Source: Comamonadaceae bacterium
GTDB taxonomy: Bacteria; Pseudomonadota; Gammaproteobacteria; Burkholderiales; Burkholderiaceae_C
Direction: 5' to 3'
Length of the DNA stretch: 64,000 nucleotides
NCBI GenBank assembly: GCA_947443645.1
Contig: CANEXF010000002.1
Location: forward strand, 1-64,000
This document shows positions 1-64,000 of the stretch, piece after piece (the stretch's first letter is position 1; every line of letters begins with the position of its first letter). The position numbers and the translations under genes are program-made. The notes under the pieces were generated by a model. It was not told the DNA's origin. It searched no databases and saw only the letters and a list, made by a program, of their open reading frames with translations.

Positions 1-245
1 CCCCCCGAGGGGGCTGAACTTGCTCGGGGCGGCCCTTCGCGTCGTTCTGCGTTGCCCCCACGTTCGCTCGCTTCGCGTAGCGCTCTGCCCCCCGAGGGGG
101 CTGAACTTGCTCGGGGCGGCCCTTCGCGGCGTTCGGCGTCGCCCCCACGTTCGTTCTCATCGCGTAGCTCTCTATCCACCCCCGAGGGGGCCGCTGCGCC
201 TGCGGCCCGGCTAAGCCGGTTCCGCGGCCCCGGCTTGGGCTGAAT
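1..245. repeat. C-rich dispersed repeat, three tandem partial copies
   Basis: No gene is visible here. A unit of about 90 bp recurs: it opens with CCCCGAGGGGGC, runs through CTCGGGGCGGCCC and ends near GCCCCCACGTTCG. Copies begin near 1, 92 and 180; the third diverges after the first hairpin and contains GCCGGTTCCGCGG. Related copies occur at 4403-4452, 12605-12703, 38692-38844, 50154-50245 and 51080-51157. Open frames across it are repeat artefacts. Confidence 0.8.
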
Positions 246-281
246 CGATTTCCCACAGCCGCTTAATCCGGCTGATTGGTT

Positions 282-1058
282 TTATCCCAGTTCCACTGTC
301 ACCGGTACGTGGTCGCTGGGGCGCTCGTTTTTGCGTGGCAGCTTGTCGATCACGCAGCTTTTCACCATGGGCTTGACGGCCTGGCTGACCAGGATGTGGT
401 CAATGCGCAAGCCGCGGTTGCGTCTGAATGCGAATTCGCGGTAGTCCCACCATGAGTAGCTTTTCTCGGGCTGCTCAAACATCCGGAAGGCATCCGTCAG
501 CCCCAGATCGATCAGCGCCTGGAAATGCTGGCGCTCTTCGGTTGTGTGGTGAATGGTTTCACGCAGACCTTCGGGGTCATAGGTGTCGCGGTCGTCTACC
601 GTGATGTTGAAGTCACCCAGCAGCACCAGACGCGGGTGTGCTGCCAGCTCGTCGCGCAACCAGTTGCGCAGGCCGTCCAGCCACTTCATCTTGTACTCAA
701 ACTTCTCGCTGCCCGGTGTCTGCCCATTGACGAAGTAGGCATTGACAATACGCAGTTCGCCGTCCGGCGTGTCCAGCGTGGCGGCAATCACCCGGGACTG
801 CTCATCACTAAAACCGTTGATGTTTTTCACCACATCGCGCGCGGCGGTGCGGCTCAGGATGGCCACGCCGTTATAGGTCTTCTGGCCAAACACCGCGCTG
901 TGGTAGCCCGCCGCTTCAAGCTCTTTGAAGGGGAACTTGTCCTCGCTGAGCTTGAGTTCCTGCAGGCACAGCGCATCAACCGGGTTGGCCGTCAGCCAGT
1001 CGAGCACCTGCGGCAGGCGCACGGCCAGAGAGTTGACATTCCAGGTGGCAATTTTCAT
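282..1058 (-). CDS. xthA: Exodeoxyribonuclease III (XthA family)
   Basis: 258 aa, the normal length for bacterial ExoIII. It is a Mg-dependent AP endonuclease and 3'-5' exonuclease of base-excision repair in the cytoplasm. The EEP fold is recognisable: N-terminal MKIATWNVNSL with the metal-ligand Asn, LQELKL with catalytic Glu, LLGDFNI with the Asp/Asn pair, and RIDHILVS plus SDHVPV near the end with the catalytic Asp-His. Last gene of the minus-strand run thyA-folA-DUF4337-xthA, 43 bp after the DUF4337 stop, so probably cotranscribed. Start is the only ATG preceding the EEP core. Confidence 0.95.
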   Translation of the reverse strand: MKIATWNVNSLAVRLPQVLDWLTANPVDALCLQELKLSEDKFPFKELEAAGYHSAVFGQKTYNGVAILSRTAARDVVKNINGFSDEQSRVIAATLDTPDGELRIVNAYFVNGQTPGSEKFEYKMKWLDGLRNWLRDELAAHPRLVLLGDFNITVDDRDTYDPEGLRETIHHTTEERQHFQALIDLGLTDAFRMFEQPEKSYSWWDYREFAFRRNRGLRIDHILVSQAVKPMVKSCVIDKLPRKNERPSDHVPVTVELG

Positions 1059-1101
1059 GTGTTTTCAGTTCCAGACCAATAAATACGGGTGCAACCTGCT
1101 A

Positions 1102-1689
1102 TCAAATATGCAGCGCAGCGAGAATCCCGACAGTCACGCCTATGGCGCCGGCAGCAAACATGGCGTACTCCAGCCATTTTTTCTTGGTCAGCAAGGCGAT
1201 GGCGGCCATGGCAATGCAGACCTGCAGCAAGGTGGTGGCCTGCGCCCAGCGGTGGTGCTGGTGCATCTGCTCGTCAGACGATTTGTCCCAGACCGTGGCT
1301 TCGGCTTCGAGCTTGTCTGCACCCAGCTTGATCTCGTTTTTTTCTTTTTCGTAGCGGTCAATCTTGGCTTGGTACTTCAGTTTTTCGTCTTCGCGGGGCG
1401 TCAGATCGCGCGATACCTCTGCCAGCGACTGCTTGGTGCTTTTGGCCTGAAAGTAGTTCCACTGGTTGGATGCCTCAGTTTTCTTGATGGCGGCATTGTT
1501 TTTGTACAGACCCGCATTGGCCTGTGTCGCGCCACCCATATAGCCAAAAATAGCGCCCACCGTCGCGACGATGGCCGTGAACATGGCGATCTGGTTGATC
1601 ATGGCGCTGTGTTCGCCGTGGCCGCCTTGCGCGGCGTGCTCGAGCTCGTGGTCGTGGGGTCCGTGAACGTGAAAGCCGTCTCCTGACAT
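1102..1689 (-). CDS. DUF4337 family membrane protein with His-rich N-terminus
   Basis: 195 aa. Residues 1-25 are rich in His, Asp and Glu (HVHGPHDHELEH), followed by a transmembrane helix at about 30-55, a charged probably coiled middle (about 60-140) and two C-terminal hydrophobic segments (about 145-190). This arrangement fits DUF4337, whose function is unknown; it is an inner-membrane protein by prediction. The ribosome site AGGAG sits on the folA stop codon (TAGGAG), 6 nt before the ATG, so translation is probably coupled to folA. The last codons fall in a short dispersed repeat (1076-1112). The His-rich tail suggests metal binding, but that is inference. Confidence 0.8.
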   Translation of the reverse strand: MSGDGFHVHGPHDHELEHAAQGGHGEHSAMINQIAMFTAIVATVGAIFGYMGGATQANAGLYKNNAAIKKTEASNQWNYFQAKSTKQSLAEVSRDLTPREDEKLKYQAKIDRYEKEKNEIKLGADKLEAEATVWDKSSDEQMHQHHRWAQATTLLQVCIAMAAIALLTKKKWLEYAMFAAGAIGVTVGILAALHI

Positions 1690-1698
1690 ATCAATCTC

Positions 1699-2184
1699 CT
1701 AATTTTTCGTGTAAGTGACAAAACTGAACTTCAAGCCCTTGGACGACACCTGGTCTGCACGCGCACTTTCGTGCCATGCCGGACCCAGCTTCGGCGCAAA
1801 GGCATCGCCCTCGTAGTCCCGCGCGATTTCCGTGACTTCGATGCGCTGCGCCAGCGGCTCGGCTTGCGCATAGATTTGCGCGCCGCCTATGACCCAGACT
1901 TGTTCTGCAGCGCCGCATTTTGCGATTGCATCTGTCACGCTGGAGGCCACCTGGGCGCCGGTTTGCGCCCAGTCAGACTGGCGTGTGACGACGATGTTTG
2001 CACGGCCAGGCAAGGGGCGAAACCGGGGCGGCAGTGAATCCCAGGTCTTGCGCCCCATGATGACTGGCCAGCCATTGGTCAGGCGTTTGAAATGCGCCAT
2101 GTCTTCCGGCAGGTGCCATGGCAGGGCGTTGTTGTTGCCGATCACGCCATTGGCGGCGCGCGCAAATATCATGCAGACCTGCAT
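1699..2184 (-). CDS. folA: Dihydrofolate reductase
   Basis: 161 aa, typical for FolA. It reduces dihydrofolate to tetrahydrofolate with NADPH, regenerating the cofactor oxidised by thymidylate synthase. Signatures: IFARAANGVIGNNNALPWHLPED with the folate-binding Asp, the NADPH-binding GRKTWDSLP, and VIGGAQIYAQA. The start overlaps the thyA stop by one base (TGATG), a standard arrangement for translational coupling of these partner enzymes. Confidence 0.97.
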   Translation of the reverse strand: MQVCMIFARAANGVIGNNNALPWHLPEDMAHFKRLTNGWPVIMGRKTWDSLPPRFRPLPGRANIVVTRQSDWAQTGAQVASSVTDAIAKCGAAEQVWVIGGAQIYAQAEPLAQRIEVTEIARDYEGDAFAPKLGPAWHESARADQVSSKGLKFSFVTYTKN

Positions 2185-3029
2185 CAGACGGCCACCGGGG
2201 CCTTGATGGCGGGATGGTGCTGGTAGTCGAGAAATTCGAAGTCGTCGAACTGATAGTCAAAAATCGAGTCCGGCCTGCGCTTGATCTGCAACGTCGGGTA
2301 GGGCAAGGGGCTGCGGCTGAGCTGCAGCGCCACCTGTTCGGCGTGGTTGCTGTAGATGTGGCAGTCGCCGCCGGTCCAGATGAAGTCGCCCACATCGAGG
2401 TCGCACTGCTGCGCCACCATGTGCGTGAGCAGTGCGTAACTGGCGATGTTGAAAGGAACGCCGAGGAAGATGTCGGCGCTGCGCTGGTAGAGCTGGCAGC
2501 TGAGCTTGCCTTTTCCGCCGGGCTCGGTGGCCGGTGCGACGTAAAACTGGAAAAAGGCGTGGCAGGGCATGAGTGCCATTTTGGACAGATCGGCGACGTT
2601 CCAGGCGCTCACGATGATGCGGCGCGAGTCGGGGTTGGTCTTCAGGGTCTTGATGACGTCGGAGATCTGGTCGATATGCCCGCCATCTGGCGTTGGCCAG
2701 CTGCGCCACTGCACGCCATAAACCGGGCCCAGGTCGCCGTCTTCGCGCGCCCACTCGTTCCAGATCGTGACGCCACGCTCTTTCAACCAGTTGTTGTCGC
2801 TCGAACCCTGCAGAAACCACAGCAGTTCCTGCACGATGGATTTGAGGTGGACTTTTTTTGTTGTGACCAGCGGAAAGCCTTCGTTCAAGTCGAAGCGCAT
2901 CTGGTAGCCAAAGACGCTTTTGGTGCCGGTGCCGGTGCGGTCAGCCTTGAAGACGCCGTGCGTGTCCACATGGCGCATGAAGTCTTCGTACTGGGAGCGG
3001 ATAGGAAAATGCGACGTTTTCTGCTGCAT
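2184..3029 (-). CDS. thyA: Thymidylate synthase
   Basis: 281 aa. It methylates dUMP to dTMP using 5,10-methylene-tetrahydrofolate. The catalytic Cys is in [12 protein letters not shown], the phosphate-binding arginines in [11 protein letters not shown], and the folate site in [21 protein letters not shown]. First gene of the thyA-folA-DUF4337-xthA run. About 17 extra residues ([10 protein letters not shown] region) follow the catalytic loop compared with the 264-aa E. coli enzyme; insertions at this point are common in the family. Confidence 0.97.
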
Positions 3030-3113
3030 GTTGAGTTGGGGTCCAGGTCGGCGAATGTCCGGTGCCGTCGTTAAAACGCCGGGTCAGTGGTGCCAAAGGC
3101 AGCAAGGCGCATT

Positions 3114-3755
3114 TTATACAGCTGGCAAAGCCTGCGCCGCCGCCAGTTCGGCATCTTTTTGCCTGATGCGTGCGAAGGCAGGACGGGCATTGACGCGGTC
3201 TATATAGGCGCGGATCACCGGGGTTTCAGGCACCAGGCCAAACCGGGTGATCCAGCCCAGTGCCGTGCCCCACAACACATCCGCCGCAGTGAATTTTTCA
3301 CCCAGCAGCCATGGACCTTTGGCCAGCTGGTCGGTCAGGGTCTTGAGCATGGTGTCGAAGTCGCCATACGGTGATGTCGACGCCGGTGCCGGCGCCCGCT
3401 TTTGGGAGCGGTCTATCAGGGCGGGTTCAAAGCAGGAGCCATAAAACGCGATCCAGCGCAAATACGGGCCGCGCAAGGCATCGCCTATGGCGGGTGTCAA
3501 ACCGGCTTGCGGGTACAGGTCGGCCAGGTACAGAAACACCGCAACCTGCTCGGTGACGAGTGCGCCGTCGTGCAGGACGGCCGGCACTTTGCCCATGGGG
3601 TTGATGGCCAGATACGCCGCGCCGCGCTGTTCGCCGGCCTTCATGTTGAGCACGTGCAAGTCGTACTCGGCGCCCAGCTCTTCTAGCAGTATCAGCGCGC
3701 CGGACGAACGGGTATTGGGTGAGTGAAACAGGGTCGGTTTGCTGCGGGCGGTCAT
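3114..3755 (-). CDS. Glutathione S-transferase family protein
   Basis: 213 aa. The N-terminal thioredoxin-like domain (1-80) carries TLFHSPNTRSSGALILLEEL, NPMGKVPAVLHDG with the cis-Pro, and TEQVAVFLYLADLYP with the Glu/Ser-equivalent glutathione-binding turn. The helical C-terminal domain (90-205) contains the FTAADVLWGTAL motif with the N-capping box Asp. The first helix has Ser at the activating position, as in beta/theta-like bacterial GSTs. Substrate unknown. It lies alone between thyA and the FAD oxidoreductase with about 60-85 bp on each side. Confidence 0.88.
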   Translation of the reverse strand: MTARSKPTLFHSPNTRSSGALILLEELGAEYDLHVLNMKAGEQRGAAYLAINPMGKVPAVLHDGALVTEQVAVFLYLADLYPQAGLTPAIGDALRGPYLRWIAFYGSCFEPALIDRSQKRAPAPASTSPYGDFDTMLKTLTDQLAKGPWLLGEKFTAADVLWGTALGWITRFGLVPETPVIRAYIDRVNARPAFARIRQKDAELAAAQALPAV

Positions 3756-3814
3756 GGGTGTGCTCCTTGTGGGTAAAGGTGTTGACGGGGGTACCTGATC
3801 TGCCGCTGCAAGCC

Positions 3815-5290
3815 CTACATCCGCAGCACCCGCCCCGGGTTCATCAGTTTGTGCGGATCCAGCGCCTGCTTGATGGCGCGCATCATGCCAAGGGCAACGG
3901 GTGACTTGTGATGCTCCAGCTTGTCGAGTTTCAGGCTGCCGACGCCGTGTTCGGCCGAAATCGAGCCGTCAAAGCGTGCCACCGAGTCGTAGACGATGGT
4001 GTTGACTTCTTCTTCTCGCTCGCGCAAAAACGCTTTGGCATCGCCATCGGCAGGCGCCTGTACGTTGTAGTGCAGGTTGCCATCGCCCAGGTGGCCGAAG
4101 TTGACCAGACGCACGCCAGGAATCGCCTGCTCCAGCAAGGCATCGGTGACTTGCACAAACTCAGGGATGCGCGAGACTGCGATTGAAATGTCGTGCTTGA
4201 TGTTCAGGCCTTCTTCGGCCTGCGCTAGCGTGATGCTTTCGCGCACATGCCAGAGCTGATGCGCTTGCGTGAGGCTTTCAGCCACCACCGCATCGCTCAC
4301 GCAGCCTTGCTCAAACGCGGCTTCCAGCAGGCGTTCGAGCTGTTCCCGCGCATGGGCTTCGGATTCGTGGTCGGAGTTCTCAAGCAACACGCAAAAAGGT
4401 GTTCCCACGCTCCCCACCGAGGGGGCCGTGCCTTGTTCGGGGCGGCCCGGCGGTGCGGCGGGCGCTTCGAGAAACGGCACACGCAATTGCGGAAAGTGTT
4501 TGGCGACCAGACTGAGCGCAAACTGACCCATGACTTCAAATCCGGTCAGACCCGCGCCCAGGTGCTGGTGTGCCAGACCGAGCAGCGTGACAGCGTGTGC
4601 CATGGATGGCACGGCTGCCCATGCGGTGAGTTGTGCGGCCGGCATCGGGTAAAGCTTCATGGTTGCGGCTGTGATGATGCCCAGTGTGCCTTCGCTGCCA
4701 ATGAAAAGATCTCTCAGGTCGTAACCGGTGTTGTCCTTGCGCAGGCCGCTCAGGCCTTGCCAGATCTCGCCTTGTGCCGTCACGACCTCCAGGCCCAGGC
4801 ACAGCTCGCGCGTGTTGCCGTAACGCACGACTTGCGTGCCGCCTGCGTTGGTCGCCAGATTGCCGCCTATGGTGCAACTGCCTTCAGCACCCAGACTCAG
4901 GGGAAATAAAAAACCTTCGTTTTCGGCGTGCTGCTGCAGCGCCTGCAATATGCAGCCGGCTTCCACCGTCATGCTCAGGTTGGCGGCGTCCAACTGGCGA
5001 ACGGCATTCATGCGCTGCAGACTCAGAACCACCTGCGTTCCCGACGCATCCGGCGTGGAGCCACCGACCAGGCCGGTGTTGCCGCCTTGCGCCACCAGGC
5101 TCACGCCAGCCGCAGCGCAGGCCTTGACGACGGCGGCAACTTCCTGTGTGTTGGCGGGACGCACGACCGCCAGGGCTTTGCCTCGCGCGCGCTTGCGCCA
5201 GTCAAGCTCCCACGCGCTCAGATCGCCGTCACAAAGGACGTTTGTCGGGCCGCTGATTTTTCGCAGCGCTTCAAGTAGTTCAGTTGTCAT
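3815..5290 (-). CDS. FAD-binding D-2-hydroxyacid dehydrogenase (GlcD/DLD family)
   Basis: 491 aa flavoprotein of the VAO/PCMH fold. The PP-loop region at about 40-70 has VVRPANTQEVAAVV and AQGGNTGLVGGS; FAD contacts continue in GCTIGGNLATNAGGT-like sequence (about 140-155) and GSEGTLGIIT. The C-terminal FAD-oxidase domain includes NFGHLGDGNLHYN and ISAEHGVGSLK, the His pair that binds metal and substrate in D-2-hydroxyglutarate and D-lactate dehydrogenases. Exact substrate not determinable. About 20 residues near 276-298 (EAPAAPPGRPEQGTAP) are encoded by a dispersed repeat and look like an in-frame insertion. Overlaps the DUF2069 gene by ATGA. Confidence 0.88.
   Translation of the reverse strand: MTTELLEALRKISGPTNVLCDGDLSAWELDWRKRARGKALAVVRPANTQEVAAVVKACAAAGVSLVAQGGNTGLVGGSTPDASGTQVVLSLQRMNAVRQLDAANLSMTVEAGCILQALQQHAENEGFLFPLSLGAEGSCTIGGNLATNAGGTQVVRYGNTRELCLGLEVVTAQGEIWQGLSGLRKDNTGYDLRDLFIGSEGTLGIITAATMKLYPMPAAQLTAWAAVPSMAHAVTLLGLAHQHLGAGLTGFEVMGQFALSLVAKHFPQLRVPFLEAPAAPPGRPEQGTAPSVGSVGTPFCVLLENSDHESEAHAREQLERLLEAAFEQGCVSDAVVAESLTQAHQLWHVRESITLAQAEEGLNIKHDISIAVSRIPEFVQVTDALLEQAIPGVRLVNFGHLGDGNLHYNVQAPADGDAKAFLREREEEVNTIVYDSVARFDGSISAEHGVGSLKLDKLEHHKSPVALGMMRAIKQALDPHKLMNPGRVLRM
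4403..4452. repeat. C-rich dispersed repeat inside a reading frame
   Basis: The segment CACCGAGGGGGCC followed by GTTCGGGGCGGCCCGG matches the core of the repeat at 1-245. It lies in frame within the FAD dehydrogenase gene and adds a Pro/Ala/Gly-rich stretch between two conserved blocks. Confidence 0.7.
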
Positions 5291-5673
5291 AGGGCGTGCA
5301 GGGCAGCGTTGTCAGCTGCCGCATGTTTGAGTCGAATGCGCACATGCAGGGCGCACGCGGCAAACAGCAGTAGGCAGAGTAGAACTTCGATCATCGCCAA
5401 GTAGTTTCCTGGTGGGCGGTCACTCCAGGCCCGGACTGCGCCTTCTGTGAAGTACAGCCATACCAGCAGGCTGACCCAGCGGTAGGTGTACATGCGGTTT
5501 TTCAGCACGCCCGCCAGCGGCAGGCAAAGCGGCAAGACCTTGAGGGCGAGCAGTGAGCCGCCGGGGCGTATCGGTGAGAGCCACATTTCCCAGGCCAGGC
5601 CCAGCACAATCAGCCCGATCATGCTGCTCAGAGCCAGCCAGCGGGTCGCGTCAATTTGGTTTGCTTTGTTCAT
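5287..5673 (-). CDS. DUF2069 family inner-membrane protein
   Basis: 128 aa with four hydrophobic segments (about 15-35, 45-62, 70-86 and 98-118), including WLALSSMIGLIVLGLAWEMWL and MIEVLLCLLLFAACAL. The repeated pattern W-x-P-x-x-PGG followed by LALKVLPL and YRWVSLLVWLYFTEG is typical of DUF2069, a family without known function. The stop overlaps the following FAD dehydrogenase start by ATGA. It is divergent from the yihY-type gene with only 23 bp between starts, so promoters must overlap. Confidence 0.82.
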   Translation of the reverse strand: MNKANQIDATRWLALSSMIGLIVLGLAWEMWLSPIRPGGSLLALKVLPLCLPLAGVLKNRMYTYRWVSLLVWLYFTEGAVRAWSDRPPGNYLAMIEVLLCLLLFAACALHVRIRLKHAAADNAALHAL

Positions 5674-5696
5674 GTCAGGTGTAAGAGGTGTGAGGC

Positions 5697-6920
5697 ATGA
5701 TACCGGGGATGAAATTTCAGCAATCCCTGCAGGCTTTATTGACCGAGCTTTCCCATTTTCCGTGGCGCGGCACGGCCTTGACCCTGCGCGACCGTTTTCG
5801 TGAAGACCACATGGGCCTTACCGCCAGCAGCCTGACCTTCACCACCATCATCGCGCTGGTGCCGCTGTTTACTGTTGCGCTGGCAATCTTTACGGCTTTC
5901 CCCATGTTCTCCAAGTTGCAGGGCACGCTGCAGGCCTGGTTGGTCAACAGTCTGATTCCGGACAATATCTCCCGCCAGGTGCTCGGTTATCTGACGCAGT
6001 TTGCCAAACAGGCCAACAAGCTGGGTGTGGTTGGACTGGCCGTGTTGCTGATGACGGCGATTGCGCTGATTCTGACCATAGACCGAACGCTCAACAGCAT
6101 CTGGCGCGTAAAGAATCCCCGGCCGCTCGCGCAGCGGGTGCTGATTTACTGGGCCGCCATGACTCTGGGCCCGCTGGTACTGGGTGCCAGCATCGCTGTC
6201 ACTTCTTACGTCGTTTCGGCCTCGCGTGGTTTGGTGGGCAGCCTGCCCGACGGCTTGAGATTTTTGCTTGATGGACTGCAGTTTTTCATGCTCGCCGGCG
6301 GTATGGCAGCCCTGTACCGTTATGTGCCCAATACCCATGTGCGCTGGGCTCACGCCTGGTCTGGCGGGCTTTTTGTCGCCGCCGGCATCGAGGTGGCGAA
6401 AAAAGTCTTGACCATCTACCTGAGCAGTGTGCCGACCTACTCGCTGGTCTACGGCGCTTTTGCAACCCTGCCGATCCTGCTGGTCTGGATTTATGTCGCC
6501 TGGGTGGTTGTATTGCTGGGCGCGGTGATCGCCGCCTACCTGCCCAGCCTGCTGGCCGGCGTGGCTCGGCGTGGCGGCGGACCGGGCTGGCAGTTTCAGT
6601 TGGCGCTTGAAGTGCTGCAGCAGTTGCAGCGTCAACGGGGCACCAATCGCCGTGGTTGCGGCGCATCCAGTCTGGCCCAGATGCTCAAGGTTGATGTGCT
6701 TCAGCTTGAGCCGGTGCTTGAAGTCTTGGTGGCGCTTGACTGGCTGGGTCAGCTCGTTGAGGAGGGCGACGCCGAGTCGCGCTACATCCTGCTGGCCGAT
6801 CCTGAAACGACGCCGCTGGAGCCCTTGATGCAGCAATTGCTGCTGGACAAAACCGACTCGACCGTGCCGCTCTGGAGTCGTGCGGGTTGGGCTGATCTCA
6901 AGCTGCAGCAGGTACTTTGA
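5697..6920 (+). CDS. YihY/BrkB family inner-membrane protein
   Basis: 407 aa. Residues about 20-290 form the YihY/virulence factor BrkB domain with six hydrophobic segments and the hallmarks ASSLTFTTIIALVPLFTVAL, LILTIDRTLNSIWRV and YRYVPNTHVRWAHAWSGGL. It was once called ribonuclease BN in error; the true role is unknown, possibly envelope transport. The C-terminal 110 residues are cytoplasmic and wHTH-like. I chose the ATG at 5697 because AAGAGG lies 8 nt upstream; ATG 5709 is an alternative. Confidence 0.88.
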   Translation: MIPGMKFQQSLQALLTELSHFPWRGTALTLRDRFREDHMGLTASSLTFTTIIALVPLFTVALAIFTAFPMFSKLQGTLQAWLVNSLIPDNISRQVLGYLTQFAKQANKLGVVGLAVLLMTAIALILTIDRTLNSIWRVKNPRPLAQRVLIYWAAMTLGPLVLGASIAVTSYVVSASRGLVGSLPDGLRFLLDGLQFFMLAGGMAALYRYVPNTHVRWAHAWSGGLFVAAGIEVAKKVLTIYLSSVPTYSLVYGAFATLPILLVWIYVAWVVVLLGAVIAAYLPSLLAGVARRGGGPGWQFQLALEVLQQLQRQRGTNRRGCGASSLAQMLKVDVLQLEPVLEVLVALDWLGQLVEEGDAESRYILLADPETTPLEPLMQQLLLDKTDSTVPLWSRAGWADLKLQQVL

Positions 6921-6965
6921 GGCAAGGGTCGGCTTGACCGTCCCAGCCTGAGCCGGGCAGCGCTT

Positions 6966-7784
6966 TTATACGCGCAAAAAATCCCGGATCGCAAACAAAG
7001 TTTCCTCAGGCGCTTCCGTCATCTGGTGGTGACCGACAGGCAGGCGCACGACCTGATAATTTTTGCCAGTGCTGCGGGCTTGCTCGATAAGCCGTTCAGC
7101 AGATTTTGGCTGCGTCATCTGGTCCTGCGCGCCCAATAAAAACAGCACTGGACAACTGATTTGAGCCATCGCAAGCTCAGCGTTGGCATAGCTGTCGCAG
7201 GCCTTGAAGCCGCGGTGAAAAATATTGACCTTGGTGTTGCTGGCCAGCACACGTCTGCCCAGCGCCATGCTTGCGCCAAATACCCAGGTGCCGGGGCCAA
7301 GCGCCGAGGGCGGGGCGGCCAGGGTGCTGCGCGAGAACACATTGACCATGCGCAGCGCCTTCATGGGCTCGTTCAATGCGGCTTCCAGCAGTGCTGGCGA
7401 CACCTTCATTGGAAAGGCGGTGCCGACCATCACCAGATGCGTGATGCGGTCCTTGAGGTTTGCCGCAGCTTCAAGTGCGATCAGCGATCCCCAGCTGTGG
7501 CCGACCAATGCGGCACGCGGCACGCCTGCCGCATCGAGCAGCGCGGCAATGAAGTCCGCCGCTTGCTCCACGCTGGCAGGCGCCTCGCCTTCGCTGCGGC
7601 AATGTCCGGGCAGGTCCACTGCCAGCACGTTCCAGCCATGGTTGGCCAGATATCGGCTCTGCAGAATCCAGACGCTGTGGTCATTGAGCACGCCGTGTAT
7701 GAAAACCACTGTGGGCTTTTTGGGGTCCAGGGTCTTGCCGCCGGTGTAGCAATAGGTCTTGGCGCCGTTGACGGATAAGTGCAT
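6966..7784 (-). CDS. Alpha/beta hydrolase
   Basis: 272 aa, single alpha/beta-hydrolase fold. Oxyanion motif VFIHGVLNDHSVW (about 28-40), nucleophile elbow ALVGHSWGS with Ser near 97, acid in FLLGAQDQMT (about 215) and catalytic His in LPVGHHQMTEAP (about 252). Substrate unknown; relatives include epoxide hydrolase-, lipase- and meta-cleavage hydrolase-like enzymes. It faces the convergent yihY-type gene at its 3' end and precedes metY on the same strand direction, with a palindromic repeat between. Confidence 0.85.
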   Translation of the reverse strand: MHLSVNGAKTYCYTGGKTLDPKKPTVVFIHGVLNDHSVWILQSRYLANHGWNVLAVDLPGHCRSEGEAPASVEQAADFIAALLDAAGVPRAALVGHSWGSLIALEAAANLKDRITHLVMVGTAFPMKVSPALLEAALNEPMKALRMVNVFSRSTLAAPPSALGPGTWVFGASMALGRRVLASNTKVNIFHRGFKACDSYANAELAMAQISCPVLFLLGAQDQMTQPKSAERLIEQARSTGKNYQVVRLPVGHHQMTEAPEETLFAIRDFLRV

Positions 7785-7799
7785 GTTTCGGTCTCCAGA

Positions 7800-7854
7800 C
7801 CGTTCGGGTTGAGCTTGACGAAGCCTTGCACTTCGACAAGCTCAGGGCGAACGG
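7800..7854. repeat. Palindromic REP-like element
   Basis: Imperfect inverted repeat: left arm 7800-7823, loop 7824-7830, right arm 7831-7854. The right arm contains CTTCGACAAGCTCAGGGCG, a sequence I recall as widely dispersed in Comamonadaceae. It fills the short gap between metY and the hydrolase and could act as a transcript-end hairpin. Confidence 0.75.
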
Positions 7855-7856
7855 CG

Positions 7857-9164
7857 TTAAGTGGTTTTTTCTGCTGCCTTCAATGCGCGCTTCAAATCGT
7901 CTATCAGGTCATCCGGATCTTCCAGTCCTATGGACAGGCGAATCGTGCCCTGCGAGATCCCCGCGGCCGACAAGGCCTCGTCGTTCATGCGGAAATGCGT
8001 GGTGCTGGCCGGGTGAATCACCAGGCTTCGGCAGTCCCCGACATTGGCCAGATGGCTGAAAACCTTGAGGGCTTCTACAAAGGCCGTGCCTTGTTCGCGG
8101 CTGCCCTTGAGATCAAAACTAAACACCGAGCCGGCGCCGCGCGGCAACAGTATTTTGGCCAGCGCATGGCTTGAGTGCGATGCCAGCAAAGGGTGGCCAA
8201 CGCGTGAAACGAAGGCGTGACTGGCCAGATACTCAACTACTTTTTCGGTGTTGCTCATGTGACGCGCCATGCGCAGCGGCAGGGTTTCAATGCCCTGCAA
8301 AATCAGCCAGGCGGTATGCGGACTCATGCAGGCGCCGAAGTCGCGCAGGCCTTCTCGGCGAGCGCGCAGCAAGAACGCGCCTACCGTGCTTTCCTCGCTG
8401 AACACCATGTTGTGAAAGCCGGCGTAGGCCTGTGTCAGCTCGCTGAAGCGGCCTGCAGTCCTGGGACCGTCCCAGTCAAAGGAGCCGCCATCGACGACGA
8501 TGCCGCCAATCACGGTGCCGTGGCCGCTTAAAAATTTGGTTGCCGAGTGGTAGACCAGATCTGCGCCATGCTCAAAGGGTTTGATGAGCCAGGGCGATGT
8601 CAGCGTGGAGTCCACCAGCAGCGGCACGCCGGCCTCGTGCGCCATTGCTGAGACAGCAGGAATGTCCAGCACTTCGAGTCCCGGGTTGCCGACCGTTTCG
8701 CCGAAAAAGAGTTTGGTGTTGGGGCGTACGGCTGCTTTCCAGCTATCTAGATCGCCGGGCCTGACAAAAGTGGTGTCAATGCCAAAGCGGCGCAGGGTGT
8801 AGTGCATCAGGTTGTGCGAGCCGCCGTAAAGTGCCGAGCTCGCCACAATATGCGAGCCTGCGCCCATCAGCGTGGCAATGCTCAGGTGCAGGGCCGCTTG
8901 TCCGCTGGCAGTCGAGATCGCACCGATGCCGCCCTCCAGCGCTGACACCCGTTGCTCCAGAACCGCGTTGGTGGGGTTGCTGATGCGTGAGTACACATGT
9001 CCGGCGCGTTCGAGATTGAACAGGCTGGCCGCGTGCTCGCTGGACTCGAAAACGAAGGAAGTCGTCAGGTGTAACGGGACCGCGCGCGCGCCTGTGGCGG
9101 CATCAGGTGCCGCACCCGCATGCAGTGCGAGGGTGTCAAAGCCAGGGTCTGCGTAGCCGGGCAT
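7857..9164 (-). CDS. metY: O-acetylhomoserine sulfhydrylase (MetY-type, PLP enzyme)
   Basis: 435 aa. Cys/Met-metabolism PLP family: conserved N-terminus DTLALHAGAAPDAATGARAVP, YSRISNPT, phosphate-binding ASGQAALH, and the PLP lysine in YHSATKFLSGHG (near 210). The length above 420 and the long insertion after the PLP lysine fit O-acetylhomoserine sulfhydrylases rather than the roughly 390-aa cystathionine synthases. It forms homocysteine from O-acetylhomoserine and sulfide. No SAM riboswitch was seen in the 137 bp upstream. Confidence 0.92.
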   Translation of the reverse strand: MPGYADPGFDTLALHAGAAPDAATGARAVPLHLTTSFVFESSEHAASLFNLERAGHVYSRISNPTNAVLEQRVSALEGGIGAISTASGQAALHLSIATLMGAGSHIVASSALYGGSHNLMHYTLRRFGIDTTFVRPGDLDSWKAAVRPNTKLFFGETVGNPGLEVLDIPAVSAMAHEAGVPLLVDSTLTSPWLIKPFEHGADLVYHSATKFLSGHGTVIGGIVVDGGSFDWDGPRTAGRFSELTQAYAGFHNMVFSEESTVGAFLLRARREGLRDFGACMSPHTAWLILQGIETLPLRMARHMSNTEKVVEYLASHAFVSRVGHPLLASHSSHALAKILLPRGAGSVFSFDLKGSREQGTAFVEALKVFSHLANVGDCRSLVIHPASTTHFRMNDEALSAAGISQGTIRLSIGLEDPDDLIDDLKRALKAAEKTT

Positions 9165-9301
9165 GGGTTTGTCTCCAGTAGAAAAAACAAAATTGGCGAT
9201 CTGCGTCGTCGCCTAGCGCGTCATTGTGGGCTATATTGGCAATCAAGTTCCCCGTCGCCATGCGCGGCTTAAAAATACCGAGACAAATCGAGGAGATCAC
9301 C

Positions 9302-9760
9302 ATGAAGGTTGATGACATACTGCGCGTTAAAGGCAACACGCTTTACACCGTTCAGCCCGATGAGCCGCTGGCCAAGGCCGCTCAGATCATGGCTGAAAAA
9401 GACATCGGTTCGCTGGTCGTGATGTCACAAGGCGAGCTGGTCGGGATGCTGACCTTTCGCGAAGTGATTGTCTGCATTGTCAAAAATGGTGGCGAAATTG
9501 GCGGCACGCTGGTGCGCGTTGCCATGAATGACCGTCCGCTGACCTGTAGCTCGGAGACTGCGATCGATGAAGTGCGCCGCATGATGCTGGAGCGCCATGC
9601 GCGCTACATGCCGGTCATGAACCAGAAGATGCTGATGGGTGTGATCAGTTTTTACGACGTGGCCAAGGCCGTGGTTGATAGCCAGAACTTTGAAAACAAG
9701 ATGCTCAAGGCCTATATCCGCGACTGGCCTGCCGCCGAGGATGAATCTCCGCACCAGTGA
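9302..9760 (+). CDS. CBS-domain protein
   Basis: 152 aa made of two CBS motifs (about 5-60 and 75-130) in tandem, forming one Bateman module: SLVVMSQGELVGMLTFREV and YMPVMNQKMLMGVISFYDVAK. Such stand-alone modules bind adenosyl nucleotides and act as energy sensors; the partner is unknown. The start is the ATG at 9302 preceded by GAGGAG 6 nt upstream; earlier in-frame codons lack a ribosome site and sequence conservation. Divergent from metY. Confidence 0.87.
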   Translation: MKVDDILRVKGNTLYTVQPDEPLAKAAQIMAEKDIGSLVVMSQGELVGMLTFREVIVCIVKNGGEIGGTLVRVAMNDRPLTCSSETAIDEVRRMMLERHARYMPVMNQKMLMGVISFYDVAKAVVDSQNFENKMLKAYIRDWPAAEDESPHQ

Positions 9761-9806
9761 TGCTTTGGACGGCTTGACGCATCCTTGCCGACCGGACCCC
9801 CGGTAT

Positions 9807-10199
9807 TCAAAGAACCAGGTCTATCGCGTACAGGCCGGCGCCATGGTCTGATGCACGCCGGGCCGGCTCGGAGCGGGTTTCAGAAAAATCCGATGCTTGC
9901 GTTGCCAGACTGCCAAAGCGCTGGCTGATGTGCGGCATCACCCATTCGTAGACCTTTTTGCGCATTGCATGGCGCATTTTTTCAGGATCTGCGCAGGCCT
10001 GAAAGTAGTTTTCCGGCTTTGAGCGCCTGACGCGGTCCACCACAAAAGGGGTGGCATTGTGGTTCACCCAGTCCAGAAAACTCTTGTTGACGCCAAACCG
10101 GTTCGACTCGATCAGATGGCTCACCAGCTCATCCAGAACTTCAACTGCCACGATTTCGGCGCGGTGCGAAGTGCTGTCAATGTGTTTCGGTATTTTCAT
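9807..10199 (-). CDS. Conserved hypothetical protein
   Basis: 130 aa, no signal peptide or membrane segment. It opens MKIPKHIDSTSHRAEIVAVEVLDELV and is basic in the middle (VDRVRRSKPENYF, MRHAMRKKVYEWVMPHI) with a disordered C-terminus. I do not recognise the family. Coding is supported by an AGGAAA ribosome site just upstream of the ATG and by the absence of a better frame. It follows phaZ on the same strand after 302 bp. Confidence 0.6.
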   Translation of the reverse strand: MKIPKHIDSTSHRAEIVAVEVLDELVSHLIESNRFGVNKSFLDWVNHNATPFVVDRVRRSKPENYFQACADPEKMRHAMRKKVYEWVMPHISQRFGSLATQASDFSETRSEPARRASDHGAGLYAIDLVL

Positions 10200-10501
10200 C
10201 CAGTTTCCTTTTGAGCGCCTTCAGCTCTTGGACCTTGAATTGGCAGGTCAACGACAGCCCGCTCTGCGTCATTAGTTACAAAGTGTAATTTTTTCGAGCG
10301 CCCAGAGTACGTCTCGCCACGCAAAAACACGGTCGTTTGTGAAGAACTGCACGCTTGCGTAGCTTCCCTGCGACTGGTCAGCAAGCGCGCGCGCCACGTC
10401 CTGGCCGTCCTGCGATCTGCAGGCGGGTTTTGTGGCGTTTGCTGTGCCTGAACCGGCGCTTGTTCAGACGTGTGGCGCAGGTGTCGGTAATTCCAGGGCG
10501 C
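10200..10501. other. Intergenic region with small palindrome
   Basis: 302 bp between phaZ (ends 10502) and the hypothetical gene starting at 10199. It holds the small inverted repeat TTACA-AAG-TGTAA (10276-10288) about 80 bp upstream of the hypothetical gene, followed by an A-rich run on the minus strand; a repressor site or promoter element is possible. I see no convincing gene; a short frame at 10196-10384 lacks a ribosome site and family resemblance. Confidence 0.5.
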
Positions 10502-11746
10502 TTAGCCCGCGCTGCTGTGAATCACATCCCGCACGCGCGGGTAGATCTGCTGGTTCCACTTACGGCCGCTGAACACGCCGTAATGGCCCACGCCTGTTTG
10601 TACGTGGTGGGTTTTCATGTAAGGACGAATACTGCTGCACAGGTCTTGTGCGGCGACTGTCTGACCAACAGCGCAAATGTCGTCGCGCTCGCCTTCTACC
10701 GTCAGCAAGGCGGTGCGGCGTATTGCCTTGAGGTTGACCTTGCGGCCATGCCAGGTCAGCTCACCACGCGGCAGGTCATAGGTTTGAAATACCTTGCTGA
10801 CCGTCTGCAGGTAAAACGCTGCCGGCAGGTCGTTGACGGCCAGGTATTCGTCATAAAACGTGCGGATGACATTGGCCTTGTCAAGCTCGCCCTCCTTGAC
10901 ATGCTGGTACAGATCTTCAAATGATTTTTTGTGCCGCTCCAGATTCATGCTCAAAAACGCGGTGAGTTGCAGGAAGCCCGGGTAAACACGCCGCATCATG
11001 CCCTTGTGCGGCCAGGGTACATGGCTGATCAGGTTTTTTTCAAACCATTCAATCGGCTTGCTGTTGGCCAGCTCGTTGACGCCGGTCGGGTTGACACGGC
11101 AGTCCACTGGGCCTGCCATCAGGGTCAGGCTGCGCGGTTGCGCCGGATTGTCGTCTTCGGCCATGATGGCCGTGGCCGCCAATGCCGCCACACAAGGTTG
11201 GCAGACAGCCACCATGTGGGTGTTCGGGCCCAGCACCTCCAGAAACTTGATCAGGTAGTCGGTGTAGTGGTCCAGAGAAAATTCGCCCTGAGACAGTCCC
11301 ACATCTCGGGCGTTGTGCCAGTCGGTGATGTAGACGTCATGGTCGGCCAGCAGTGTGCGCGCGGTTTCTCGCAGCAGCGTGGCGAAATGTCCAGACAGCG
11401 GGGCCACCAGCAACATGCGCGGGCCGGGGTTGGCCATGGCTTTTTTGAAATGCAGCAGGGTGCCAAATGGCAACGCGCAGACTTTGTGCTCGGCCACCTC
11501 AATGGTCTGTCCCGCGACTTCCACGATGGGCAAGTTGTACGCCGGCCTGGCGTGCGTCAAGCGCAGCCTTGCCAGCACCTCCAAGGCAGCAGACAGCTTG
11601 CTGCTCGATTGGGATGCCGTTGAAAACAGTGCTGGCGGGCTGGGCAAGCCCGCCTTGCCGGCACCGAGCATCAAGCTGGCATGCTCGGCGAACATCCGCA
11701 GCGGGGAGGTCATGTCAGACTGCAACTGATAGGCTTGATAAAGCAT
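10502..11746 (-). CDS. phaZ: Intracellular polyhydroxybutyrate depolymerase
   Basis: 414 aa, close to the 419 aa of Ralstonia PhaZ1. It degrades amorphous PHB granules inside the cell during carbon starvation. Instead of the Ser lipase box it has HMVAVCQPCVAALA, with Cys near 182 in the nucleophile position as known for intracellular Cys-type depolymerases. Other landmarks: MLLVAPLSGHFATLLRETA, DVYITDWHNARDVGLS, and C-terminal VEGERDDICAVGQTVAA with GVGHYGVFSGRKW supplying the Asp and His. No signal peptide. Divergent from the GST at 11947. Confidence 0.93.
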   Translation of the reverse strand: MLYQAYQLQSDMTSPLRMFAEHASLMLGAGKAGLPSPPALFSTASQSSSKLSAALEVLARLRLTHARPAYNLPIVEVAGQTIEVAEHKVCALPFGTLLHFKKAMANPGPRMLLVAPLSGHFATLLRETARTLLADHDVYITDWHNARDVGLSQGEFSLDHYTDYLIKFLEVLGPNTHMVAVCQPCVAALAATAIMAEDDNPAQPRSLTLMAGPVDCRVNPTGVNELANSKPIEWFEKNLISHVPWPHKGMMRRVYPGFLQLTAFLSMNLERHKKSFEDLYQHVKEGELDKANVIRTFYDEYLAVNDLPAAFYLQTVSKVFQTYDLPRGELTWHGRKVNLKAIRRTALLTVEGERDDICAVGQTVAAQDLCSSIRPYMKTHHVQTGVGHYGVFSGRKWNQQIYPRVRDVIHSSAG

Positions 11747-11853
11747 GCTGCTTTCTTCTTGAGCTGCGTTGGCAGCGGTGTGAATTGACTACAAAGCAAC
11801 GTTGCAATTACTGGGCCATACCTGCGCTGCTGCTGGATTTTTTCGCGCTGACT

Positions 11854-11869
11854 TGGCACAAGGCTTGCA
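11854..11869 (+). promoter_or_regulatory. Candidate sigma-54 promoter upstream of GST
   Basis: TGGCACAAGGCTTGCA matches the -24/-12 consensus TGGCAC-N5-TTGCA with correct spacing. A start near 11880 would leave a leader of about 65 nt before the GST ATG at 11947. No obvious NtrC-type enhancer is visible between it and phaZ; the palindrome GCAACGTTGC at 11796-11805 is one candidate upstream site. Confidence 0.55.
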
Positions 11870-11946
11870 CTGCAACAGCGCGCCAAAAGAAGTTTTGGTG
11901 TGTGGACGGCTAGACAAGCCGACCTTTACCTTTGCGAAAGACACCC

Positions 11947-12603
11947 ATGGCCAATGCAGTCCTTACCCTAAGCAGTAAAAATTATGGTGCCTGGTCTTTG
12001 CGAGGCTGGCTATTAGCCAAGTTTTCCGGTCTGGAATTTACTGAAAAAGTATTGCCACCCGATGACGCTGACATGCGCGCCGAAATCCTGCTGCTGTCCT
12101 CGTCGATTTTGGTGCCCAGCCTGATGCACAACGGGATCAAGGTCTGGGACACCCTGGCGATTGGCGAATATCTCAATGAGATCAAACCCAAGTCCGGTTT
12201 GCTGCCGGCTGATGTTGCTGCCCGTGCGCACTGCCGCGCGATCTGCGGTGAGATGCATTCAGGTTTTGGTGCCATGCGCTCGTCCATGCCGCTGAACATC
12301 AAAGCGGTTTTCCCGAAGTTCAAGACCTGGTCGCGCGCCGACGCTGACGTCAAGCGGATCGTGGAGATCTGGAGCGACTGCCTCACGCGTTACGGCGGCC
12401 CTTTCCTGTTCGGCAAAAAGCCTTGCATGGCTGACGCCATGTATGCGCCCGTCGTCAGCCGCTTCAGAACCTACGACATTGCGCTGGACAAGCAGACCGC
12501 CGCTTATTGCGCCAGCATCTGGACATTGCCGGCGATGCAGGAGTGGATAGCCGCCGCACAGGCCGAGCCCGACGATTTCGACGAGCTGGATGCGGAGTTT
12601 TAA
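11947..12603 (+). CDS. Glutathione S-transferase-like protein
   Basis: 218 aa. The thioredoxin-like half contains LSSKNYGAWSLRGWLLAKFSG, PSLMHNGIKVWDTLAIGEYL (cis-Pro and the glutathione-binding turn) and a helical half with PFLFGKKPCMADAMYAPVVSRF. The pattern resembles YfcF/zeta-like GSTs. The start is the ATG at 11947 with GAAAG 7 nt upstream; a TTG 15 bp earlier is less likely. It sits behind a sigma-54-type promoter and next to phaZ, but any link to storage-polymer metabolism is conjecture. Confidence 0.85.
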   Translation: MANAVLTLSSKNYGAWSLRGWLLAKFSGLEFTEKVLPPDDADMRAEILLLSSSILVPSLMHNGIKVWDTLAIGEYLNEIKPKSGLLPADVAARAHCRAICGEMHSGFGAMRSSMPLNIKAVFPKFKTWSRADADVKRIVEIWSDCLTRYGGPFLFGKKPCMADAMYAPVVSRFRTYDIALDKQTAAYCASIWTLPAMQEWIAAAQAEPDDFDELDAEF

Positions 12604-12604
12604 G

Positions 12605-12703
12605 ACCCCCACGTTTGCTCACTGCGTGTAGCGCCCTGCCCCCCCCCCGAGGGGGCCGCTGCGCCTGCGGCCCGGCGAAGCCGGTTCCGCGGCTCCTGCT
12701 TGG
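12605..12703. repeat. C-rich dispersed repeat
   Basis: One copy of the family at 1-245, starting CCCCCACGTTTGCTCACTGC, continuing through a run of nine or ten C, CGAGGGGGCCGCTGCGCC and GCCGGTTCCGCGGC. It fills most of the space between the convergent GST and cupin genes and can fold into strong hairpins. Confidence 0.8.
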
Positions 12704-12728
12704 TTGTTAAAAGCCCGTTGGCTATGCG

Positions 12729-13151
12729 CTATTTCCAGGGTGTAGGCGCAGGCACCTCGCATACTGGTTCTACATCAATACTTTTGAAGTCGGCCGGTGA
12801 GACGATTTCCAGGTATTCCATGTCTGGCGAGTAATCAAAAAGGTAGTGTTTGATGCCGGGGCGCTGGTGCACGCAGTCGCCGGCAGAAACAAGGGTTTCC
12901 TTGTCTTCGTACATAAACCTGGCCCAGCCCTTGACCATGATGACGATTTGGAAATCTGCCTCATGTCGGTGCCAACCCGTGCCTTTTTCTGGTGCCATAT
13001 TCGCCTTCACGAGGTGCGCGATGACTTTTCCGTGCGTCGCCTCGGCAATCCCCAGGTCGCGGTAAAGGAAAAAATCACGCAGTCCGTCAGTCCTGAATGC
13101 CGTGTCATCTGGTTTGACGTGAGAGAACAAGGTGTTGGTGCGCTCTAGCAT
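12729..13151 (-). CDS. Cupin-domain protein
   Basis: 140 aa, one cupin barrel. Motif 1 is GTGWHRHEADFQIVIMVKGWARF (two His and Glu-like ligand positions, about 55-77) and motif 2 is GDCVHQRPGIKHYLF (about 90-105), giving the usual His-rich metal site. No enzymatic function can be assigned. It is divergent from aroC with about 95 bp between starts and convergent with the GST across a repeat. Confidence 0.82.
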   Translation of the reverse strand: MLERTNTLFSHVKPDDTAFRTDGLRDFFLYRDLGIAEATHGKVIAHLVKANMAPEKGTGWHRHEADFQIVIMVKGWARFMYEDKETLVSAGDCVHQRPGIKHYLFDYSPDMEYLEIVSPADFKSIDVEPVCEVPAPTPWK

Positions 13152-13245
13152 GGTGAAGCTCCTGTTTTTTGGAAGACATCAAAATTGGTGCAGTGCAACA
13201 AGCAGGAATTGTTCCAGCGCGTGAACCCTCGGAGATAATCGTCGC

Positions 13246-14340
13246 ATGAGCGGAAACACCTTCGGAAACCTATTTGCAGTCACCAACTTTGGTGAATCCC
13301 ACGGCCCGGCCATTGGCTGCGTGATCGACGGCTGTCCGCCGGGCATGGACTTGTGTGAGGCTGACATCCAGGCCGACCTGGACCGTCGCCGCCCCGGCAC
13401 CAGCCGCCACGTCACCCAGCGCAATGAGCCGGATGCGGTCGAGATCCTGTCGGGTGTTTACCAGGGCAAAACCACAGGCACGCCGATCTGCCTGCTGATA
13501 CGCAATACCGACCAGCGCAGCAAGGACTACGGCAACATCCTTGAAACCTTCAGGCCTGGTCATGCGGATTACAGCTATCTGCACAAATACGGCCTGCGCG
13601 ACCCGCGCGGTGGCGGGCGTTCATCGGCGCGCCTGACCGCGCCCATGGTGGCTGCCGGCGCGGTGGCCAAAAAGTGGCTGCATGAGAAATACGGCACCAC
13701 GTTTCGGGGCTGCATGACGCAAATCGGCGACAGCCCGATTGCCTTCGAGTCCTGGGAACATGTGCCCAACAATCCGTTTTTTGCCCCGGTGGCTGACGTC
13801 TCTGCGCTCGAGGCCTATATGGACGCCTTGCGCAAAGACGGTGATTCCTGCGGCGCGCGCATCCGTGTCACGGCCTCGGGCGTGCCTGTGGGCCTGGGTG
13901 AACCGCTGTTTGACAAACTCGATGCCGATATCGCGTTTGCCATGATGGGCATCAACGCCGTCAAGGGCGTAGAAATTGGTGCCGGCTTTGCCAGCGTCAC
14001 GCAGCGCGGCACCACGCACGGCGATGGCTTGTCGCCAGAAGGTTTTCTGTCCAATAATGCCGGCGGCGTGCTGGGCGGCATCAGCACCGGGCAGGATCTG
14101 GAAGTCTCGATTGCGATCAAGCCGACCAGCTCCATCATCACGCCGCGTCAGTCGATTGACATCAATGGTCAGCCGACCGAGGTGGTGACCAAGGGGCGGC
14201 ACGACCCCTGCGTGGGTATTCGCGCCACGCCGATTGCCGAAGCCATGCTGGCGCTGGTGGTCATGGAGCATGCCTTGCGCCAGCGCGCGCAATGCGGCGA
14301 CGTGAAGCCGCCCATGTCGGCCATCAAAGCCTCGGTTTAG
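13246..14340 (+). CDS. aroC: Chorismate synthase
   Basis: 364 aa. Last step of the shikimate pathway: EPSP to chorismate, needing reduced FMN. All three family signatures are present: [19 protein letters not shown] near the N-terminus, the long R-rich block with [23 protein letters not shown] (about 125-145) and [21 protein letters not shown] near 325. GGAGATA lies 8 nt before the ATG. First gene of aroC-MFS-aroQ-arfB; note that another shikimate enzyme, aroQ, follows after one gene. Confidence 0.97.
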
Positions 14341-14354
14341 TCCGCTCCAGATTC

Positions 14355-15566
14355 ATGACTGAAGGGACGTCGGCGGCCAGTCGCCGCCAGTTGCTGCCGT
14401 TTGCAGCTTTATCGGCGAGCTATTTCGCCCATATTGGTTTTTTCAACCCCTATTTGCCGCTTTGGCTCAAGGACCTGGGCTTCAGCATTCTGGCCATCAG
14501 CTTGCTGACCTCGGTGCAGGCGGCCACCCGCCTGTTTGCGCCCTACGGCTGGGGTGCGCTCAGCGACCACACGGGCGAGCGCGTCAAGCTGCTGCGCTAC
14601 GGCGCCAGCGTGGCATTGATCGCCTCGCTTGGCCTGTGGCTGGATTTTGAGTCGCGTCTGGGCGTCTGGTGGCTCACCGCCGTGCTGCTGGTGATGTTCA
14701 CGCACACCAGCGCCATGATGCCCATGAGCGAGGCGGCGATGGCACACCTGATCAGCCGGGGCGGCGGCTTTGACGCCAAACGCTACGGGCGCGTGCGCCT
14801 GTGGGGCTCGCTGGGTTTTCTGGTGACGGTGTTTGCCGCTGGCAGCTGGTTCGAGCTTTTTGGCATGCGGCATTTCCCGGCCTGGACCAACCTTTCGCTG
14901 CTGGCGGTGACCGTCAGCGTCTGGTTGCTGCCAGACCTGAAGGAGGCCGTGAGCAGCCATGAGGAAAAAATCCCGGTGCTGCCGATTCTTCGCCAGCGCG
15001 CCGTCTTGTGGTTTTTTGCCTCGGCGTTCTTTCATGTGCTGTCGCACATCGGCATTTACGTATTCTTTTCGCTCTACCTGGACTCGATTGGCTACAGCAA
15101 GACCATGATTGGCGTGCTCTGGGCGGTGTCGGTTGTGGTCGAGATCGCCTGGTTTTACACCCAGGGCCGCTGGCTGCCCAAGCTCAGCCTGAGCGCCTGG
15201 TTGATGCTGTGCGCGGCGGCGATGGCGCTGCGCATGGGGCTAACCGCGGCCTACGCCGATGTGCTGCTGGTCTTGCTGCTGGCGCAAATGCTGCACGCGC
15301 TGACCTTTGCAACCCACCACACGGTGTGCATTGCGCTGCTGTCGCACCATTTCCCGGGCCGCCTGCGCGGCCGTGGTCAGGCGCTCTATGTGGTGGTGGC
15401 TTACGGTTTGCCGGGTGTGCTTGGTGGTCTGGCCGGTGGCGTGCTGAGCTCGGCTTACGGCTTGGCCAGCGTCTACTGGGCTTGCGCCGTTGCCAGCGGG
15501 TTCGCGACCTTTTGCGCCTGGCGTGCCTGGCAGCTGCAACGCAAGCTGGACCTGCAGCGCAGATAA
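14355..15566 (+). CDS. MFS transporter, phenylpropionate permease (HcaT)-like
   Basis: 403 aa with about 12 hydrophobic segments. The start FAALSASYFAHIGFFNPYLPLWLKDLG and the helix-4/5 region with R-YGRVRLWGSLGFLVTVFAAG resemble the MFS_1-like/HcaT group, which also includes nucleoside and aromatic acid permeases. Substrate unknown; the neighbouring shikimate genes may be coincidental. I place the start at ATG 14355, 14 bp after the aroC stop. Confidence 0.85.
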   Translation: MTEGTSAASRRQLLPFAALSASYFAHIGFFNPYLPLWLKDLGFSILAISLLTSVQAATRLFAPYGWGALSDHTGERVKLLRYGASVALIASLGLWLDFESRLGVWWLTAVLLVMFTHTSAMMPMSEAAMAHLISRGGGFDAKRYGRVRLWGSLGFLVTVFAAGSWFELFGMRHFPAWTNLSLLAVTVSVWLLPDLKEAVSSHEEKIPVLPILRQRAVLWFFASAFFHVLSHIGIYVFFSLYLDSIGYSKTMIGVLWAVSVVVEIAWFYTQGRWLPKLSLSAWLMLCAAAMALRMGLTAAYADVLLVLLLAQMLHALTFATHHTVCIALLSHHFPGRLRGRGQALYVVVAYGLPGVLGGLAGGVLSSAYGLASVYWACAVASGFATFCAWRAWQLQRKLDLQRR

Positions 15567-15611
15567 TCGCTTGTCTGACGCTGGCATCAATTTGAATACT
15601 GGAACTCTTTT

Positions 15612-16064
15612 ATGAAAACCGTGCTCATCCTCAATGGCCCCAACTTGAACCTGCTGGGCACGCGTGAACCGGCTGTGTATGGCCATCAGACGCTGGCCGA
15701 TGTCGAGGCGCTGTGCCTGAGCGCCTGCGCGGCGCACAACTTCAAGCTTGATTTTCGCCAGAGCAACCATGAGGGCGTGCTGATTGACGCGATTCATGAG
15801 GCCGGCCGCGCCCAGACCGCCGGCACGCTGGCTGGCGTGGTGCTCAACGCCGGCGCCTACACCCACACCAGCATAGCCATCATGGACGCCATCAAGGGCT
15901 CAGGCGTGACGCTGATCGAGCTGCACATCAGCAACGTCCATGCGCGCGAGGCTTTTCGTCACCACTCCTACATCTCGCCGGTAGCCAAGGCCGTGATGGC
16001 TGGTTTTGGCGTCAAGGGCTACGCGCTGGCGATTGGCGCGCTGGCCGACATCAGCCAGGCGTGA
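15612..16064 (+). CDS. aroQ: 3-dehydroquinate dehydratase, type II
   Basis: 150 aa, the normal size of the dodecameric type II enzyme that dehydrates 3-dehydroquinate to 3-dehydroshikimate. Landmarks: ILNGPNLNLLGTREPAVYG with the flexible-loop Arg and catalytic Tyr, QSNHEGVLIDAIHEA, LNAGAYTHTSIAI and ELHISNVHAREAFRHHS with the catalytic His. It shares the locus with aroC. Confidence 0.97.
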   Translation: MKTVLILNGPNLNLLGTREPAVYGHQTLADVEALCLSACAAHNFKLDFRQSNHEGVLIDAIHEAGRAQTAGTLAGVVLNAGAYTHTSIAIMDAIKGSGVTLIELHISNVHAREAFRHHSYISPVAKAVMAGFGVKGYALAIGALADISQA

Positions 16065-16146
16065 CAGCACGCCTTCGCACCCATTGCTGCGTTGCAAGCC
16101 TTGTAGAAGCAAGCGTCTAACAGCAGCAAGCCGGCGATCAAACAGC

Positions 16147-16557
16147 ATGACCACGCCTTCCAAGTTTCCGGTTGATGAACGCGAGGTCGAGTTCAGCGCC
16201 ATACGCGCGCAGGGCGCTGGCGGGCAGAACGTCAACAAGGTGTCCAGCGCCATCCATTTGCGCTTTGACATCCGTGCATCGTCCTTGCCAGAGGTCATCA
16301 AGGAGCGCCTGCTGTGCCTGAACGACAGCCGCATCACGCAAGAAGGTGTGCTGGTGCTCAAGGCGCAGCAGCACCGCACGCAGGAGATGAACCGCAGCGA
16401 CGCGCTGGAGCGCCTGCAGGAAGTCATCGACAGCGTGTCTTCGCCGCCCAAGGCCAGGCGCGCGACCAAGCCGACCTATGGCTCCAAGCAGCGCCGGCTG
16501 GAAGGCAAAAGCCAGCGTTCGGCCATCAAGGGTCAGCGCGGAAGGGTCACTGAGTAG
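16147..16557 (+). CDS. arfB: Alternative ribosome-rescue factor B (ArfB/YaeJ)
   Basis: 136 aa. A codon-independent peptidyl-tRNA hydrolase that frees ribosomes stalled on truncated mRNA. The GGQ motif is in RAQGAGGQNVNKVSSAIHLRFD (about 20-42), and the C-terminal basic tail (KARRATKPTYGSKQRRLEGKSQRS) is the part that enters the empty mRNA channel. It lacks the codon-recognition domains of RF1/RF2. The start at 16147 is chosen because the conserved N-terminus begins there; no earlier in-frame sequence looks coding. Confidence 0.93.
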   Translation: MTTPSKFPVDEREVEFSAIRAQGAGGQNVNKVSSAIHLRFDIRASSLPEVIKERLLCLNDSRITQEGVLVLKAQQHRTQEMNRSDALERLQEVIDSVSSPPKARRATKPTYGSKQRRLEGKSQRSAIKGQRGRVTE

Positions 16558-16606
16558 CGCTTGCAGCCTTGGGATTTGTCCAAAAAATCTTGAAATAATA
16601 ATGGCC

Positions 16607-16653
16607 GTAACGCCCAGCCAACGGGCGCAAGCAGCTATTTAAATCGTAGCATT
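16607..16653. repeat. AT-centred dispersed repeat (GCAAGCAGCTA...TAGC family)
   Basis: Contains CAACGGGCGCAAGCAGCTA, an AT-rich centre and CGTAGCATTC. Same family as copies at 18473-18520, 22527-22575, 23053-23114, 31947-32007, 34676-34725, 40993-41054, 43731-43760, 53589-53630 and 61499-61545. It lies between arfB and the FNR-type box. Confidence 0.75.
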
Positions 16654-16695
16654 CATGGCGCTCAGCCTGAACGCCATCCGGCTGACTCACCGGTC

Positions 16696-16736
16696 TTGAT
16701 ATCGGTCAAAGCCTGCGCCGGCCGCGCTGTCATCAT
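16696..16736 (+). promoter_or_regulatory. FNR/Anr-type promoter upstream of quinone reductase
   Basis: TTGATATCGGTCAA (16696-16709) fits the FNR/Anr consensus TTGAT-N4-RTCAA. After 21 bp comes CATCAT (16731-16736) at the expected -10 position for a class II site centred at -41.5, placing the start near 16743, about 23 nt before the gene at 16766. The same box, spacing and CATCAT recur at 17861 and 19039. Confidence 0.68.
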
Positions 16737-16765
16737 GGCTTTCTCAACTTTCAGAGGAGGCAGCC

Positions 16766-17356
16766 ATGGCAAGCCGAAGAATTTTGTTGATAGACGGTCA
16801 CCCCGATCCTGCCGGAGCCCACCTTTGCCAGGCCCTGGCAGACGCGTATGCCCAGGGCGCGCAGCAAGCTGGCCACGAGCTGCGGCGCGTACGTGTGGCT
16901 CAGCTCGATTTCCCGCTGCTGCGCAGCCAGCAGGCGTGGCAGAACGAGCCTGTACCCGCCGCGCTTGAGCAGGCGCAGGCCGATATCCTCTGGGCCCAGC
17001 ATCTGGTGCTGTTTTTCCCGCTCTGGCTGGGCGACATGCCGGCCCTGCTCAAGGCATTTCTTGAGCAGGTGGCCAGGCCCGGCTTTGCCTTCGGGCCCAA
17101 AGGTGACGATCCCATGGGCCACAAGGCGCTCGCCGGTCGATCAGCGCGCGTGGTGGTGACCATGGGTATGCCGGCGCTGGTCTACCGCTGGTATTTCCGT
17201 GCCCACAGCCTCAAGTCGCTGGAGCGCAACATCCTCGGCTTTGTCGGCATCTCGCCTGTCGATGAAACCCTGGTCGGCATGGTGGACCGCCTCGGGCCGG
17301 ACGGCGTGCGCGAATGGACGGCCAGGCTGGCCAAGCTGGGCGCCGCCGCCAAATAG
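16766..17356 (+). CDS. NAD(P)H-dependent quinone reductase (flavodoxin fold, KefF/MdaB-like)
   Basis: 196 aa. Flavodoxin-like fold_2 family: RRILLIDGHPDPAGAHLCQALADAYA at the N-terminus, hydride-site region LWAQHLVLFFPLWLGDMPALLKAFLEQV (about 72-100) and the GRSARVVVTMGMPALVYRW strand. The family reduces quinones with NAD(P)H, often as redox defence or as a potassium-efflux ancillary subunit; the next gene is a potassium channel, which makes the latter link worth noting. AGAGGAGG 5 nt upstream supports the start. An FNR-type box precedes it. Confidence 0.87.
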   Translation: MASRRILLIDGHPDPAGAHLCQALADAYAQGAQQAGHELRRVRVAQLDFPLLRSQQAWQNEPVPAALEQAQADILWAQHLVLFFPLWLGDMPALLKAFLEQVARPGFAFGPKGDDPMGHKALAGRSARVVVTMGMPALVYRWYFRAHSLKSLERNILGFVGISPVDETLVGMVDRLGPDGVREWTARLAKLGAAAK

Positions 17357-17405
17357 CGTTTGAGCCCGCCGGCGCTGCCCACTGCTTGTCCGTTACAGTC
17401 TGCCA

Positions 17406-17816
17406 ATGATTAAATGGCAAGAACGAAAACGCCTGATTACGCGCCGTGGACTGATTTATTCACTGCTCTTATGCTTGCTGATTCTGGGCCTGGGCGGCGT
17501 GGGCTTCTGGATTGTCGAGCCCAAGGCGCTAACGCTCAGCGACGGCTTGTGGCTGGCCTTTACCACTGCGGCAACCGTGGGCTACGGCGACATTGTGCCC
17601 AGCACCCATGCCTCGCGTGCGTTCGCGGTGCTGGTTGTTCTGCTGGGGCTGGCGGTGCTGTCGCTGGTCACGGCTTCAGTGGCGGCCATGTTTGTGGAAA
17701 CCGAGGAGCGGCAAATCGAGCGGGACCTGATGCAGGCCATCAGCGACCTGCGCATGGAGGTGCGCGGCCTGCATGACGAGCTGCGAAAACTCAAGGCAAC
17801 CCGCGACAAGGCCTGA
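17406..17816 (+). CDS. Two-transmembrane potassium channel
   Basis: 136 aa. TM1 at about 13-35 (LIYSLLLCLLILGLGGVGFW), a pore helix and selectivity filter in LAFTTAATVGYGDIVPST (about 50-67), TM2 at about 73-96, then a charged helical tail with EERQIERDLMQAISDLRMEV that is likely coiled. There is no RCK domain. TVGYGD is diagnostic for K+ selectivity. It follows the quinone reductase by 49 bp and may share its FNR-type promoter. Confidence 0.9.
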   Translation: MIKWQERKRLITRRGLIYSLLLCLLILGLGGVGFWIVEPKALTLSDGLWLAFTTAATVGYGDIVPSTHASRAFAVLVVLLGLAVLSLVTASVAAMFVETEERQIERDLMQAISDLRMEVRGLHDELRKLKATRDKA

Positions 17817-17860
17817 TCTCTTGCCCAGCCTTGTGCACCCCTGGCTATTGATGCGGGGCT

Positions 17861-17902
17861 TTGACGCAGGTCAACAGGTTTGCGGCAACCCCGTCGCATC
17901 AT
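17861..17902 (+). promoter_or_regulatory. FNR/Anr-type promoter upstream of RcnB-like gene
   Basis: TTGACGCAGGTCAA (17861-17874) is a perfect inverted repeat of TTGAC around four bases. CATCAT follows 22 bp later (17897-17902). Predicted start near 17909, about 147 nt upstream of the RcnB-like ATG. The remaining 17817-18055 gap shows no other gene. Confidence 0.63.
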
Positions 17903-18055
17903 GAGCGCCAAGGCGAGCCTTTATCCCTTTGATCATCCGGCCCATGGGGAGCCGGGTTCTGAGTGCCTGGTGTCGCCTTGGCTCATGGTGAGTCCACGGC
18001 CAGGGGCGCAGCCGTTCATGCGCCCGACGTCTGTTTAGCAACAGGAGCTGGTGTG

Positions 18056-18472
18056 ATGAAACACAAGATACTGTCGGCGGCCCTGGCCGCAGCCTGCCTT
18101 GCTGCCACGGGTTTCACTGTGGCGCAGGATCGGGAAGTCCGTCCACCTGGTAACGGCCCAAGGGCAGGTGATGGCCCGCCTCAGCGCATGGCACCGGGAA
18201 AAGCCGGTCCAGGCCGCCACCATCGCGGTCCGCGCCACATGGTGCCGCCACGCGCAGCTGTGAGCGAAAGCGGCGCGGGTCCGGAGCACGATATTCACGT
18301 CGGCGACCGGCTTCCGGCAGCCTACCGCGACAAGGGTTACATCGTTGACGACTGGCGTGGCCATGGTTTGACTGCGCCGCCGCGCGGCCACCATTGGGTG
18401 CAGATAGGCGCCGACTACGTGCTGGTGGTAGCTGCAAGCGGCAAGATTTCTGCGCTCTCGCTAGGCCGCTAG
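18056..18472 (+). CDS. RcnB-family periplasmic protein
   Basis: 138 aa. Sec signal peptide (MKHKILSAALAAACLAATGFTVAQ), a disordered Pro/Gly/Arg-rich section with HHRGPRHM, and a C-terminal RcnB-like block YRDKGYIVDDWRGHGLTAPPRGHHWVQIGADYVLV (about 93-130). RcnB of E. coli is a periplasmic protein modulating Ni/Co efflux, but most homologues are uncharacterised. The start at 18056 is set by the signal peptide and AGGAG 10 nt upstream. Paralogue of the gene at 19749. It sits downstream of an FNR-type box. Confidence 0.83.
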   Translation: MKHKILSAALAAACLAATGFTVAQDREVRPPGNGPRAGDGPPQRMAPGKAGPGRHHRGPRHMVPPRAAVSESGAGPEHDIHVGDRLPAAYRDKGYIVDDWRGHGLTAPPRGHHWVQIGADYVLVVAASGKISALSLGR

Positions 18473-18520
18473 CGCCCGTCTATCAGGCGCTAGAAGCTAT
18501 TAAATAAATAGCAAGCAGCC
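18473..18520. repeat. AT-centred dispersed repeat
   Basis: Two adjacent hairpins: GCGCC...GGCGC around CGTCTATCA, then GCTATTAAATAAATAGC (18496-18512), ending GCAAGCAG. It lies between the convergent RcnB-like and trxC genes and could serve as a bidirectional transcript end. Confidence 0.75.
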
Positions 18521-18539
18521 GGGACGAAAGTTGCCAAGC

Positions 18540-18977
18540 TCAGCGCAGATTCGACTGAACCCAGCGCACGATATCGGCTGTTCCCATGGCGCCGGGCTGG
18601 CGCGCAATTTCCTTGCCGTTATTAAACAGCGCGAGCGTCGGAATGCTGCGGATGTTAAAGCGCGCGCCCAGATTGGGCACGGCTTCGGTATCAACCTTGG
18701 CCAGTCGCAGATGCGGCTCAAGCTGCGCTGCGGCCTGTTCATAAGCCGGCGCCATCTGCCTGCATGGTCCGCACCAGGGTGCCCAGAAATCCACCAGCAC
18801 CGGAATCTGGTTGCGGCTGATATGACGATCAAAGGCCGCTTCATTCAGGGCCACGGGGTGGCCTTCAAACAAGGTTTTCTTGCAGCTGCCGCAGGTCGGG
18901 GCGCTGCCCAGCTGGTCGGTGCGTACCCGGTTGGTGGTATGGCAGTGCGGGCAGACGATGTGAAGTGCTTCAGTCAT
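18540..18977 (-). CDS. trxC: Thioredoxin 2 (TrxC)
   Basis: 145 aa. N-terminal zinc ribbon with CPHC (about 9-12) and CGSC (about 33-36), then a thioredoxin domain with active site FWAPWCGPCRQMAPAYEQA (about 60-78) and the cis-Pro loop IRSIPTLALFNNG. This two-part layout distinguishes TrxC, an oxidative-stress reductant, from TrxA. I favour the ATG at 18977 because TrxC proteins begin just before the first CxxC; an ATG at 19001 would add eight residues. Divergent from the usp gene across an FNR-type box. Confidence 0.93.
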   Translation of the reverse strand: MTEALHIVCPHCHTTNRVRTDQLGSAPTCGSCKKTLFEGHPVALNEAAFDRHISRNQIPVLVDFWAPWCGPCRQMAPAYEQAAAQLEPHLRLAKVDTEAVPNLGARFNIRSIPTLALFNNGKEIARQPGAMGTADIVRWVQSNLR

Positions 18978-19038
18978 ACAAACCAATTTGGGGCCACGCA
19001 TGGCATTTCAAGCGCTACCAGCCGCATCTGAGAGAGTT

Positions 19039-19080
19039 TTGACCCATGTCAAGGCTGGTGCCGGCCTAAGGCGACATCAT
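19039..19080 (+). promoter_or_regulatory. FNR/Anr-type promoter upstream of universal stress gene
   Basis: TTGACCCATGTCAA (19039-19052), a perfect TTGAC-N4-GTCAA palindrome, then 22 bp to CATCAT (19075-19080). The predicted start is near 19087, 77 nt before the usp ATG. It lies between divergent trxC and usp, so it could affect both. Confidence 0.68.
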
Positions 19081-19163
19081 GCCTGCAATCATGACTGCGA
19101 GCGCAAGCTGCATGCGTGTTCGCTGGCTCCAAAATACTTTAACCCCCACCTGTCAAGGCGCGC

Positions 19164-19604
19164 ATGTTCAAACATATTCTGCTGGCCACCGATGGCTCCA
19201 AGGCATCCGACGCAGCAGCTGCGCTGGCACTTGAGTTGGCGCGCACGCACGGCGCCAAGCTGACGGCCGTGTACGTGATCACGCCTTACCCTTACCTGGG
19301 CGTGGGTGAGAGCAATGCCTATGGCTTCAATGCCTACATGGTCGCGGCGCAGCAGCACGCGGCTGAGGCCCACGCCAAGGTGACGGCCCTGAGCCAGCAG
19401 GGTGTGTCCAAGTTCGATGTCCAGCTGCGCGTGGTGGAGGATTCAGGCTCGGCGCGTGGCATCTTGCACACGGCCGACGCAGAAGGCGCAGACCTCATCA
19501 TCGTCGGCTCGCACGGTCGTACCGGCATCGTGCGCCTGATGCTGGGCAGCGTGGCCAACCGTGTGGTGTCGGAGTCGCCTGTACCTGTATTGGTTGTGCG
19601 CTAG
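19164..19604 (+). CDS. Universal stress protein (UspA family)
   Basis: 146 aa single Usp domain. N-terminal FKHILLATDGSKASDAAAALALELA with the nucleotide-contact Asp, and C-terminal ATP-binding motif IIVGSHGRTGIVRLMLGSVANRVV fitting G-x2-G-x9-G(S/T). Usp proteins with this motif bind ATP and support survival in stasis and low oxygen; several are known Anr/FNR targets in other proteobacteria, consistent with the box upstream. Confidence 0.92.
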   Translation: MFKHILLATDGSKASDAAAALALELARTHGAKLTAVYVITPYPYLGVGESNAYGFNAYMVAAQQHAAEAHAKVTALSQQGVSKFDVQLRVVEDSGSARGILHTADAEGADLIIVGSHGRTGIVRLMLGSVANRVVSESPVPVLVVR

Positions 19605-19748
19605 GGCGAATCAGCCGCCTTCGCCGCGCAGATGGGGCTTTCCTTTACGCACCTGATACACAAAGCCGGGGTAAAGGTGGCATCGGACTACGCTGGCCAA
19701 CCAGTATTGGCTCAACAATGGGTTCTTCAGTTCAACGAAGGATCCCGA

Positions 19749-20198
19749 ATGAAAAGCCGAGCATTGATAGCCGCACTCACCGCAGTCTCACTGACTTTCA
19801 GTGGTCTGGCCATGTCGCAGGACCGCGGCGGACGCGGCGGCGGCGATGACCGCCCCGGTCACAACCAGCGAAACGACAGGGATGGTCGCGACGGCAGAAA
19901 TGACCGTGATGGCCGCAATGACCGCTATGACCACAATGAAAGGCAACAGCGCGGCCCGAATCACCCCATGCCGCCTCAGGCGCGCGCAGGTGAGCGTGGC
20001 GCCGGCCCTGAGCACAACTTCTACCGTGGCGGCCGTTTACCTGCCTATTACCGCGATCGCGGCTATGTGGTTGACGACTGGCGCGGCCATCGCCTGAGCG
20101 CGCCGCCACGCGGCTACCACTGGGTGCAAACCGGCGGTGACTACGTTCTGGTCGCCATCGCCACCGGCGTTATCTTGCAGATTCTATTGAGTCAGTAA
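19749..20198 (+). CDS. RcnB-family periplasmic protein, second copy
   Basis: 149 aa. Signal peptide MKSRALIAALTAVSLTFSGLAMSQ, a low-complexity Arg/Asp/Gly/Asn region made of DRDGRNDR-like repeats (about 25-68), then YRDRGYVVDDWRGHRLSAPPRGYHWVQTGGDYVLVA, nearly the same ending as the 18056 protein. The signal peptide and codon position fix the start at 19749. The two copies flank trxC and usp; tandem duplication followed by divergence of the linker is likely. Function unproven. Confidence 0.82.
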   Translation: MKSRALIAALTAVSLTFSGLAMSQDRGGRGGGDDRPGHNQRNDRDGRDGRNDRDGRNDRYDHNERQQRGPNHPMPPQARAGERGAGPEHNFYRGGRLPAYYRDRGYVVDDWRGHRLSAPPRGYHWVQTGGDYVLVAIATGVILQILLSQ

Positions 20199-20272
20199 TT
20201 GCCAGGAGGCGCTCGGGGCTTACCGGGCGCTTGAGGTGCTGCAGGCGCTATAGGCGCTGCAGTCACACGATC

Positions 20273-20854
20273 TCAGCGCTGCGTTGATTGCGGCGTGATT
20301 TCTTCTTGTGCCTGGTAGCTGCCCGGCGCCAGTCCGTCGAGTTGGTAAGGGCCTATGGCTGCGCGTATCAGGCGCAGCGTCGGAAACCCCACCGCCGCTG
20401 TCATGCGGCGAACCTGGCGGTTGCGACCTTCTCGTATGCCCAGCTCCAGCCATGCGGTGGGGCTGGACTGGCGAACGCGGATAGGCGGCTCGCGCTCCCA
20501 CAGTGCTGCGGGTTCGGCCATCAGGCGCGCATGCGCTGGCAGCGTCGGGCCGTCCTTGAGTTGCACGCCTCGCCGCAAGGCCTCAAGCGCAGCCTCATCG
20601 GGCAGGCCCTCGACCTGTACCCAATAAATCTTTTCCATCTTGAAGCGTGGGTCAGAAATGCGCGCCTGCAGCTTGCCGTCGCCAGTCAGTAGCAGCAGGC
20701 CCTCGCTGTCCGCATCCAGACGGCCCGCCACATAGACACCAGGCACGTCTATGAAGTCTTTCAGCCCGCGCCAGCGCCCTTCAGCCGTGAACTGGCTGAG
20801 CACGCCGTAGGGCTTGTTAAAGCGGATGAGGCGGGAGAGGTCTGGGGAATTCAT
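20273..20854 (-). CDS. rluE: 23S rRNA pseudouridine synthase E
   Basis: 193 aa. RsuA-family pseudouridine synthase; RluE modifies U2457 of 23S rRNA. Motif [14 protein letters not shown], motif [19 protein letters not shown] with catalytic Asp (about 49), and C-terminal [30 protein letters not shown]. No S4 domain, as in RluE. The ATG at 20854 gives a normal N-terminus; one at 20872 would add six residues. Confidence 0.92.
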
Positions 20855-21001
20855 GGCGGGCCAGCATAGCATTGCGCCCGGCGCGGTCCCGCAGGGTGTT
20901 GCCGCCCGGATTCTTGCTGAAACCAGAAGTGAGCGTGTCCTGGGCTTGTAGCTTGGTCCGCTTGCCCGTGAGGGCGGGCAGTGGATAAATCAGTGCGTGA
21001 A

Positions 21002-21250
21002 TTAGTGCGTAATAAAGGCGTAGCTGATTTCTTCGCTTTCAACCATGTCGAGGATGTCGTTGAGCACATCTTCGCTCTCCGTGCTGCTCCAGGTTTCTTC
21101 GGGGTTGCTGGCGAACAAGGGCTCAATCGCGATGTCCATGAACTGCTGGTCGGGCAGCTTCAAGACATGGTTGCCTTCAGAGGTCTGGGACAGTTCCCAG
21201 TCATCCGGCACAGACATTTCGAGCTTGATGGTGATGTGGAGTTTTTTCAT
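21002..21250 (-). CDS. Small acidic conserved hypothetical protein
   Basis: 82 aa, strongly acidic C-terminus (ESEDVLNDILDMVESEE). It starts MKKLHITIKLEMSVPDDWEL; the Met at 21250 is preferred because upstream in-frame residues are low-quality. No membrane or signal segment. I do not recognise the family. It follows the hypothetical gene at 21282 and sodC on the same strand and may be cotranscribed. Confidence 0.62.
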   Translation of the reverse strand: MKKLHITIKLEMSVPDDWELSQTSEGNHVLKLPDQQFMDIAIEPLFASNPEETWSSTESEDVLNDILDMVESEEISYAFITH

Positions 21251-21281
21251 GGAGCGCTTCCGGTTTGTTGAGGCCGCGAGG

Positions 21282-21539
21282 TTACTCCATGTTGAGCAGG
21301 GCGGCCCTGAAAGCCGCGCTGAGGGCTGCTGCTTCGGGCTCTGCAAAGGTCGTGTTGTGTTGGTGGGTTAAGGGGCCGCCACCAGGCTCAACTGCGCCAG
21401 TTGCGTCGTAACCCACGGCTTTGAACTTCCAGACGCCGCCTATGCGCTTGAGGTTACCCACATGCGTTCCATCGGCCAAGTGCACGCTGTGCACATTGGC
21501 GTTAACAGCAGTGAGCGCCAGCGTAGTCAACGAAAGCAC
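21282..21539 (-). CDS. Hypothetical protein directly after sodC
   Basis: 85 aa from a GTG that immediately follows the sodC stop codon in the same frame. The central part VHLADGTHVGNLKRIGGVWKFKAVGYD looks like real, folded sequence, while the first 14 residues (LTTLALTAVNA) look weak, so the true start may be further in. No motif recognised. A readthrough extension of SodC is formally possible but unlikely because Cu/Zn SODs end at the preceding block. Confidence 0.5.
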   Translation of the reverse strand: MLSLTTLALTAVNANVHSVHLADGTHVGNLKRIGGVWKFKAVGYDATGAVEPGGGPLTHQHNTTFAEPEAAALSAAFRAALLNME

Positions 21540-22055
21540 TCAGCCCTTGACGATGACTGCGCATGCCAGTCGCGGCCCGGAATTGCCCGTGGGTTGCGTC
21601 TTGAAGTCGTCAGGATCGCGGTGCACGATCAGGCCACGGCCAATGACATCTGCCACACCGCTACCAACGCTGATGGTGCTGGATGTGTAGCTGAACTTGG
21701 CCACACCATTGGCATCGGCCATCAGGCTGACCAAGTCGCCGGCATGGTGTTCGCTGTGGTCGTGCGCGCCATGGGCCTTGCCCGTGGGGTTGAAGTGCCC
21801 ACCGGCGCTCATGCCATCGCCGCTGGAGCAGTCGCCTTTGTCGTGGACATGAAAACCATGTACTTTGCCGGGTGCCAGGCCACGCACTTCACCCGCGACC
21901 AATACAGCGTTGCCAGTCTGGGTAAAGGTGACAGTGCCAGATGTCGTGTTGCCTTTGGTGGGCGCCAACTGTGCTGTTGCAGTGGGGCCGGCAGGGTAGC
22001 CTGCACAGGCGGAAATTAGCAGGGTGAGGGCAAAAGGTGCAATTAGCTTGATCAT
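21540..22055 (-). CDS. sodC: Cu/Zn superoxide dismutase, lipoprotein-type
   Basis: 171 aa. A signal peptide with lipobox LLISACAG (Cys about 17) implies envelope anchoring. Metal ligands are visible: GFHVHDKGDCSS (two Cu His and a disulfide Cys), GGHFNP with the bridging His, HAHD-like zinc ligands in the AHGAHDHSEHHAGDL stretch, and C-terminal GRGLIVHRDPDDF with the fourth Cu His and GNSGPRLACAVI with the second Cys. It converts periplasmic superoxide to peroxide and oxygen. Full family length. Confidence 0.95.
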   Translation of the reverse strand: MIKLIAPFALTLLISACAGYPAGPTATAQLAPTKGNTTSGTVTFTQTGNAVLVAGEVRGLAPGKVHGFHVHDKGDCSSGDGMSAGGHFNPTGKAHGAHDHSEHHAGDLVSLMADANGVAKFSYTSSTISVGSGVADVIGRGLIVHRDPDDFKTQPTGNSGPRLACAVIVKG

Positions 22056-22171
22056 TTGTGAGGTCCTCTTTGTCTGTGAAGTTGGATACGGCTCAAAGGG
22101 CTGTCAGTATTCCACCAATTGGGCAAACCTGCTTGCTGTAAGCCCTATGTTTTCGCCACAGCCATGAGCCT

Positions 22172-22498
22172 TCAGGCCTGCCACACGCCAAACCCAGCAG
22201 AGCGCAGGTCGATGCCGACTTCTATCTCCCTGTCCACGGCATCTGTGTAGCTCATGGGGTTGAAGGCCTCGTACAGGTCTGGCAGCAGGCGCAGGCCGTA
22301 TTTCTGCGCATAGCTGTTGGCCTGGATGCCGGCCTTGTGTTTGTCAAAGCGCAGGTCCGGGTCCAGCCCCGTCATGCCCACGTACACGCAGGGTTTGCCG
22401 GTGATGTAGTTGGGGTTGTTCTTGCGAAAGCGTGGCTCCAGCAGCACATCGCTGGAGAGCTCGATCACGTAGACGTGGTGGTGCTTGCGGCGGGCCAT
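22172..22498 (-). CDS. Small GIY-YIG-like protein
   Basis: 108 aa. The order VYVIEL, then PCVYVGMTGLDPDLRFDKHKAG, then VDREIEVG resembles a compact, divergent GIY-YIG fold: paired V-Y-V strands, an Arg-Phe, a His and a downstream Glu. The first 8 residues are basic and His-rich (MARRKHHH). I infer a nuclease-like fold; catalytic competence is not proven. It opens the accessory patch up to glnS. Confidence 0.55.
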   Translation of the reverse strand: MARRKHHHVYVIELSSDVLLEPRFRKNNPNYITGKPCVYVGMTGLDPDLRFDKHKAGIQANSYAQKYGLRLLPDLYEAFNPMSYTDAVDREIEVGIDLRSAGFGVWQA

Positions 22499-22526
22499 AT
22501 ACGGATTATGAGAGGGATAGGGCTGA

Positions 22527-22575
22527 AGCGCCCGCAGGAATTGCGCAAGCAGCTACCAAAACCGTAGCAAGCTAA
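22527..22575. repeat. AT-centred dispersed repeat, left of the mntA/hepT remnant
   Basis: AAGCGCCCGCAGGAATTGCG, CAAGCAGCTACCAAAACCGTAGCAAGC. It resembles the copy at 23053-23114 in the same orientation, so the mntA and broken hepT genes lie between direct repeats. Confidence 0.75.
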
Positions 22576-22718
22576 AGTTGAATCGCAGATAACTGCTTTT
22601 GAAGAGACGGCAGATCGTTCTGTATGGTTTGCCACACGATGGCGAGGTCCACCGTGAAATAGCCGTGCGCTAACGCATTGCGCATTTCGTAAACAAAGCC
22701 CCAGGGTACGGCAGCGGG
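22572..22718 (-). pseudogene. Truncated HepT-type toxin, C-terminal fragment
   Basis: Only the last 45 or so residues of a HepT-like RNase remain: PWGFVYEMRNALAHGYF followed by TVDLAIVWQTIQNDLPSL and a normal stop. The R-x4-H catalytic motif (RNALAH) is retained, but the N-terminal 60-70 residues that form most of the four-helix bundle are missing; the fragment begins about 11 bp after the mntA stop. No good start codon precedes it. The intact gene would have been about 110 residues. Confidence 0.8.
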
Positions 22719-22728
22719 TGCGCACGGC

Positions 22729-23019
22729 TCATACGGCCAAGGCTTCGCGCAACACCTGATCGCGAAAGCTGGCGGGCAGGCTATTGGGGGTAAGCACATC
22801 TACATCCATGCCTAACAGCTGCTTCAATTCAAACCGGATGGCACCAATGTCCATGAGCGTAGTTTGCGCGGTGGGTTCCACCAGCATGTCCAAATCGCTT
22901 TCCGAAGTGTCGTCGCCACGCAGCGCCGAGCCGAATACCCGCACACCGCTCACGCGGTGGCGCAATGCAATCTCGCGGATTTGCGTGCGGTGCAGGGTCA
23001 GGGCTTCTGAGGGGCGCAT
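22729..23019 (-). CDS. mntA: MntA-type nucleotidyltransferase antitoxin
   Basis: 96 aa minimal nucleotidyltransferase. GVRVFGSALRGDDTSESDLDMLVEP holds the GS-x9-11-D-x-D catalytic core (about 25-49); the third acidic position is in GMDVDVLTP. MntA antitoxins neutralise HepT by adding AMP groups. Here the partner toxin is reduced to a C-terminal fragment, so this is a widowed antitoxin unless it acts on a HepT elsewhere. Full length for the family. Confidence 0.87.
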   Translation of the reverse strand: MRPSEALTLHRTQIREIALRHRVSGVRVFGSALRGDDTSESDLDMLVEPTAQTTLMDIGAIRFELKQLLGMDVDVLTPNSLPASFRDQVLREALAV

Positions 23020-23052
23020 AGGCTGGAGTTTAACGGAGCAGAGTATTTATGT

Positions 23053-23114
23053 GTCAAATCGGCTTCTAGCGCCCGCGGAACATGCGCAAGCAGCTCCTAA
23101 AACCGTAGCGGCTG
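23053..23114. repeat. AT-centred dispersed repeat, right of mntA
   Basis: TCAAATCGGCTTCTAGCGCC, then GCGCAAGCAGCTCCTAAAAC and CGTAGCGGCT. This longer copy shows the conserved end that reads, on the other strand, GGCGCTAGAAGCCGATTTGA. Confidence 0.75.
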
Positions 23115-23125
23115 TAAGACAAAAC

Positions 23126-23665
23126 CTAAAACGAAGACCCAGGCGCGCTCAGAAACGCCAGCTCTTCGGCGCTAGAGCTGCGCCCCAGAACCGCGTTGCG
23201 GTGCGGGTAGCGGCCAAAGCGGTCGATGATGGCTTTGTGGCGCAGCTCGAAATCGAGGTTGCTTTTCATGCCCAGCTGAGAAAACAGCGCCACGGCTTGC
23301 GCATGCACCAGTGCGGACTCGCTGTGCATGTAAGGCATGTAGGCAAACACGCGCTGTACAACGGACAAGCTTCGGTCCTGCCCGCTGGCCACCAGCTCTT
23401 GCGCCAGCACCAGCGCCAGCGCGTCCTGCGCAAAGGCGCGCGGCGTGTCGCGGTACACATTACGCGAGAACTGGTCCAGCACGATGATCTCCGCCAGCCG
23501 CCCCTGGGCCTTCGCGCGCCACGCAAACAACTCACACTTTGCTGCGGCCTCCAGCATGTCGCCAAAGCGTGTGCGGATGGTTTCGTCCAGACCAGCGTCT
23601 TTGACGAAGTGCTGCTTGGGGCTTAGCTCTTCAAACCAGAAGTGGAGGATGGCTTGGGGATTCAT
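23126..23665 (-). CDS. DUF924 family protein
   Basis: 179 aa. DUF924 pattern: ILHFWFEELSPKQHF at the N-terminus, EIIVLDQFSRNVYRDTPRAFAQDALALVLA (about 58-87), YMPYMHSES and GRYPHRNAVLGRSSSAEELAFL near the end. The fold is a TPR-like all-helical protein; function unknown. Its first 148 bp are duplicated at 24272-24419, beyond a toxin-antitoxin pair, where they form a truncated copy. Confidence 0.88.
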   Translation of the reverse strand: MNPQAILHFWFEELSPKQHFVKDAGLDETIRTRFGDMLEAAAKCELFAWRAKAQGRLAEIIVLDQFSRNVYRDTPRAFAQDALALVLAQELVASGQDRSLSVVQRVFAYMPYMHSESALVHAQAVALFSQLGMKSNLDFELRHKAIIDRFGRYPHRNAVLGRSSSAEELAFLSAPGSSF

Positions 23666-23671
23666 TGGTAA

Positions 23672-23965
23672 TCAGTTCAGCCTGTTGCGCCAATAGCCGG
23701 GTTTGCGGTGCTGGTGCGCAATCGCCAAAACCAGCAAATCTGCAACGTCTTGCGTATAAACCACGCTGTAAGGAAAGCGCCTCAGGCGGCAGCGACGAAT
23801 GTGTGGTGTCAGCGGGTGCCAAGCTTTGGGAAATTTCTCGATGAGCTGGATGGTTTTGAGTGTTTCAATCAAGAAGGCGTCGCCAAGACCGGGCGCTTGT
23901 TCTGCGTACCAAGTGATGGCTTCGTCAAGCTCGGCCTGTGCCGGCTCCAGCAAGCGTGTGCTCAT
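23672..23965 (-). CDS. ParE/RelE-family toxin
   Basis: 97 aa. RelE/ParE superfamily: N-terminal helices LLEPAQAELDEAITWYAEQAPGLGDAFL and the strand block HIRRCRLRRFPYSVVYTQDVADLLVLAIAHQHRKPGYW with the typical basic residues and terminal HxxRxPGYW. Gyrase (ParE) or ribosome (RelE) targeting cannot be told apart here. Its start overlaps the antitoxin stop (ATGA). The gene ends 6 bp before the DUF924 start. Confidence 0.9.
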   Translation of the reverse strand: MSTRLLEPAQAELDEAITWYAEQAPGLGDAFLIETLKTIQLIEKFPKAWHPLTPHIRRCRLRRFPYSVVYTQDVADLLVLAIAHQHRKPGYWRNRLN

Positions 23966-24195
23966 GCAGGCTTGGCGTTGACCTGGTACTTGGCAATCAC
24001 ATCAGACAAGGCCACGGCTTTGACTTCACCGCGTCGGTAGGCGGCAAGCCTGTCGTCTGCCTCTTTGGCCCACAGTGCGTCCAGTGCTGCATCAGGCTGG
24101 TCCAGACTGTCCAGAATGCGCTCCACCACTTCCATGCGCTCTTCGGGCGGCAGCTTGGCGGCTTGGGCGCTCAATGCTTCAGCGGCTTGGGACAT
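23962..24195 (-). CDS. Addiction-module antitoxin component
   Basis: 77 aa. It matches the short putative addiction-module component family: LPPEERMEVVERILDSLD, W..EADDRLAAYRRGEVKAVALSDVIAKY. The conserved RRGEVKAV stretch is the diagnostic part and usually pairs with a ParE/RelE toxin. It precedes the toxin with a 4-bp overlap, the standard antitoxin-first order. Intact pair by inspection. Confidence 0.9.
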   Translation of the reverse strand: MSQAAEALSAQAAKLPPEERMEVVERILDSLDQPDAALDALWAKEADDRLAAYRRGEVKAVALSDVIAKYQVNAKPA

Positions 24196-24269
24196 GAGGA
24201 CTCCGGTGAAATGGGAAACGGTCGAACGCCACTATAGCGCTGCGGTTCAAGTTTGCGAACTATGGCCGC

Positions 24270-24416
24270 TTACGCAAACAACTCACACTTTACTGCGGCC
24301 TCCAGCGTGTCGCGAAAGCGTGTGCGAACGGTTTCGACCAGCGCGGCGTCTTTGACGAAGTGCTGCTTGGCGCTTATCTCTTCGAACCAGAAGTGGAGGA
24401 TGGATTGGGATTGCAT
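24270..24416 (-). pseudogene. Truncated duplicate of DUF924 gene, N-terminal fragment
   Basis: 48 residues (ILHFWFEEISAKQHF...KCELFA) ending at a stop just where the full-length protein continues with WRAKAQG. DNA identity with 23521-23668 is high, about 85-90% by eye, in direct orientation. Conservation of the frame with many silent changes suggests the copies diverged for some time. It is the relic of a duplication or insertion involving the toxin-antitoxin pair. Confidence 0.82.
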
Positions 24417-24489
24417 TGGAGAAACATACCGGAAGGACTCGTAGGATATGCGCAATCTGCTATCAAAAAAATAGTGATAGTTAGGCCAC

Positions 24490-25350
24490 TTAAACTACCG
24501 TTTGCCGCTTCAACTCGTCCAGGGTCTTACCGTTGGCGGCCTTCCATTCGATCCACCCATTGGCGGCTCGGCCCATGACTATGCACGCGGCCAGACTCGG
24601 GCTGGTGAAGAGATGATCTCGGGTGAATGTGAGCATTCCATCTCCCGCGGTCATTACGCCTTCGGTAACCAGTTGATTGCGCAGACGTTCTTGTGTCGTA
24701 CCCTGGATGGACGGGGCAACCTCTGTGCGGCCCCGCGATCCCTTGTGAACGACGAAGCCCTCGGTTGTGTACTCGCCGACGCCATCTGCCCCTGACCCTT
24801 TGCAATAGAACAGTTCTTTCTCATTCTTTGCCGTGGGGGTGTCGGTCAACGCCTCGAATATCGGCTGGCCTAATGTGGCCAACAACGTAGCGGCGGTTTC
24901 GTGAATCTCGTGGCAGTCCGCCTCCAGCGGGGCTGGCGTGTGGGGCCGTGCCCCGGTATTGCCGTTCTCCAAGCTATAGCGCCCAGCCTTATTTGCTTCT
25001 GCAATGGCGAACCACTCCAGAAACAACGCGTGCGTTTGCGTCATGCTGTTGGTGAGCGAGATGACCACCAGCGCCCGGTTCCAAAAGTCTTTGTTTTGGT
25101 TATGCTGGACCAGCCGGTTGCCCACATTGCCAGACTGGCCGATGTATACGCGCGGCAACCCGGCTTCCGACAATTCACCCATCAAAAAGTACACACCGAC
25201 TTGCTGTGCTTCGGGCATCTTGAGGAAGTCTGCCAACTGGCTGCGCGGCACTTCGATCACACGAACAATACGCGTCGTTATCTCAGCCACTCGCATGCCG
25301 CGGGGGTCACCTGCGGGGAGGACAATTTGGATGGTTTGGGGGCGAGGCAT
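24490..25350 (-). CDS. GIY-YIG nuclease-domain protein with DUF4357
   Basis: 286 aa. N-terminal GIY-YIG domain: GVYFLMG (about 50-56), RVYIGQSGNVGNRLVQHN (about 67-84) with catalytic Tyr, Arg and His, and a Glu in FLEWFAIAEA. The C-terminal 50 residues DGMLTFTRDHLFTSPSLAACIVMGRAANGWIEWK match DUF4357, usually fused to nucleases or restriction subunits. The ATG overlaps the glnS stop by one base (TAATG), which decides the start. It may be a stand-alone DNA-processing or defence enzyme; role unknown. Confidence 0.85.
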   Translation of the reverse strand: MPRPQTIQIVLPAGDPRGMRVAEITTRIVRVIEVPRSQLADFLKMPEAQQVGVYFLMGELSEAGLPRVYIGQSGNVGNRLVQHNQNKDFWNRALVVISLTNSMTQTHALFLEWFAIAEANKAGRYSLENGNTGARPHTPAPLEADCHEIHETAATLLATLGQPIFEALTDTPTAKNEKELFYCKGSGADGVGEYTTEGFVVHKGSRGRTEVAPSIQGTTQERLRNQLVTEGVMTAGDGMLTFTRDHLFTSPSLAACIVMGRAANGWIEWKAANGKTLDELKRQTVV

Positions 25351-27251
25351 TACTTTCCCCAACTATCCTTCAACCCCACCGCCAAGTTAAACACCGGCTT
25401 GCTGCCTTGCACGTGATCCACCCGATCCGCCACAAAGTAGCCATGCCGTTCAAACTGAAACTTCTGGTCTGGCAAAGCGTTGGCCAGTGAGGGCTCAACA
25501 ATCGCAGTCACCACCTTCAGGCTGTTGGGGTTCAGGCTCTCGATAAAGTCCTTGCCGCCGGCGTCGGGCTGGGCATCCGAAAACAGGCGGTCATACATGC
25601 GTACTTCGGCGCTCACGCCATCGGCCACGCCCACCCAGGTGATGGCGGCTTTTACCTTCACGCTGTCGCTGCCAGGGGTGCCGCTCTTGGTGTCGGGCAC
25701 GACGGTGGCCAGCACTTCGGTGATGACGCCATTGGCATCTTTGGTGCAGCCGGTGCACTCGATCACGTAGCCGCCTTTCAGGCGTACTTTGCTTCCTGGG
25801 ACCGCATTGCCGCTCGCGTCAATGCTTGGTGGGACCAAGCGCTTGTAGCCCTTGGGGGGCACTTCTTCAAAGTCTTCGCGCTCTATCCACACTTCTTTGC
25901 CAATGGTGAAGTGGCGTGCGGGTGGTGGCTCTTGCCCTTCTGCCACGTGGGGCAGGGCGGGCTGGGTGCAGGGCTCCAGGTGGCTGGCGCCCCCCTTGTC
26001 GGCAAATACGTCGTCCCAGTTGCTCAGCACCAGTTTGACGGGGTTGATCACGGCCATGCCGCGGTGGGCCTTGGCTTCCAGGTCTTCGCGCAGGCAGCCT
26101 TCCAGCGTGCTGTAGTCGATCCAGCTGTCGCTCTTGGTCACGCCAATGCGTTCAGCAAACAGGTGCAGGGCCTCTGGCGTGTAGCCACGGCGACGCAGGC
26201 CGACGATGGTGGGCATGCGCGGGTCGTCCCAGCCCGAGACCTTGTGGTCGTACACCAGTTGCGCGAGCTTGCGCTTGCTGGTCACGACATAGGTCAGGTT
26301 CAGGCGGGCAAACTCGTACTGGTGGGGCGGCGGGGCGCTGAGCAGGCCGCCCAGAACGCGACCGTCCGGGAGCGTCGCCCCTTCCGACAGCCGCGCCATC
26401 AGCCAGTCATAAAACGGGCGCTGGTCTTCAAATTCCAGCGTGCAGATGCTGTGGGTGATGTTCTCCAGCGCGTCTTCAATCGGATGCGCAAAGGTGTACA
26501 TCGGGTAGATGCACCATTTGTCGCCGGTGTTGTGGTGCGTGGCGCGGCGTATGCGGTAGATGGCTGGGTCGCGCATGTTGATGTTGGGGCTGGCCATGTC
26601 GATCTTGGCGCGCAGCACCATGGCGCCATCTGCATGCTTGCCGTCGCGCATTTCCCTGAAGCGCGCCAGGTTCTCGGCCGGCGTGCGCGCGCGAAAGGGG
26701 CTGTCGACACCGGGCTTGCTGAAGTCGCCGCGATTGATGCGTATCTGCTCGACGGTTTGCTCGTCGACATAGGCGTGCCCGGCTTCTATCAAATGCTCGG
26801 CCGCGCGGTACATGAAGTCGAAGTAGTCACTCGCCTGGTAGGGCGCTGCGTCGGCCGCGCCATTCCACTCAAAGCCCAGCCAGCGCACCGTGTCGATGAT
26901 GCTGGTGACGTACTCGGTGTCTTCTTTTTCCGGGTTGGTGTCGTCAAAGCGCAGATGGCATACGCCGCCGTAGTCACGCGCCAGGCCAAAGTTCAGGCAG
27001 ATGCTTTTGGCGTGGCCAACATGCAGATAGCCGTTGGGCTCTGGCGGAAAGCGGGTGCGGATTTTGGCCGGGTCGGGCTGGCCTTGCGCGTGGTGTGCTG
27101 CGTCGCCAGGGCTGCCAGCCCAGCGGCGCTGGGCATAGGTGCCGGCGGCCAGATCGTGCTCAATGATCTGGCGCAAAAAGTTGCTGGGCTTTTGGGTTTC
27201 TTTGTCAGCCGCTACGGGCGCAGCATTTTTATTGGGGGCAGGAGAGATCAT
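25350..27251 (-). CDS. glnS: Glutaminyl-tRNA synthetase
   Basis: 633 aa. Class I aminoacyl-tRNA synthetase charging tRNA-Gln. HIGH-type motif in FPPEPNGYLHVGHAKSICLNF (about 70-90), KMSKS-type motif in VVTSKRKLAQLVYD (about 315), and the anticodon-binding beta-barrels in the last 270 residues. Longer than the 554-aa E. coli enzyme, with a roughly 30-residue N-terminal extension and insertions around 420-470 (KGGASHLEPCTQPALPHVAEG). Presence of GlnRS is typical for beta/gammaproteobacteria. Its stop overlaps the next gene start. Confidence 0.96.
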   Translation of the reverse strand: MISPAPNKNAAPVAADKETQKPSNFLRQIIEHDLAAGTYAQRRWAGSPGDAAHHAQGQPDPAKIRTRFPPEPNGYLHVGHAKSICLNFGLARDYGGVCHLRFDDTNPEKEDTEYVTSIIDTVRWLGFEWNGAADAAPYQASDYFDFMYRAAEHLIEAGHAYVDEQTVEQIRINRGDFSKPGVDSPFRARTPAENLARFREMRDGKHADGAMVLRAKIDMASPNINMRDPAIYRIRRATHHNTGDKWCIYPMYTFAHPIEDALENITHSICTLEFEDQRPFYDWLMARLSEGATLPDGRVLGGLLSAPPPHQYEFARLNLTYVVTSKRKLAQLVYDHKVSGWDDPRMPTIVGLRRRGYTPEALHLFAERIGVTKSDSWIDYSTLEGCLREDLEAKAHRGMAVINPVKLVLSNWDDVFADKGGASHLEPCTQPALPHVAEGQEPPPARHFTIGKEVWIEREDFEEVPPKGYKRLVPPSIDASGNAVPGSKVRLKGGYVIECTGCTKDANGVITEVLATVVPDTKSGTPGSDSVKVKAAITWVGVADGVSAEVRMYDRLFSDAQPDAGGKDFIESLNPNSLKVVTAIVEPSLANALPDQKFQFERHGYFVADRVDHVQGSKPVFNLAVGLKDSWGK

Positions 27252-27378
27252 CGGATGATTTTAGGCTGTCGCAAGCTTACGTTTTGCTACTCACTTAACC
27301 TTTGATGGCGTAGGCGGCTGGCCGACTGCTGCGTTTAATAACTACCTGGGCACTTCACGCCCTCTTAAGGATACGCAT

Positions 27379-27807
27379 ATGAAGACAGCCATCCAGCCCA
27401 AACATTCAGCCCTGGTCGCAGGTGCCGCCGCCGCCCTGGCGCTCGCAGCCATGGGTTTTGCAGGTGCCGCGCAGGCACGCGACAACGTCTATTGGTCAGT
27501 CGGTGTGGGCTCACCCGGCGTTGCCGTCAACGTCGGCAATGCCTTCCCGGTTTATTCGCAGCCCGCACCGGTTTACGTGCAAGCGCTGCCAGTTTATGTG
27601 CAAGCCCAACCGGTTTTTGTACAGCCCCGACCTTATTACTATGGCCAGCCGCAGGTGGTTTACATGTCGCCTGGTCGTCACAACGGCTGGTATGGGCAGC
27701 ACGGCCGTGAGCACGAGGAGCGCCATGAGCACCATGGTGGTGATCGCGACGACCACGATGGTCGCGGCTATCAGCAGGGCTACGCCCCTGTTTATTACCG
27801 CCGCTAA
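27379..27807 (+). CDS. PXPV-repeat secreted protein
   Basis: 142 aa. Signal peptide to about residue 37 (ending GAAQARD), then a short strand-rich region and tandem PVYVQ units (APVYVQALPVYVQAQPVFVQP) that fit the PXPV-repeat family of Comamonadaceae, and a His/Asp/Glu/Arg-rich tail (HEERHEHHGGDRDDHDGRG). Envelope location is expected; the His-rich tail may bind metal. Function unknown. AAGGA lies 8 nt before the ATG. Confidence 0.78.
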   Translation: MKTAIQPKHSALVAGAAAALALAAMGFAGAAQARDNVYWSVGVGSPGVAVNVGNAFPVYSQPAPVYVQALPVYVQAQPVFVQPRPYYYGQPQVVYMSPGRHNGWYGQHGREHEERHEHHGGDRDDHDGRGYQQGYAPVYYRR

Positions 27808-27880
27808 TGGTGCCCAAGCGCCATTGACCGGCCCTGCAATGGGTTAAATGGGCTAACGCCCATTGATCCGGTTTGAAACC

Positions 27881-27906
27881 AAAGCCTGCTTCGCGCAGGC
27901 TTTTTT
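27881..27906 (+). terminator. Intrinsic terminator after PXPV gene
   Basis: AAAGCCTGC-TTCGC-GCAGGCTTT, a 9-bp stem with five-base loop followed by a T run (27901-27906). It separates the PXPV gene from uppP. Confidence 0.85.
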
Positions 27907-27985
27907 GTGCCGGCTGCGTTTTTTGCTGATTGATGGCGCTGACTTGTGCCGGGTTGATAATCCACAGCTTATTTCAGGAGCCAGC

Positions 27986-28810
27986 GTGGACATTGCACTG
28001 TTGATCAAAGCCGCCATCATGGGCGTTGTTGAGGGTCTGACCGAGTTTCTTCCGATCTCGTCGACCGGCCACCTTATCCTGGCGGGCGCGCTGCTGGGCT
28101 TTGACGATGAAAAGGCCAAGGTGTTTGACATCGCGATCCAGACCGGCGCCATCTTTGCCGTGATTCTGGTTTACTGGCAAAAGATACATTCAACCATTGT
28201 TGCGCTGCCGCGTCAGCCCAGGGCACGACGGCTGGCGATCAACATCCTCATCGGCTTTCTGCCTGCGGTGGTGCTGGGCCTGGTGTTTGGCAAGATGATC
28301 AAGGCGCATCTTTTCATACCGACCGTGGTGGCAAGCACCTTCATCATCGGCGGCTTCATCATTTTGTGGGCCGAGAGGCGGCCGCCGGGGTCGGTTCGCA
28401 TCCTGCATGTGGACGACATGACGCCTCTGGACGCGCTCAAGGTGGGTCTGGCGCAGTGTCTGGCCATGGTCCCCGGTACCAGCCGAAGCGGCGCCACCAT
28501 CATAGGCGGCATGCTGTTTGGCCTGTCGCGTCAGGCAGCCACGGATTTTTCTTTCTTTCTCGCGATTCCGACGCTGATAGGCGCAGGCGCCTACAGCCTG
28601 TTCAAGGAGCGGGCGCTGCTGTCTGTGCATGACATTCCGCTGTTCGCTGTGGGCCTGGTGTTCTCGTTCGTCAGCGCCTGGCTATGCGTGCGCTGGCTGC
28701 TGCGCTACATCAGCACACACGACTTCGTGCCGTTTGCCTGGTACCGCATTGCCTTTGGTGTGGCGGTGCTGGCCACGGCCTGGAGTGGCCTCGTCACCTG
28801 GGCCGCCTGA
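27986..28810 (+). CDS. uppP: Undecaprenyl-diphosphatase (BacA/UppP)
   Basis: 274 aa integral membrane phosphatase recycling the C55 lipid carrier for peptidoglycan synthesis; overproduction gives bacitracin resistance. Motifs: [20 protein letters not shown] (about 15-34) with the catalytic Glu and Ser, and [20 protein letters not shown] (about 160-180) with the essential Arg. About eight hydrophobic segments. The GTG at 27986 with CAGGAG 6 nt upstream is the best start; upstream frame continues through the terminator and is not coding. Confidence 0.95.
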
Positions 28811-28825
28811 GCCTGTGGCCTGAAA

Positions 28826-29668
28826 TCAGGCCCCCAGGTTGCGCAGCGCGGCCTCTATGGCCGCTGCTGTAGCGAGCGGTTTTTCCATCGGGAATAGATG
28901 GCTGCCGTCCAGCATCATGAGGCGGCCCTTGGTGATCTTTTCGGTCAGCGCCATGCCAACTTGTTTGATCTCGCTGGACTGCAGCCCGCCTATGAAGGCG
29001 ACCGGGCAGGCCAGAGGGTGGTGCTTGATGAGTTGCTCAAGATTGTCTGGCAGCGTGTTGTAGATGGCGGTCTCAACGTTGCGGTCAAAGCTCAGCAGGC
29101 GCTGGCCTTCACTGCTGCTTGCGGCGTCGTGCGTGCCATGCTCGATGTAGTCGCGCAGCATGGCGTCATCCCACTTGGCAAAGGTTTTCTTGCCGCGAAA
29201 ATGCGCCAGCACCTCGTCTTTGTCAAACCACTGGTTTTTGCGTTTACGGCTGATGACGCCAGGCGAGACCGAGCCCACCAGCTTGGCGCGTTTGGCGACG
29301 CTCAGCGCCGTTGCGCGCCAGCCGCCTATCAGCGGTGAGTCCAGCAGCAATACGCCGCGCAGTGGCCTGCCGTCCAGTATGGGATGCCTCGCCGCGCACA
29401 TGAAACTCAAGTAACCGCCCAGCGAGTGACCGACGAGGTAAGCGCCTTCACCGGATGCTTCAACCTGCTGCGCCGTGAAGTCCGCCAGCTGCTGCACCAG
29501 ATGCGGCCAGTTGCTGGTGACTGGGTAAGCCGGATCATGACCGAATTTCTCAATCGCCCGGACCTCAAAGCCACGCGCCTGCAGGTGCTGGAACAGCACG
29601 TTGTAGGTGCTGGCCGGAAAGCTGTTGCCGTGCGAAAAAACGATCAACGGTTTGGATGGTGTTGTCAC
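28826..29668 (-). CDS. Alpha/beta hydrolase
   Basis: 280 aa. Oxyanion region IVFSHGNSFPASTYNVLF, nucleophile elbow YLVGHSLGGYLSFMCA with Ser near 100, and a C-terminal LDGSHLFPMEKP with the catalytic His. The acid residue is less clear. Resembles lipase/esterase-like hydrolases of unknown substrate. It follows the Anbu peptidase on the minus strand with a 4-bp gap, so mutS-Anbu-hydrolase could be one transcript. Confidence 0.83.
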   Translation of the reverse strand: MTTPSKPLIVFSHGNSFPASTYNVLFQHLQARGFEVRAIEKFGHDPAYPVTSNWPHLVQQLADFTAQQVEASGEGAYLVGHSLGGYLSFMCAARHPILDGRPLRGVLLLDSPLIGGWRATALSVAKRAKLVGSVSPGVISRKRKNQWFDKDEVLAHFRGKKTFAKWDDAMLRDYIEHGTHDAASSSEGQRLLSFDRNVETAIYNTLPDNLEQLIKHHPLACPVAFIGGLQSSEIKQVGMALTEKITKGRLMMLDGSHLFPMEKPLATAAAIEAALRNLGA

Positions 29669-29672
29669 GGTG

Positions 29673-30500
29673 CTAGATCAGCTTTTCTTCGGGTGAGCTT
29701 ATTTTTCGCAAGGGCTGGTTGCGTGTCAGCGGTGTCAACAGCGGCACCTGTGTTTCGCCGCCGCTCCACATCGGGTCTTCAATGCTGTCGAAGACTTCGC
29801 GCAGCTTTTTGCCCCAGCTGTCGTGCAGCATGCGGAAGTAGGGGTTTTCGTGGTCTATGCAGACCACCTTGTCGCTTCTCAAGCTGCCCACTTCATAGAC
29901 CACCATGTCCAGCGGCAGGCCGACGGACAAGTTGGACTTGAGGGTCGAGTCCATCGATACCAGCGCGCACTTGGCGGCCTCGTCCAGCGGCGTGTCGGGC
30001 GTGATCACGCGGTCCAGCACCGGCTTGCCGTATTTGGATTCACCGACCTGGAAGTAAGGCGTTTCGGGTGTGGCTTCTATGAAGTTGCCGGCGGAGTAGA
30101 CCTGAAACAGGCGCATGCCTTCGCCACCTATCTGCCCGCCGAAGATCAGCGAGACATTGAAATCAACGCCGGCGTGTTTGAGGTCTTCCGCATCACGCTC
30201 ATGAACACGGCGTATGGCCGCGCCCAGGACACGCGCCGCATCAAACATGCTTTTGGCGTTCCAGATGGTGATGGGTGGGCCGCCTTCGGGATCCTTGAGC
30301 TGCTCGATCTGCAGGATTTCGCGCACCGACTGGGAAATCGACAGGTTGCCAGCCGACAGCAGCACCATGAAGCGGTCGCCCTGCTTTTCATAAATGATCA
30401 TCTTGCGAAAAGTACTGATCTGGTCCAGCCCGGCGTTGGTTCGGGAGTCCGAAAGAAACACCAGGCCGGCATTGAGTTTGATGGCAACGCAATAGGTCAT
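29673..30500 (-). CDS. Anbu-type proteasome-like peptidase
   Basis: 275 aa. N-terminus MTYCVAIKLNAGLVFLSDSRTNAG matches Anbu (ancestral beta-subunit) Ntn-hydrolases, where Thr2 becomes the nucleophile after Met removal; Asp and Lys partners are in SDSRTNAG and FRKMIIYEK. I start at ATG 30500 because it puts Thr second; a TTG 15 bp upstream would bury it. Anbu rings are helical or open-ring assemblies with unproven substrates. The usual Anbu neighbours (transglutaminase-like, circularly permuted ATP-grasp, alpha-E proteins) are not next to it here. Confidence 0.88.
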   Translation of the reverse strand: MTYCVAIKLNAGLVFLSDSRTNAGLDQISTFRKMIIYEKQGDRFMVLLSAGNLSISQSVREILQIEQLKDPEGGPPITIWNAKSMFDAARVLGAAIRRVHERDAEDLKHAGVDFNVSLIFGGQIGGEGMRLFQVYSAGNFIEATPETPYFQVGESKYGKPVLDRVITPDTPLDEAAKCALVSMDSTLKSNLSVGLPLDMVVYEVGSLRSDKVVCIDHENPYFRMLHDSWGKKLREVFDSIEDPMWSGGETQVPLLTPLTRNQPLRKISSPEEKLI

Positions 30501-30532
30501 AAAAGGTTCACTCAATAGTTCGAGGCAGAAAT

Positions 30533-33187
30533 TCAGTTCTGGACCGACAGCTTTTTCAGCCGATAGAGCGCGTCCAGCGCTTCACGTGGGCTCAGCGCGT
30601 CGGGGTCAATGTTACTCAAGGCCATGTCGACCGCACTTTGCGCCATGGACGCCGGCTCTGGTGGCGCGGCGAACAGGTCGACCTGCGCGCGCGCTTCGGT
30701 TTGCTGCGCCTCCAGCGCCTGCAGCGCATGGCGCGCATGGTTGACAACGGCGGCCGGCACACCGGCCAGCTTGGCCACCGCGATACCGTAGCTCTTGCTG
30801 GCCGGGCCGGGCTCGATGTGGTGCAGAAACACGATGTCGTTGCCCGATTCGACGGCGCTGACATGCACGTTGATGGCGCCATGGTGCTGCGCAGGAAATT
30901 CGGTCAGCTCGAAGTAATGCGTTGCAAACAGCGTGAAGGCCTGGGTCTTGTTGTGCAGGTGCGCGGCAATCCCGCCGGCCAGTGCCAGGCCATCAAAGGT
31001 CGAGGTGCCGCGCCCGATTTCGTCCATCAACACCAGCGAATGCGGCGTGGCGGTGTGCAGGATTTGCGCGGCTTCCGTCATCTCCAGCATGAAGGTGGAC
31101 TGCGCATTGGCCACGTCGTCGGCTGCGCCTATGCGGGTGTGTATGGCATCAATCGGTCCCAGGCGGCAGCCGCTGGCGGGCACATAAGAGCCGACGCTGG
31201 CAAGCAGCACGATGAGTGCGACCTGGCGCATATAGGTCGACTTGCCGCCCATATTCGGGCCGGTGATGATCTGCATACGGCCCTTGCCGTTCATGCCGGT
31301 CATGCAGCAGTCGTTGGCAATGAAGGCGCCTGAGCCGGTCTCCAGTAGCCTGGCCTCGACGACAGGGTGCCGGCCTTGCGTGATGTCTATGCAGGGCTCT
31401 TTGACAAACACCGGCGCCGACCAGTTCAGCGTGAGCGAGCGCTCGGCCAGCGCGCACAGCGCGTCGAGGGCGGCGAGGGCGCGCGCCAGCCGGCTCAGCG
31501 CGGGAATGAAGTCCTGCAGCTGGTCGAGCAGCTGCTCGTACAGCCACTTCTCGCGCGCCAGCGCCCGTTCCTGCGCCGACAAGGCCTTGTCTTCGAAGGC
31601 CTTGAGTTCGGGCGTGATGTAGCGCTCGGCGTTCTTCAGGGTCTGGCGGCGTCGGTAGTCGTCTGGAACCTTGGCGGTCTGGCCCTGCGTGACTTCGATG
31701 TAAAAGCCATGCACCTTGTTGAACTGGACCCGCAGGTTGGCAATGCCGGTGCGGGCCCGCTCGCGGCCTTCCAGGTCAAGCAGGAAGGCGTCGCAATTGG
31801 TCTGTATGGCGCGCAGCTCATCGAGATCGGCATCGCAACCGTGGTTGATGACGCCGCCGTCGCGAATCAGCGCGGCTGGTTCGTCCAGCACATAGCGCCT
31901 GAGCAGCGCCGCGCAACCCTCGGGTGGCTGTAAATCCTCAAATATATTGGTCAAAAGTGCCGGCAGGCCAATAGATACGGGCGCAAGCAGCTCTGCTTTT
32001 TGTAGCGTCAGCTGCAGCGCCACGAGCTCGCGCGGCCGCACCTGGCGCAGCGCGATGCGGGCGGTGATGCGTTCGACATCGCTGCTGCCCTTGAGCTGGG
32101 CGCGCAAGCTCTGCTGCAGGCCGGCGCGCAGGTGTGTGATGGCTTCGAGCCGCGCCGCGGCCTGGCTGCGTTCGCGGCGCGGGCTGAGCAGCCAGCTTTT
32201 CAAGGCGCGGCTGCCCATGCCGGTGGCGCAACTGTCGAGCAAGGAAAACAGCGTGGGCGAATCCTCACCGCGCAAGGTCTGCGTGAGCTCAAGGTTGCGC
32301 CGCGTGCTCAGCGGCAGCTCCAGCAGTTCGCCGGAACGCACGACCACCAGCGCCTGCACATGCGGCAGGCTGCGGCCCTGGGTGTGCTCCGCATAGCCTA
32401 GCAGTACCGAGGCGGCCGCATGCGCTTCGGTCAGGGCTTGGGCATCCCAGCTGGCGAGCGAGGCGACCTTGAGCTGCGCCAGCAGGCGGCGCGCGCCCAG
32501 GCTGGCATCAAATTGCCAGGCCGGACGTGCGGTGACCACGCAGCGCTGGCTGAACTGGGCTTGCTTGAGGCGCTGCTCGAAGGCCGGGCTTGCGTCAACG
32601 TTGTAGAGCAGCTCGCTGGGCGCAATGCGTGCCAGCCAGGCTTCGAGTTCGTCGTTGGCGCATTGCGCCAGGTGGATCTCGCCTTGCGTCACGCTGAGCC
32701 AGGCCAGGCCGCAGGTGTTGCGTTGGCCCTGCTGCACGGCCAGCAGCATGGATTCGGTCTTGTCGCTGAGCAGCTCGGTGTCGGTCAGCGTGCCAGGGGT
32801 GACCACACGCACGACCTTGCGCTCGACCGGCCCCTTGCTGGTGGCGACATCACCGACCTGCTCGCAAATCGCCACCGACTCGCCCAGCTTGATCAGCTTG
32901 GCGAGATAGCCTTCGAGCGAATGAAAGGGCACGCCAGCCATGACCACGGGCTCGCCGTTGGTGGCGCCGCGCCTGGTGAGCGTGATGTCCAGCAGCCGAG
33001 CAGCTTTTTCGGCGTCGGCAAAAAAGACTTCGTAGAAGTCGCCCATGCGGTAGAACACCAGCGTGTCGGGGTATTCCGCCTTGATGCGCAGGTACTGCTG
33101 CATCATGGGCGTGTGGCCTGCATAGCTCACGGGCGGCGTTGCCGCGCTGTGGCCTTCTTCTTCAGTCAACGGGTTGGCTTGACGCAT
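30533..33187 (-). CDS. mutS: DNA mismatch repair protein MutS
   Basis: 884 aa. Mismatch-binding domain with the [19 protein letters not shown]he-x-Glu region (about 40-60), core and clamp domains, and the ATPase with Walker [14 protein letters not shown] (about 645), [12 protein letters not shown] and the helix-turn-helix near ATHYFEL. The extra length over E. coli (853) comes partly from [18 protein letters not shown] near residues 395-413, which is encoded by a dispersed repeat and looks inserted into the lever/core region. It heads a minus-strand run with the Anbu and hydrolase genes. Confidence 0.97.
31947..32007. repeat. AT-centred dispersed repeat inside mutS
   Basis: TATTGGTCAAA, GGCCAATAGATACGGGCGCA, AGCAGCTCTGC and TTTTTGTAGCG align over about 60 bp with 40993-41054. 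The frame stays open through it, giving mutS about 18 extra residues. Confidence 0.78.
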
Positions 33188-33228
33188 GCTCGGGTGTGGG
33201 GTGCTGCCAGCACTGGGCCTTCGCTGGG

Positions 33229-34242
33229 TCAGAACGGTGCGTCTGGCGCCTCTTCAGCCGGCTTGGCTGGGCTGGCGGGCTTGATGCGCTTGGCTTTCGT
33301 GAGCGTGCCTTTGGCAGCAGGTGCGCTGGTGGTCAACGCAGCCTCAAAGGCGGCGGCAACGGTATCGCTGGCATCGCCATCGCTGCCAGCCGAGCCGGGC
33401 GCAGCCTGGCGAACGCGGGCCTTGTCACCGGCGTGGGCGAGCTTGCTGTACTTGGCGAGCGTGGTCACCAGCTGGCCATAAATGCGCGGGTTGCCTGCCA
33501 CGCATTCGTTGTGTTCTATGAACTCGGCTTCGCCGGTGTAGTTGCCAATCAGGCCGCCGGCCTCGGTGACCAGCAGTGAACCTGCGGCCACGTCCCAGGG
33601 CTGCAGGCCGCTTTCAAAAAAGCCATCGCTGAAACCCGCGGCCACATAGGCCAGGTCCAGTGCGGCTGCGCCCGGGCGTCGTACGCCAGCGCACTGGCTC
33701 ATGACTTCGCCCAGCATGTTCAGATAGCTTTTGAGTTTGTCGCCAGGGCGGTAGGGAAAACCGGTCGAAATCAGGCAGTCCTGCAGGCGCGCGCGCTTGG
33801 CCACACGGATGCGACGGTCATTCATGTAGGCGCCGCGGCCTTTGGTGGCGCAAAAAACGTCGTTGCGGGTCGGGTCGTAGACCACGGCCTGTTCAATCTT
33901 GCCGCGCACGCTCAGGGCAATGCTCACGCAATAGACCGGAAAGCCGTGAATGAAGTTGGTGGTGCCGTCCAGCGGATCGATGATCCAGACAAACTCGGAG
34001 TCCTTGGCGCCATGCTCGCTGCCCGACTCTTCGGCCAGGATGCCGTGACCGGGGTAGGCTGTCAGCAGGGTTTCAATGATGATCGCCTCGGCCGCATGGT
34101 CGATTTCGGTGACGAAGTCATTGGTCTGCTTGGCCGAGATGCGAACCGATTCCACATCAAGCGCGGCGCGGTTGATGATGGCGCCGGCGGCGCGCGCAGC
34201 CTTGATGGCCACGTTGAGCATGGGGTGTAGATTGCTGGACAT
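33229..34242 (-). CDS. suhB: Inositol monophosphatase family (SuhB)
   Basis: 337 aa. IMPase core in residues 1-265: [33 protein letters not shown] with the DPxDxT metal site, the [11 protein letters not shown] block, and [43 protein letters not shown] with WD-x2-A. SuhB also acts in rRNA antitermination complexes. A 70-residue Ala/Pro/Lys-rich C-terminal tail (ending EAPDAPF) exceeds the usual 265-aa enzyme and is probably disordered. Divergent from trmJ. Confidence 0.92.
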
Positions 34243-34378
34243 AGAGGATAAGAAAGAGCACCCACAAGGAATGGGCAGGGCTGCAACCCGGCAACCAGGG
34301 CAGCGACAATAGCGGTATTTTACCGGCTCAACTGCCGCTTCTCCTAAATTCGCCTAGAGATAGGCCGCATTCTTGCCC

Positions 34379-35173
34379 ATGAAAACCCGATTTATCCTGA
34401 TTAACACCAGCCATGCCGGCAATGTGGGCGCTGCCGCCCGAGCCATGAAGGTCATGGGCTTTGACGATATGGTGCTGGTCGCGCCGCGCTGGGCCAATGT
34501 GCTGCGGCGTGAAGAAACCATTCAGCGCGCCAGCGGTGCGCTTGATGTGCTGAAAAATGCGCGCATCGTGGACACGCTGGACGAGGCTCTGGACGACATG
34601 ACGCACTTGTGCGCGACCGCCATGACGCCGCGTGACTTTGGCCCGCCGACGCTGGCGCCGCGCCTTCATTTTGCCAATTTGCTACAAAAAAAGGAGCTGT
34701 CAGCGCCCGCTGATATTGCGCTGGAGGCTGATTTGGTTCAAAGGCTTGAAGGCGTCGGCTTTTTATTTGGCTCCGAGCGCTTTGGCATGCAGAACGAAGA
34801 CGTTTACCGCTGCCATGCCTGCCTGAGTATTCCGACCGACCCGCATTTCGGCTCGCTCAACCTGGGCGCTGCGGTGCAGCTGATTGCCTATGACTGGCGC
34901 GAAGCGCTGGGCGGTTTTGCGCTTGAAGCGGCGAAGGTCGAACGCAAGCTGGCTGACGCGGCCGCGGTTGCCGGCATGCTGAACCACTGGGAAGAAGCCT
35001 TGCTGGACATTGGCTTTCTGGACCCGGCGGCCCCTAAAAAACTCATGCCCCGGCTCAACCAGCTGTTTAACCGCGCCCAACTCAGTCCCGAAGAAATTCA
35101 TATTCTGCGCGGTGTTGCCAAGGCCATGATGAGCAAGAGTCCGAAAAGCTCGCCCCAAAGCGCGTCCGAATAA
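34379..35173 (+). CDS. trmJ: tRNA (cytidine/uridine-2'-O-)-methyltransferase TrmJ
   Basis: 264 aa SPOUT methyltransferase; TrmJ methylates the ribose of position 32 in tRNAs with SAM. RFILINTSHAGNVGAAARAMKVMGF at the N-terminus, then the trefoil-knot block FLFGSERFGMQNEDVYRCHACLSIPTDPHFGSLNLGAAVQLIAYD (about 128-172), and a C-terminal helical extension. Residues about 100-118 (LLQKKELSAPADIALEADL) coincide with a dispersed repeat. Start at ATG 34379, since a TTG 6 bp earlier adds nothing. Confidence 0.93.
   Translation: MKTRFILINTSHAGNVGAAARAMKVMGFDDMVLVAPRWANVLRREETIQRASGALDVLKNARIVDTLDEALDDMTHLCATAMTPRDFGPPTLAPRLHFANLLQKKELSAPADIALEADLVQRLEGVGFLFGSERFGMQNEDVYRCHACLSIPTDPHFGSLNLGAAVQLIAYDWREALGGFALEAAKVERKLADAAAVAGMLNHWEEALLDIGFLDPAAPKKLMPRLNQLFNRAQLSPEEIHILRGVAKAMMSKSPKSSPQSASE
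34676..34725. repeat. AT-centred dispersed repeat inside trmJ
   Basis: TTGCTACAAAAAAAGGAGCT, then CAGCGCCCGCTGATATTGCG and CTGGAGGCTGATTTG. This carries both the hairpin part and the conserved end of the family, in frame within trmJ. Confidence 0.75.
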
Positions 35174-35215
35174 GCCCAGCCAGCAGACTCCTAACACGAC
35201 CAGTAGACTACGCCC

Positions 35216-35992
35216 ATGTTTTCCAGACTCCGTTCCGACATCCAGTGCATCCTCGATCGCGACCCGGCCGCCCGCACGCGCTGGGAGGTGCTGACCTGCT
35301 ACCCAGGCCTGCACGCCATCATGCTGCACCGGCTGGCGCACTGGTGCTGGGGTCATGGCCTCAAATGGCTGGGCCGCTTCATCTCGCACCTGGCGCGTGG
35401 GTTCACCGGCATTGAAATTCACCCCGGCGCCGTGATCGGCGAACGCGTGTTTTTCGACCATGCGATGGGCGTGGTGGTCGGCGAGACCGCAGAAATCGGT
35501 GACGGCTGCACGATTTACCAGGGCGTGACATTGGGCGGAACCTCGCTCTACAAGGGCGAAAAGCGGCATCCGACCCTGGGCAAAAACGTGGTGGTCAGCG
35601 CCGGCGCCAAGGTGCTCGGTGGTTTTCTGGTCGGCGACGGCGCCAAGATTGGCAGCAATGCGGTGGTGATCAAGCCGGTGCCCGCAGGTGCAACGGCGGT
35701 TGGTATTCCGGCGCGCATCATTCCTTCGAAGACCGGCGAGAGCGCCGACGTCACAACGGCGCCGAGCAAGTTTTCGGCCTACGGCATCACGCTCGAAGAC
35801 GACCCTGTGTCGCAGGCGATGAAGGGCCTGATCGACAATGCCTCGTCGCAGGAGCACCAGATTTCGCTGCTCTGGCAGGCGATAGAAAAGCTGTCTGAGC
35901 TTGGCAAGGTCAGCCGCGGCTGCGTGCCCGAAGATGCGGCGCTACAAGAGACCTTTGAGGCCGACAAGCTGAACCAGCTGATGGGCAAATAG
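35216..35992 (+). CDS. cysE: Serine O-acetyltransferase
   Basis: 258 aa. It acetylates serine for cysteine synthesis. N-terminal helical domain to about 70, then left-handed beta-helix hexapeptide repeats: [47 protein letters not shown] (catalytic His/Asp) through [27 protein letters not shown]-terminal extension of about 75 residues is predicted helical, longer than in minimal SATs. Follows trmJ by about 40 bp on the same strand. Confidence 0.95.
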
Positions 35993-35995
35993 GGC

Positions 35996-36595
35996 TTAGC
36001 CCGGCGTCACCACGCGGATTGCAGACTTCGGTCTGAAGGCCTTGCAGACTTCGTCGCGCGTTTCCAAGTAGGGCCCGCCTATCAGGTCAATGCAGTAAGG
36101 CACGGCGGCAAAGATGCCTGGCACCAGCTGCTCGCCGCTGGCGGCTTTGAGGCCTTCGAGCGTTTCGGCAATCGACTTGGGCTGGCCTGGCAAATTGATG
36201 ATCAGGCTTTGGTCGCGAACCACCGCGCATTGGCGCGAAAGAATCGCGGTCGGTACAAACTTCAGACTGATCTGGCGCATCTGCTCGCCAAAGCCAGGCA
36301 TTTGCTTGTGCGCCACGGCCAGCGTGGCCTCAGGCGTGACGTCACGCAGTGCCGGGCCCGTGCCCCCTGTGGTCAGAACCAGCGCGCAGCCAGCGTCCAC
36401 CAGGTCTATCAGCGCGGCGCTGATGCCGGCCTGCTCGTCGGGAATCAGCCGCTCTTCAAAATCGATGGGGTTGAGCAGCGCCTGGGTCAGCCACTCTTTG
36501 AGCGCGGGCAGGCCTTTGTCCACGTAGACACCGCTGGAGGCCCGGTCGCTGACCGACACGATGCCTATCTTGACCCGGTCATGCGCCTGGCTCAT
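35996..36595 (-). CDS. mog: Molybdopterin adenylyltransferase (Mog)
   Basis: 199 aa. MoaB/Mog fold: VKIGIVSVSDRASSGVYVDKG, then LVLTTGGTGPALRDVTPEATLAVAHKQMPGFGEQMR with the TTGGTG nucleotide site and DVTPEA acid, and SLIINLPGQPKSIAETLEGL. Mog adenylates molybdopterin before Mo insertion, so its product is needed by NasA, encoded 8 kb away. It is the last gene after yjgA with an ATGA overlap and is convergent with cysE. Confidence 0.93.
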   Translation of the reverse strand: MSQAHDRVKIGIVSVSDRASSGVYVDKGLPALKEWLTQALLNPIDFEERLIPDEQAGISAALIDLVDAGCALVLTTGGTGPALRDVTPEATLAVAHKQMPGFGEQMRQISLKFVPTAILSRQCAVVRDQSLIINLPGQPKSIAETLEGLKAASGEQLVPGIFAAVPYCIDLIGGPYLETRDEVCKAFRPKSAIRVVTPG

Positions 36596-37191
36596 GCGTC
36601 GGCGTCCTGGGCTGCGTTCTTCATGTTTTCCTTGACCAGCTGGAAAATCTCGCGGTAAGACTTGCCATGTCGCGGTGCTTCACCTGGCTTTTCCGGTTTG
36701 AAGTCCTTGCGTGCCTGGCGAATCAGCGCGCGCAGCTGCTGGGCGTCGGTCGCCGGGTAAGCCGTGAGCCAGTCGCTCAGTGCCTGGTCGTCCACCACCA
36801 GCTTGTCGCGCCATTGCTCGGCCAGATGCAGTTGCAGCGTGAGCTGCGCAGAGCCGTTGAGCTGCTCGTTGATGGCCTCGCGGATAGGCTCCGGGTCAAG
36901 CGGGCGCATCAGCTTACCGATAAACTGCATTTGCCGGCGTCTGCCCTCGAAGTTGGTAATTTTTTTGGCTTGTGCCAGCGCGTCCAGCAGCTTGTCAGGC
37001 AGCGCCAGGCGCGCCATCAGATCGGCGCGCAGGGTCAGCAGCGCTTCTCCGAGCGCCTGCTTTTCGTCGGCCTCGGCCTTGAGTTGGGTTTTACTGGGCG
37101 GACCCACTTCTTCAGCGGCAATTTCTTCCGGTTTGACGAAGCGGCCGTTGGACCAGTAGCCTTTGATGGCCTTAGGAGTCTTGTTGTTCAT
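36592..37191 (-). CDS. yjgA: Ribosome-associated protein YjgA/DarP (DUF615)
   Basis: 199 aa, rich in Lys, Glu, Gln and Ala. DUF615 landmarks: PSKTQLKAEADEKQALGEALLTL, the RRRQMQFIGKLMR block (about 95-108), and C-terminal ALIRQARKDFKPEKPGEAPRHGKSYREIFQLV. In E. coli DarP assists late assembly of the 50S subunit. The start at ATG 37191 is fixed by MNNKTPK; it lies only 25 bp from the divergent pmbA start, so promoters overlap. Confidence 0.9.
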   Translation of the reverse strand: MNNKTPKAIKGYWSNGRFVKPEEIAAEEVGPPSKTQLKAEADEKQALGEALLTLRADLMARLALPDKLLDALAQAKKITNFEGRRRQMQFIGKLMRPLDPEPIREAINEQLNGSAQLTLQLHLAEQWRDKLVVDDQALSDWLTAYPATDAQQLRALIRQARKDFKPEKPGEAPRHGKSYREIFQLVKENMKNAAQDADA

Positions 37192-37216
37192 AGCAGTCAG
37201 TATCATAGCTACCCAT

Positions 37217-38638
37217 ATGACCTTAAAGACCTTATCCCGCGCAACTCGCAGCAAACCTTCCGCCCAGCCCGTCAATGAACCGGAAAAAGGCTTCAGTTAC
37301 AGCCGCGATTTTTTCGAACACCTGGTCGACAGCGCACTGGACCACGCGAAAAAACTCGGTGCAACTGATGCTGCTGCCGAGGCCTCCGAGGGCTGCGGCC
37401 TGTCGGTCAGCGTGCGCAAGGGCGAGCTCGAAAACGTTGAGCGCAACCGCGACAAATCCCTGGGCATCACGGTCTACGTTGGGCAAAAACGTGGCAATGC
37501 CGCGACCAGCGATTTCTCCAAAGCCGCGATAGAGCAAACCGTCAAAGCCGCCTACGATATTGCACGTTTTACCGCAGAAGACAAGTCCTCCGGTCTGCCG
37601 GCCGACCGCGACATTGCCAAGGTGCACCAGGAGCTGGACTTGTTTCACCCCTGGTCCATCACCTCGGAAGACGCGGCCCAGATCGCGCTGCGCTGCGAAT
37701 CGGCTGCGCTGTCGACCAGCCGCCGCATCACCAACAGCGAAGGCGCTGGCGTTTCGGCCCAGCAAAGCCATTTTTTCAGCGCCCACACGCGCGGCTTTCG
37801 TGGCGGCTACGCGAGTTCGCGCCACAGCCTCTCAGTGGCGCCTATCGCGTCATCACCCGGGCGCAATGGCGACATGCAGCGTGACGCCTGGTATAGCTCC
37901 ATGCGTGATGCAGCCGAGCTGGCCAGCCCTGAAGTGGTGGGCCGCTACGCCGCAGAGCGCGCTTTGTCGCGCCTGAAAAGCCGCAAGATCAAGACCTGTG
38001 AATGCCCGGTGCTGTTCGAGTCGCCGCTGGCCGCCGGCCTGCTGGGCGGTTTTGTGCAGGCCGTCAGCGGCGGTGCGCTTTATCGCAAGAGCACTTTTTT
38101 GCTGGGCAGCATGGGCAAACTAGCGTTTCCCGAGCATATTGACATCACCGAAGACCCGTTCCTGAAAAAAGGCAAGGGCAGTGCGCCGTTTGATGAAGAG
38201 GGTGTGAAAACCCATGCCCGCACCGTGGTCGATGCCGGCATTGTGCGTGGCTACTTCCTGAGCACCTATTCGGCCCGCAAACTGGGCATGCGCACCACCG
38301 GCAATGCCGGCGGCTCGCACAATCTGGTCATGAGCAGCCGGCAGACGGCCGCTGGCGACGACCTCGACGCGATGCTGAAAAAACTCGGCACCGGCCTGTT
38401 CGTCACCGAACTCATGGGGCAGGGCGTGAACTACGTGACCGGCGACTATTCGCGCGGCGCCGCGGGCTTCTGGGTTGAAAAAGGCCAGATCGCGTTCCCG
38501 GTCGAGGAGATCACCATTGCCGGCAACCTCAAGGACATGCTGCTGGGCATACAGGCCGTAGGCGCGGACGCTTACAACTACGGTGCAAAAACCGTCGGTT
38601 CGATTCTGGTGAACCGCATGAAGGTTGCTGGTAGCTGA
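37217..38638 (+). CDS. pmbA: TldE/PmbA metalloprotease subunit
   Basis: 473 aa. TldE/PmbA partners TldD in a heterodimeric Zn protease that processes modified peptides and CcdA-like antitoxins. Recognisable: VSVRKGELENVERNRDKSLGITVYVGQKRGNAATSDFS in the N-terminal domain, SPLAAGLLGGFVQAVSGGALYRKSTFL, and the glycine-rich C-terminal end TGDYSRGAAGFWVEKGQIAFPVEEITIAGNLKDML. As usual for TldE the HExxxH zinc motif is absent. tldD is not in the window. Start at 37217 is favoured by family length, although no clear ribosome site is seen. Confidence 0.92.
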   Translation: MTLKTLSRATRSKPSAQPVNEPEKGFSYSRDFFEHLVDSALDHAKKLGATDAAAEASEGCGLSVSVRKGELENVERNRDKSLGITVYVGQKRGNAATSDFSKAAIEQTVKAAYDIARFTAEDKSSGLPADRDIAKVHQELDLFHPWSITSEDAAQIALRCESAALSTSRRITNSEGAGVSAQQSHFFSAHTRGFRGGYASSRHSLSVAPIASSPGRNGDMQRDAWYSSMRDAAELASPEVVGRYAAERALSRLKSRKIKTCECPVLFESPLAAGLLGGFVQAVSGGALYRKSTFLLGSMGKLAFPEHIDITEDPFLKKGKGSAPFDEEGVKTHARTVVDAGIVRGYFLSTYSARKLGMRTTGNAGGSHNLVMSSRQTAAGDDLDAMLKKLGTGLFVTELMGQGVNYVTGDYSRGAAGFWVEKGQIAFPVEEITIAGNLKDMLLGIQAVGADAYNYGAKTVGSILVNRMKVAGS

Positions 38639-38691
38639 GCTCCCTGGGTCGCTCACCGCGATTTGCGCGGGCATGAGGACGTCTTAAGTCA

Positions 38692-38844
38692 AGCCGGGGC
38701 CGCAGGCGCAGCGCCCCCCTCGGGGGCAGCAAGCTACATGCAGTGAGCGAGCGTGGGGGCCACAATTTCCCGCCGGGCCGCCCCAAGGGAAATTAGCCCC
38801 CTTGGGGGGCAGGAAGCTACACGCAGTGAGCGACGGTGGGGGCT
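38692..38844. repeat. C-rich dispersed repeat, two tandem inverted-orientation copies
   Basis: Two successive units with GCCCCCCTCGGGGGCAGCAA, GCTACATGCAGTGAGCGAGC and GTGGGGGC, the reverse orientation of the 1-245 family. They fill the gap between pmbA and yqeY, which are convergent. Confidence 0.8.
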
Positions 38845-38854
38845 TACTGTGAGG

Positions 38855-39301
38855 TTAACCTGCCAGGGCAGCTTTGACGGCTGCTGAAACCTGTCCCATG
38901 TCGGCTTTGCCGGTCAGCTGGGCCTTGACTGCGCCCATGACCTTGCCCATGTCGCCGGGACCGCTGGCGCCCAGTTCTGTGACGATGGCTTTGACGGCTG
39001 CGGTGACTTCTTCCTGGCTCAGGCGCGCGGGCAGGTAAGCCTGAAGCACCAGCAGCTCTGAGGCTTCCTTGTCAGCTAGGTCCTTACGATCGGCCTTCTG
39101 GAAGGCCTCTATGGAGTCCTTGCGCTGCTTGATCAGCTTGTCAACAATCGCCACAACGGCGGCGTCATCAAGCACCACGCGCTCGTCGACTTCCTTTTGC
39201 TTGCAGGCGGCCAGCAGCAGACGTATGGTGCCCAGGCGCTCGCTGTCCTTGGCGCGCATGGCGGTTTTCATGTCTTCGGTGATTTGGTCTTTGAGGGACA
39301 T
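38855..39301 (-). CDS. GatB/YqeY domain protein
   Basis: 148 aa. YqeY family: LKDQITEDMKTAMRAKDSERLGTIRLLLAACKQKEVDERVVLDD at the N-terminus and a C-terminal helical domain VIVTELGASGPGDMGKVMGAVKAQLTGKADMGQVSAAVKAAL that resembles the tRNA-binding tail of GatB. It is encoded downstream of rpsU in many bacteria, as here, but its exact role is unsettled. The rpsU terminator intervenes. Confidence 0.92.
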   Translation of the reverse strand: MSLKDQITEDMKTAMRAKDSERLGTIRLLLAACKQKEVDERVVLDDAAVVAIVDKLIKQRKDSIEAFQKADRKDLADKEASELLVLQAYLPARLSQEEVTAAVKAIVTELGASGPGDMGKVMGAVKAQLTGKADMGQVSAAVKAALAG

Positions 39302-39373
39302 GGGGTGCCTTCGAAATAGGTGAATGGTCTGATCTGGGCCTGGGGCTGACTGCGCCCTGGCCGGGCTAAAAGC

Positions 39374-39411
39374 AAAAAAGCCCGCCAGAGAATTCTCGAG
39401 CAGGCTTTTTC
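39374..39411 (-). terminator. Intrinsic terminator between rpsU and yqeY
   Basis: On the minus strand, AGCCTGC pairs with GCGGGCT (one G-U) around a loop containing the palindrome GAGAATTCTC, followed by TTTTT. It lies about 20 bp after the rpsU stop and would terminate or attenuate transcription into yqeY. Confidence 0.8.
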
Positions 39412-39431
39412 GTTGCTTTGAAATGTACGGT

Positions 39432-39644
39432 TTAGTACAGTTTCTTTGGCAACTGCATGGAGCGAATGCGCTTGTAGTTGCGCTTGACGGCAGCAGCCTT
39501 CTTGCGTTTACGTTCAGCCGTTGGCTTCTCGTAGAACTCGCGTGCGCGCAAGTCGGTCAGCAGGCCGAGTTTTTCAATGGTGCGCTTAAAGCGGCGCAGA
39601 GCCACGTCGAAGGGCTCGTTATCTTTTACACGAATGGTCGTCAT
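39432..39644 (-). CDS. rpsU: 30S ribosomal protein S21
   Basis: 70 aa, the standard length for S21, a basic protein needed for translation initiation on 30S. Sequence [58 protein letters not shown] is unmistakable. Followed by an intrinsic terminator and yqeY. dnaG, which often follows, is not adjacent here. Confidence 0.97.
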
Positions 39645-39743
39645 TGATGAGTGGATCCAAAAATTTGCGTCGTTAGTGATCTGATCAGAATCAGGCCGGG
39701 CGCGGGTTTGCTAGCAAAGCCTGCGATTATAGCCTAAGCGTGG

Positions 39744-41003
39744 TCATTTGTCCGATTTAATTGCCTGGCCATGCTTGATAAACAGCGCTTGCGCGCAGGC
39801 AAACGCCGAGGCCCAAGCCCACTGGAAATTGTAGCCGCCCAGCCAGCCTGTCACGTCGACCACCTCGCCTATGAAGTACAGGCCGGGCTGCTGCGATTCC
39901 ATGGTCTGGGAGGACAACTCCCGCGTATCCACGCCGCCCACCGTGACTTCGGCCTTTTTGTAGCCTTCCGAGCCGGTGGGCGTGAGCTGCCAGTCGGTCA
40001 GGCGCTCGGCCAGGCCTGAAAGCGCCTTGTCGGTCGCGTCGCTGATCGGGCGCTGCAGCGCAGGATCTGCGCTGACCCAGGCGTCGGCCAAGCGCCCAGG
40101 CACCAGGCTGGCCAGTTCGTTGGCAATCAGTTTCTTGGAGCTGGCCTTGGCGCTCAAAAGCCGCGCCGGCAGGTCCAGGCCGGGCGCGAGGTTGACGCGC
40201 ACGGGCTGGCCTTCGCGCCAGAAGCTGGAGATCTGCAGCACGGCCGGCCCGCTCAGGCCGCGGTGGGTGAACAGTAGGTCTTCAGCGAAGACCACGGCTT
40301 TTTTTCGTTGTTTGGGCGTTGCATCCGGCGCGCTGCTCTCGATCAGCACCGGTAGCGCCAGCCCGGCGAGCTGGGCAAAAGGCGCCCAGTCCTCGCCGTC
40401 AAAAGTCAGTGGCACCAGTGCGGCCCGGGGTTCGACCACTTTGAGGTCAAACTGCTGGGCAATCCGGTAGCCAAAATCGGTTGCGCCAATCTTGGGAATA
40501 GACAGCCCGCCCGTGGCGACCACCACTTGCGGGGTTTCTATCAGCCCCCGGTCGCTCTGAATTTCATAGCTACTCACGCCTGACTGCTGGACGCTGCGAA
40601 TGCTTTTGATGCTGCAAGGCTGCCAACGCGTGACATTTCCCGCGACGCATTCGGCGAGCAAGACCTTGATCACATCTTCTGCCGAATGGTCGCAAAACAG
40701 CTGGCCCTTGTGCTTTTCATGAAAGGGCACGCCGTGTTTTTGCAGCAGGGCGATGAAGTCCTGCGGCGTGTAGCGCGACAGGGCAGAGCGGCAAAAGTGC
40801 GGGTTGTCGCTTAAAAACTGGGCGGGGCTGGTGTCCCGGTTGGTGAAGTTGCAGCGTCCACCGCCCGAAATACGGATTTTTTCTGCCACTTTTTCACTGT
40901 GGTCTACCAGCAGCACGCTCAGGCCAAGCTGGCCCGCCGCACCGGCACAAAACAGGCCAGCGGCGCCCGCGCCTATCACCACAACATCGAATTTATTGGT
41001 CAA
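39744..41003 (-). CDS. NAD(P)/FAD-dependent oxidoreductase (HI0933/YhiN family)
   Basis: 419 aa. FAD dinucleotide fold FDVVVIGAGAAGLFCAGAAGQLG at residues 4-26, RISGGGRCNFTN (about 46-57), and a C-terminal GLYFIGEVVDVTGWLGGYNFQWAWASAFACAQAL FAD-closing segment, all diagnostic of the HI0933-like aminoacetone oxidase/flavoprotein group. Function unknown. Start is a TTG at 41003 because an in-frame TGA immediately precedes it; this TTG and its AGAGG ribosome site lie in a dispersed repeat (40993-41054). Confidence 0.9.
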   Translation of the reverse strand: MTNKFDVVVIGAGAAGLFCAGAAGQLGLSVLLVDHSEKVAEKIRISGGGRCNFTNRDTSPAQFLSDNPHFCRSALSRYTPQDFIALLQKHGVPFHEKHKGQLFCDHSAEDVIKVLLAECVAGNVTRWQPCSIKSIRSVQQSGVSSYEIQSDRGLIETPQVVVATGGLSIPKIGATDFGYRIAQQFDLKVVEPRAALVPLTFDGEDWAPFAQLAGLALPVLIESSAPDATPKQRKKAVVFAEDLLFTHRGLSGPAVLQISSFWREGQPVRVNLAPGLDLPARLLSAKASSKKLIANELASLVPGRLADAWVSADPALQRPISDATDKALSGLAERLTDWQLTPTGSEGYKKAEVTVGGVDTRELSSQTMESQQPGLYFIGEVVDVTGWLGGYNFQWAWASAFACAQALFIKHGQAIKSDK

Positions 41004-41054
41004 ATCAGCCTCTGGCCCAGTAGATACGGGCGGTAACAGCTACTTTATTGGTAG
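40993..41054. repeat. AT-centred dispersed repeat overlapping a gene start
   Basis: TTATTGGTCAAATCAGCCTC, CCAGTAGATACGGGCGGTAA, CAGCTACTTTATTGGTAGCA. About 60 bp alignable with the mutS copy at 31947-32007. It contains the TTG start and ribosome site of the YhiN-type gene. Confidence 0.78.
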
Positions 41055-41066
41055 CATTTTGGTAGC

Positions 41067-42059
41067 TCATTGCTGCACGATGACGGGGTGAACCGTGAAG
41101 ACGTTGGCGCTGGCGGGCGCCACCGTGACGCGTACCCAGTGCACCAGCGGGCTGCCAAAAGTCTGCAAGCGCGTGAAATTGGGCAGCAGCCGGCTTGGGC
41201 TGTACAGCGGCTTGTCGAGCTTGAAGAAATGCGTGTCGCCGTGCACGAACAAGATCTGGCCTTTGAACTGTTCGGTTTCTTCCACCAGTTTGTTCATGAA
41301 GTTACGGTAGCCGCTCAGGCGCGGGTTCAGGCTTTCGTCGATGTCTTCCGTTTCCGGCAAGTCAAAGCCCGGATCGGACTGAACCGTCAGCACAATGCCC
41401 GGGGATTTCTGCGCCTTGGCGAGCTTGAAAGCCTGCTGCATCCAGGCCACGTTGGCGGCGTCGCGTTCGCGGTATTCGGCATTGCCTGCTTCGCACTGGG
41501 CCGGCGTGCGCCCGCTTTTGTAGCTGCAGTCCTGCGCGTCCAGTATGGCGTTGTTGTTGCTGCCCGGCATGTTCAGGCCGACAAACACGATGCGGCGGTA
41601 GCTCCAGCGCGTGTTTTCATAGAACTTGCCGCCGGGCTGGCCCTGATGCGCGAGCAGCATCTGCTGTTGGCCCAGGCTGCTGGCTGTCGGGTACATGGTT
41701 TTGCGCAGATAGGCCAGGCGCTCGAGCGCGTCATAGCCGCCATTGTTGGTGCGGTGGCAGTCGGTCCATTCGTTGTCGCCGGGCACATAGACCACGGGCT
41801 TTTTCAGCGCGCCAAACATGCCCAGGGCGGCGGCATAGATGTCGTCCGAGCATTTGGAACTGCCGTCCTTGATGTCACCGTCGTAGATGGAGAACGCGAT
41901 ATCCGAGCGGTTGATGCTTTTGAGCAGCGCTGGAATCTTCGGCTCGTCGCCAGCCTTGTGATAAGGCATGTCGCCCCAGAGGCCGAATGAAAAGGTTTGC
42001 GCCTGGGTGCAGCTCAGGCTGAGTGCCAGCAGTGCGCCGGCAAGAATACGGGTTGACAT
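41067..42059 (-). CDS. Secreted metallophosphoesterase-like protein
   Basis: 330 aa. Signal peptide MSTRILAGALLALSLSCTQAQ, then calcineurin-like landmarks: FGLWGDMPYH, YDGDIKDGSSKC, VYVPGDNEWTDCHRTN (GDNE motif, about 100) and LFVHGDTHFFKLD (GDTH motif). The GDxxD/GDNE/GHxH order indicates a dimetal phosphatase fold; exported to the periplasm. Substrate unknown. The start at 42059 gives the signal peptide; an earlier in-frame ATG at 42128 does not improve it. Confidence 0.85.
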   Translation of the reverse strand: MSTRILAGALLALSLSCTQAQTFSFGLWGDMPYHKAGDEPKIPALLKSINRSDIAFSIYDGDIKDGSSKCSDDIYAAALGMFGALKKPVVYVPGDNEWTDCHRTNNGGYDALERLAYLRKTMYPTASSLGQQQMLLAHQGQPGGKFYENTRWSYRRIVFVGLNMPGSNNNAILDAQDCSYKSGRTPAQCEAGNAEYRERDAANVAWMQQAFKLAKAQKSPGIVLTVQSDPGFDLPETEDIDESLNPRLSGYRNFMNKLVEETEQFKGQILFVHGDTHFFKLDKPLYSPSRLLPNFTRLQTFGSPLVHWVRVTVAPASANVFTVHPVIVQQ

Positions 42060-42180
42060 GAAGAGTCCGGTCGATACAGATAAGTTTGAAGTGCGGCAAA
42101 GTGCAATGCTGCGTAGTTCGAAGAGCATAGCGGGTTAGCCGCTCGCTGGGGTGATGCCTCAGCCTGTTACCCTCAAAGCC

Positions 42181-42462
42181 ATGAAAAAGACAGCCTCAGC
42201 TGCGGCGCTTGATGCCGCGGACATCTCCCGCATCATCGAGATGGCCTGGGAAGACCGCACGCCCTTTGAGGCGATTGAACTGCAATTTGGTCTGAACGAG
42301 TCGGCCGTTGTCGACCTCATGCGCGCGGGCATGAAAGCCTCGTCTTTCAGGATGTGGCGCAAGCGCATGAAGGGCCGCGTGACCAAACATGCCGCGCTGC
42401 GGCCCGAGAGCATGAACGATGGCGGCCCGCATATTGCGCGGCACCGGATTCCCCAGCGCTAG
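42181..42462 (+). CDS. TIGR03643/DUF2805 family protein
   Basis: 93 aa. DISRIIEMAWEDRTPFEAIELQFGLNESAVVDLMRAGMKASSFRMWRKRMKGRVTKHAAL is characteristic of a small helix-turn-helix-like family of unknown function. The start is uncertain: ATG 42181 or ATG 42154, neither with a clear ribosome site. It converges with cobA so tightly that the two stop codons share the palindrome CTAG at 42459-42462. Confidence 0.82.
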   Translation: MKKTASAAALDAADISRIIEMAWEDRTPFEAIELQFGLNESAVVDLMRAGMKASSFRMWRKRMKGRVTKHAALRPESMNDGGPHIARHRIPQR

Positions 42463-43259
42463 CCGAAATTCTTCCGGTCAGACGCGTGCTCTGCACCGCT
42501 CAATGCGGCCAGCCCGTGCAGCACATTGCCGACCACGATCACGCTGGGGCTTTGCAGGCCTTCGCGCTCTATGGTTTCGCGCAATGCGCACAGCGTGGTC
42601 ACAGCATGACGCTGTGCTGGCAGGCTGGCGTTCTGAATGATCGCCACTGGCGTTTGAGCGTCCAGACCCTGCAGCAACTGGTCCTGGATATGTTGCGAGC
42701 CGGTCACGCCCATGTAGATCACCAGCGTCAGCCTGGCCTGCGCGGCGGTGGCCGCCAGCGCGGCCCAGTCGCAGCCTTCGTCGCCTGGCTTGGCATGGCC
42801 GGTCACAAACACCACGCCATGCGCGTGTTGGCGGTGCGTGAGCGGCACGCCCAATGAGGTCACGGCAGCCAGGCCGGCGGTGATGCCGTTGATGACTTGA
42901 ACTTCAATGCCGGCGGCGCGCAAGTGCTCGACTTCCTCACCACCACGGCCAAAAATGAAGGGATCGCCGCCTTTGAGGCGCACCACCTTGTCGCCCTCGC
43001 GCACGGCCATCAGCATGAGCTTTTCAATAAAGGCCTGCGGCGTTGACTTGCAGCCGCCACGCTTGCCAACATAGACGACGCGTGCTGCGGGATTGGCAAA
43101 AGCCACGATTTCTTCGCTGACCAGGTCGTCCACAAACAGCACCGTGGCAGCCTGAATGGCTTTGAGGGCCTTGAGCGTGAGCAGCTCGGGGTCACCCGGC
43201 CCCGCGCCCACCAGCGTGCAGCTGCCGTTGCCGGCGAGAAAATAAGAATTGTTGTTCAT
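42459..43259 (-). CDS. cobA: Uroporphyrinogen-III C-methyltransferase (CobA/SUMT)
   Basis: 266 aa. It doubly methylates uroporphyrinogen III to precorrin-2, the precursor of siroheme. Landmarks: VGAGPGDPELLTLKALKAIQAATVLFVDDLVS, YVGKRGGCKSTPQ, VVRLKGGDPFIFGRGGEEVEHLRAAGIEVQVINGITAGLA and VIYMGVTGSQHI. Single-domain SUMT without the CysG oxidase/chelatase part. It ends the nitrate operon and so supplies the siroheme of NirB. Overlaps ybiB by ATGA. Confidence 0.96.
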   Translation of the reverse strand: MNNNSYFLAGNGSCTLVGAGPGDPELLTLKALKAIQAATVLFVDDLVSEEIVAFANPAARVVYVGKRGGCKSTPQAFIEKLMLMAVREGDKVVRLKGGDPFIFGRGGEEVEHLRAAGIEVQVINGITAGLAAVTSLGVPLTHRQHAHGVVFVTGHAKPGDEGCDWAALAATAAQARLTLVIYMGVTGSQHIQDQLLQGLDAQTPVAIIQNASLPAQRHAVTTLCALRETIEREGLQSPSVIVVGNVLHGLAALSGAEHASDRKNFG

Positions 43260-44167
43260 AGTTGAACCACTAGACGCAAGATGTGTTCCACCTGCCGGGC
43301 AATCGACGCCGGAACGGCTCGCTCACCGGCCAATACGGATTGAATATACGCCGCTGTGCTGGCCGCGTCGGTTGTTTTTGGCAGATCGGGCAGCTTGGGC
43401 AGTGTGCCGCTCTGGGCCGCTTGCAGCAGTTGGCGCTGGCCACCCACAAAGGCTTCCATTTGCGGCATGCGGCGTGCGTCGGCCACCACTTCGCCTTCGG
43501 TGCCGCGCAGCAGCATGGCATTGGCCTGGATCAGCTCGAAGGTCTGGCCCATGGACAGCGCATATTCGGGATGCGTGTAGCTGCTGAGCACCAGGCTTTT
43601 CCCCAGGCAGGGATTCATGATCTTGACCAGGCTGTGCGCCGGATTGCGCAGGCCCACGGCACGGCGCACGTCCAGCAGACGTTTGAGCGCCGGACAAAGC
43701 AGTTCGGTCGGGACAAATGCCAGTTCGCCGGGCGCTATTGAATCAATAGCTGTTTGCGCCGGTATGCCAAGGGCTAGCAGCACTTCTGATGCAAAAACGC
43801 GGCTGGATTCGGTGGGGCTGCCATGGATCAGAACGGCCAGGCCTTCCCGCGCGAGCAACAAGGCCAGCAAAGGCGTGAGCACGGGCAGCTTGCGCGCACC
43901 GTTGTAGCTCGGCAGCACCACGGTGGGTGAATTTGCGCTGTTTGCGGGCAGGTGGTTCAGCCGCTGGTGTGTGGCGTCGAGAAAGCCAGCCATTTCTTCA
44001 GGTGTTTCGCCCTTGATGCGCATGGCCAGGCAAAAGGCGCCGATTTCGAGGTCGGTCACGACGCCGTCAAGTACTTGCCCCATCAGGTCTGCGGCCTGGG
44101 CGCGCGACAAAGGCCGGGCACCGTCTTTGCCGCGCCCGATTTCCTTGATGTACTGACTGATGCTCAT
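43256..44167 (-). CDS. ybiB: DNA-binding protein YbiB (TrpD2 family)
   Basis: 303 aa. Glycosyltransferase-3-like fold related to anthranilate phosphoribosyltransferase: SISQYIKEIGRGKDGARPLSRAQAADLMGQVLDG and VVTDLEIGAFCLAMRIKGET at the N-terminus, VLPSYNGARKLPVLTPLLALLLAREGL in the middle. TrpD2 proteins bind nucleic acid and have no known enzyme activity; a place next to nitrate genes is common in Burkholderiales but unexplained. Residues near 136-146 (AQTAIDSIAPG) lie in a dispersed repeat. Start at ATG 44167. Confidence 0.9.
   Translation of the reverse strand: MSISQYIKEIGRGKDGARPLSRAQAADLMGQVLDGVVTDLEIGAFCLAMRIKGETPEEMAGFLDATHQRLNHLPANSANSPTVVLPSYNGARKLPVLTPLLALLLAREGLAVLIHGSPTESSRVFASEVLLALGIPAQTAIDSIAPGELAFVPTELLCPALKRLLDVRRAVGLRNPAHSLVKIMNPCLGKSLVLSSYTHPEYALSMGQTFELIQANAMLLRGTEGEVVADARRMPQMEAFVGGQRQLLQAAQSGTLPKLPDLPKTTDAASTAAYIQSVLAGERAVPASIARQVEHILRLVVQL
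43731..43760. repeat. AT-centred dispersed repeat inside ybiB
   Basis: GCTATTG-AAT-CAATAGC hairpin (43734-43750) flanked by GGCGC and GCGCC. It is in frame within ybiB and encodes the Gln-Thr-Ala-Ile-Asp-Ser-Ile stretch. Confidence 0.68.
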
Positions 44168-44252
44168 GAGATGTTGTGCCCTTGCGGCCATTGTCGGCTA
44201 AGGCAGATAACCTAGGCTTATTAGCTTAAGCCTCACGCCCGGCTTGAAGCGC

Positions 44253-47156
44253 TCAGGCGATTTGCTTGATCGCGATCACGCTGCGCTGTGCTGCCTGGCC
44301 TGCAGCGGGCGCGGCATTTCGGGCGTCGCGCACACGGCGTTTGAGCTCGGGTATGCAGGAGCCGCAATTGGTGCCGCATTTCAAGCTGTCCTGCAGCGCT
44401 GCCAGCCGCTCCTGGTCCGTTGCGAGATAGCCTGCGCCGCTGCTTCCAAGGCTGATGCCCTGGCTCAATAACTGCAGCTGCGCGTCAATCGCTGTATCGG
44501 TGACGTTCAGGCAGGTGCAAACCAGCTTGCCGCGCGTTTGAATCGCCACTGGCGCCTTGGCGCCCGGCAACAGCAAGAGACGGCCGTAAGCCTGTGCCGG
44601 TAGTTCATCCTGCAGCAGGGTTTTGATCCATGCCTCGGCACTGGTGTCACCGGCCAGCAAGAAGCCAAGCAGCTCGGCATGCTGGTCCACACGTTGCAGG
44701 CGCGCACTGCGGCGCTGGCCTTTGTTCCTGTCGGCATAACGCAGAACGTCCGCGCCATCCAGACCCAGAATGCGTTCAATGCTGGCCAGTATTTCATCCG
44801 CAGGCGCTTCATGGCCCGCGGCACGAAACAGCACACCGCCTCGCTCGCGGCCTGGCGCTCCAGCTAACGGCGTGTTGTTTGAAAACGGCACACAACTGGT
44901 GAAGGCAAAGGCCTTCATGAAGGGCTTGAGCTGCTCGCGCGCAGTGAGTGCCGTGTCGTCGGGCAGCCAGGCCATGGCTAGCAGCGACCAGGGCAGCTCG
45001 GCCTTGAGAATCTTGACGGCCGCATGCTTGAGCTCGGGTTGCTTGGAGCTCGGGCAATACGCCGAGGTGGTCAGCGCATTAATGCCTGCCAGTGGCTCGC
45101 CTATGCTGGACACGCCGCTCAAATACTCCTCACCCCAGTGCATGGCGATGAAGGCCTGGCTTACCGCTACTTCGGCGCTGGCCTGCAGCGGCACGACGAT
45201 GGAGCCACGTTTGGACGTCACTTGCACCAGATCACCGTCCTTGAGCAGCCTGCGCGCCATGTCGCTGGCATTCATCTGCACGCATGGCTCGGCCACATGG
45301 CCAAACAGCCGGCCCAGCGTGCCGGTGCGGCTCATGCCATGCCACTGGTCACGCAGTCGACCGGTGGTCAGGGAAAACGGAAAGCGCGATTCGCGCGGCT
45401 CTGCGACCGGCTTGTAGACGGTGTTGACAAAGCGCGCCTTGCCGTCTTCGGTCGGGAAGATACCGTCTTCATAAAGCCTGGTCTTGCCCGTGCTTTCGCC
45501 AGTTTTTAAAGGCCATTGCTGGGGCGCGGCTTCCAGCATCGCGTAGCTCATGCCGGTGATGTCCAGGTCGCGCCCGCGGGTGGACTCGCGGTGTTCATTC
45601 CAGATCGCCTCTATGCCCGCGGTTTCGTCGGTCAGCGAATAGGGAAAAAGGGTTGGGCGCAGCGGCTGCAGCAAGGCCTCCAGCCGCTGCGCAAACTCCA
45701 CCGCAATCGACCAGTCGTGGCGCGCTTCGCCTGGCGGTTTGACGGCCGGCCTGACGCGGCTGATGCGTCGCTCGCTGTTGGTGACCGTGCCCATTTTTTC
45801 GCCCCAGGTGCTGGCCGGCAACAACAGGTCGGCGTAGTCGCAACTCGAAGGCGTGGCAAAAGCTTCCTGCACGATCACCAGTTCTGCGCGCTCCAGCGCG
45901 CGGCGCACGGTGGCCTGGTCGGGCATGGACTGGGCGGGATTGGTGCAGGCAATCCAGAGTGCCTTGATTTCACCATCGGCCGCGGCCTCAAACATCTCGA
46001 CAGCCGACTTGCCCGGCTTGTAGGGCACGCTGGCTATGCCCCAGAGCGCCGCAACTTCAGCGCGGTGATCAGGGTTAGCCATGTCCCGGTGCCCGCTCAT
46101 GAGGTTGGCCAGGCCGCCGACTTCACGGCCGCCCATGGCATTGGGCTGGCCGGTCAGCGAAAACGGTCCTGCGCCGGGCTTGCCAATCTGGGCTGTGGCC
46201 AGATGCAGGTTGATCAGTGCCGCATTTTTTGCCGTGCCGCTGCTGGACTGGTTCAGGCCCTGGCAGTACAGGCTCAGTGTTGCGGCGGATGTTGCGAACA
46301 TTTTCGCCGCCGCAAACAGGTCTTCCTTTTTGATGCCGCAGGTCTCGGCCACCAGCTCGGGGGTGTAGTCACGCACGGTGGCCTTGAGCGCCTCAAAGCC
46401 GGTGGTGTGCGCGGCGATGTAGGCCGTGTCGGTCCAGCCTTCCCACAGCATGAGGTGCAGCATGCCGTTGAACAAGGACACATCGGTGCCGGGCTGGATA
46501 GGCAAATACAGGTCGGCAATCTCGGCGGTATCGGTGCGGCGCGGGTCGCAAAAAATAATCTTCAGCGCCGGATTGGCGGCCTTGGCGTCCTCAATGCGCC
46601 TGAACAGGATGGGGTGCGCGTAGGCGGTGTTGCTGCCGACAATGAAGATGCACTGCGCATGGTTCACGTCGTCGTAGCAGCTTGGCGGCGCATCGGCGCC
46701 CAGTGTCTGCTTGTAGCCGGCGACCGCGCTGCTCATGCACAGGCGCGAGTTGGTGTCGACGTTGTTGGTGCCCAGCAGGCCCTTGGCCAGCTTGTTGAAG
46801 ACGTAATAGTCTTCGGTCAGCAACTGGCCGGAGATGTAAAAGCCGACCGCATCGGCGCCGTGCTCGCCAATGATCTGGGCAAAGCTTTCAGCTGCGAATG
46901 TCAGCGCGCTGTCCCAGGACAGCCGTTTGGGCGCCTCATGCCTGTGCTCACGCCGCATCGGGTAGAGCAGCCGTGTTTGCCGCGTGACGGATGCCGACGC
47001 CGTCAGCGCCAGCGTCGAACCCTTGGTGCACAGCCGTCCAAAGTTGGCAGGATGGTCCGGGTCACCCCTGACACCTGTGATCTGCTCTGCAGTGGACTCA
47101 ATGATCACGCCGCACCCCACCCCACAGTAGGGGCAGGTTGATCGTGTTTGCTTCAC
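44253..47156 (-). CDS. nasA: Assimilatory nitrate reductase, catalytic subunit
   Basis: 967 aa. Reduces nitrate to nitrite in the cytoplasm with Mo-bis-MGD. An N-terminal [4Fe-4S] site starts with STCPYCGVGCGV (about 7-18) and ends at GRLCTKG; the molybdopterin domains follow (YFISGQLLTEDYYVFNKL-type region, GTNNVDTNSRLCMSSAV, LFGHVAEPC near 680). A Bfd-like [2Fe-2S] domain at the C-terminus has LVCTCLNVTDTAI and CGTNCGSCIPEL. The upstream in-frame part from 47240 is repeat sequence, so I start at GTG 47156. AGGCTTA-6nt-TAAGCCT (44214-44233) follows the gene. Confidence 0.94.
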   Translation of the reverse strand: MKQTRSTCPYCGVGCGVIIESTAEQITGVRGDPDHPANFGRLCTKGSTLALTASASVTRQTRLLYPMRREHRHEAPKRLSWDSALTFAAESFAQIIGEHGADAVGFYISGQLLTEDYYVFNKLAKGLLGTNNVDTNSRLCMSSAVAGYKQTLGADAPPSCYDDVNHAQCIFIVGSNTAYAHPILFRRIEDAKAANPALKIIFCDPRRTDTAEIADLYLPIQPGTDVSLFNGMLHLMLWEGWTDTAYIAAHTTGFEALKATVRDYTPELVAETCGIKKEDLFAAAKMFATSAATLSLYCQGLNQSSSGTAKNAALINLHLATAQIGKPGAGPFSLTGQPNAMGGREVGGLANLMSGHRDMANPDHRAEVAALWGIASVPYKPGKSAVEMFEAAADGEIKALWIACTNPAQSMPDQATVRRALERAELVIVQEAFATPSSCDYADLLLPASTWGEKMGTVTNSERRISRVRPAVKPPGEARHDWSIAVEFAQRLEALLQPLRPTLFPYSLTDETAGIEAIWNEHRESTRGRDLDITGMSYAMLEAAPQQWPLKTGESTGKTRLYEDGIFPTEDGKARFVNTVYKPVAEPRESRFPFSLTTGRLRDQWHGMSRTGTLGRLFGHVAEPCVQMNASDMARRLLKDGDLVQVTSKRGSIVVPLQASAEVAVSQAFIAMHWGEEYLSGVSSIGEPLAGINALTTSAYCPSSKQPELKHAAVKILKAELPWSLLAMAWLPDDTALTAREQLKPFMKAFAFTSCVPFSNNTPLAGAPGRERGGVLFRAAGHEAPADEILASIERILGLDGADVLRYADRNKGQRRSARLQRVDQHAELLGFLLAGDTSAEAWIKTLLQDELPAQAYGRLLLLPGAKAPVAIQTRGKLVCTCLNVTDTAIDAQLQLLSQGISLGSSGAGYLATDQERLAALQDSLKCGTNCGSCIPELKRRVRDARNAAPAAGQAAQRSVIAIKQIA

Positions 47157-47157
47157 G

Positions 47158-47266
47158 CCCTCTCCCACTGGGAGAGGACGGGGGTGAGGGCGCCCCGTAT
47201 TGCCTGGGTTGGTCACGCTGGTCACGCCGCTGGCCCTCACCCTAGCCCTCTCCCAGAGGGAGAGGA
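47158..47266. repeat. Inverted pair of CCCTCTCCC/GGGAGAGG elements
   Basis: Unit A (47158-47192) carries CCCTCTCCCACTGGGAGAGG then GGGGGTGAGGGC; unit B (47233-47266) carries GCCCTCACCCTAGCCCTCTC then CCAGAGGGAGAGG in the opposite orientation. The pair fills the nirD-nasA junction. B supplies the last codons of nirD (SPLPLGEG) and A sits just upstream of the nasA start. Confidence 0.82.
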
Positions 47267-47637
47267 GACAAGAGTTTTGGCCCGGCCGCCGGCCGCGTCA
47301 GGTCTATCGCCAGTGTCGCGAGTTCTGCGGCATCAAGGTGCACCGCGCCGTCTGCAACGCGCACGCTGAATTTTGGTGTGCAGCCTTCATCAGGCGCTTT
47401 GGCGCAGCCGCCTTCGAGGTCTATGGTCCAGTTGTGCAGCGGGCAGGCCACGCTGGTGCCAAACACGATGCCCTGGCTCAGTGGCCCGCCTTTGTGCGGG
47501 CAGCGGTCCAGCAGCGCGAACACGCCGTCCACTTCATTGCGAAACACAGCCACGTCCAGGCCGTGCGCGCGCGCCACGCGGCGCGAGCCCAGCACCGGGA
47601 TGTCAGTGACCAGGCAGATTTTTTTCCATTCAGACAT
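47242..47637 (-). CDS. nirD: Nitrite reductase small subunit NirD
   Basis: 131 aa Rieske-like protein, partner of NirB. VLGSRRVARAHGLDVAVFRNEVDGVFALLDRCPHKGGPLSQGIVFGTSVACPLHNWTIDLEGGCA shows C-P-H-K-G and C-P-L-H-N-W Rieske [2Fe-2S] ligands, although many NirD proteins lack the cluster. The last eight residues (SPLPLGEG) are encoded by a dispersed repeat, so the native C-terminus was probably shorter or different. Confidence 0.93.
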   Translation of the reverse strand: MSEWKKICLVTDIPVLGSRRVARAHGLDVAVFRNEVDGVFALLDRCPHKGGPLSQGIVFGTSVACPLHNWTIDLEGGCAKAPDEGCTPKFSVRVADGAVHLDAAELATLAIDLTRPAAGPKLLSPLPLGEG

Positions 47638-47660
47638 GGTGTTTACTCGTTTTTTTAAGT

Positions 47661-50123
47661 TCAGGCCGGAGCGAGCTTTTCAAATTGCCGTGTGTCCACC
47701 GCTGCGTCCTTGAAATCGAACCAGGGATCGGGCTCGCCGTCGAGCGCAAATTGCAGGCGCTCCCACAATGCCTTGCGGCCTTCGTGGTCTTCAAGAATGC
47801 GTTTTTTGACATAGTCCAGGCCGACCCGGTTCACGTAATGCACGGTGCGCTCCAGGTACCAGCCCTCCTGGCGGTAGAGCTCGCAAAACGCGCCGGTGTA
47901 TTCCAGTACTTCCGCAGGCGTTTTCACCTTGGTGAAAAAGTGCGCCACCTCGGTCTTGATGCCACCATTGCCGGCGATATACATTTCCCAGCCGGAGTCA
48001 ACACCTATGATGCCGACGTCCTTGATGCCGGATTCGGCGCAATTGCGCGGGCAACCGCTGACGGCAAACTTGACCTTGTGCGGTGCGTACATGCGCCACA
48101 TCGCGCGTTCCAGGTCCTTGCCCATTTGCGTGGAGTCCTGCGTGCCCATGCGGCACCATTCGCTGCCGACACAGGTTTTGACGGTGCGCAGCGCCTTGGC
48201 GTAGGCATGTCCCGAAGGCATGCCGATGTCTTTCCAGACATTGACCAGGTCTTCTTTTTTCACGCCCAGCAGGTCAATGCGCTGGCCACCTGTGACCTTG
48301 ACTGTCGGGATCTTGTACTTGTCTACAGCGTCGGCAATCCGGCGCAACTCGCTGGAGGTCGTCTCGCCGCCCCACATGCGCGGGATCACGCTGTAGGTGC
48401 CGTCTTTTTGAATGTTTGCGTGGCTGCGCTCGTTGATGTAGCGGCTTTGCGGATCGTCCTTTGCCTCCTTGGGCCAGGTGCTGGTGACGTAGTAGTTGAT
48501 GGCCGGGCGGCAGCTGGCGCAGCCATTGGGCGTGCGCCAGGCCATGGTTTTGTAGACCTCGCCTATCGTGAGCAGTTTGTTGTCGCGTATCGCGTCACGC
48601 ACGGCCTGGTGGCCATGGTCGGTGCAGCTGCACATGGCTTTGAGCTTGGGCGTGGCCGAGTAGTCGCCGCCTGCAGTGAACATCAGTATCTGCTCGACCA
48701 GGCCGGTGCACGAGCCGCAAGACGCGCTGGCTTTGGTGTGCTTGCGCACTTCATCAAGCGTGAACAGACCTTTTTCCTTGATGGCCTTGCAGATCGCGCC
48801 TTTGGTCACGCCATTGCAACCACAGACTTCGGCGTTGTCCGGCATGCTTGCCGCCTTGCTGTGGCCTTCATGGCCGGTGTCGCCAATATTGGATTCGCCG
48901 AACATCAGCTTGTCGCGTATGCCCGCCACGCTGCGGCCATCCCTGAGGAGCTTGAAGTAGTAGCTGCCGTCGACGGTGTCGCCATAAAGGCAGGCGCCTA
49001 TCAGCTTGTCGTCCTTGATGACCAGTTTTTTGTAGACCCCGCCAAACGGGTCGCTCATGACGATCTCTTCGGCGCCGTCGCCGCCCATGAAGTCGCCGGC
49101 ACTGAACAGGTCTATGCCGGTGACCTTGAGTTTGGTTGAGGTCAGTGAGCCGGTGTAGCGGCCAATGCCGAACTGGGCCAGATGGTTGGCGGCGACCTTG
49201 GCCTGCTCGAACAGTGGCGCGACCAGGCCATAGGCAATGCCTCTGTGCGCGGCGCACTCTCCGACCGAGTAAACGCGCGCATCGGTCACGGTCTGCATGG
49301 TGTCGTTGACGACAATGCCCTTGTTGCAATGCAGGCGCATGGACTCGGCCAGTGCGGTGTTGGGGCGAATGCCGACGGCCATCACCACCAGATCGGTGGC
49401 TAGCTCGCTGCCGTCCTTGAATTTGATGGCTGTGACCCGGCCAGCTTTGCCGCCGTCTTCACTGCCTACCAACTCCTCGGTCTGCGCGCCCATCAGGAAC
49501 TTCAGGCCGCGATCTTCCAGCGACTTTTGCAGCAGCTTGCCGGCGACGCTGTCGAGCTGGCGCTCCATCAGCGTGGGCATGACATGCACGACGCTGACTT
49601 CCATGCCGCGCAGCATCAGGCCATTGGCCGCTTCCAGGCCCAGCAGGCCGCCACCAATGACCACGGCTTTTTTGTATTTGACGGACGCGTCAATCATGGC
49701 GTTGGTGTCGGCAATGTCGCGGTAGGCGATCACGCCTGCCAGTTCCTTGCCGGGAACAGGCAGCATGAATGGGTTGGAGCCGGTACACATCAGCAGGCGG
49801 TCGTAAGCGACTTGCGTGCCGTCTTCGGCGCGCACGACGCGCTTGATGCGGTCCACTTCAGCGACTTTTTTGCCCGCGTGCAGCGTGATGTGGTTGTCGC
49901 TGTACCAGTCCCAGTTGTTGAGCACGATCTCGTCCAGCGTCTGCTCGCCGGCCAGCACCGGGCTCAGCAGGATACGGTTGTAGTTGGGGTGCGGCTCGGC
50001 GCCAAAGACCGTGATGTCGTACATGTCGGGCGCGATTTTCAGCAGCTCCTCCAGCGTGCGCACACCGGCCATGCCGTTGCCCACCATCACCAGCTTTTGC
50101 TTCGTTTTTAATTGCATATCCAT
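47661..50123 (-). CDS. nirB: Nitrite reductase large subunit NirB
   Basis: 820 aa. NADH-dependent reduction of nitrite to ammonium. FAD/NAD domain: KLVMVGNGMAGVRTLEELL (about 10-28) and VVIGGGLLGLEAANGL. A Bfd-like [2Fe-2S] domain with VCGCNGVTKGAICKAI and SCGSCTGLVEQIL (about 425-475). A second CxxC-rich part, then the siroheme-[4Fe-4S] domain with TCVGSEWCRMGTQDS and FAVSGCPRNCAESGIKD (about 645-700). Depends on siroheme from the cobA branch in the same operon. Confidence 0.96.
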   Translation of the reverse strand: MDMQLKTKQKLVMVGNGMAGVRTLEELLKIAPDMYDITVFGAEPHPNYNRILLSPVLAGEQTLDEIVLNNWDWYSDNHITLHAGKKVAEVDRIKRVVRAEDGTQVAYDRLLMCTGSNPFMLPVPGKELAGVIAYRDIADTNAMIDASVKYKKAVVIGGGLLGLEAANGLMLRGMEVSVVHVMPTLMERQLDSVAGKLLQKSLEDRGLKFLMGAQTEELVGSEDGGKAGRVTAIKFKDGSELATDLVVMAVGIRPNTALAESMRLHCNKGIVVNDTMQTVTDARVYSVGECAAHRGIAYGLVAPLFEQAKVAANHLAQFGIGRYTGSLTSTKLKVTGIDLFSAGDFMGGDGAEEIVMSDPFGGVYKKLVIKDDKLIGACLYGDTVDGSYYFKLLRDGRSVAGIRDKLMFGESNIGDTGHEGHSKAASMPDNAEVCGCNGVTKGAICKAIKEKGLFTLDEVRKHTKASASCGSCTGLVEQILMFTAGGDYSATPKLKAMCSCTDHGHQAVRDAIRDNKLLTIGEVYKTMAWRTPNGCASCRPAINYYVTSTWPKEAKDDPQSRYINERSHANIQKDGTYSVIPRMWGGETTSSELRRIADAVDKYKIPTVKVTGGQRIDLLGVKKEDLVNVWKDIGMPSGHAYAKALRTVKTCVGSEWCRMGTQDSTQMGKDLERAMWRMYAPHKVKFAVSGCPRNCAESGIKDVGIIGVDSGWEMYIAGNGGIKTEVAHFFTKVKTPAEVLEYTGAFCELYRQEGWYLERTVHYVNRVGLDYVKKRILEDHEGRKALWERLQFALDGEPDPWFDFKDAAVDTRQFEKLAPA

Positions 50124-50153
50124 AGGTATCTCCAGTGGAAGGGTTTTATTCAG

Positions 50154-50245
50154 GAACGCCGCAGAACCGGCTTCGCGGGGCCGCTGGTGTTGCTCCCGTT
50201 GAGGGGGGCGCAGCTACGCGTAGCGAGCAAGCAACGGGGGTGGGC
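50154..50245. repeat. C-rich dispersed repeat between nirB and nrtD
   Basis: GCCGCAGAACCGGCTTCGCG, GGGCCGCTGGTG, GAGGGGGGCG and TACGCGTAGCGAGC match the family at 1-245. It fills the 126-bp gap inside the nitrate operon. Confidence 0.75.
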
Positions 50246-50249
50246 ATGT

Positions 50250-51059
50250 TCAGGCCGCTTTTTCCACATGCGCCTGGCGCGTGTAGAGAAAGTCAATCAC
50301 GGCTTTGCGGTAATGCAGGTATTGCGTGCTTTCCGCGAGCGCCACGCGGTTGCGCGGCCTGGCCAGCTCGATGCTGAGAACTTCACCTATGGTGGCTGAA
50401 GGACCGTTGGTCATCATCACGATCTTGTCCGACAGCAGCACCGCTTCGTCCACATCGTGGGTGACCATCACCACCGTGCTTTGGGTGTTGGCGACAATCT
50501 GCAGCAACTCGTCCTGCAGCTTGGCCCGGGTCAGCGCATCGAGGGCGCCAAAGGGCTCGTCGAGCAACAGCACCTTGGGCTCCATGGACAGCGCGCGCGC
50601 AATGCCGACCCGCTGCTTCATGCCACCAGAAATTTCGCCAGGACGTTTTTGCGCCGCTGCCGTGAGCCCGACCATGGCTAGCACCGCATCGGTGCGTGCC
50701 CTGAGCTGGGCCTTGTTCTCGCTGGTCGAAAACACCCGCTCGACCGCCAGGTAGACGTTTTCAAAGCAGGTCAGCCAGGGCAGCAGCGAGTGGTTTTGAA
50801 ACACCACGGCGCGCTCCGGACCGGGTCCGGCGATTTCCCGGTTGGCGCACAGCAGCGTGCCTTGTGTGGGCGTGGTCAGGCCGGCAATCAGGTTGAGCAG
50901 CGTGGATTTGCCGCAGCCGGAGTGGCCTATCAGCGTGACAAACTCGCCTTTGGCGACCGTCAGGTTGATGTTCTTGAGCGCGCAGAACGGACCTTTGCGG
51001 GTTTTAAAGGTCTGCTCCACGTCCTGGATTTCGATGTACTTGGTGGTCAATGAGGTCAT
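50250..51059 (-). CDS. nrtD: Nitrate ABC transporter ATP-binding protein
   Basis: 269 aa. Walker A GHSGCGKSTLLNLIAG (about 45-60), Q-loop VFQNHSLLPWLT, signature SGGMKQRVGIARAL (about 150), Walker B VLLLDEPFGALDALTR and H-loop VTHDVDEAVLLSD. NrtD/SsuB/TauB subfamily without the C-terminal binding domain of NrtC. The Met at 51059 is chosen because upstream in-frame residues (GGPRKRS) come from the repeat at 51080-51157. Confidence 0.94.
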   Translation of the reverse strand: MTSLTTKYIEIQDVEQTFKTRKGPFCALKNINLTVAKGEFVTLIGHSGCGKSTLLNLIAGLTTPTQGTLLCANREIAGPGPERAVVFQNHSLLPWLTCFENVYLAVERVFSTSENKAQLRARTDAVLAMVGLTAAAQKRPGEISGGMKQRVGIARALSMEPKVLLLDEPFGALDALTRAKLQDELLQIVANTQSTVVMVTHDVDEAVLLSDKIVMMTNGPSATIGEVLSIELARPRNRVALAESTQYLHYRKAVIDFLYTRQAHVEKAA

Positions 51060-51079
51060 GATGTGGCTCCGTTTGCGGG

Positions 51080-51157
51080 GACCACCGCGGAACCGGCTTT
51101 GCCGGGCCGCTGGTGGTGCCACCTTGAGGGGGAGGCGCCGAAGGCGCTTCGGGGGAG
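51080..51157. repeat. C-rich dispersed repeat between nrtB and nrtD
   Basis: CCGCGGAACCGGCTTTGCCG, GGCCGCTGGTGG and TTGAGGGGGAGGCGCCGAAG. A second copy of the same family within the nitrate operon. Confidence 0.75.
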
Positions 51158-51167
51158 AACTTTTATT

Positions 51168-52061
51168 TCAGTTCTTGACTTCTTCAAACGTGAAGGCCGT
51201 GGCCAGTTTGATCAGCGCGTACTCGAGCAGCAGACCAACGATGCCGATCACAAAGATCGCGATGATGATGTTCTTGACGTTCAGGTTGTTCCACTCGTCC
51301 CAGACCCAGAAGCCGATGCCTACGCCGCCGGTCAGCATTTCCGCCGCGACGATGACCAGCCAGGCGGTGCCCACTGCCAGGCGAACGCCGGTCAACATAT
51401 AGGGCAGTACGGCGGGAAAGAGGATCTTGGTGACGATCTTCCATTCACTGAGGTTGAGTACGCGGGCCACGTTCATGTAGTCCTGCGGTACGCGCTGCAC
51501 GCCAACTGCGGTGTTGATGATCATGGGCCAGATCGAGCAGATGAAGATGGTCCAGATGGCCGCCGGGTTGGCGCCCTTGAAGACCAGCAGGCCAATCGGC
51601 AACCACGCCAGCGGCGACACCGGCCGCATCAGGCTGATCAGCGGATTGAACATGCGGCTCAAAAAGGTGAAGCGGCCTATCAGGAAACCCACCGGTATGC
51701 CGACAAGGGCGGCGAGCCCAAAGCCCAGCGCCACGCGCTTGAGCGATGACAGCACGTTCCAGCCCACGCCCTGGTCGTTGGGGCCTTTGCTGTAAAACGG
51801 ATCACGAAAGATCTGTATCGCCTGGATCAAGGTGTCCTTGGGTGAGGGAATGCTCGCGCCGGTTCCAAGCGACACCATCTCCCACACCAGCGCCAGCAGG
51901 CCCAGACCCAGAACAGGCGGCAATATTCCCATCCAGAGAAACGACATGTCGCGCTGTGGCCTGCTGGCTTTGCTGGCGGCCAATGGCGCGACAGCTGCGC
52001 CTTTGGCGGTGGCTGCGGGTGCAGCGGTGTCCAGGGGGTTGTGAAATACTGCGCTGACCAT
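51168..52061 (-). CDS. nrtB: Nitrate ABC transporter permease
   Basis: 297 aa with about six hydrophobic segments. The EAA loop is in YMNVARVLNLSEWKIVTKILFPAVLPYMLTGVRLAVGTAWLVIVAAEM (about 195-245), which contacts NrtD. N-terminal 40 residues are Ala-rich and cytoplasmic. It forms the membrane channel for nitrate (or nitrite) uptake between NrtA and NrtD. Confidence 0.94.
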   Translation of the reverse strand: MVSAVFHNPLDTAAPAATAKGAAVAPLAASKASRPQRDMSFLWMGILPPVLGLGLLALVWEMVSLGTGASIPSPKDTLIQAIQIFRDPFYSKGPNDQGVGWNVLSSLKRVALGFGLAALVGIPVGFLIGRFTFLSRMFNPLISLMRPVSPLAWLPIGLLVFKGANPAAIWTIFICSIWPMIINTAVGVQRVPQDYMNVARVLNLSEWKIVTKILFPAVLPYMLTGVRLAVGTAWLVIVAAEMLTGGVGIGFWVWDEWNNLNVKNIIIAIFVIGIVGLLLEYALIKLATAFTFEEVKN

Positions 52062-52100
52062 GGCTTTACCTCGTTACTTGGTGTTCAGGGAAAATCAGGC

Positions 52101-53348
52101 TCAGGCCGCGTGGACTTTGAAGCTGTCGGCGTACTTTTTCGGGTCCTTGCCGTCCCAGACCACGCCGTCCATCAGCTTGCTGCTGCGCATCACGTCTTTC
52201 GGTACGGCGATCTTGGCGGCGCTTGCGGCCTGCTTGTAAATGTCGATCTGGTTGATCTGCTTGGCCAGCGCCAGGTAGTCCGGATGCTCCTTGATCAGGC
52301 CCCAGCGCTTGTGCTGGGTCAGGAACCACATACCGTCCGACAGGTAGGGGAAGTTCACCGCGCCATCGCCGGAAAACTTCATGTAGTTGGGGTCATCCCA
52401 GGTTTTGCCCATGCCGTTCTGGTAGCGGCCCAGAATACGCTGGTTGATCGCGTCCACGCTGGTGTTGACATAGCTCTTGTCGGCGATGGTTTCGGCCATC
52501 TTGTTCTTGTTGGTCAGACTGGCGTCAATCCACTTGCCGGCTTCCAGGATCGCAGCGGTCACGGCGCGCGCCGTGTTCGGGTATTTCCTGGTGAATTCGG
52601 CCGTGGTGCCTAGCACCTTTTCAGGATGGTCCTTCCAGATGTCCTGTGTGGTGATGGCAGTCACGCCTATGCCGTCAATGATGGCGCGGTGGCCCCAGGG
52701 CTCACCGACGCAAAAACCATCCATGTTGCCCACCCGCATATTGGCCACCATTTGCGGTGGTGGCACGGTGATGACCTTGGCGTCTTTCATCGGGTTGATG
52801 CCATTGGCTGCCATCCAGTAATACAGCCACATCGCGTGGGTGCCGGTGGGGAAGGTCTGGGCAAAGGTGTATTCGCGCTTGTCGGAGGCCATGAGCTTGG
52901 CCAGGCCAGCCCCGTCCACGGCACCCTTGTCGGCGAGTTTTTTCGACAGCGTGATGGCCTGCCCATTGTTGTTGAGCGTCATCAGCACCGCCATGTCCTT
53001 CTTGGGGCCTGCGGTACCCATGTGCACGCCGTAGAGCAGGCCGTACAGCACATGGGCAAAGTCGAGTTCGCCATTGACCAGCTTGTCGCGCACACCGGCC
53101 CAGCTTGCTTCCTTGGTCGGAATGATGGTCACGCCGTATTTCTTGTCTATGCCTAGTACCGAGGCCATCACCACCGAGGCGCAGTCGGTCAAGGGGATAA
53201 AGCCGATCTTGACTTCCTTTTTTTCCGGCGCGTCCGAGCCCTGCGCATAGACTGCCGCGCGCAGCGCCGGACTGATGCCAACCGCGCCCACGGTGGCGGC
53301 CTGCAGCACGCTGCGGCGGGTCAGTGAAGATTTCAGCAATTCAGTCAT
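52101..53348 (-). CDS. nrtA: Nitrate ABC transporter substrate-binding protein
   Basis: 415 aa. Tat-type leader LTRRSVLQAATVGAVGIS then the NrtA/CmpA periplasmic binding fold: VKIGFIPLTDCASVVMASVLGID (about 46-68), EASWAGVRDKLVNGELDFAHVLYGLLYGVHMG, and FCVGEPWGHRAI. The RR motif and signal peptide point to the transported receptor rather than the cytoplasmic sensor NasS, which lacks a leader. First gene of the nrtABD-nirBD-nasA-ybiB-cobA operon. Confidence 0.93.
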   Translation of the reverse strand: MTELLKSSLTRRSVLQAATVGAVGISPALRAAVYAQGSDAPEKKEVKIGFIPLTDCASVVMASVLGIDKKYGVTIIPTKEASWAGVRDKLVNGELDFAHVLYGLLYGVHMGTAGPKKDMAVLMTLNNNGQAITLSKKLADKGAVDGAGLAKLMASDKREYTFAQTFPTGTHAMWLYYWMAANGINPMKDAKVITVPPPQMVANMRVGNMDGFCVGEPWGHRAIIDGIGVTAITTQDIWKDHPEKVLGTTAEFTRKYPNTARAVTAAILEAGKWIDASLTNKNKMAETIADKSYVNTSVDAINQRILGRYQNGMGKTWDDPNYMKFSGDGAVNFPYLSDGMWFLTQHKRWGLIKEHPDYLALAKQINQIDIYKQAASAAKIAVPKDVMRSSKLMDGVVWDGKDPKKYADSFKVHAA

Positions 53349-53399
53349 GTTGAGTCACTCCAGAAGGTAAAAAAGGAAATCAATACCGGGACAGAAAAC

Positions 53400-53504
53400 A
53401 AAAAAGGCGCTCGACCAGAGCAGCCACGTCAAACGTGGGTGCAGGGTGCGAACGCCTTTGTTCTTGATAGAGACACTTCGCTTCGCCGTTGAATCGAAAT
53501 GTCT
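53400..53504 (-). promoter_or_regulatory. ANTAR-type antitermination leader with terminator
   Basis: Reading the minus strand. P1 (53504-53471): outer stem AGACATTTCG with CGAAGTGTCT, inner TTC/GAA, hexaloop AACGGC (53490-53485). P2 (53463-53450): GAAC-AAAGGC-GTTC. Both loops have A at position 1 and G at position 4, the ANTAR hallmark. The terminator (53459-53400) pairs AAAGGCGTTCG with CGAGCGCCTTT and is followed by T6. P2 shares the 5' arm of the terminator, so the two are mutually exclusive: ANTAR-protein binding would allow transcription of nrtA. NasT is encoded nearby. Confidence 0.86.
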
Positions 53505-53518
53505 TGCCTTCAAGATTA

Positions 53519-53534
53519 AGCAATACTCGTGCCA
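53519..53534 (-). promoter_or_regulatory. Sigma-54 promoter of the nitrate operon
   Basis: Minus-strand TGGCACGAGTATTGCT matches TGGCACR-N4-TTGCW at all fixed positions. The predicted start near 53508 lies 4 nt before P1 of the ANTAR leader, giving a leader of about 160 nt. An NtrC-like site is upstream at 53665-53681. Confidence 0.82.
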
Positions 53535-53664
53535 ATGCTATTTGAGTCTGCTTTGGTTTGAGTTTTTAAATGGAATGTTCCCGGAACGTCCTGCTGGTGA
53601 ACGCAGGCAGCTACTTATTTAATAGCGAATGGGGTTGGCTGAGCTGCTGCGAGCGGGCGTGTGC

Positions 53665-53681
53665 TGCACTGCTTTTGTGCG
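53665..53681. promoter_or_regulatory. Candidate NtrC enhancer site
   Basis: TGCACTGCTTTTGTGCG fits TGCAC-N7-GTGCA with one mismatch and lies about 165 bp upstream of the predicted sigma-54 start, a normal enhancer distance. A weaker half-match (TGCACCATTTCGGTCTT, 53683-53699) adjoins it. Confidence 0.6.
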
Positions 53682-53818
53682 CTGCACCATTTCGGTCTTG
53701 AATCGCGGCGCGTGGCCTTGGCTGAGCTGGCCTGGGTCAGCCAGACGCGGGCCAGCGCCAGTTCAGGCGCTTGGACGCCGAGCGAGGGCGGTAGTGCAGG
53801 CAGTCAAGACGCATTTAG

Positions 53819-53851
53819 CCCGGTGCAGCCTGCAGCGAGGGCTGCACCGGG
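53819..53851. other. Strong 12-bp hairpin after the collagen-like gene
   Basis: CCCGGTGCAGCC pairs perfectly with GGCTGCACCGGG around a 9-nt loop. It begins 16 bp after the stop codon of the collagen-like gene. No T run follows on either strand, so it may be an RNA-stabilising or factor-dependent end. The rest of 53535-53866 carries the NtrC-like site, an AT-centred repeat at 53589-53630 and no visible gene. Confidence 0.7.
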
Positions 53852-53866
53852 ATTGTCCTGTGAGCT

Positions 53867-54217
<351 letters not shown>

Positions 54218-54405
54218 TCACTCAGCGCGACGACTTTGCTGCACGCATTGAAATGAGCTGGTAGACCCGATTCACTGACACCGCCGACTGGCTTTGTGCC
54301 CTGAATTGGTGACCGTGAACGTTTTTACGGTGCGCTCGAGCGGCCTGGCGTAGGACAGTTGCGGTAGCCGCTGTGGGCCAGGCGCACGCTGGCGTGGGGC
54401 GGCAA

Positions 54406-55038
54406 TCAGCCCAGCAGGTCGGCCACGTCGAGCATGCGCTGGGCTACATCGGCCATGCGCAGGCCTTTGTCCATGGCCGCTTTTCTGAGCTTTTCATAGG
54501 CTTGGGGCTCGGTCAGGCCCTGGCGCTGCATCAGAAGTGCCTTGGCCTTGTCGAGCAGCTTGCGCTCCTGCAGCTCGGTCCTGGCATCGGCCAGCTCGCG
54601 TCTCAGGCCTTGCTCATGCCGGAATCTGGCCATAGCCACCTCGAGAATCGGGCGTATGCGGGCGGGCTCCAGCCCGGCCACGATGTAGGCCGAAACACCG
54701 GCGGCCACCGCGTCATCGACGTGACTGGTGTCGTTGTCGTTGGTAAACAGCACAATGGGGCGCCGCTCGTCGCGTGTGGCCATCACCACATGCTCCAGCG
54801 AGTCACGCGCGTCGCTTTCGGCATCCACAATGATCATGTCGGGTTGCAATTGCGCCAGGCGTTCGCGCAAAAAGGTGTCTGCGGGCAACGTGGCAACCAG
54901 GTTGAACCCGCCTTCGAGCAGCCCGATGCGCAATTGACGCGAGCGGTCTATCAACGCCAATGCGGCGTCGTCCGCAGCCTCAGCGACGGCCAGATCTGGT
55001 GCAATAACCACCAGGCGCAATAAATGGGGCGACTTCAT
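54406..55038 (-). CDS. nasT: ANTAR-domain response regulator NasT
   Basis: 210 aa. An N-terminal pseudo-receiver domain (about 7-125; LVVIAPDLAVAEA, PDMIIVDAESDARD, VLFTNDND, AAGVSAYIV) is followed by an ANTAR RNA-binding domain (about 145-205; ELQERKLLDKAKALLMQRQGLTEPQAYEKLRKAAMDKGLRMADVAQRML). NasT proteins bind two-hairpin leaders and prevent termination of nitrate operons, normally restrained by NasS. The matching leader lies upstream of nrtA; nasS is not adjacent. The 227-bp gap after it (54179-54405) has no visible gene. Confidence 0.92.
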   Translation of the reverse strand: MKSPHLLRLVVIAPDLAVAEAADDAALALIDRSRQLRIGLLEGGFNLVATLPADTFLRERLAQLQPDMIIVDAESDARDSLEHVVMATRDERRPIVLFTNDNDTSHVDDAVAAGVSAYIVAGLEPARIRPILEVAMARFRHEQGLRRELADARTELQERKLLDKAKALLMQRQGLTEPQAYEKLRKAAMDKGLRMADVAQRMLDVADLLG

Positions 55039-55142
55039 GGCGTCGATTGTGCAAGATTTACGCCTGATCCTGACGCTTGGCGACGTGACAGTGTCTGGCG
55101 TCTGTCAGACGGCGCAATAAATGCGCGGGCTACACTTCCCGC

Positions 55143-56177
55143 ATGATTGTTTTGGGATTTGAATCGAGTTGCGATGAAACCGGCGTGGCGCTGGTCGACG
55201 CCGCTGTCAAAAGCGTGCCGCGCTTGCTGGCGCATGCTTTGTTTAGCCAGATAGACATGCATCAGGCTTATGGCGGTGTGGTGCCTGAACTGGCGAGCCG
55301 CGACCATATCCGGCGCGTGCTGCCTTTGACCCACGAGGTGATGCAGCAGGCGCAGCGCACGCTGGCGGAGGTTGATGTGATTGCCTACACACGTGGGCCT
55401 GGCCTGGCAGGCGCTTTGCTTGTGGGGGCGGGTGTGGCTTGCGCGCTGGCCGCGGCTCTGGGCAAGCCGGTCATGGGCGTGCACCACCTGGAGGGGCATT
55501 TGCTGTCGCCTTTTTTGGGGGCTGATCCACCCGAGTTCCCCTTTGTGGCGCTGCTGGTGTCGGGCGGGCATACGCAGCTGATGCGGGTTGAGCGCGTGGG
55601 CAGCTACGAGCTGCTGGGCGAATCCATTGACGACGCGGCCGGTGAGGCTTTTGACAAGTCGGCCAAGCTCATGGGCCTGCCATATCCCGGTGGGCCACAT
55701 CTTTCCAAGCTCGCCGAGTCGGGTGATGGTGCAGCTTTCAAGTTGCCGCGTCCGCTGCTCCACAGTGGCAACCTTGATTTTTCCTTTGCCGGCCTGAAAA
55801 CTGCCGTGCTGACGCAGGCCAAAAAACTCGGTTCTGAGCTTGAAAGCCGCAAGGCCGACCTGGCCGCCTCCACCCAGGCGGCGATTGTTGACGTGCTGGT
55901 CAGAAAATCAATGAGCGCCATGGCGCAGACCGGCTTGAACCGTCTGGTGGTGGCCGGTGGTGTTGGGGCCAATGCCTTGCTGCGCGAGCAGCTCAACGCC
56001 GTCTGCCTGAAGCGCGGCATTCGCGTGCACTACCCTGAACTGCATCTGTGCACCGACAACGGCGCCATGATTGCCCTGGCTGCCGGCATGCGTCTGCAGG
56101 CGGGGCTGGAATCGCTTGATGGCAGCTATAGCTTTGATGTCAAGCCGCGCTGGCCGCTGGCGGAACTGGTGGCTTGA
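55143..56177 (+). CDS. tsaD: tRNA N6-threonylcarbamoyladenosine synthase TsaD
   Basis: 344 aa. Kae1/TsaD ASKHA fold; transfers threonylcarbamoyl to A37 of ANN-decoding tRNAs with TsaB/TsaE. N-terminal [19 protein letters not shown], metal ligands in [14 protein letters not shown] (H-x3-H, about 111-115), GGHTQLM, and C-terminal [16 protein letters not shown] with [12 protein letters not shown] carrying the third ligand Asp. Divergent from nasT. It overlaps the next gene by TTGA. Confidence 0.96.
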
Positions 56178-57454
56178 GCGCCTTGGCTGTGCAAAAAATC
56201 GTCAAACACCTGCTGCTCGCCTGCTTTGCAGGCGCTGCGCTGTTTGCGCAGGCCGAGTCTGCCGCGCCACCTGCGGTCCGGCTCGCGCTGATTGAGAGTC
56301 TGTCGGGTCCGTTTGCCAATACCGGCGAAGCGGTGTTTCGCAACCTCGTCTGGGCTGCCGAGCGCGTCAATGCGCGCGGTGGCATCCGGCTGGCGGGCGG
56401 CTCGCGTGCGCTGCTCATAGAGCGTTACGACAGCAAGGGCCAAAACGAAGATGCCTTGGCCGCCTTGCGTTCTGCGATTGACGACGGCGTGACTGTGGTT
56501 GCCCAGGGCAATTCGTCGGCCACGGCGGCGGTCCTGATTGATGCGATCAACAAGCACAACGAACGCGAGCCTGGCAAGCGCGTGCTGTTTTTGAACTATG
56601 CCGCCGTCGATCCGGCGCTGACAAACGAAAAATGCAGTTACTGGCATTTCCGTTTCGATGCCCATGCCGATATGCGCATGGCGGCGCTGATGGACGTGCT
56701 CAAGAATGACAAGGTCGTCAAAAGTGTTTACCTGATAGGCCAGGACTACAGCTTTGGCCAGGCCGTGCTGCGTGAAGCCCGCCTGCAGATCACGGCCAGG
56801 CGACCGGATGTGCGCATCGTGGGCGAAGAGCTGCATGCGCTGGGCCGCGTGAAAGACTTCATGCCTTATGCCGTGAAGATCAAGTCCAGCGGCGCGCAGG
56901 CGGTGCTGACGGGCAACTGGGGCAATGATCTGACCTTGCTGATCAAGGCCGCAAGAGATGTCGGCTACGAGGGCAAGTTCTACACCTTTTATGGCAATGC
57001 GCTCGGTGTGCCGGCGGCTTTGGGTGAGGCCGGGGTCGGCAAGGTGATGGCGGTGGCTGAATGGTTTCCGAATGCGGCTGGCGCGCCCTCGCAGGCTTTT
57101 TACCAGTCGTTTCGCCAGCGCTTTCCCAAGCCGCAGGACGACTATGTGCACATGCGCATGCAGCTGATGGTCGAAGCCTTGGCCCAAAGCATTGAAAAGG
57201 CCGGCACTCTTGAGGCCGGGGCTGTTGCCGCGCAGATGGAGCGGGCGGTGGTCAGCCTGGCCGGTCACAGTGGCGCCATGCGCGCGGCAGACCACCAGTT
57301 TCAGCAAGAGTTGCAGGTGGCGCTGATGGACCGGCAGGGCGCGCCTGGCGTGAAATTTGATGTTGAGGGCTCGGGCTATGGCTTTCGGGTCATACGCACG
57401 GTGGCGGCGGCCAGTGCCGAGCAGCCGCAAAGCTGCAAGATGCTGCGCCCCTGA
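56174..57454 (+). CDS. ABC transporter substrate-binding protein (branched-chain amino-acid type)
   Basis: 426 aa. Hydrophobic leader ([20 protein letters not shown]) then a Leu/Ile/Val-binding protein fold: [56 protein letters not shown] and [19 protein letters not shown]. Periplasmic receptor, ligand unknown; no permease or ATPase gene is next to it. The start is uncertain: TTG 56174 overlaps the tsaD stop, and GTG 56189 is the alternative. Confidence 0.85.
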
Positions 57455-57500
57455 AATTTCACCAAACGGCGATCAGCGAACTCCAGGCAAAAAGGCGGAT

Positions 57501-58688
57501 ATGCGGCAGGCGGTTTTAAATCTTGAAGAGTCCATGATTCGCCAGGTGGCCAACGCCGGCATGGGGCGCAGGGATGTGCTCAAGTTCTGGTTCGGTGAGA
57601 GTGACGAGGTGACGCCCGCATTTATCCGCGAGGCTGCAGCGGCTTCCTTGCAGCAGGGCGAAACTTTTTACGCACAAAACCTGGGCTTGCCTGAGTTGCG
57701 CGAGGCCATCGCCGCCTATGCGACCGGCCTGCGCGCTGCAGGTGCTGCGGCCATTGACGCAGGCCGGATCGCCGTCACATCGGGTGGCGTTAACGCCTTG
57801 ATGCTCGCGGTGCAAGCCCTGGTGGACGCCGGCGACGAGGTGGTGGCGGTCACGCCGGTCTGGCCAAATCTGACGGCGCAGCCGGCCATCATGGGCGCGC
57901 TTGTCAAATGCGTCAGTCTCCGGCCAGTGAGCGGGCAATGGCAGCTCGACCTGTCGGAACTGCTGGAGGCGATCACGCCCAGGACCAAGCTGCTGATCGT
58001 CAATGCGCCCAACAACCCGACCGGCTGGACACTGAGCCGCAGCGAGCAGCAGGCCATACTCCAGCATTGCCGGCGCGCCGGCACCTGGATTCTGGCTGAC
58101 GAGGTCTACGAACGGCTCTACTTCGAAAGCAGCCCCAACGGTTGTGCCCCGAGTTTCCTGGACATCGCCTTACCGGACGACCGGCTGGTTGTCGCCCAGA
58201 GTTTCTCCAAGAGTTTTCTCATGACCGGCTGGCGCTTGGGCTGGCTGGTGATGCCGCCGGCCATGACGCTGCATATGGGAAAACTCATTGAGTTCAACAC
58301 GTCCTGCGCACCCGTATTCATACAGCGTGCCGGTCTGGCGGCGATTCAGGGCGCAGCGCAGATCACGCCGCAAGTGCTCAGCCATCTCAAAGCCTGCCGC
58401 GACACGCTGATTCCCTTGCTGCAAGCCGTGCCTGGGGTGCAGGTCGCCGCTCCCAAAGGCGGCATGTATGCCTTTTTCCGCTTGCAGGATCAGGCGCGGT
58501 TTGGTGATTCGCTGGCCACCGCCAAGCGGTTGGTGGTCGAAGCCGGTCTGGGACTGGCGCCGGGCAATGCCTTCATGGTCAACCCTCAGCCCGAGGCCCA
58601 AGGCTGGCTGCGCTGGTGTTTTGCCAGCCGGGACCTGGCCAGGCTGGGGCAGGGCGTGGATCGTCTGGAGCGCTGGCTTGGAACATGA
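57501..58688 (+). CDS. Class I/II pyridoxal-phosphate aminotransferase
   Basis: 395 aa. AAT-I fold: KFWFGESDEVTPAFIREAAAASL at the N-terminus, VTSGGVNALMLAVQAL at the cofactor site, LLIVNAPNNPTGWTLSR with the conserved Asn, and PLP lysine in VVAQSFSKSFLMTGWRLGWLV (about 235). Similar to aspartate/aromatic or branched-chain aminotransferases; substrate not resolvable. The ATG at 57501 with AAGGCGG upstream is the start; the binding protein ends 46 bp earlier. Confidence 0.9.
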   Translation: MRQAVLNLEESMIRQVANAGMGRRDVLKFWFGESDEVTPAFIREAAAASLQQGETFYAQNLGLPELREAIAAYATGLRAAGAAAIDAGRIAVTSGGVNALMLAVQALVDAGDEVVAVTPVWPNLTAQPAIMGALVKCVSLRPVSGQWQLDLSELLEAITPRTKLLIVNAPNNPTGWTLSRSEQQAILQHCRRAGTWILADEVYERLYFESSPNGCAPSFLDIALPDDRLVVAQSFSKSFLMTGWRLGWLVMPPAMTLHMGKLIEFNTSCAPVFIQRAGLAAIQGAAQITPQVLSHLKACRDTLIPLLQAVPGVQVAAPKGGMYAFFRLQDQARFGDSLATAKRLVVEAGLGLAPGNAFMVNPQPEAQGWLRWCFASRDLARLGQGVDRLERWLGT

Positions 58689-58708
58689 GCAGGTTCTCAG
58701 ACTATAAT
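58678..58708 (+). promoter_or_regulatory. Sigma-70-type promoter of rpsO
   Basis: TTGGAA (58678-58683) and a consensus TATAAT (58703-58708) with 19-bp spacing, ahead of a leader of about 115 nt before rpsO. The -35 overlaps the end of the aminotransferase gene. Confidence 0.62.
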
Positions 58709-58830
58709 CTGGGGCTCTGCGCAATCGGGTCTTCGTCGACCGGGTTGCCAGAACACGACGAAAGCGGCCAACTCCCATGTCGGGAATGCTGCATCGCTCG
58801 CAAGCGCACCCAGGTGCAAGAAAGAAAATC

Positions 58831-59097
58831 ATGATTGCAAAATTCATCAAGGCTGAAATCGTTCAGTCCAATGCACGTTCTGTCGGCGACACCGGTAGTC
58901 CTGAAGTTCAGGTCGGCTTGCTGACCGGCCGCATCAATGAATTGATGCCCCATTTCAAAACCCACGCCAAAGACCACCACGGTCGTCGCGGCCTGCTGCG
59001 CATGGTGAGCCGTCGCCGTAAGCTGCTGGACTACCTGAAGTCCAGGGATGCAGCCCGTTACACCGCGTTGATCGCCAAGCTTGGCCTGCGTAAGTAA
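58831..59097 (+). CDS. rpsO: 30S ribosomal protein S15
   Basis: 88 aa, the normal size. S15 binds 16S rRNA early in 30S assembly and often represses its own mRNA. Sequence [53 protein letters not shown] is diagnostic. The Met at 58831 starts the conserved region. Followed by a terminator and pnp, the usual bacterial order. Confidence 0.97.
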
Positions 59098-59111
59098 GCA
59101 CCAATACCGAT

Positions 59112-59150
59112 AAAAAGCGCCTGAGTTGGTTTTTCTGACTCAGGCGTTTT
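59112..59150 (+). terminator. Intrinsic terminator after rpsO
   Basis: CGCCTGAGT pairs with ACTCAGGCG around an 11-nt loop (59118-59126 with 59138-59146), followed by TTTT and preceded by A5. It attenuates or ends rpsO transcription before pnp. Confidence 0.85.
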
Positions 59151-59240
59151 GCACTTTAAAAACGCAAAAAACACAGATTTTCAGAAGTGCCAGCGGCATG
59201 ACTGACTTATATCGGAGCAAGACAAAACGGGTACGCGCTG

Positions 59241-59303
59241 TGTCATTCCACAAAAAAAGTCCTGATCAGGTTGTCCTGGTGTCAGGCGTTTTGTGGAATG
59301 GCA
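59241..59303 (+). promoter_or_regulatory. Long pnp leader hairpin
   Basis: TGTCATTCCACAAAA (59241-59255) pairs with TTTTGTGGAATGGCA (59289-59303) over 15 bp with one G-U; the enclosed 33 nt contain further pairing (CCTGA with TCAGG). It lies about 70 bp upstream of pnp, like the RNase III-cleaved hairpin by which E. coli PNPase controls its own mRNA. The rest of 59151-59373 shows no gene. Confidence 0.72.
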
Positions 59304-59373
59304 TCGTCCTCGATTGTCGCCACTCCGGGCCTCTGGCGCTGCCTCAAGCGCTCGAAACTAGTGGAGAAAAAAC

Positions 59374-61491
59374 ATGAGCATTTTTAACAAAGTTAGCAAA
59401 TCATTCCAATGGGGCCAGCACAAGGTCACGATGGAAACCGGTGAACTGGCCCGCCAGGCCGGCGGCGCCGTGCTGGTTGACATGGACGGCACCGTGGTGC
59501 TGGCCACTGTGGTTGCCAAAACCGATGCCAAGCCGGGTCAGGACTTTTTCCCGCTGACAGTCGACTACCTTGAGAAAACCTATGCTGCTGGCCGCATTCC
59601 CGGCAGCTTCTTCAAGCGTGAAGGCCGTCCCAGCGAATTCGAAACGCTGACCTCGCGTCTGATCGATCGTCCTATCCGTCCTTTGTTTCCTGAAGGCTTC
59701 TTCAATGAAGTGCAGGTCGTGATTCACGTGCTGTCACTGAACCCTGAAGTTGAGGGTGATATTCCTGCGTTGATCGCATCTAGCGCAGCGCTGTCGATTT
59801 CCGGCATTCCATTCAATGGCCCGATTGGCGCCGCTCGCGTGGCTTACATCGACGGCCAATATGTGCTGAACCCCGGCAAGACCCAGCTCATCGATTCGAA
59901 GATGGATCTGGTAGTTGCTGGTACCGAAGCTGCTGTGCTGATGGTTGAGTCCGAAGCCAGCCAGCTGTCCGAAGAAATCATGCTGGGCGCCATCGTGTTT
60001 GGCCATGAGCAGGGCAACATCGCGATCAATGCGATTCACGAACTGGTTCGTGATGCCGGTAAGCCGGTCTGGGACTGGACCGCGCCTGCCAAGGACGAAG
60101 TGCTGATCGCCAAGGTCGTTGCACTGGCCGAGGAAAAGCTGGTTGCCGCTTACCAGATCCGTAACAAGCAAGCCCGCACCCGCGCAACGCGTGAAGTGAC
60201 GACCTGGACCAAGATGGGCCTGAAGGCCGAAGGCGTCGAGTTCGACAGCGTTGCTGTGGACGGCATGCTGTTCGACATCGAAGCCAAGATTGTTCGCAGT
60301 CAGATTCTGGCTGGCGATCCGCGCATTGACGGCCGCGACACCCGCACCGTGCGTCCTATCGAGATTCGCAACAGCGTGCTGCCGCGTACCCACGGTTCGG
60401 CCCTGTTCACGCGTGGTGAAACCCAGGCGCTGGTAGTGACAACGCTGGGAACCGAGCGTGATGCGCAGCGCATCGACGCCTTGAGCGGTGACTACGAAGA
60501 CCGCTTCATGCTGCACTACAACATGCCTCCGTTCGCCACCGGCGAAACCGGTCGTGTCGGTTCACCAAAACGCCGAGAAATCGGCCACGGCCGTCTGGCC
60601 AAGCGCGCGCTGATCGCTGTTCTGCCATCCAAGGAAGAGTTCCCGTACACCATGCGTGTCGTGAGCGAGATCACCGAGTCCAACGGCTCGTCGTCCATGG
60701 CTTCGGTTTGCGGCGGTTGCCTGTCGCTGATGGATGCCGGCGTGCCCATGAAGGCACACGTGGCCGGTATCGCTATGGGTCTGATCAAGGAAGACAACCG
60801 TTTTGCCGTGCTGACCGACATCCTGGGCGATGAAGATCATCTGGGCGACATGGACTTCAAGGTCGCTGGTACCACTTTCGGTATCACCGCGCTGCAGATG
60901 GACATCAAGATCCAGGGCATCACCAAAGAAATCATGCAGGTCGCGCTGGCTCAGGCCAAGGAAGCCCGCATGCACATTCTGGGCAAAATGCAGGAAGCCA
61001 TGGGCGAAGCCAAGGCTGAAGTCTCTGACTTCGCACCGCGCCTATATGTCATGAAGATCAACCCAGAGAAGATTCGTGACGTGATCGGCAAGGGCGGCGC
61101 TGTGATTCGCGCGCTGACCGAAGAGACCGGCACGCAGATCAACATCGAGGAAGATGGCACCATCACCATCGCATCCAACGACAGCGCCAAGGCTGACGAG
61201 GCCAAGCGCCGCATCGCCGAGATCACCGCTGAAGTTGAAATCGGCAAGATCTACGAAGGCCCGATCACCAAGATCCTGGACTTCGGCGCACTGATCAACC
61301 TGCTGCCTGGCAAAGATGGTCTGCTGCACATCAGCCAGATCGCGCACGAGCGCGTCGAGAAGGTCTCTGACTACCTCACCGAAGGCCAGATCGTTCGCGT
61401 CAAGGTTCTGGAAACCGACGAAAAAGGTCGCGTGAAGTTGTCCATGAAAGCCTTGCTGGACCGTCCAGCCCAGGATCAGGATCGCGGCTAA
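59374..61491 (+). CDS. pnp: Polyribonucleotide nucleotidyltransferase (PNPase)
   Basis: 705 aa. Phosphorolytic 3'-5' exoribonuclease and degradosome component. Two RNase PH-like domains (about 10-140 and 310-545; [24 protein letters not shown] and [18 protein letters not shown] with catalytic Asp), then KH ([34 protein letters not shown]) and S1 ([39 protein letters not shown]). GTGGAGAAAA precedes the ATG. Codon use is biased toward highly expressed genes. Confidence 0.97.
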
Positions 61492-61498
61492 TCTCATC

Positions 61499-61545
61499 TG
61501 CTATTGATTTTGTAGCTGCTGGCGCCCGACTGTAGGGCGCTGGCA
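61499..61545. repeat. AT-centred dispersed repeat
   Basis: CTGCTATTGATTTTGTAGCT, GCTGGCGCCCGACTGTAGGG and CGCTGG. It occupies most of the 78-bp gap between pnp and the quinone oxidoreductase. Confidence 0.72.
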
Positions 61546-61569
61546 CCACAAAACATATCGAGAATTCGT

Positions 61570-62556
61570 ATGAAAGCAATTGAAATAAGCGCCTTTGGCG
61601 CGCCTGATGTGCTGCGTCTGGGCTCACGCCCTGCGCCAGTGCCGGGCAAGGGTGAGCTGCTGATCCGCGTGGCCGCCTCCGGTATCAACCGTCCTGACGT
61701 GTTGCAGCGCACCGGCAACTATCCGGTGCCGGCTGGTGCCTCCGATATTCCCGGCCTAGAAGTCGCGGGCGTCGTGGTCGACGGCGATGCGCAGGCCATG
61801 TTGGCGGCCGGCTTCAAGCTCGGTGACCGCGTTTGCGCGCTGGTCGCCGGTGGCGGTTATGCCGAGTTGTGCGTGGCGCCAGTCGGTCAGTGTCTGCCTG
61901 TGCCTGAGGGTTTGACGGATATTGAAGCGGCTTCGTTGCCCGAGACCTTTTTTACGGTCTGGAGCAATGTGTTCGAGCGAGCTGGTTTGCAGCGTGGCGA
62001 AACGCTGTTGATTCAGGGTGGCTCGAGTGGCATTGGCGTGACGGCCATTCAGATCGCCAAGGCGCTGGGCGCTGTGGTGCTGGTGACGGCCGGCAGCGAC
62101 GACAAGTGCGCCGCCTGTTTGGCCCTGGGCGCCGACCATGCCATCAATTACAAAAGTGCTGACTTCGTTGAAGAAGTGAAGAAGCTCACCGATGGCCAAG
62201 GCGTGAATGTCATTTTGGACATGGTCGCTGGCAGCTATGTGGCGCGTGAAGTTGAGTGTCTGGCCGAAGACGGTCGCCTGGTCATCATTGCGGTGCAGGG
62301 CGGCGTCAAGGCCGAATTCAATGCCGGCCTGGTGCTGCGCAAGCGCCTGACCATCACGGGTTCCACGCTCAGGCCGCGTTCGCTTGATTTCAAGAGCGCC
62401 ATTGCCGCAGCGCTGCGGGACAAGGTCTGGCCGCTGCTGGCCAGTGGTGCGATCAAGCCAGTGATACACAGCACGTTTGCTGCGGCCGACGCCGCCAAGG
62501 CGCATACGCTGATGGAGTCGAATGCGCATGTCGGCAAAATTGTCTTGACCTGGTAA
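61570..62556 (+). CDS. NAD(P)H-quinone oxidoreductase (zinc-free MDR, PIG3-like)
   Basis: 328 aa. GroES-like N-terminal domain (about 1-115) and Rossmann domain with RGETLLIQGGSSGIGVTAIQIAKALGAVVLVTAGSDDKCAAC (about 138-180), where the GGSSGIG loop binds NADPH. No zinc-ligand cysteines, as in quinone oxidoreductases. ITGSTLRPRSLDFKSAI and the TpiA neighbour match the common Burkholderiales order. Physiological substrate unknown. Confidence 0.92.
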   Translation: MKAIEISAFGAPDVLRLGSRPAPVPGKGELLIRVAASGINRPDVLQRTGNYPVPAGASDIPGLEVAGVVVDGDAQAMLAAGFKLGDRVCALVAGGGYAELCVAPVGQCLPVPEGLTDIEAASLPETFFTVWSNVFERAGLQRGETLLIQGGSSGIGVTAIQIAKALGAVVLVTAGSDDKCAACLALGADHAINYKSADFVEEVKKLTDGQGVNVILDMVAGSYVAREVECLAEDGRLVIIAVQGGVKAEFNAGLVLRKRLTITGSTLRPRSLDFKSAIAAALRDKVWPLLASGAIKPVIHSTFAAADAAKAHTLMESNAHVGKIVLTW

Positions 62557-62568
62557 GCGGTGCGCAAG

Positions 62569-63327
62569 ATGAAAAAGCTGATTGCAGGAAACTGGAAAAT
62601 GAACGGCAGCCTGGCCGCCAACCAGGCCTTGCTGGCCGAACTGGCCCAGGGGTTGCCCGACAAGCCGGCGTGCGAGATTGCCGTATGTGTCCCAGCTCCA
62701 TATCTGGCGCAGGTTCAGGCCTTGAAGTTGAGCCAAGCAGCACTATCGGCCATTGAACTCGGCGCGCAAGATGTGTCGGCACATGCGGCCGGCGCCTATA
62801 CCGGAGAGGTCAGTGCGGCCATGCTGCATGAGCTGGCTTGCCGCTACGTGATCGTTGGCCATTCCGAGCGTCGCCAGTACCATTTTGAGACTGACGCGCT
62901 GGTGGCGGACAAGGCCAAGGCGGCTTTGGCCGCTGGCATCACGCCCATCGTCTGCGTTGGTGAAACGCTGGCTGAGCGTGAGGCAGGGCGTACCGAAGAA
63001 GTGGTCAAGCGTCAGCTGGCGGCGGTGATTCATGCCAATGGTCACTGCATCAGCGAGATCGTGGTGGCCTATGAGCCAGTCTGGGCCATAGGCACGGGCA
63101 AGACCGCATCGCCCGATGAGGCGCAAGCGGTGCATGCTGTCTTGCGCGCGCAGCTCAAGGCGGCAAGCGATCAATCGGCGCGGGTGAAAATCCTGTACGG
63201 CGGCAGCATGAATGCTGCCAATGCTGCAACGCTGCTGGCGCAGCCCGATATCGATGGCGGCCTGATTGGCGGAGCCTCTCTCAAAGCCGCGGATTTTTTG
63301 AAGATTATTGCTGCAGCCCAAGTTTGA
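62569..63327 (+). CDS. tpiA: Triose-phosphate isomerase
   Basis: 252 aa TIM barrel. [12 protein letters not shown] with Asn and catalytic Lys, [16 protein letters not shown] with catalytic His, [20 protein letters not shown] with catalytic Glu and the mobile loop, and phosphate loop [13 protein letters not shown]. The ATG at 62569 is chosen over the GTG at 62560 because AGCGG is better placed and TpiA usually begins two residues before the first lysines. Followed by secG after 33 bp. Confidence 0.96.
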
Positions 63328-63360
63328 CGGGCGCAGAACGCTATTAAATTAGGAGTATTT

Positions 63361-63771
63361 ATGAACGTTGTATTAACCATTGTGTTGGCTGTGCAGATGC
63401 TCACCGCACTGGGCATGATTGGCCTGATTCTTGTGCAGCACGGCAAGGGTGCCGACATGGGCGCAGCCTTCGGCAGTGGCGGCTCTGGCAGCCTGTTTGG
63501 CGCCAGCGGTAGCGCCAACTTCCTGTCGCGCACCACCAGCATTTTGGCTGCGGTATTTTTTGTCTGTACCTTGTTGCTGGCCTATTTCGGCAATGCGCAG
63601 CCGCGCACCAGCACCAGTGTGCTTGAAGGTACGGCCGTCAGCGCGCCAGCAACTGCTGCATCGGGTGCGGCGCAGATACCAGGAAGCACGGCGCCTGTGA
63701 CGAACAGCGCAGCCGTTCCAGTGCCTGCAGCGCCAGCTGCACCGGGCGCCGGACAAATCCCGACGAAATAA
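63361..63771 (+). CDS. secG: Preprotein translocase subunit SecG
   Basis: 136 aa. Two transmembrane helices (about 3-24 and 55-76) joined by the conserved loop GADMGAAFGSGGSGSLFGASGSANFLSRTT. A roughly 55-residue Ala/Pro/Thr-rich C-terminal tail is longer than in E. coli SecG and likely disordered; such tails are common in this order. AGGAG lies just upstream. A hairpin GCCGCCTC/GAGGCGGT at 63781-63805 follows, without a clear T run. Confidence 0.94.
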   Translation: MNVVLTIVLAVQMLTALGMIGLILVQHGKGADMGAAFGSGGSGSLFGASGSANFLSRTTSILAAVFFVCTLLLAYFGNAQPRTSTSVLEGTAVSAPATAASGAAQIPGSTAPVTNSAAVPVPAAPAAPGAGQIPTK

Positions 63772-63899
63772 GCTGATTTAGCCGCCTCTTCTCTTCGGAG
63801 GCGGTCAGATTTCAGGGTAAACTCTGAGACTGTTTGGAAAGCGCAAAATCGCAAGGTTTCCTCATGCCTTCCGGACATCGACAGAGTGAGTTAGCAAGC

Positions 63900-63984
63900 G
63901 CGGATGTGGTGAAATTGGTAGACACGCTATCTTGAGGGGGTAGTGGCGAAAGCTGTGCGAGTTCGAGTCTCGCCATCCGCACCA
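63900..63984 (+). tRNA. tRNA-Leu (anticodon GAG)
   Basis: 85 nt including encoded CCA. Acceptor GCGGATG pairs with CATCCGC; the D-loop GGTAGACACGC is followed by anticodon stem CTATC/GGTAG with loop TTGAGGG (anticodon GAG), a long variable arm typical of class II tRNAs, and T-loop GTTCGAGTC. Its place after secG matches the conserved secG-tRNA-Leu-nuo order; nuoA would lie just beyond the window. Confidence 0.96.
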
Positions 63985-64000
63985 GATTGATGAGTATCAG

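Follow-up and report, generated by a model that had tools for sequence, protein, structure and literature searches.

The locus described here raises two questions: how RNA polymerase is let into a nitrate-assimilation operon that lies behind a transcription terminator, and how an ANTAR regulator that works without NasS learns of nitrate, the latter being a question that can be tested. In Paracoccus, NasT is held by NasS, a signal-less protein related to NrtA, as long as nitrate and nitrite are absent (PMC3795266), and in the Burkholderiales NasT is reported to be present, with NasS described as devoid of the signal of its transporter relatives (PMC5424462). In the window, by which we mean the whole stretch of 64,000 nt that was analysed, a leader precedes nrtA on the reverse strand. 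Judging from its sequence and that of its relatives, we read it, with a probability of about 0.9, as a NasT-responsive antitermination switch at which transcription would stop by default.

Gene content of the locus

The initial annotation had read the order nrtA-nrtB-nrtD-nirB-nirD-nasA downstream of the leader and had placed nasT 0.9 kb upstream of it; profile matches bear out the gene order, and the position of nasT is correct (Table 1). The name nasA rests on the context, since the best curated models fall below their cut-offs for this gene. No ANTAR match other than NasT was found in the draft genome, which has 3.2 Mb. Curated models match the receiver part of NasT weakly, its relatives in the PDB are 1s8n, 6wsh, NasR (4akk) and AmiR (1qo0), and the closest named relatives are those of Polaromonas and other Comamonadaceae, to which the host would thus probably belong.

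Between nasT and the leader lies a collagen-like gene with a nine-base periodicity and, by eye, the lipobox LTAC. This gene is not a part of the switch, and it explains some of the long gap between nasT and the leader; the gap from nasT to nrtA is far shorter in many loci of the same family. A perfect 12-bp inverted repeat follows the collagen-like gene at 53819-53851. The initial annotation was silent on this gene, as it was on the sigma54 motif, the NtrC dyad and the absence of NasS. At their gathering scores, the Rfam models match nothing in the window but a tRNA gene at 63900-63981 (+), and a plasmid search with the stretch 53300-54500 gave no match.

Table 1. Features of the nitrate locus in the window, by increasing position.
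Feature	Position	Strand	Basis or sequence
cobA-type uroporphyrinogen-III C-methyltransferase (siroheme for NirB)	42459..43259	-	NF004790 above cut-off
ybiB	43256..44191	-	NF006005 above cut-off
Assimilatory nitrate reductase (nasA type)	44253..47240	-	Molybdopterin and Fe4S4 domains
nirD	47242..47637	-	TIGR02378 above cut-off
nirB	47661..50123	-	TIGR02374 above cut-off
nrtD ATPase	50250..51122	-	ABC_tran
nrtB permease	51168..52061	-	TIGR01183 above cut-off
nrtA, nitrate-type substrate-binding protein	52101..53348	-	PF13379, E 1.9e-101
Intrinsic terminator, 11 pairs, with inner hairpin	53403..53459	-	AAAGGCGTTCG (53459-53449) pairs with CGAGCGCCTTT (53413-53403); then T6 at 53405-53400
P2, second ANTAR-type hairpin	53450..53463	-	GAAC-AAAGGC-GTTC, loop 53459-53454
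Linker from P1 to P2, 7 nt	53464..53470	-	CTATCAA
P1, first ANTAR-type hairpin	53471..53504	-	AGACATTTCGATTC-AACGGC-GAAGCGAAGTGTCT, loop 53490-53485
sigma54 promoter motif	53519..53534	-	TGGCACGAGTATTGCT, zero mismatches to TGGCACGNNNNTTGCW
NtrC-type dyad	53666..53680	-	GCAC-N7-GTGC (GCACAAAAGCAGTGC)
Collagen-like small lipoprotein	53867..54178	-	PF01391 (Collagen), E 2.9e-9
nasT, 210 aa, receiver-like and ANTAR domains	54406..55038	-	PF03861, E 2.2e-18

Anatomy and folding of the leader

Two reverse-strand hairpins with the hexaloops AACGGC and AAAGGC, each with A at position 1 and G at position 4 (A1/G4), had been described in the initial annotation, along with a 7-nt linker and an 11-bp terminator that ends in T6 and shares the loop and 3' arm of the second hairpin. 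The hairpins, which we call P1 and P2, proved correct to the base, and the linker and the terminator are present in the window sequence as they had been given. The loop of P1 is closed by a C-G pair, and its stem contains one 1x1 mismatch and one U-G pair. The 5' arm of the terminator is made of the P2 loop, the P2 3' arm and one more base.

Folding of the leader had been proposed as a check. The 116-nt stretch adopts P1 plus the terminator at -50.0 kcal/mol (equalled by 0 of 200 shuffles, z -5.5), and the 64-nt terminator piece reaches -32.0 kcal/mol (again equalled by 0 of 200 shuffles). Cut at the end of P2, the stretch folds as P1 plus P2 at -16.7 kcal/mol (5 of 200 shuffles equal, z -2.4), so that the two hairpins by themselves are modestly above chance. 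Since P1 plus the terminator is the preferred full-length fold, the default outcome is taken to be the end of transcription, and P2 is expected to exist only before the terminator is completed or if it is held by something. A simple terminator scan of the window showed no enrichment (2 found vs 1.8 expected).

Several features that mark the ANTAR class of leaders are found here: tandem A1/G4 hexaloops, the C-G closing pair, the overlap of P2 with the terminator, and an ANTAR protein in the genome. The 7-nt linker also falls inside the workable range of 5-12 nt reported for the eut leaders of Enterococcus faecalis, in which linkers of 3 and 14 nt weakened induction (PMC3369931).

The promoter and a proposed course of events

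The sigma54 motif upstream of P1 is the sole mismatch-free match to TGGCACGNNNNTTGCW in the window, where 11 matches with up to two mismatches occur, under the chance expectation of 23. From its -12 position we predict a transcription start at about 53508, and the motif is kept 5' of the leader in relatives. The NtrC-type dyad further upstream is a single site that is not significant alone, the window holding six exact GCAC-N7-GTGC dyads vs 4.0 expected. Of 28 loci examined, 16 (among them L042, which is not a nas leader) have an exact dyad 5' of their sigma54 motif, where shuffles of single letters, as opposed to dinucleotides, would give 0.02. At the level of motifs, the region would be a sigma54/NtrC promoter, with a -24/-12 motif and an NtrC dyad upstream. 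The initial annotation had set the switch downstream of initiation control, and the perfect sigma54 motif and the conserved dyad fit that placement. In Acidovorax citrulli, an ntrC deletion mutant is reported to be unable to use nitrate as the sole nitrogen source and to have a lower transcript of the gene that its authors name nasS (PMC10052978), a result that fits NtrC control in the family.

The following course of events may be proposed. Under nitrogen shortage, phosphorylated NtrC and sigma54 would start transcription near 53508, and RNA polymerase would make P1, P2 and then the terminator, which would capture the loop and 3' arm of P2, such that by default transcription would stop about 110 nt into the leader of about 160 nt. 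Active NasT, by analogy with EutV and NasR, would grip both hexaloops through A1 and G4 as an ANTAR dimer; with P2 held, the terminator would be blocked and the polymerase would enter nrtABD-nirBD-nasA-ybiB-cobA. NasT binding, readthrough and dependence on NtrC are the steps that we infer.

Leaders in related genomes

A gapped pattern running from the sigma54 motif to P2 matched 111 of 399 genomes of the same family; it is present in 4 of the 5 other genomes of the same genus, and its backward-read control gave 0 among the matches listed. Such a distribution argues strongly against a chance origin of the leader, and with this strict pattern the control of nitrogen assimilation by NtrC plus ANTAR antitermination appears to spread widely through the Burkholderiales. 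We collected 174 leaders, partly by the pattern and partly by the narK RNA family (RF03032). Their P2 letters are not independent evidence, because the leaders were collected through the pattern, with loop letters 1 and 4 of P2 built into the search rule. The hexaloop hairpins 5' of P2, on which no loop rule was imposed, have A1/G4 in 115 of 122 cases; in a non-redundant set of 134 leaders the count is 88 of 94 hexaloops, vs 1.0 of 10.0 in shuffles. A loss of A1/G4 from homologous leaders, which would have spoken against the reading of the initial annotation, is thus not what is seen. In a few of the 174 leaders (such as L030, L081, L085 and L089), the label P2 sits on a hairpin that is in fact P1.

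The gene after the leader is nrtA in 131 of the 174 loci, nirB in 31, nasA in 2 and none of these in 10. These ten include transporters of the MFS type, recognized by Pfam in L102, L237 and L246 and as the same type by eye in L127 and L254, as well as one nitrate-reductase-associated protein, one OprD porin and one EAL protein; in L051 and L128 the script found no ORF after the leader. The leader stands 5' of nrtA even where nasT is located elsewhere (L335, L346).

Twelve near leaders, the window included, were aligned with MAFFT with no use of structure. In this alignment 84.8% of the P1 and P2 cells are paired, vs a shuffled mean of 78.4 (0 of 500 as high) and 32-45% in slid versions, and two-sided changes number 24 vs 13.1. 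The P1 columns have 80% of their cells paired, and 9 of their 13 pairs have changed on both sides. P2 is invariant, as is most of the outer stem of the terminator, and there is no covariation support for P2 in these twelve leaders because it never varies there. In a set of 144 leaders, the third letter of the P2 loop (A or C) matches the 3' arm of the terminator (T or G), with A-T in 88 and C-G in 34. The search behind this set required pairs 1 to 4 of P1 and 9 of the 11 terminator pairs, and the window leader, whose P1 stem is interrupted, falls outside it. A terminator that shares the P2 loop and 3' arm is also found in relatives, where the spacing from loop to loop is 14-72 nt.

P2 loops that start with G occur in 14 of the 174 leaders (GAAGGC in 9, GACGGC in 4 and GATGGC in 1; examples are L129, L134, L145 and L170), under a search rule that admitted only A or G at position 1. 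The leader pattern occurs once in the genome of the window but two or three times in several genomes of the same family (G517, G793, G769, G010 and others), which possibly hold small regulons.

Besides P1, another hairpin with an A1/G4 hexaloop stands ahead of P2 in 15 of the 134 non-redundant leaders, vs 0 in 40 shuffle sets; shuffling outside P1 alone gave 0.7 on average and 2 at most, vs 15 of 112 leaders with this third hairpin. It was first spotted by a search that demanded A1/G4. Without that demand the site is mixed, with other loops by eye in L016, L018, L020 and L027, and tetraloops cap 20 of the 36 additional hairpins that lie 5' of P1. The leaders with a third hairpin include L032, L044, L102, L108, L127, L245 and L246, together with the near relatives L267 and L268, whose loops at this site are AAGGAT and AAAGAT (by eye). 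The window leader, with its two hairpins, has no third one of ANTAR type.

Relation to Rfam families

Comparison with covariance models had been proposed as a check on the leader. P11 (RF00625) and narK RNA (RF03032) both match the window over their full length, with 27.9 bits against a gathering score of 70 and 22.3 bits against 43.2, respectively; the window leader is therefore not a member of either family at the gathering score, though its anatomy is the same. The alignment with the narK RNA model covers the sigma54-like stretch, P1 and the P2 loop. P11 or narK RNA matches 8 of 19 relatives at E<=0.1, each below gathering, and a search of the window's own genome with RF03032 returned nothing at E<=0.001. 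Weak sub-gathering matches to Ref64 (an Enterococcus sRNA), ctRNA_p42d, a microRNA and a snoRNA at or around the terminator were taken as chance.

Among 300 Burkholderiales genomes, 53 have a narK RNA match at E<=0.01, which exceeds the cut-off in 3, and an ANTAR protein was matched in 148; 27 of the 30 narK RNA loci that were fetched belong to the set of 174 leaders. The leader could in principle be a plain attenuator or an sRNA gene that has nothing to do with NasT, either through leader-peptide attenuation or as a stand-alone RNA of the P11 type, as its terminator and the filing of P11 among the sRNAs in Rfam would allow. We consider this very improbable, given that A1/G4 is kept in the loops, that nasT lies nearby and that an ANTAR protein is found in 51 of the 53 carriers of narK RNA vs 97 of the 247 other genomes (Fisher p 7e-16, the species not being independent). 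P11 is presumably the NalA leader RNA, and its alignment agrees with this. The models suggest that P11 and narK RNA are ANTAR leaders represented together with their sigma54 promoter; in a limited literature search, we found no publication that describes narK RNA as an ANTAR leader.

NasT without NasS

The draft genome is 99.97% complete, and NasS, that is, a signal-less NMT1_2 protein, was not found in it. It has 15 NMT1_2 matches at E<=0.001, of which the best 8 all carry an export-type signal by eye; the other 7 reach at most 44.5 bits, vs 250-313 for nine NasS-type proteins of other families. A second NrtA/NasS-type protein on the other side of nasT is seen in 0 of 30 loci of the same family. 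The proposal that NasT controls the operon keeps its ground in the ANTAR leader anatomy and in NasT itself, but it had overlooked that the usual gate, NasS, is not found. A limited literature search turned up no published description of NasT without NasS.

What, then, would tell NasT of nitrate? NasT could always be active, such that the switch depends on NasT and is not gated by nitrate, and NtrC/sigma54 or the level of NasT decides. The failure to find NasS in the genome agrees with this, as does a single NMT1_2 match at E<=1e-30 in 12 of 25 genomes of the same family (the other 13 have further NMT1_2 proteins, which were read in part), but with constitutive readthrough one would hardly expect so many genera to have kept a terminator and the two loops; we see this as possible, at well below even odds.

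Another reading, which we think unlikely, is that some other signal is the main input to NasT, for instance c-di-GMP or the phosphorylation of the receiver-like domain. In P. putida, c-di-GMP is reported to bind NasT, whose affinity for NalA then falls (Nie et al. 2024, as given in the review PMC12830290). Genes for PAS-GGDEF and EAL proteins lie after nasT in L021 and after the leader in L119, respectively, but these two cases are single loci. The residue at the place of the usual receiver Lys is not Lys in the NasT alignment (by eye), and phosphorylation of NasT is doubtful because of this replacement.

In 22 of 54 aligned NasT rows (L012-L031, L033 and L034), about 14 extra residues follow the first strand of the receiver-like domain, L032 and L037 having been removed from the alignment beforehand. 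We rejected this insertion as a mark of NasS loss: L035, L036 and L038-L041 are without the insertion and also have no adjacent NasS, and the Massilia NasT that stands beside a signal-less NasS has extra residues at the same place by eye.

NrtA as a candidate sensor

The NrtA of the window has a signal of the twin-arginine type, LTRRSVLQAATVGAVGISPALRAAVYA, as judged by eye, and proteins with such signals fold before export. Elsewhere, a signal-less NasS-like protein follows nasT in 7 of the 70 named loci L259-L328 (L298, L309, L311, L313, L318, L321 and L322), and a separate one occurs in the Rhodoferax MAG L279. In our NrtA/NasS tree, which has some long branches and whose bootstrap had not settled, those seven, L048, L052, L054 and the long-branched L051 group together (98/100) inside the exported NrtA of the Burkholderiales, and L279 is placed elsewhere, among the NrtA of the Comamonadaceae (85/99). 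L051 had been assigned by hand to NasS_A, yet the tree puts it, with a very long branch, among NasS_B; L047, L307, L310 and L323, called signal-less by the hydropathy rule, were relabelled before the tree was made for an RR motif or a hydrophobic stretch. The NrtA signal ends in the stretch AWAAGSD, to which AWIAGSD or AWVAGSD corresponds in L313, L318 and L321; what these three retain is, to judge by its letters, a remnant of the NrtA cleavage region. Since the signal-less NasS beside NasT in Massilia and its allies nests inside exported NrtA, exported NrtA becomes a candidate sensor, and the tree suggests a path from a part of a transporter to a cytoplasmic sensor.

NasT might thus be gated by NrtA, the folded cytoplasmic pre-NrtA holding NasT until it is bound by nitrate, as NasS does. 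We offer this tentatively. The nesting of the signal-less proteins, with L279 as a second and separate case, and the cleavage-region remnant point to it, but nesting speaks of descent and not of present function, and it is read from the tree just qualified. Gene order also points to it, nasT being followed by nrtA within 1.5 kb in 27 of the 30 same-family loci examined; the further NMT1_2 proteins in 13 of the 25 genomes of the family count against it. Of 20 named genomes that were searched whole, 8 have a signal-less copy, 3 of these without any other strong NMT1_2 protein. In the other 12, whose NasT locus holds no signal-less copy, a single NMT1_2 match at 1e-30 is found in 8, and the best match bears an RR-type signal in 11, with L346 as the unclear case, in accordance with an NrtA gate.

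Extended to the NasS-less Burkholderiales, this becomes a still more tentative proposal: NrtA would sense nitrate before its export and hold or free NasT accordingly, and when the importer is swapped for another, NrtA would lose its signal and become NasS, which may have happened at least twice. After the leader, L298, L309, L311 and L318 have one type of MFS transporter, recognized by Pfam in L298 and by eye in the others. If NrtA gates NasT, the leader opened by NasT would control nrtA, and importer and sensor would form a feedback loop. In L313 and L322 the leader lies between nasT and the signal-less nasS, where the sensor may itself be under the switch. A second nitrate-type ABC transporter lies at L010:7316-10461 (-), in the same genome, and its binding protein of 474 aa is extended by a long stretch at the N terminus and contains an RR motif.

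Comparison with known systems

By its anatomy, the conservation of A1/G4 and the nitrate genes downstream, the leader joins the NasR/NasT class of nasF and NalA. The nasF leader of Klebsiella oxytoca, like that of the window, has two C-G closed A1/G4 hexaloops and a terminator, and NasR is reported to act on these two hairpins through control of the terminator (PMC7496416). NasR senses nitrate through its own NIT domain, whereas the 210-aa NasT of the window has no Pfam match to NIT, ANTAR being its only match, and is not a one-component regulator of that kind. The eut leaders of Enterococcus faecalis and EutV follow the same two-hairpin rule, with loop positions 1 and 4, limits on the linker and overlap with the terminator (PMC3369931), but they serve another pathway, and EutV is activated by phosphorylation from a kinase. 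With narK RNA (RF03032), the window has in common the sigma54-like stretch, P1 and the P2 loop, at a score below gathering.

NalA, the nirBD leader of P. aeruginosa, P. putida and P. protegens, shares with the window the sigma54 promoter, NtrC (in P. aeruginosa), the terminator and NasT, and antitermination by NasT at NalA together with a sigma54 promoter and NtrC is reported for the nitrate-assimilation operon (PMC12830290, PMC3973561). It differs in that nirB comes first there, and here nrtA of an ABC transporter comes first and no NasS was found. In the NasS-NasT systems of Paracoccus denitrificans and Azotobacter vinelandii, an ANTAR NasT acts on the leader of nitrate-assimilation genes as we propose here, but there a signal-less NasS gates NasT (PMC3795266); the genome of the window has the NasT of this pair, with its receiver-like and ANTAR parts, and none of its 15 NMT1_2 matches was recognized as NasS. 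The circuit is in this sense a variant of the NasS-NasT system. The device at its centre is already known, since Pseudomonas NalA and Klebsiella nasF work alike.
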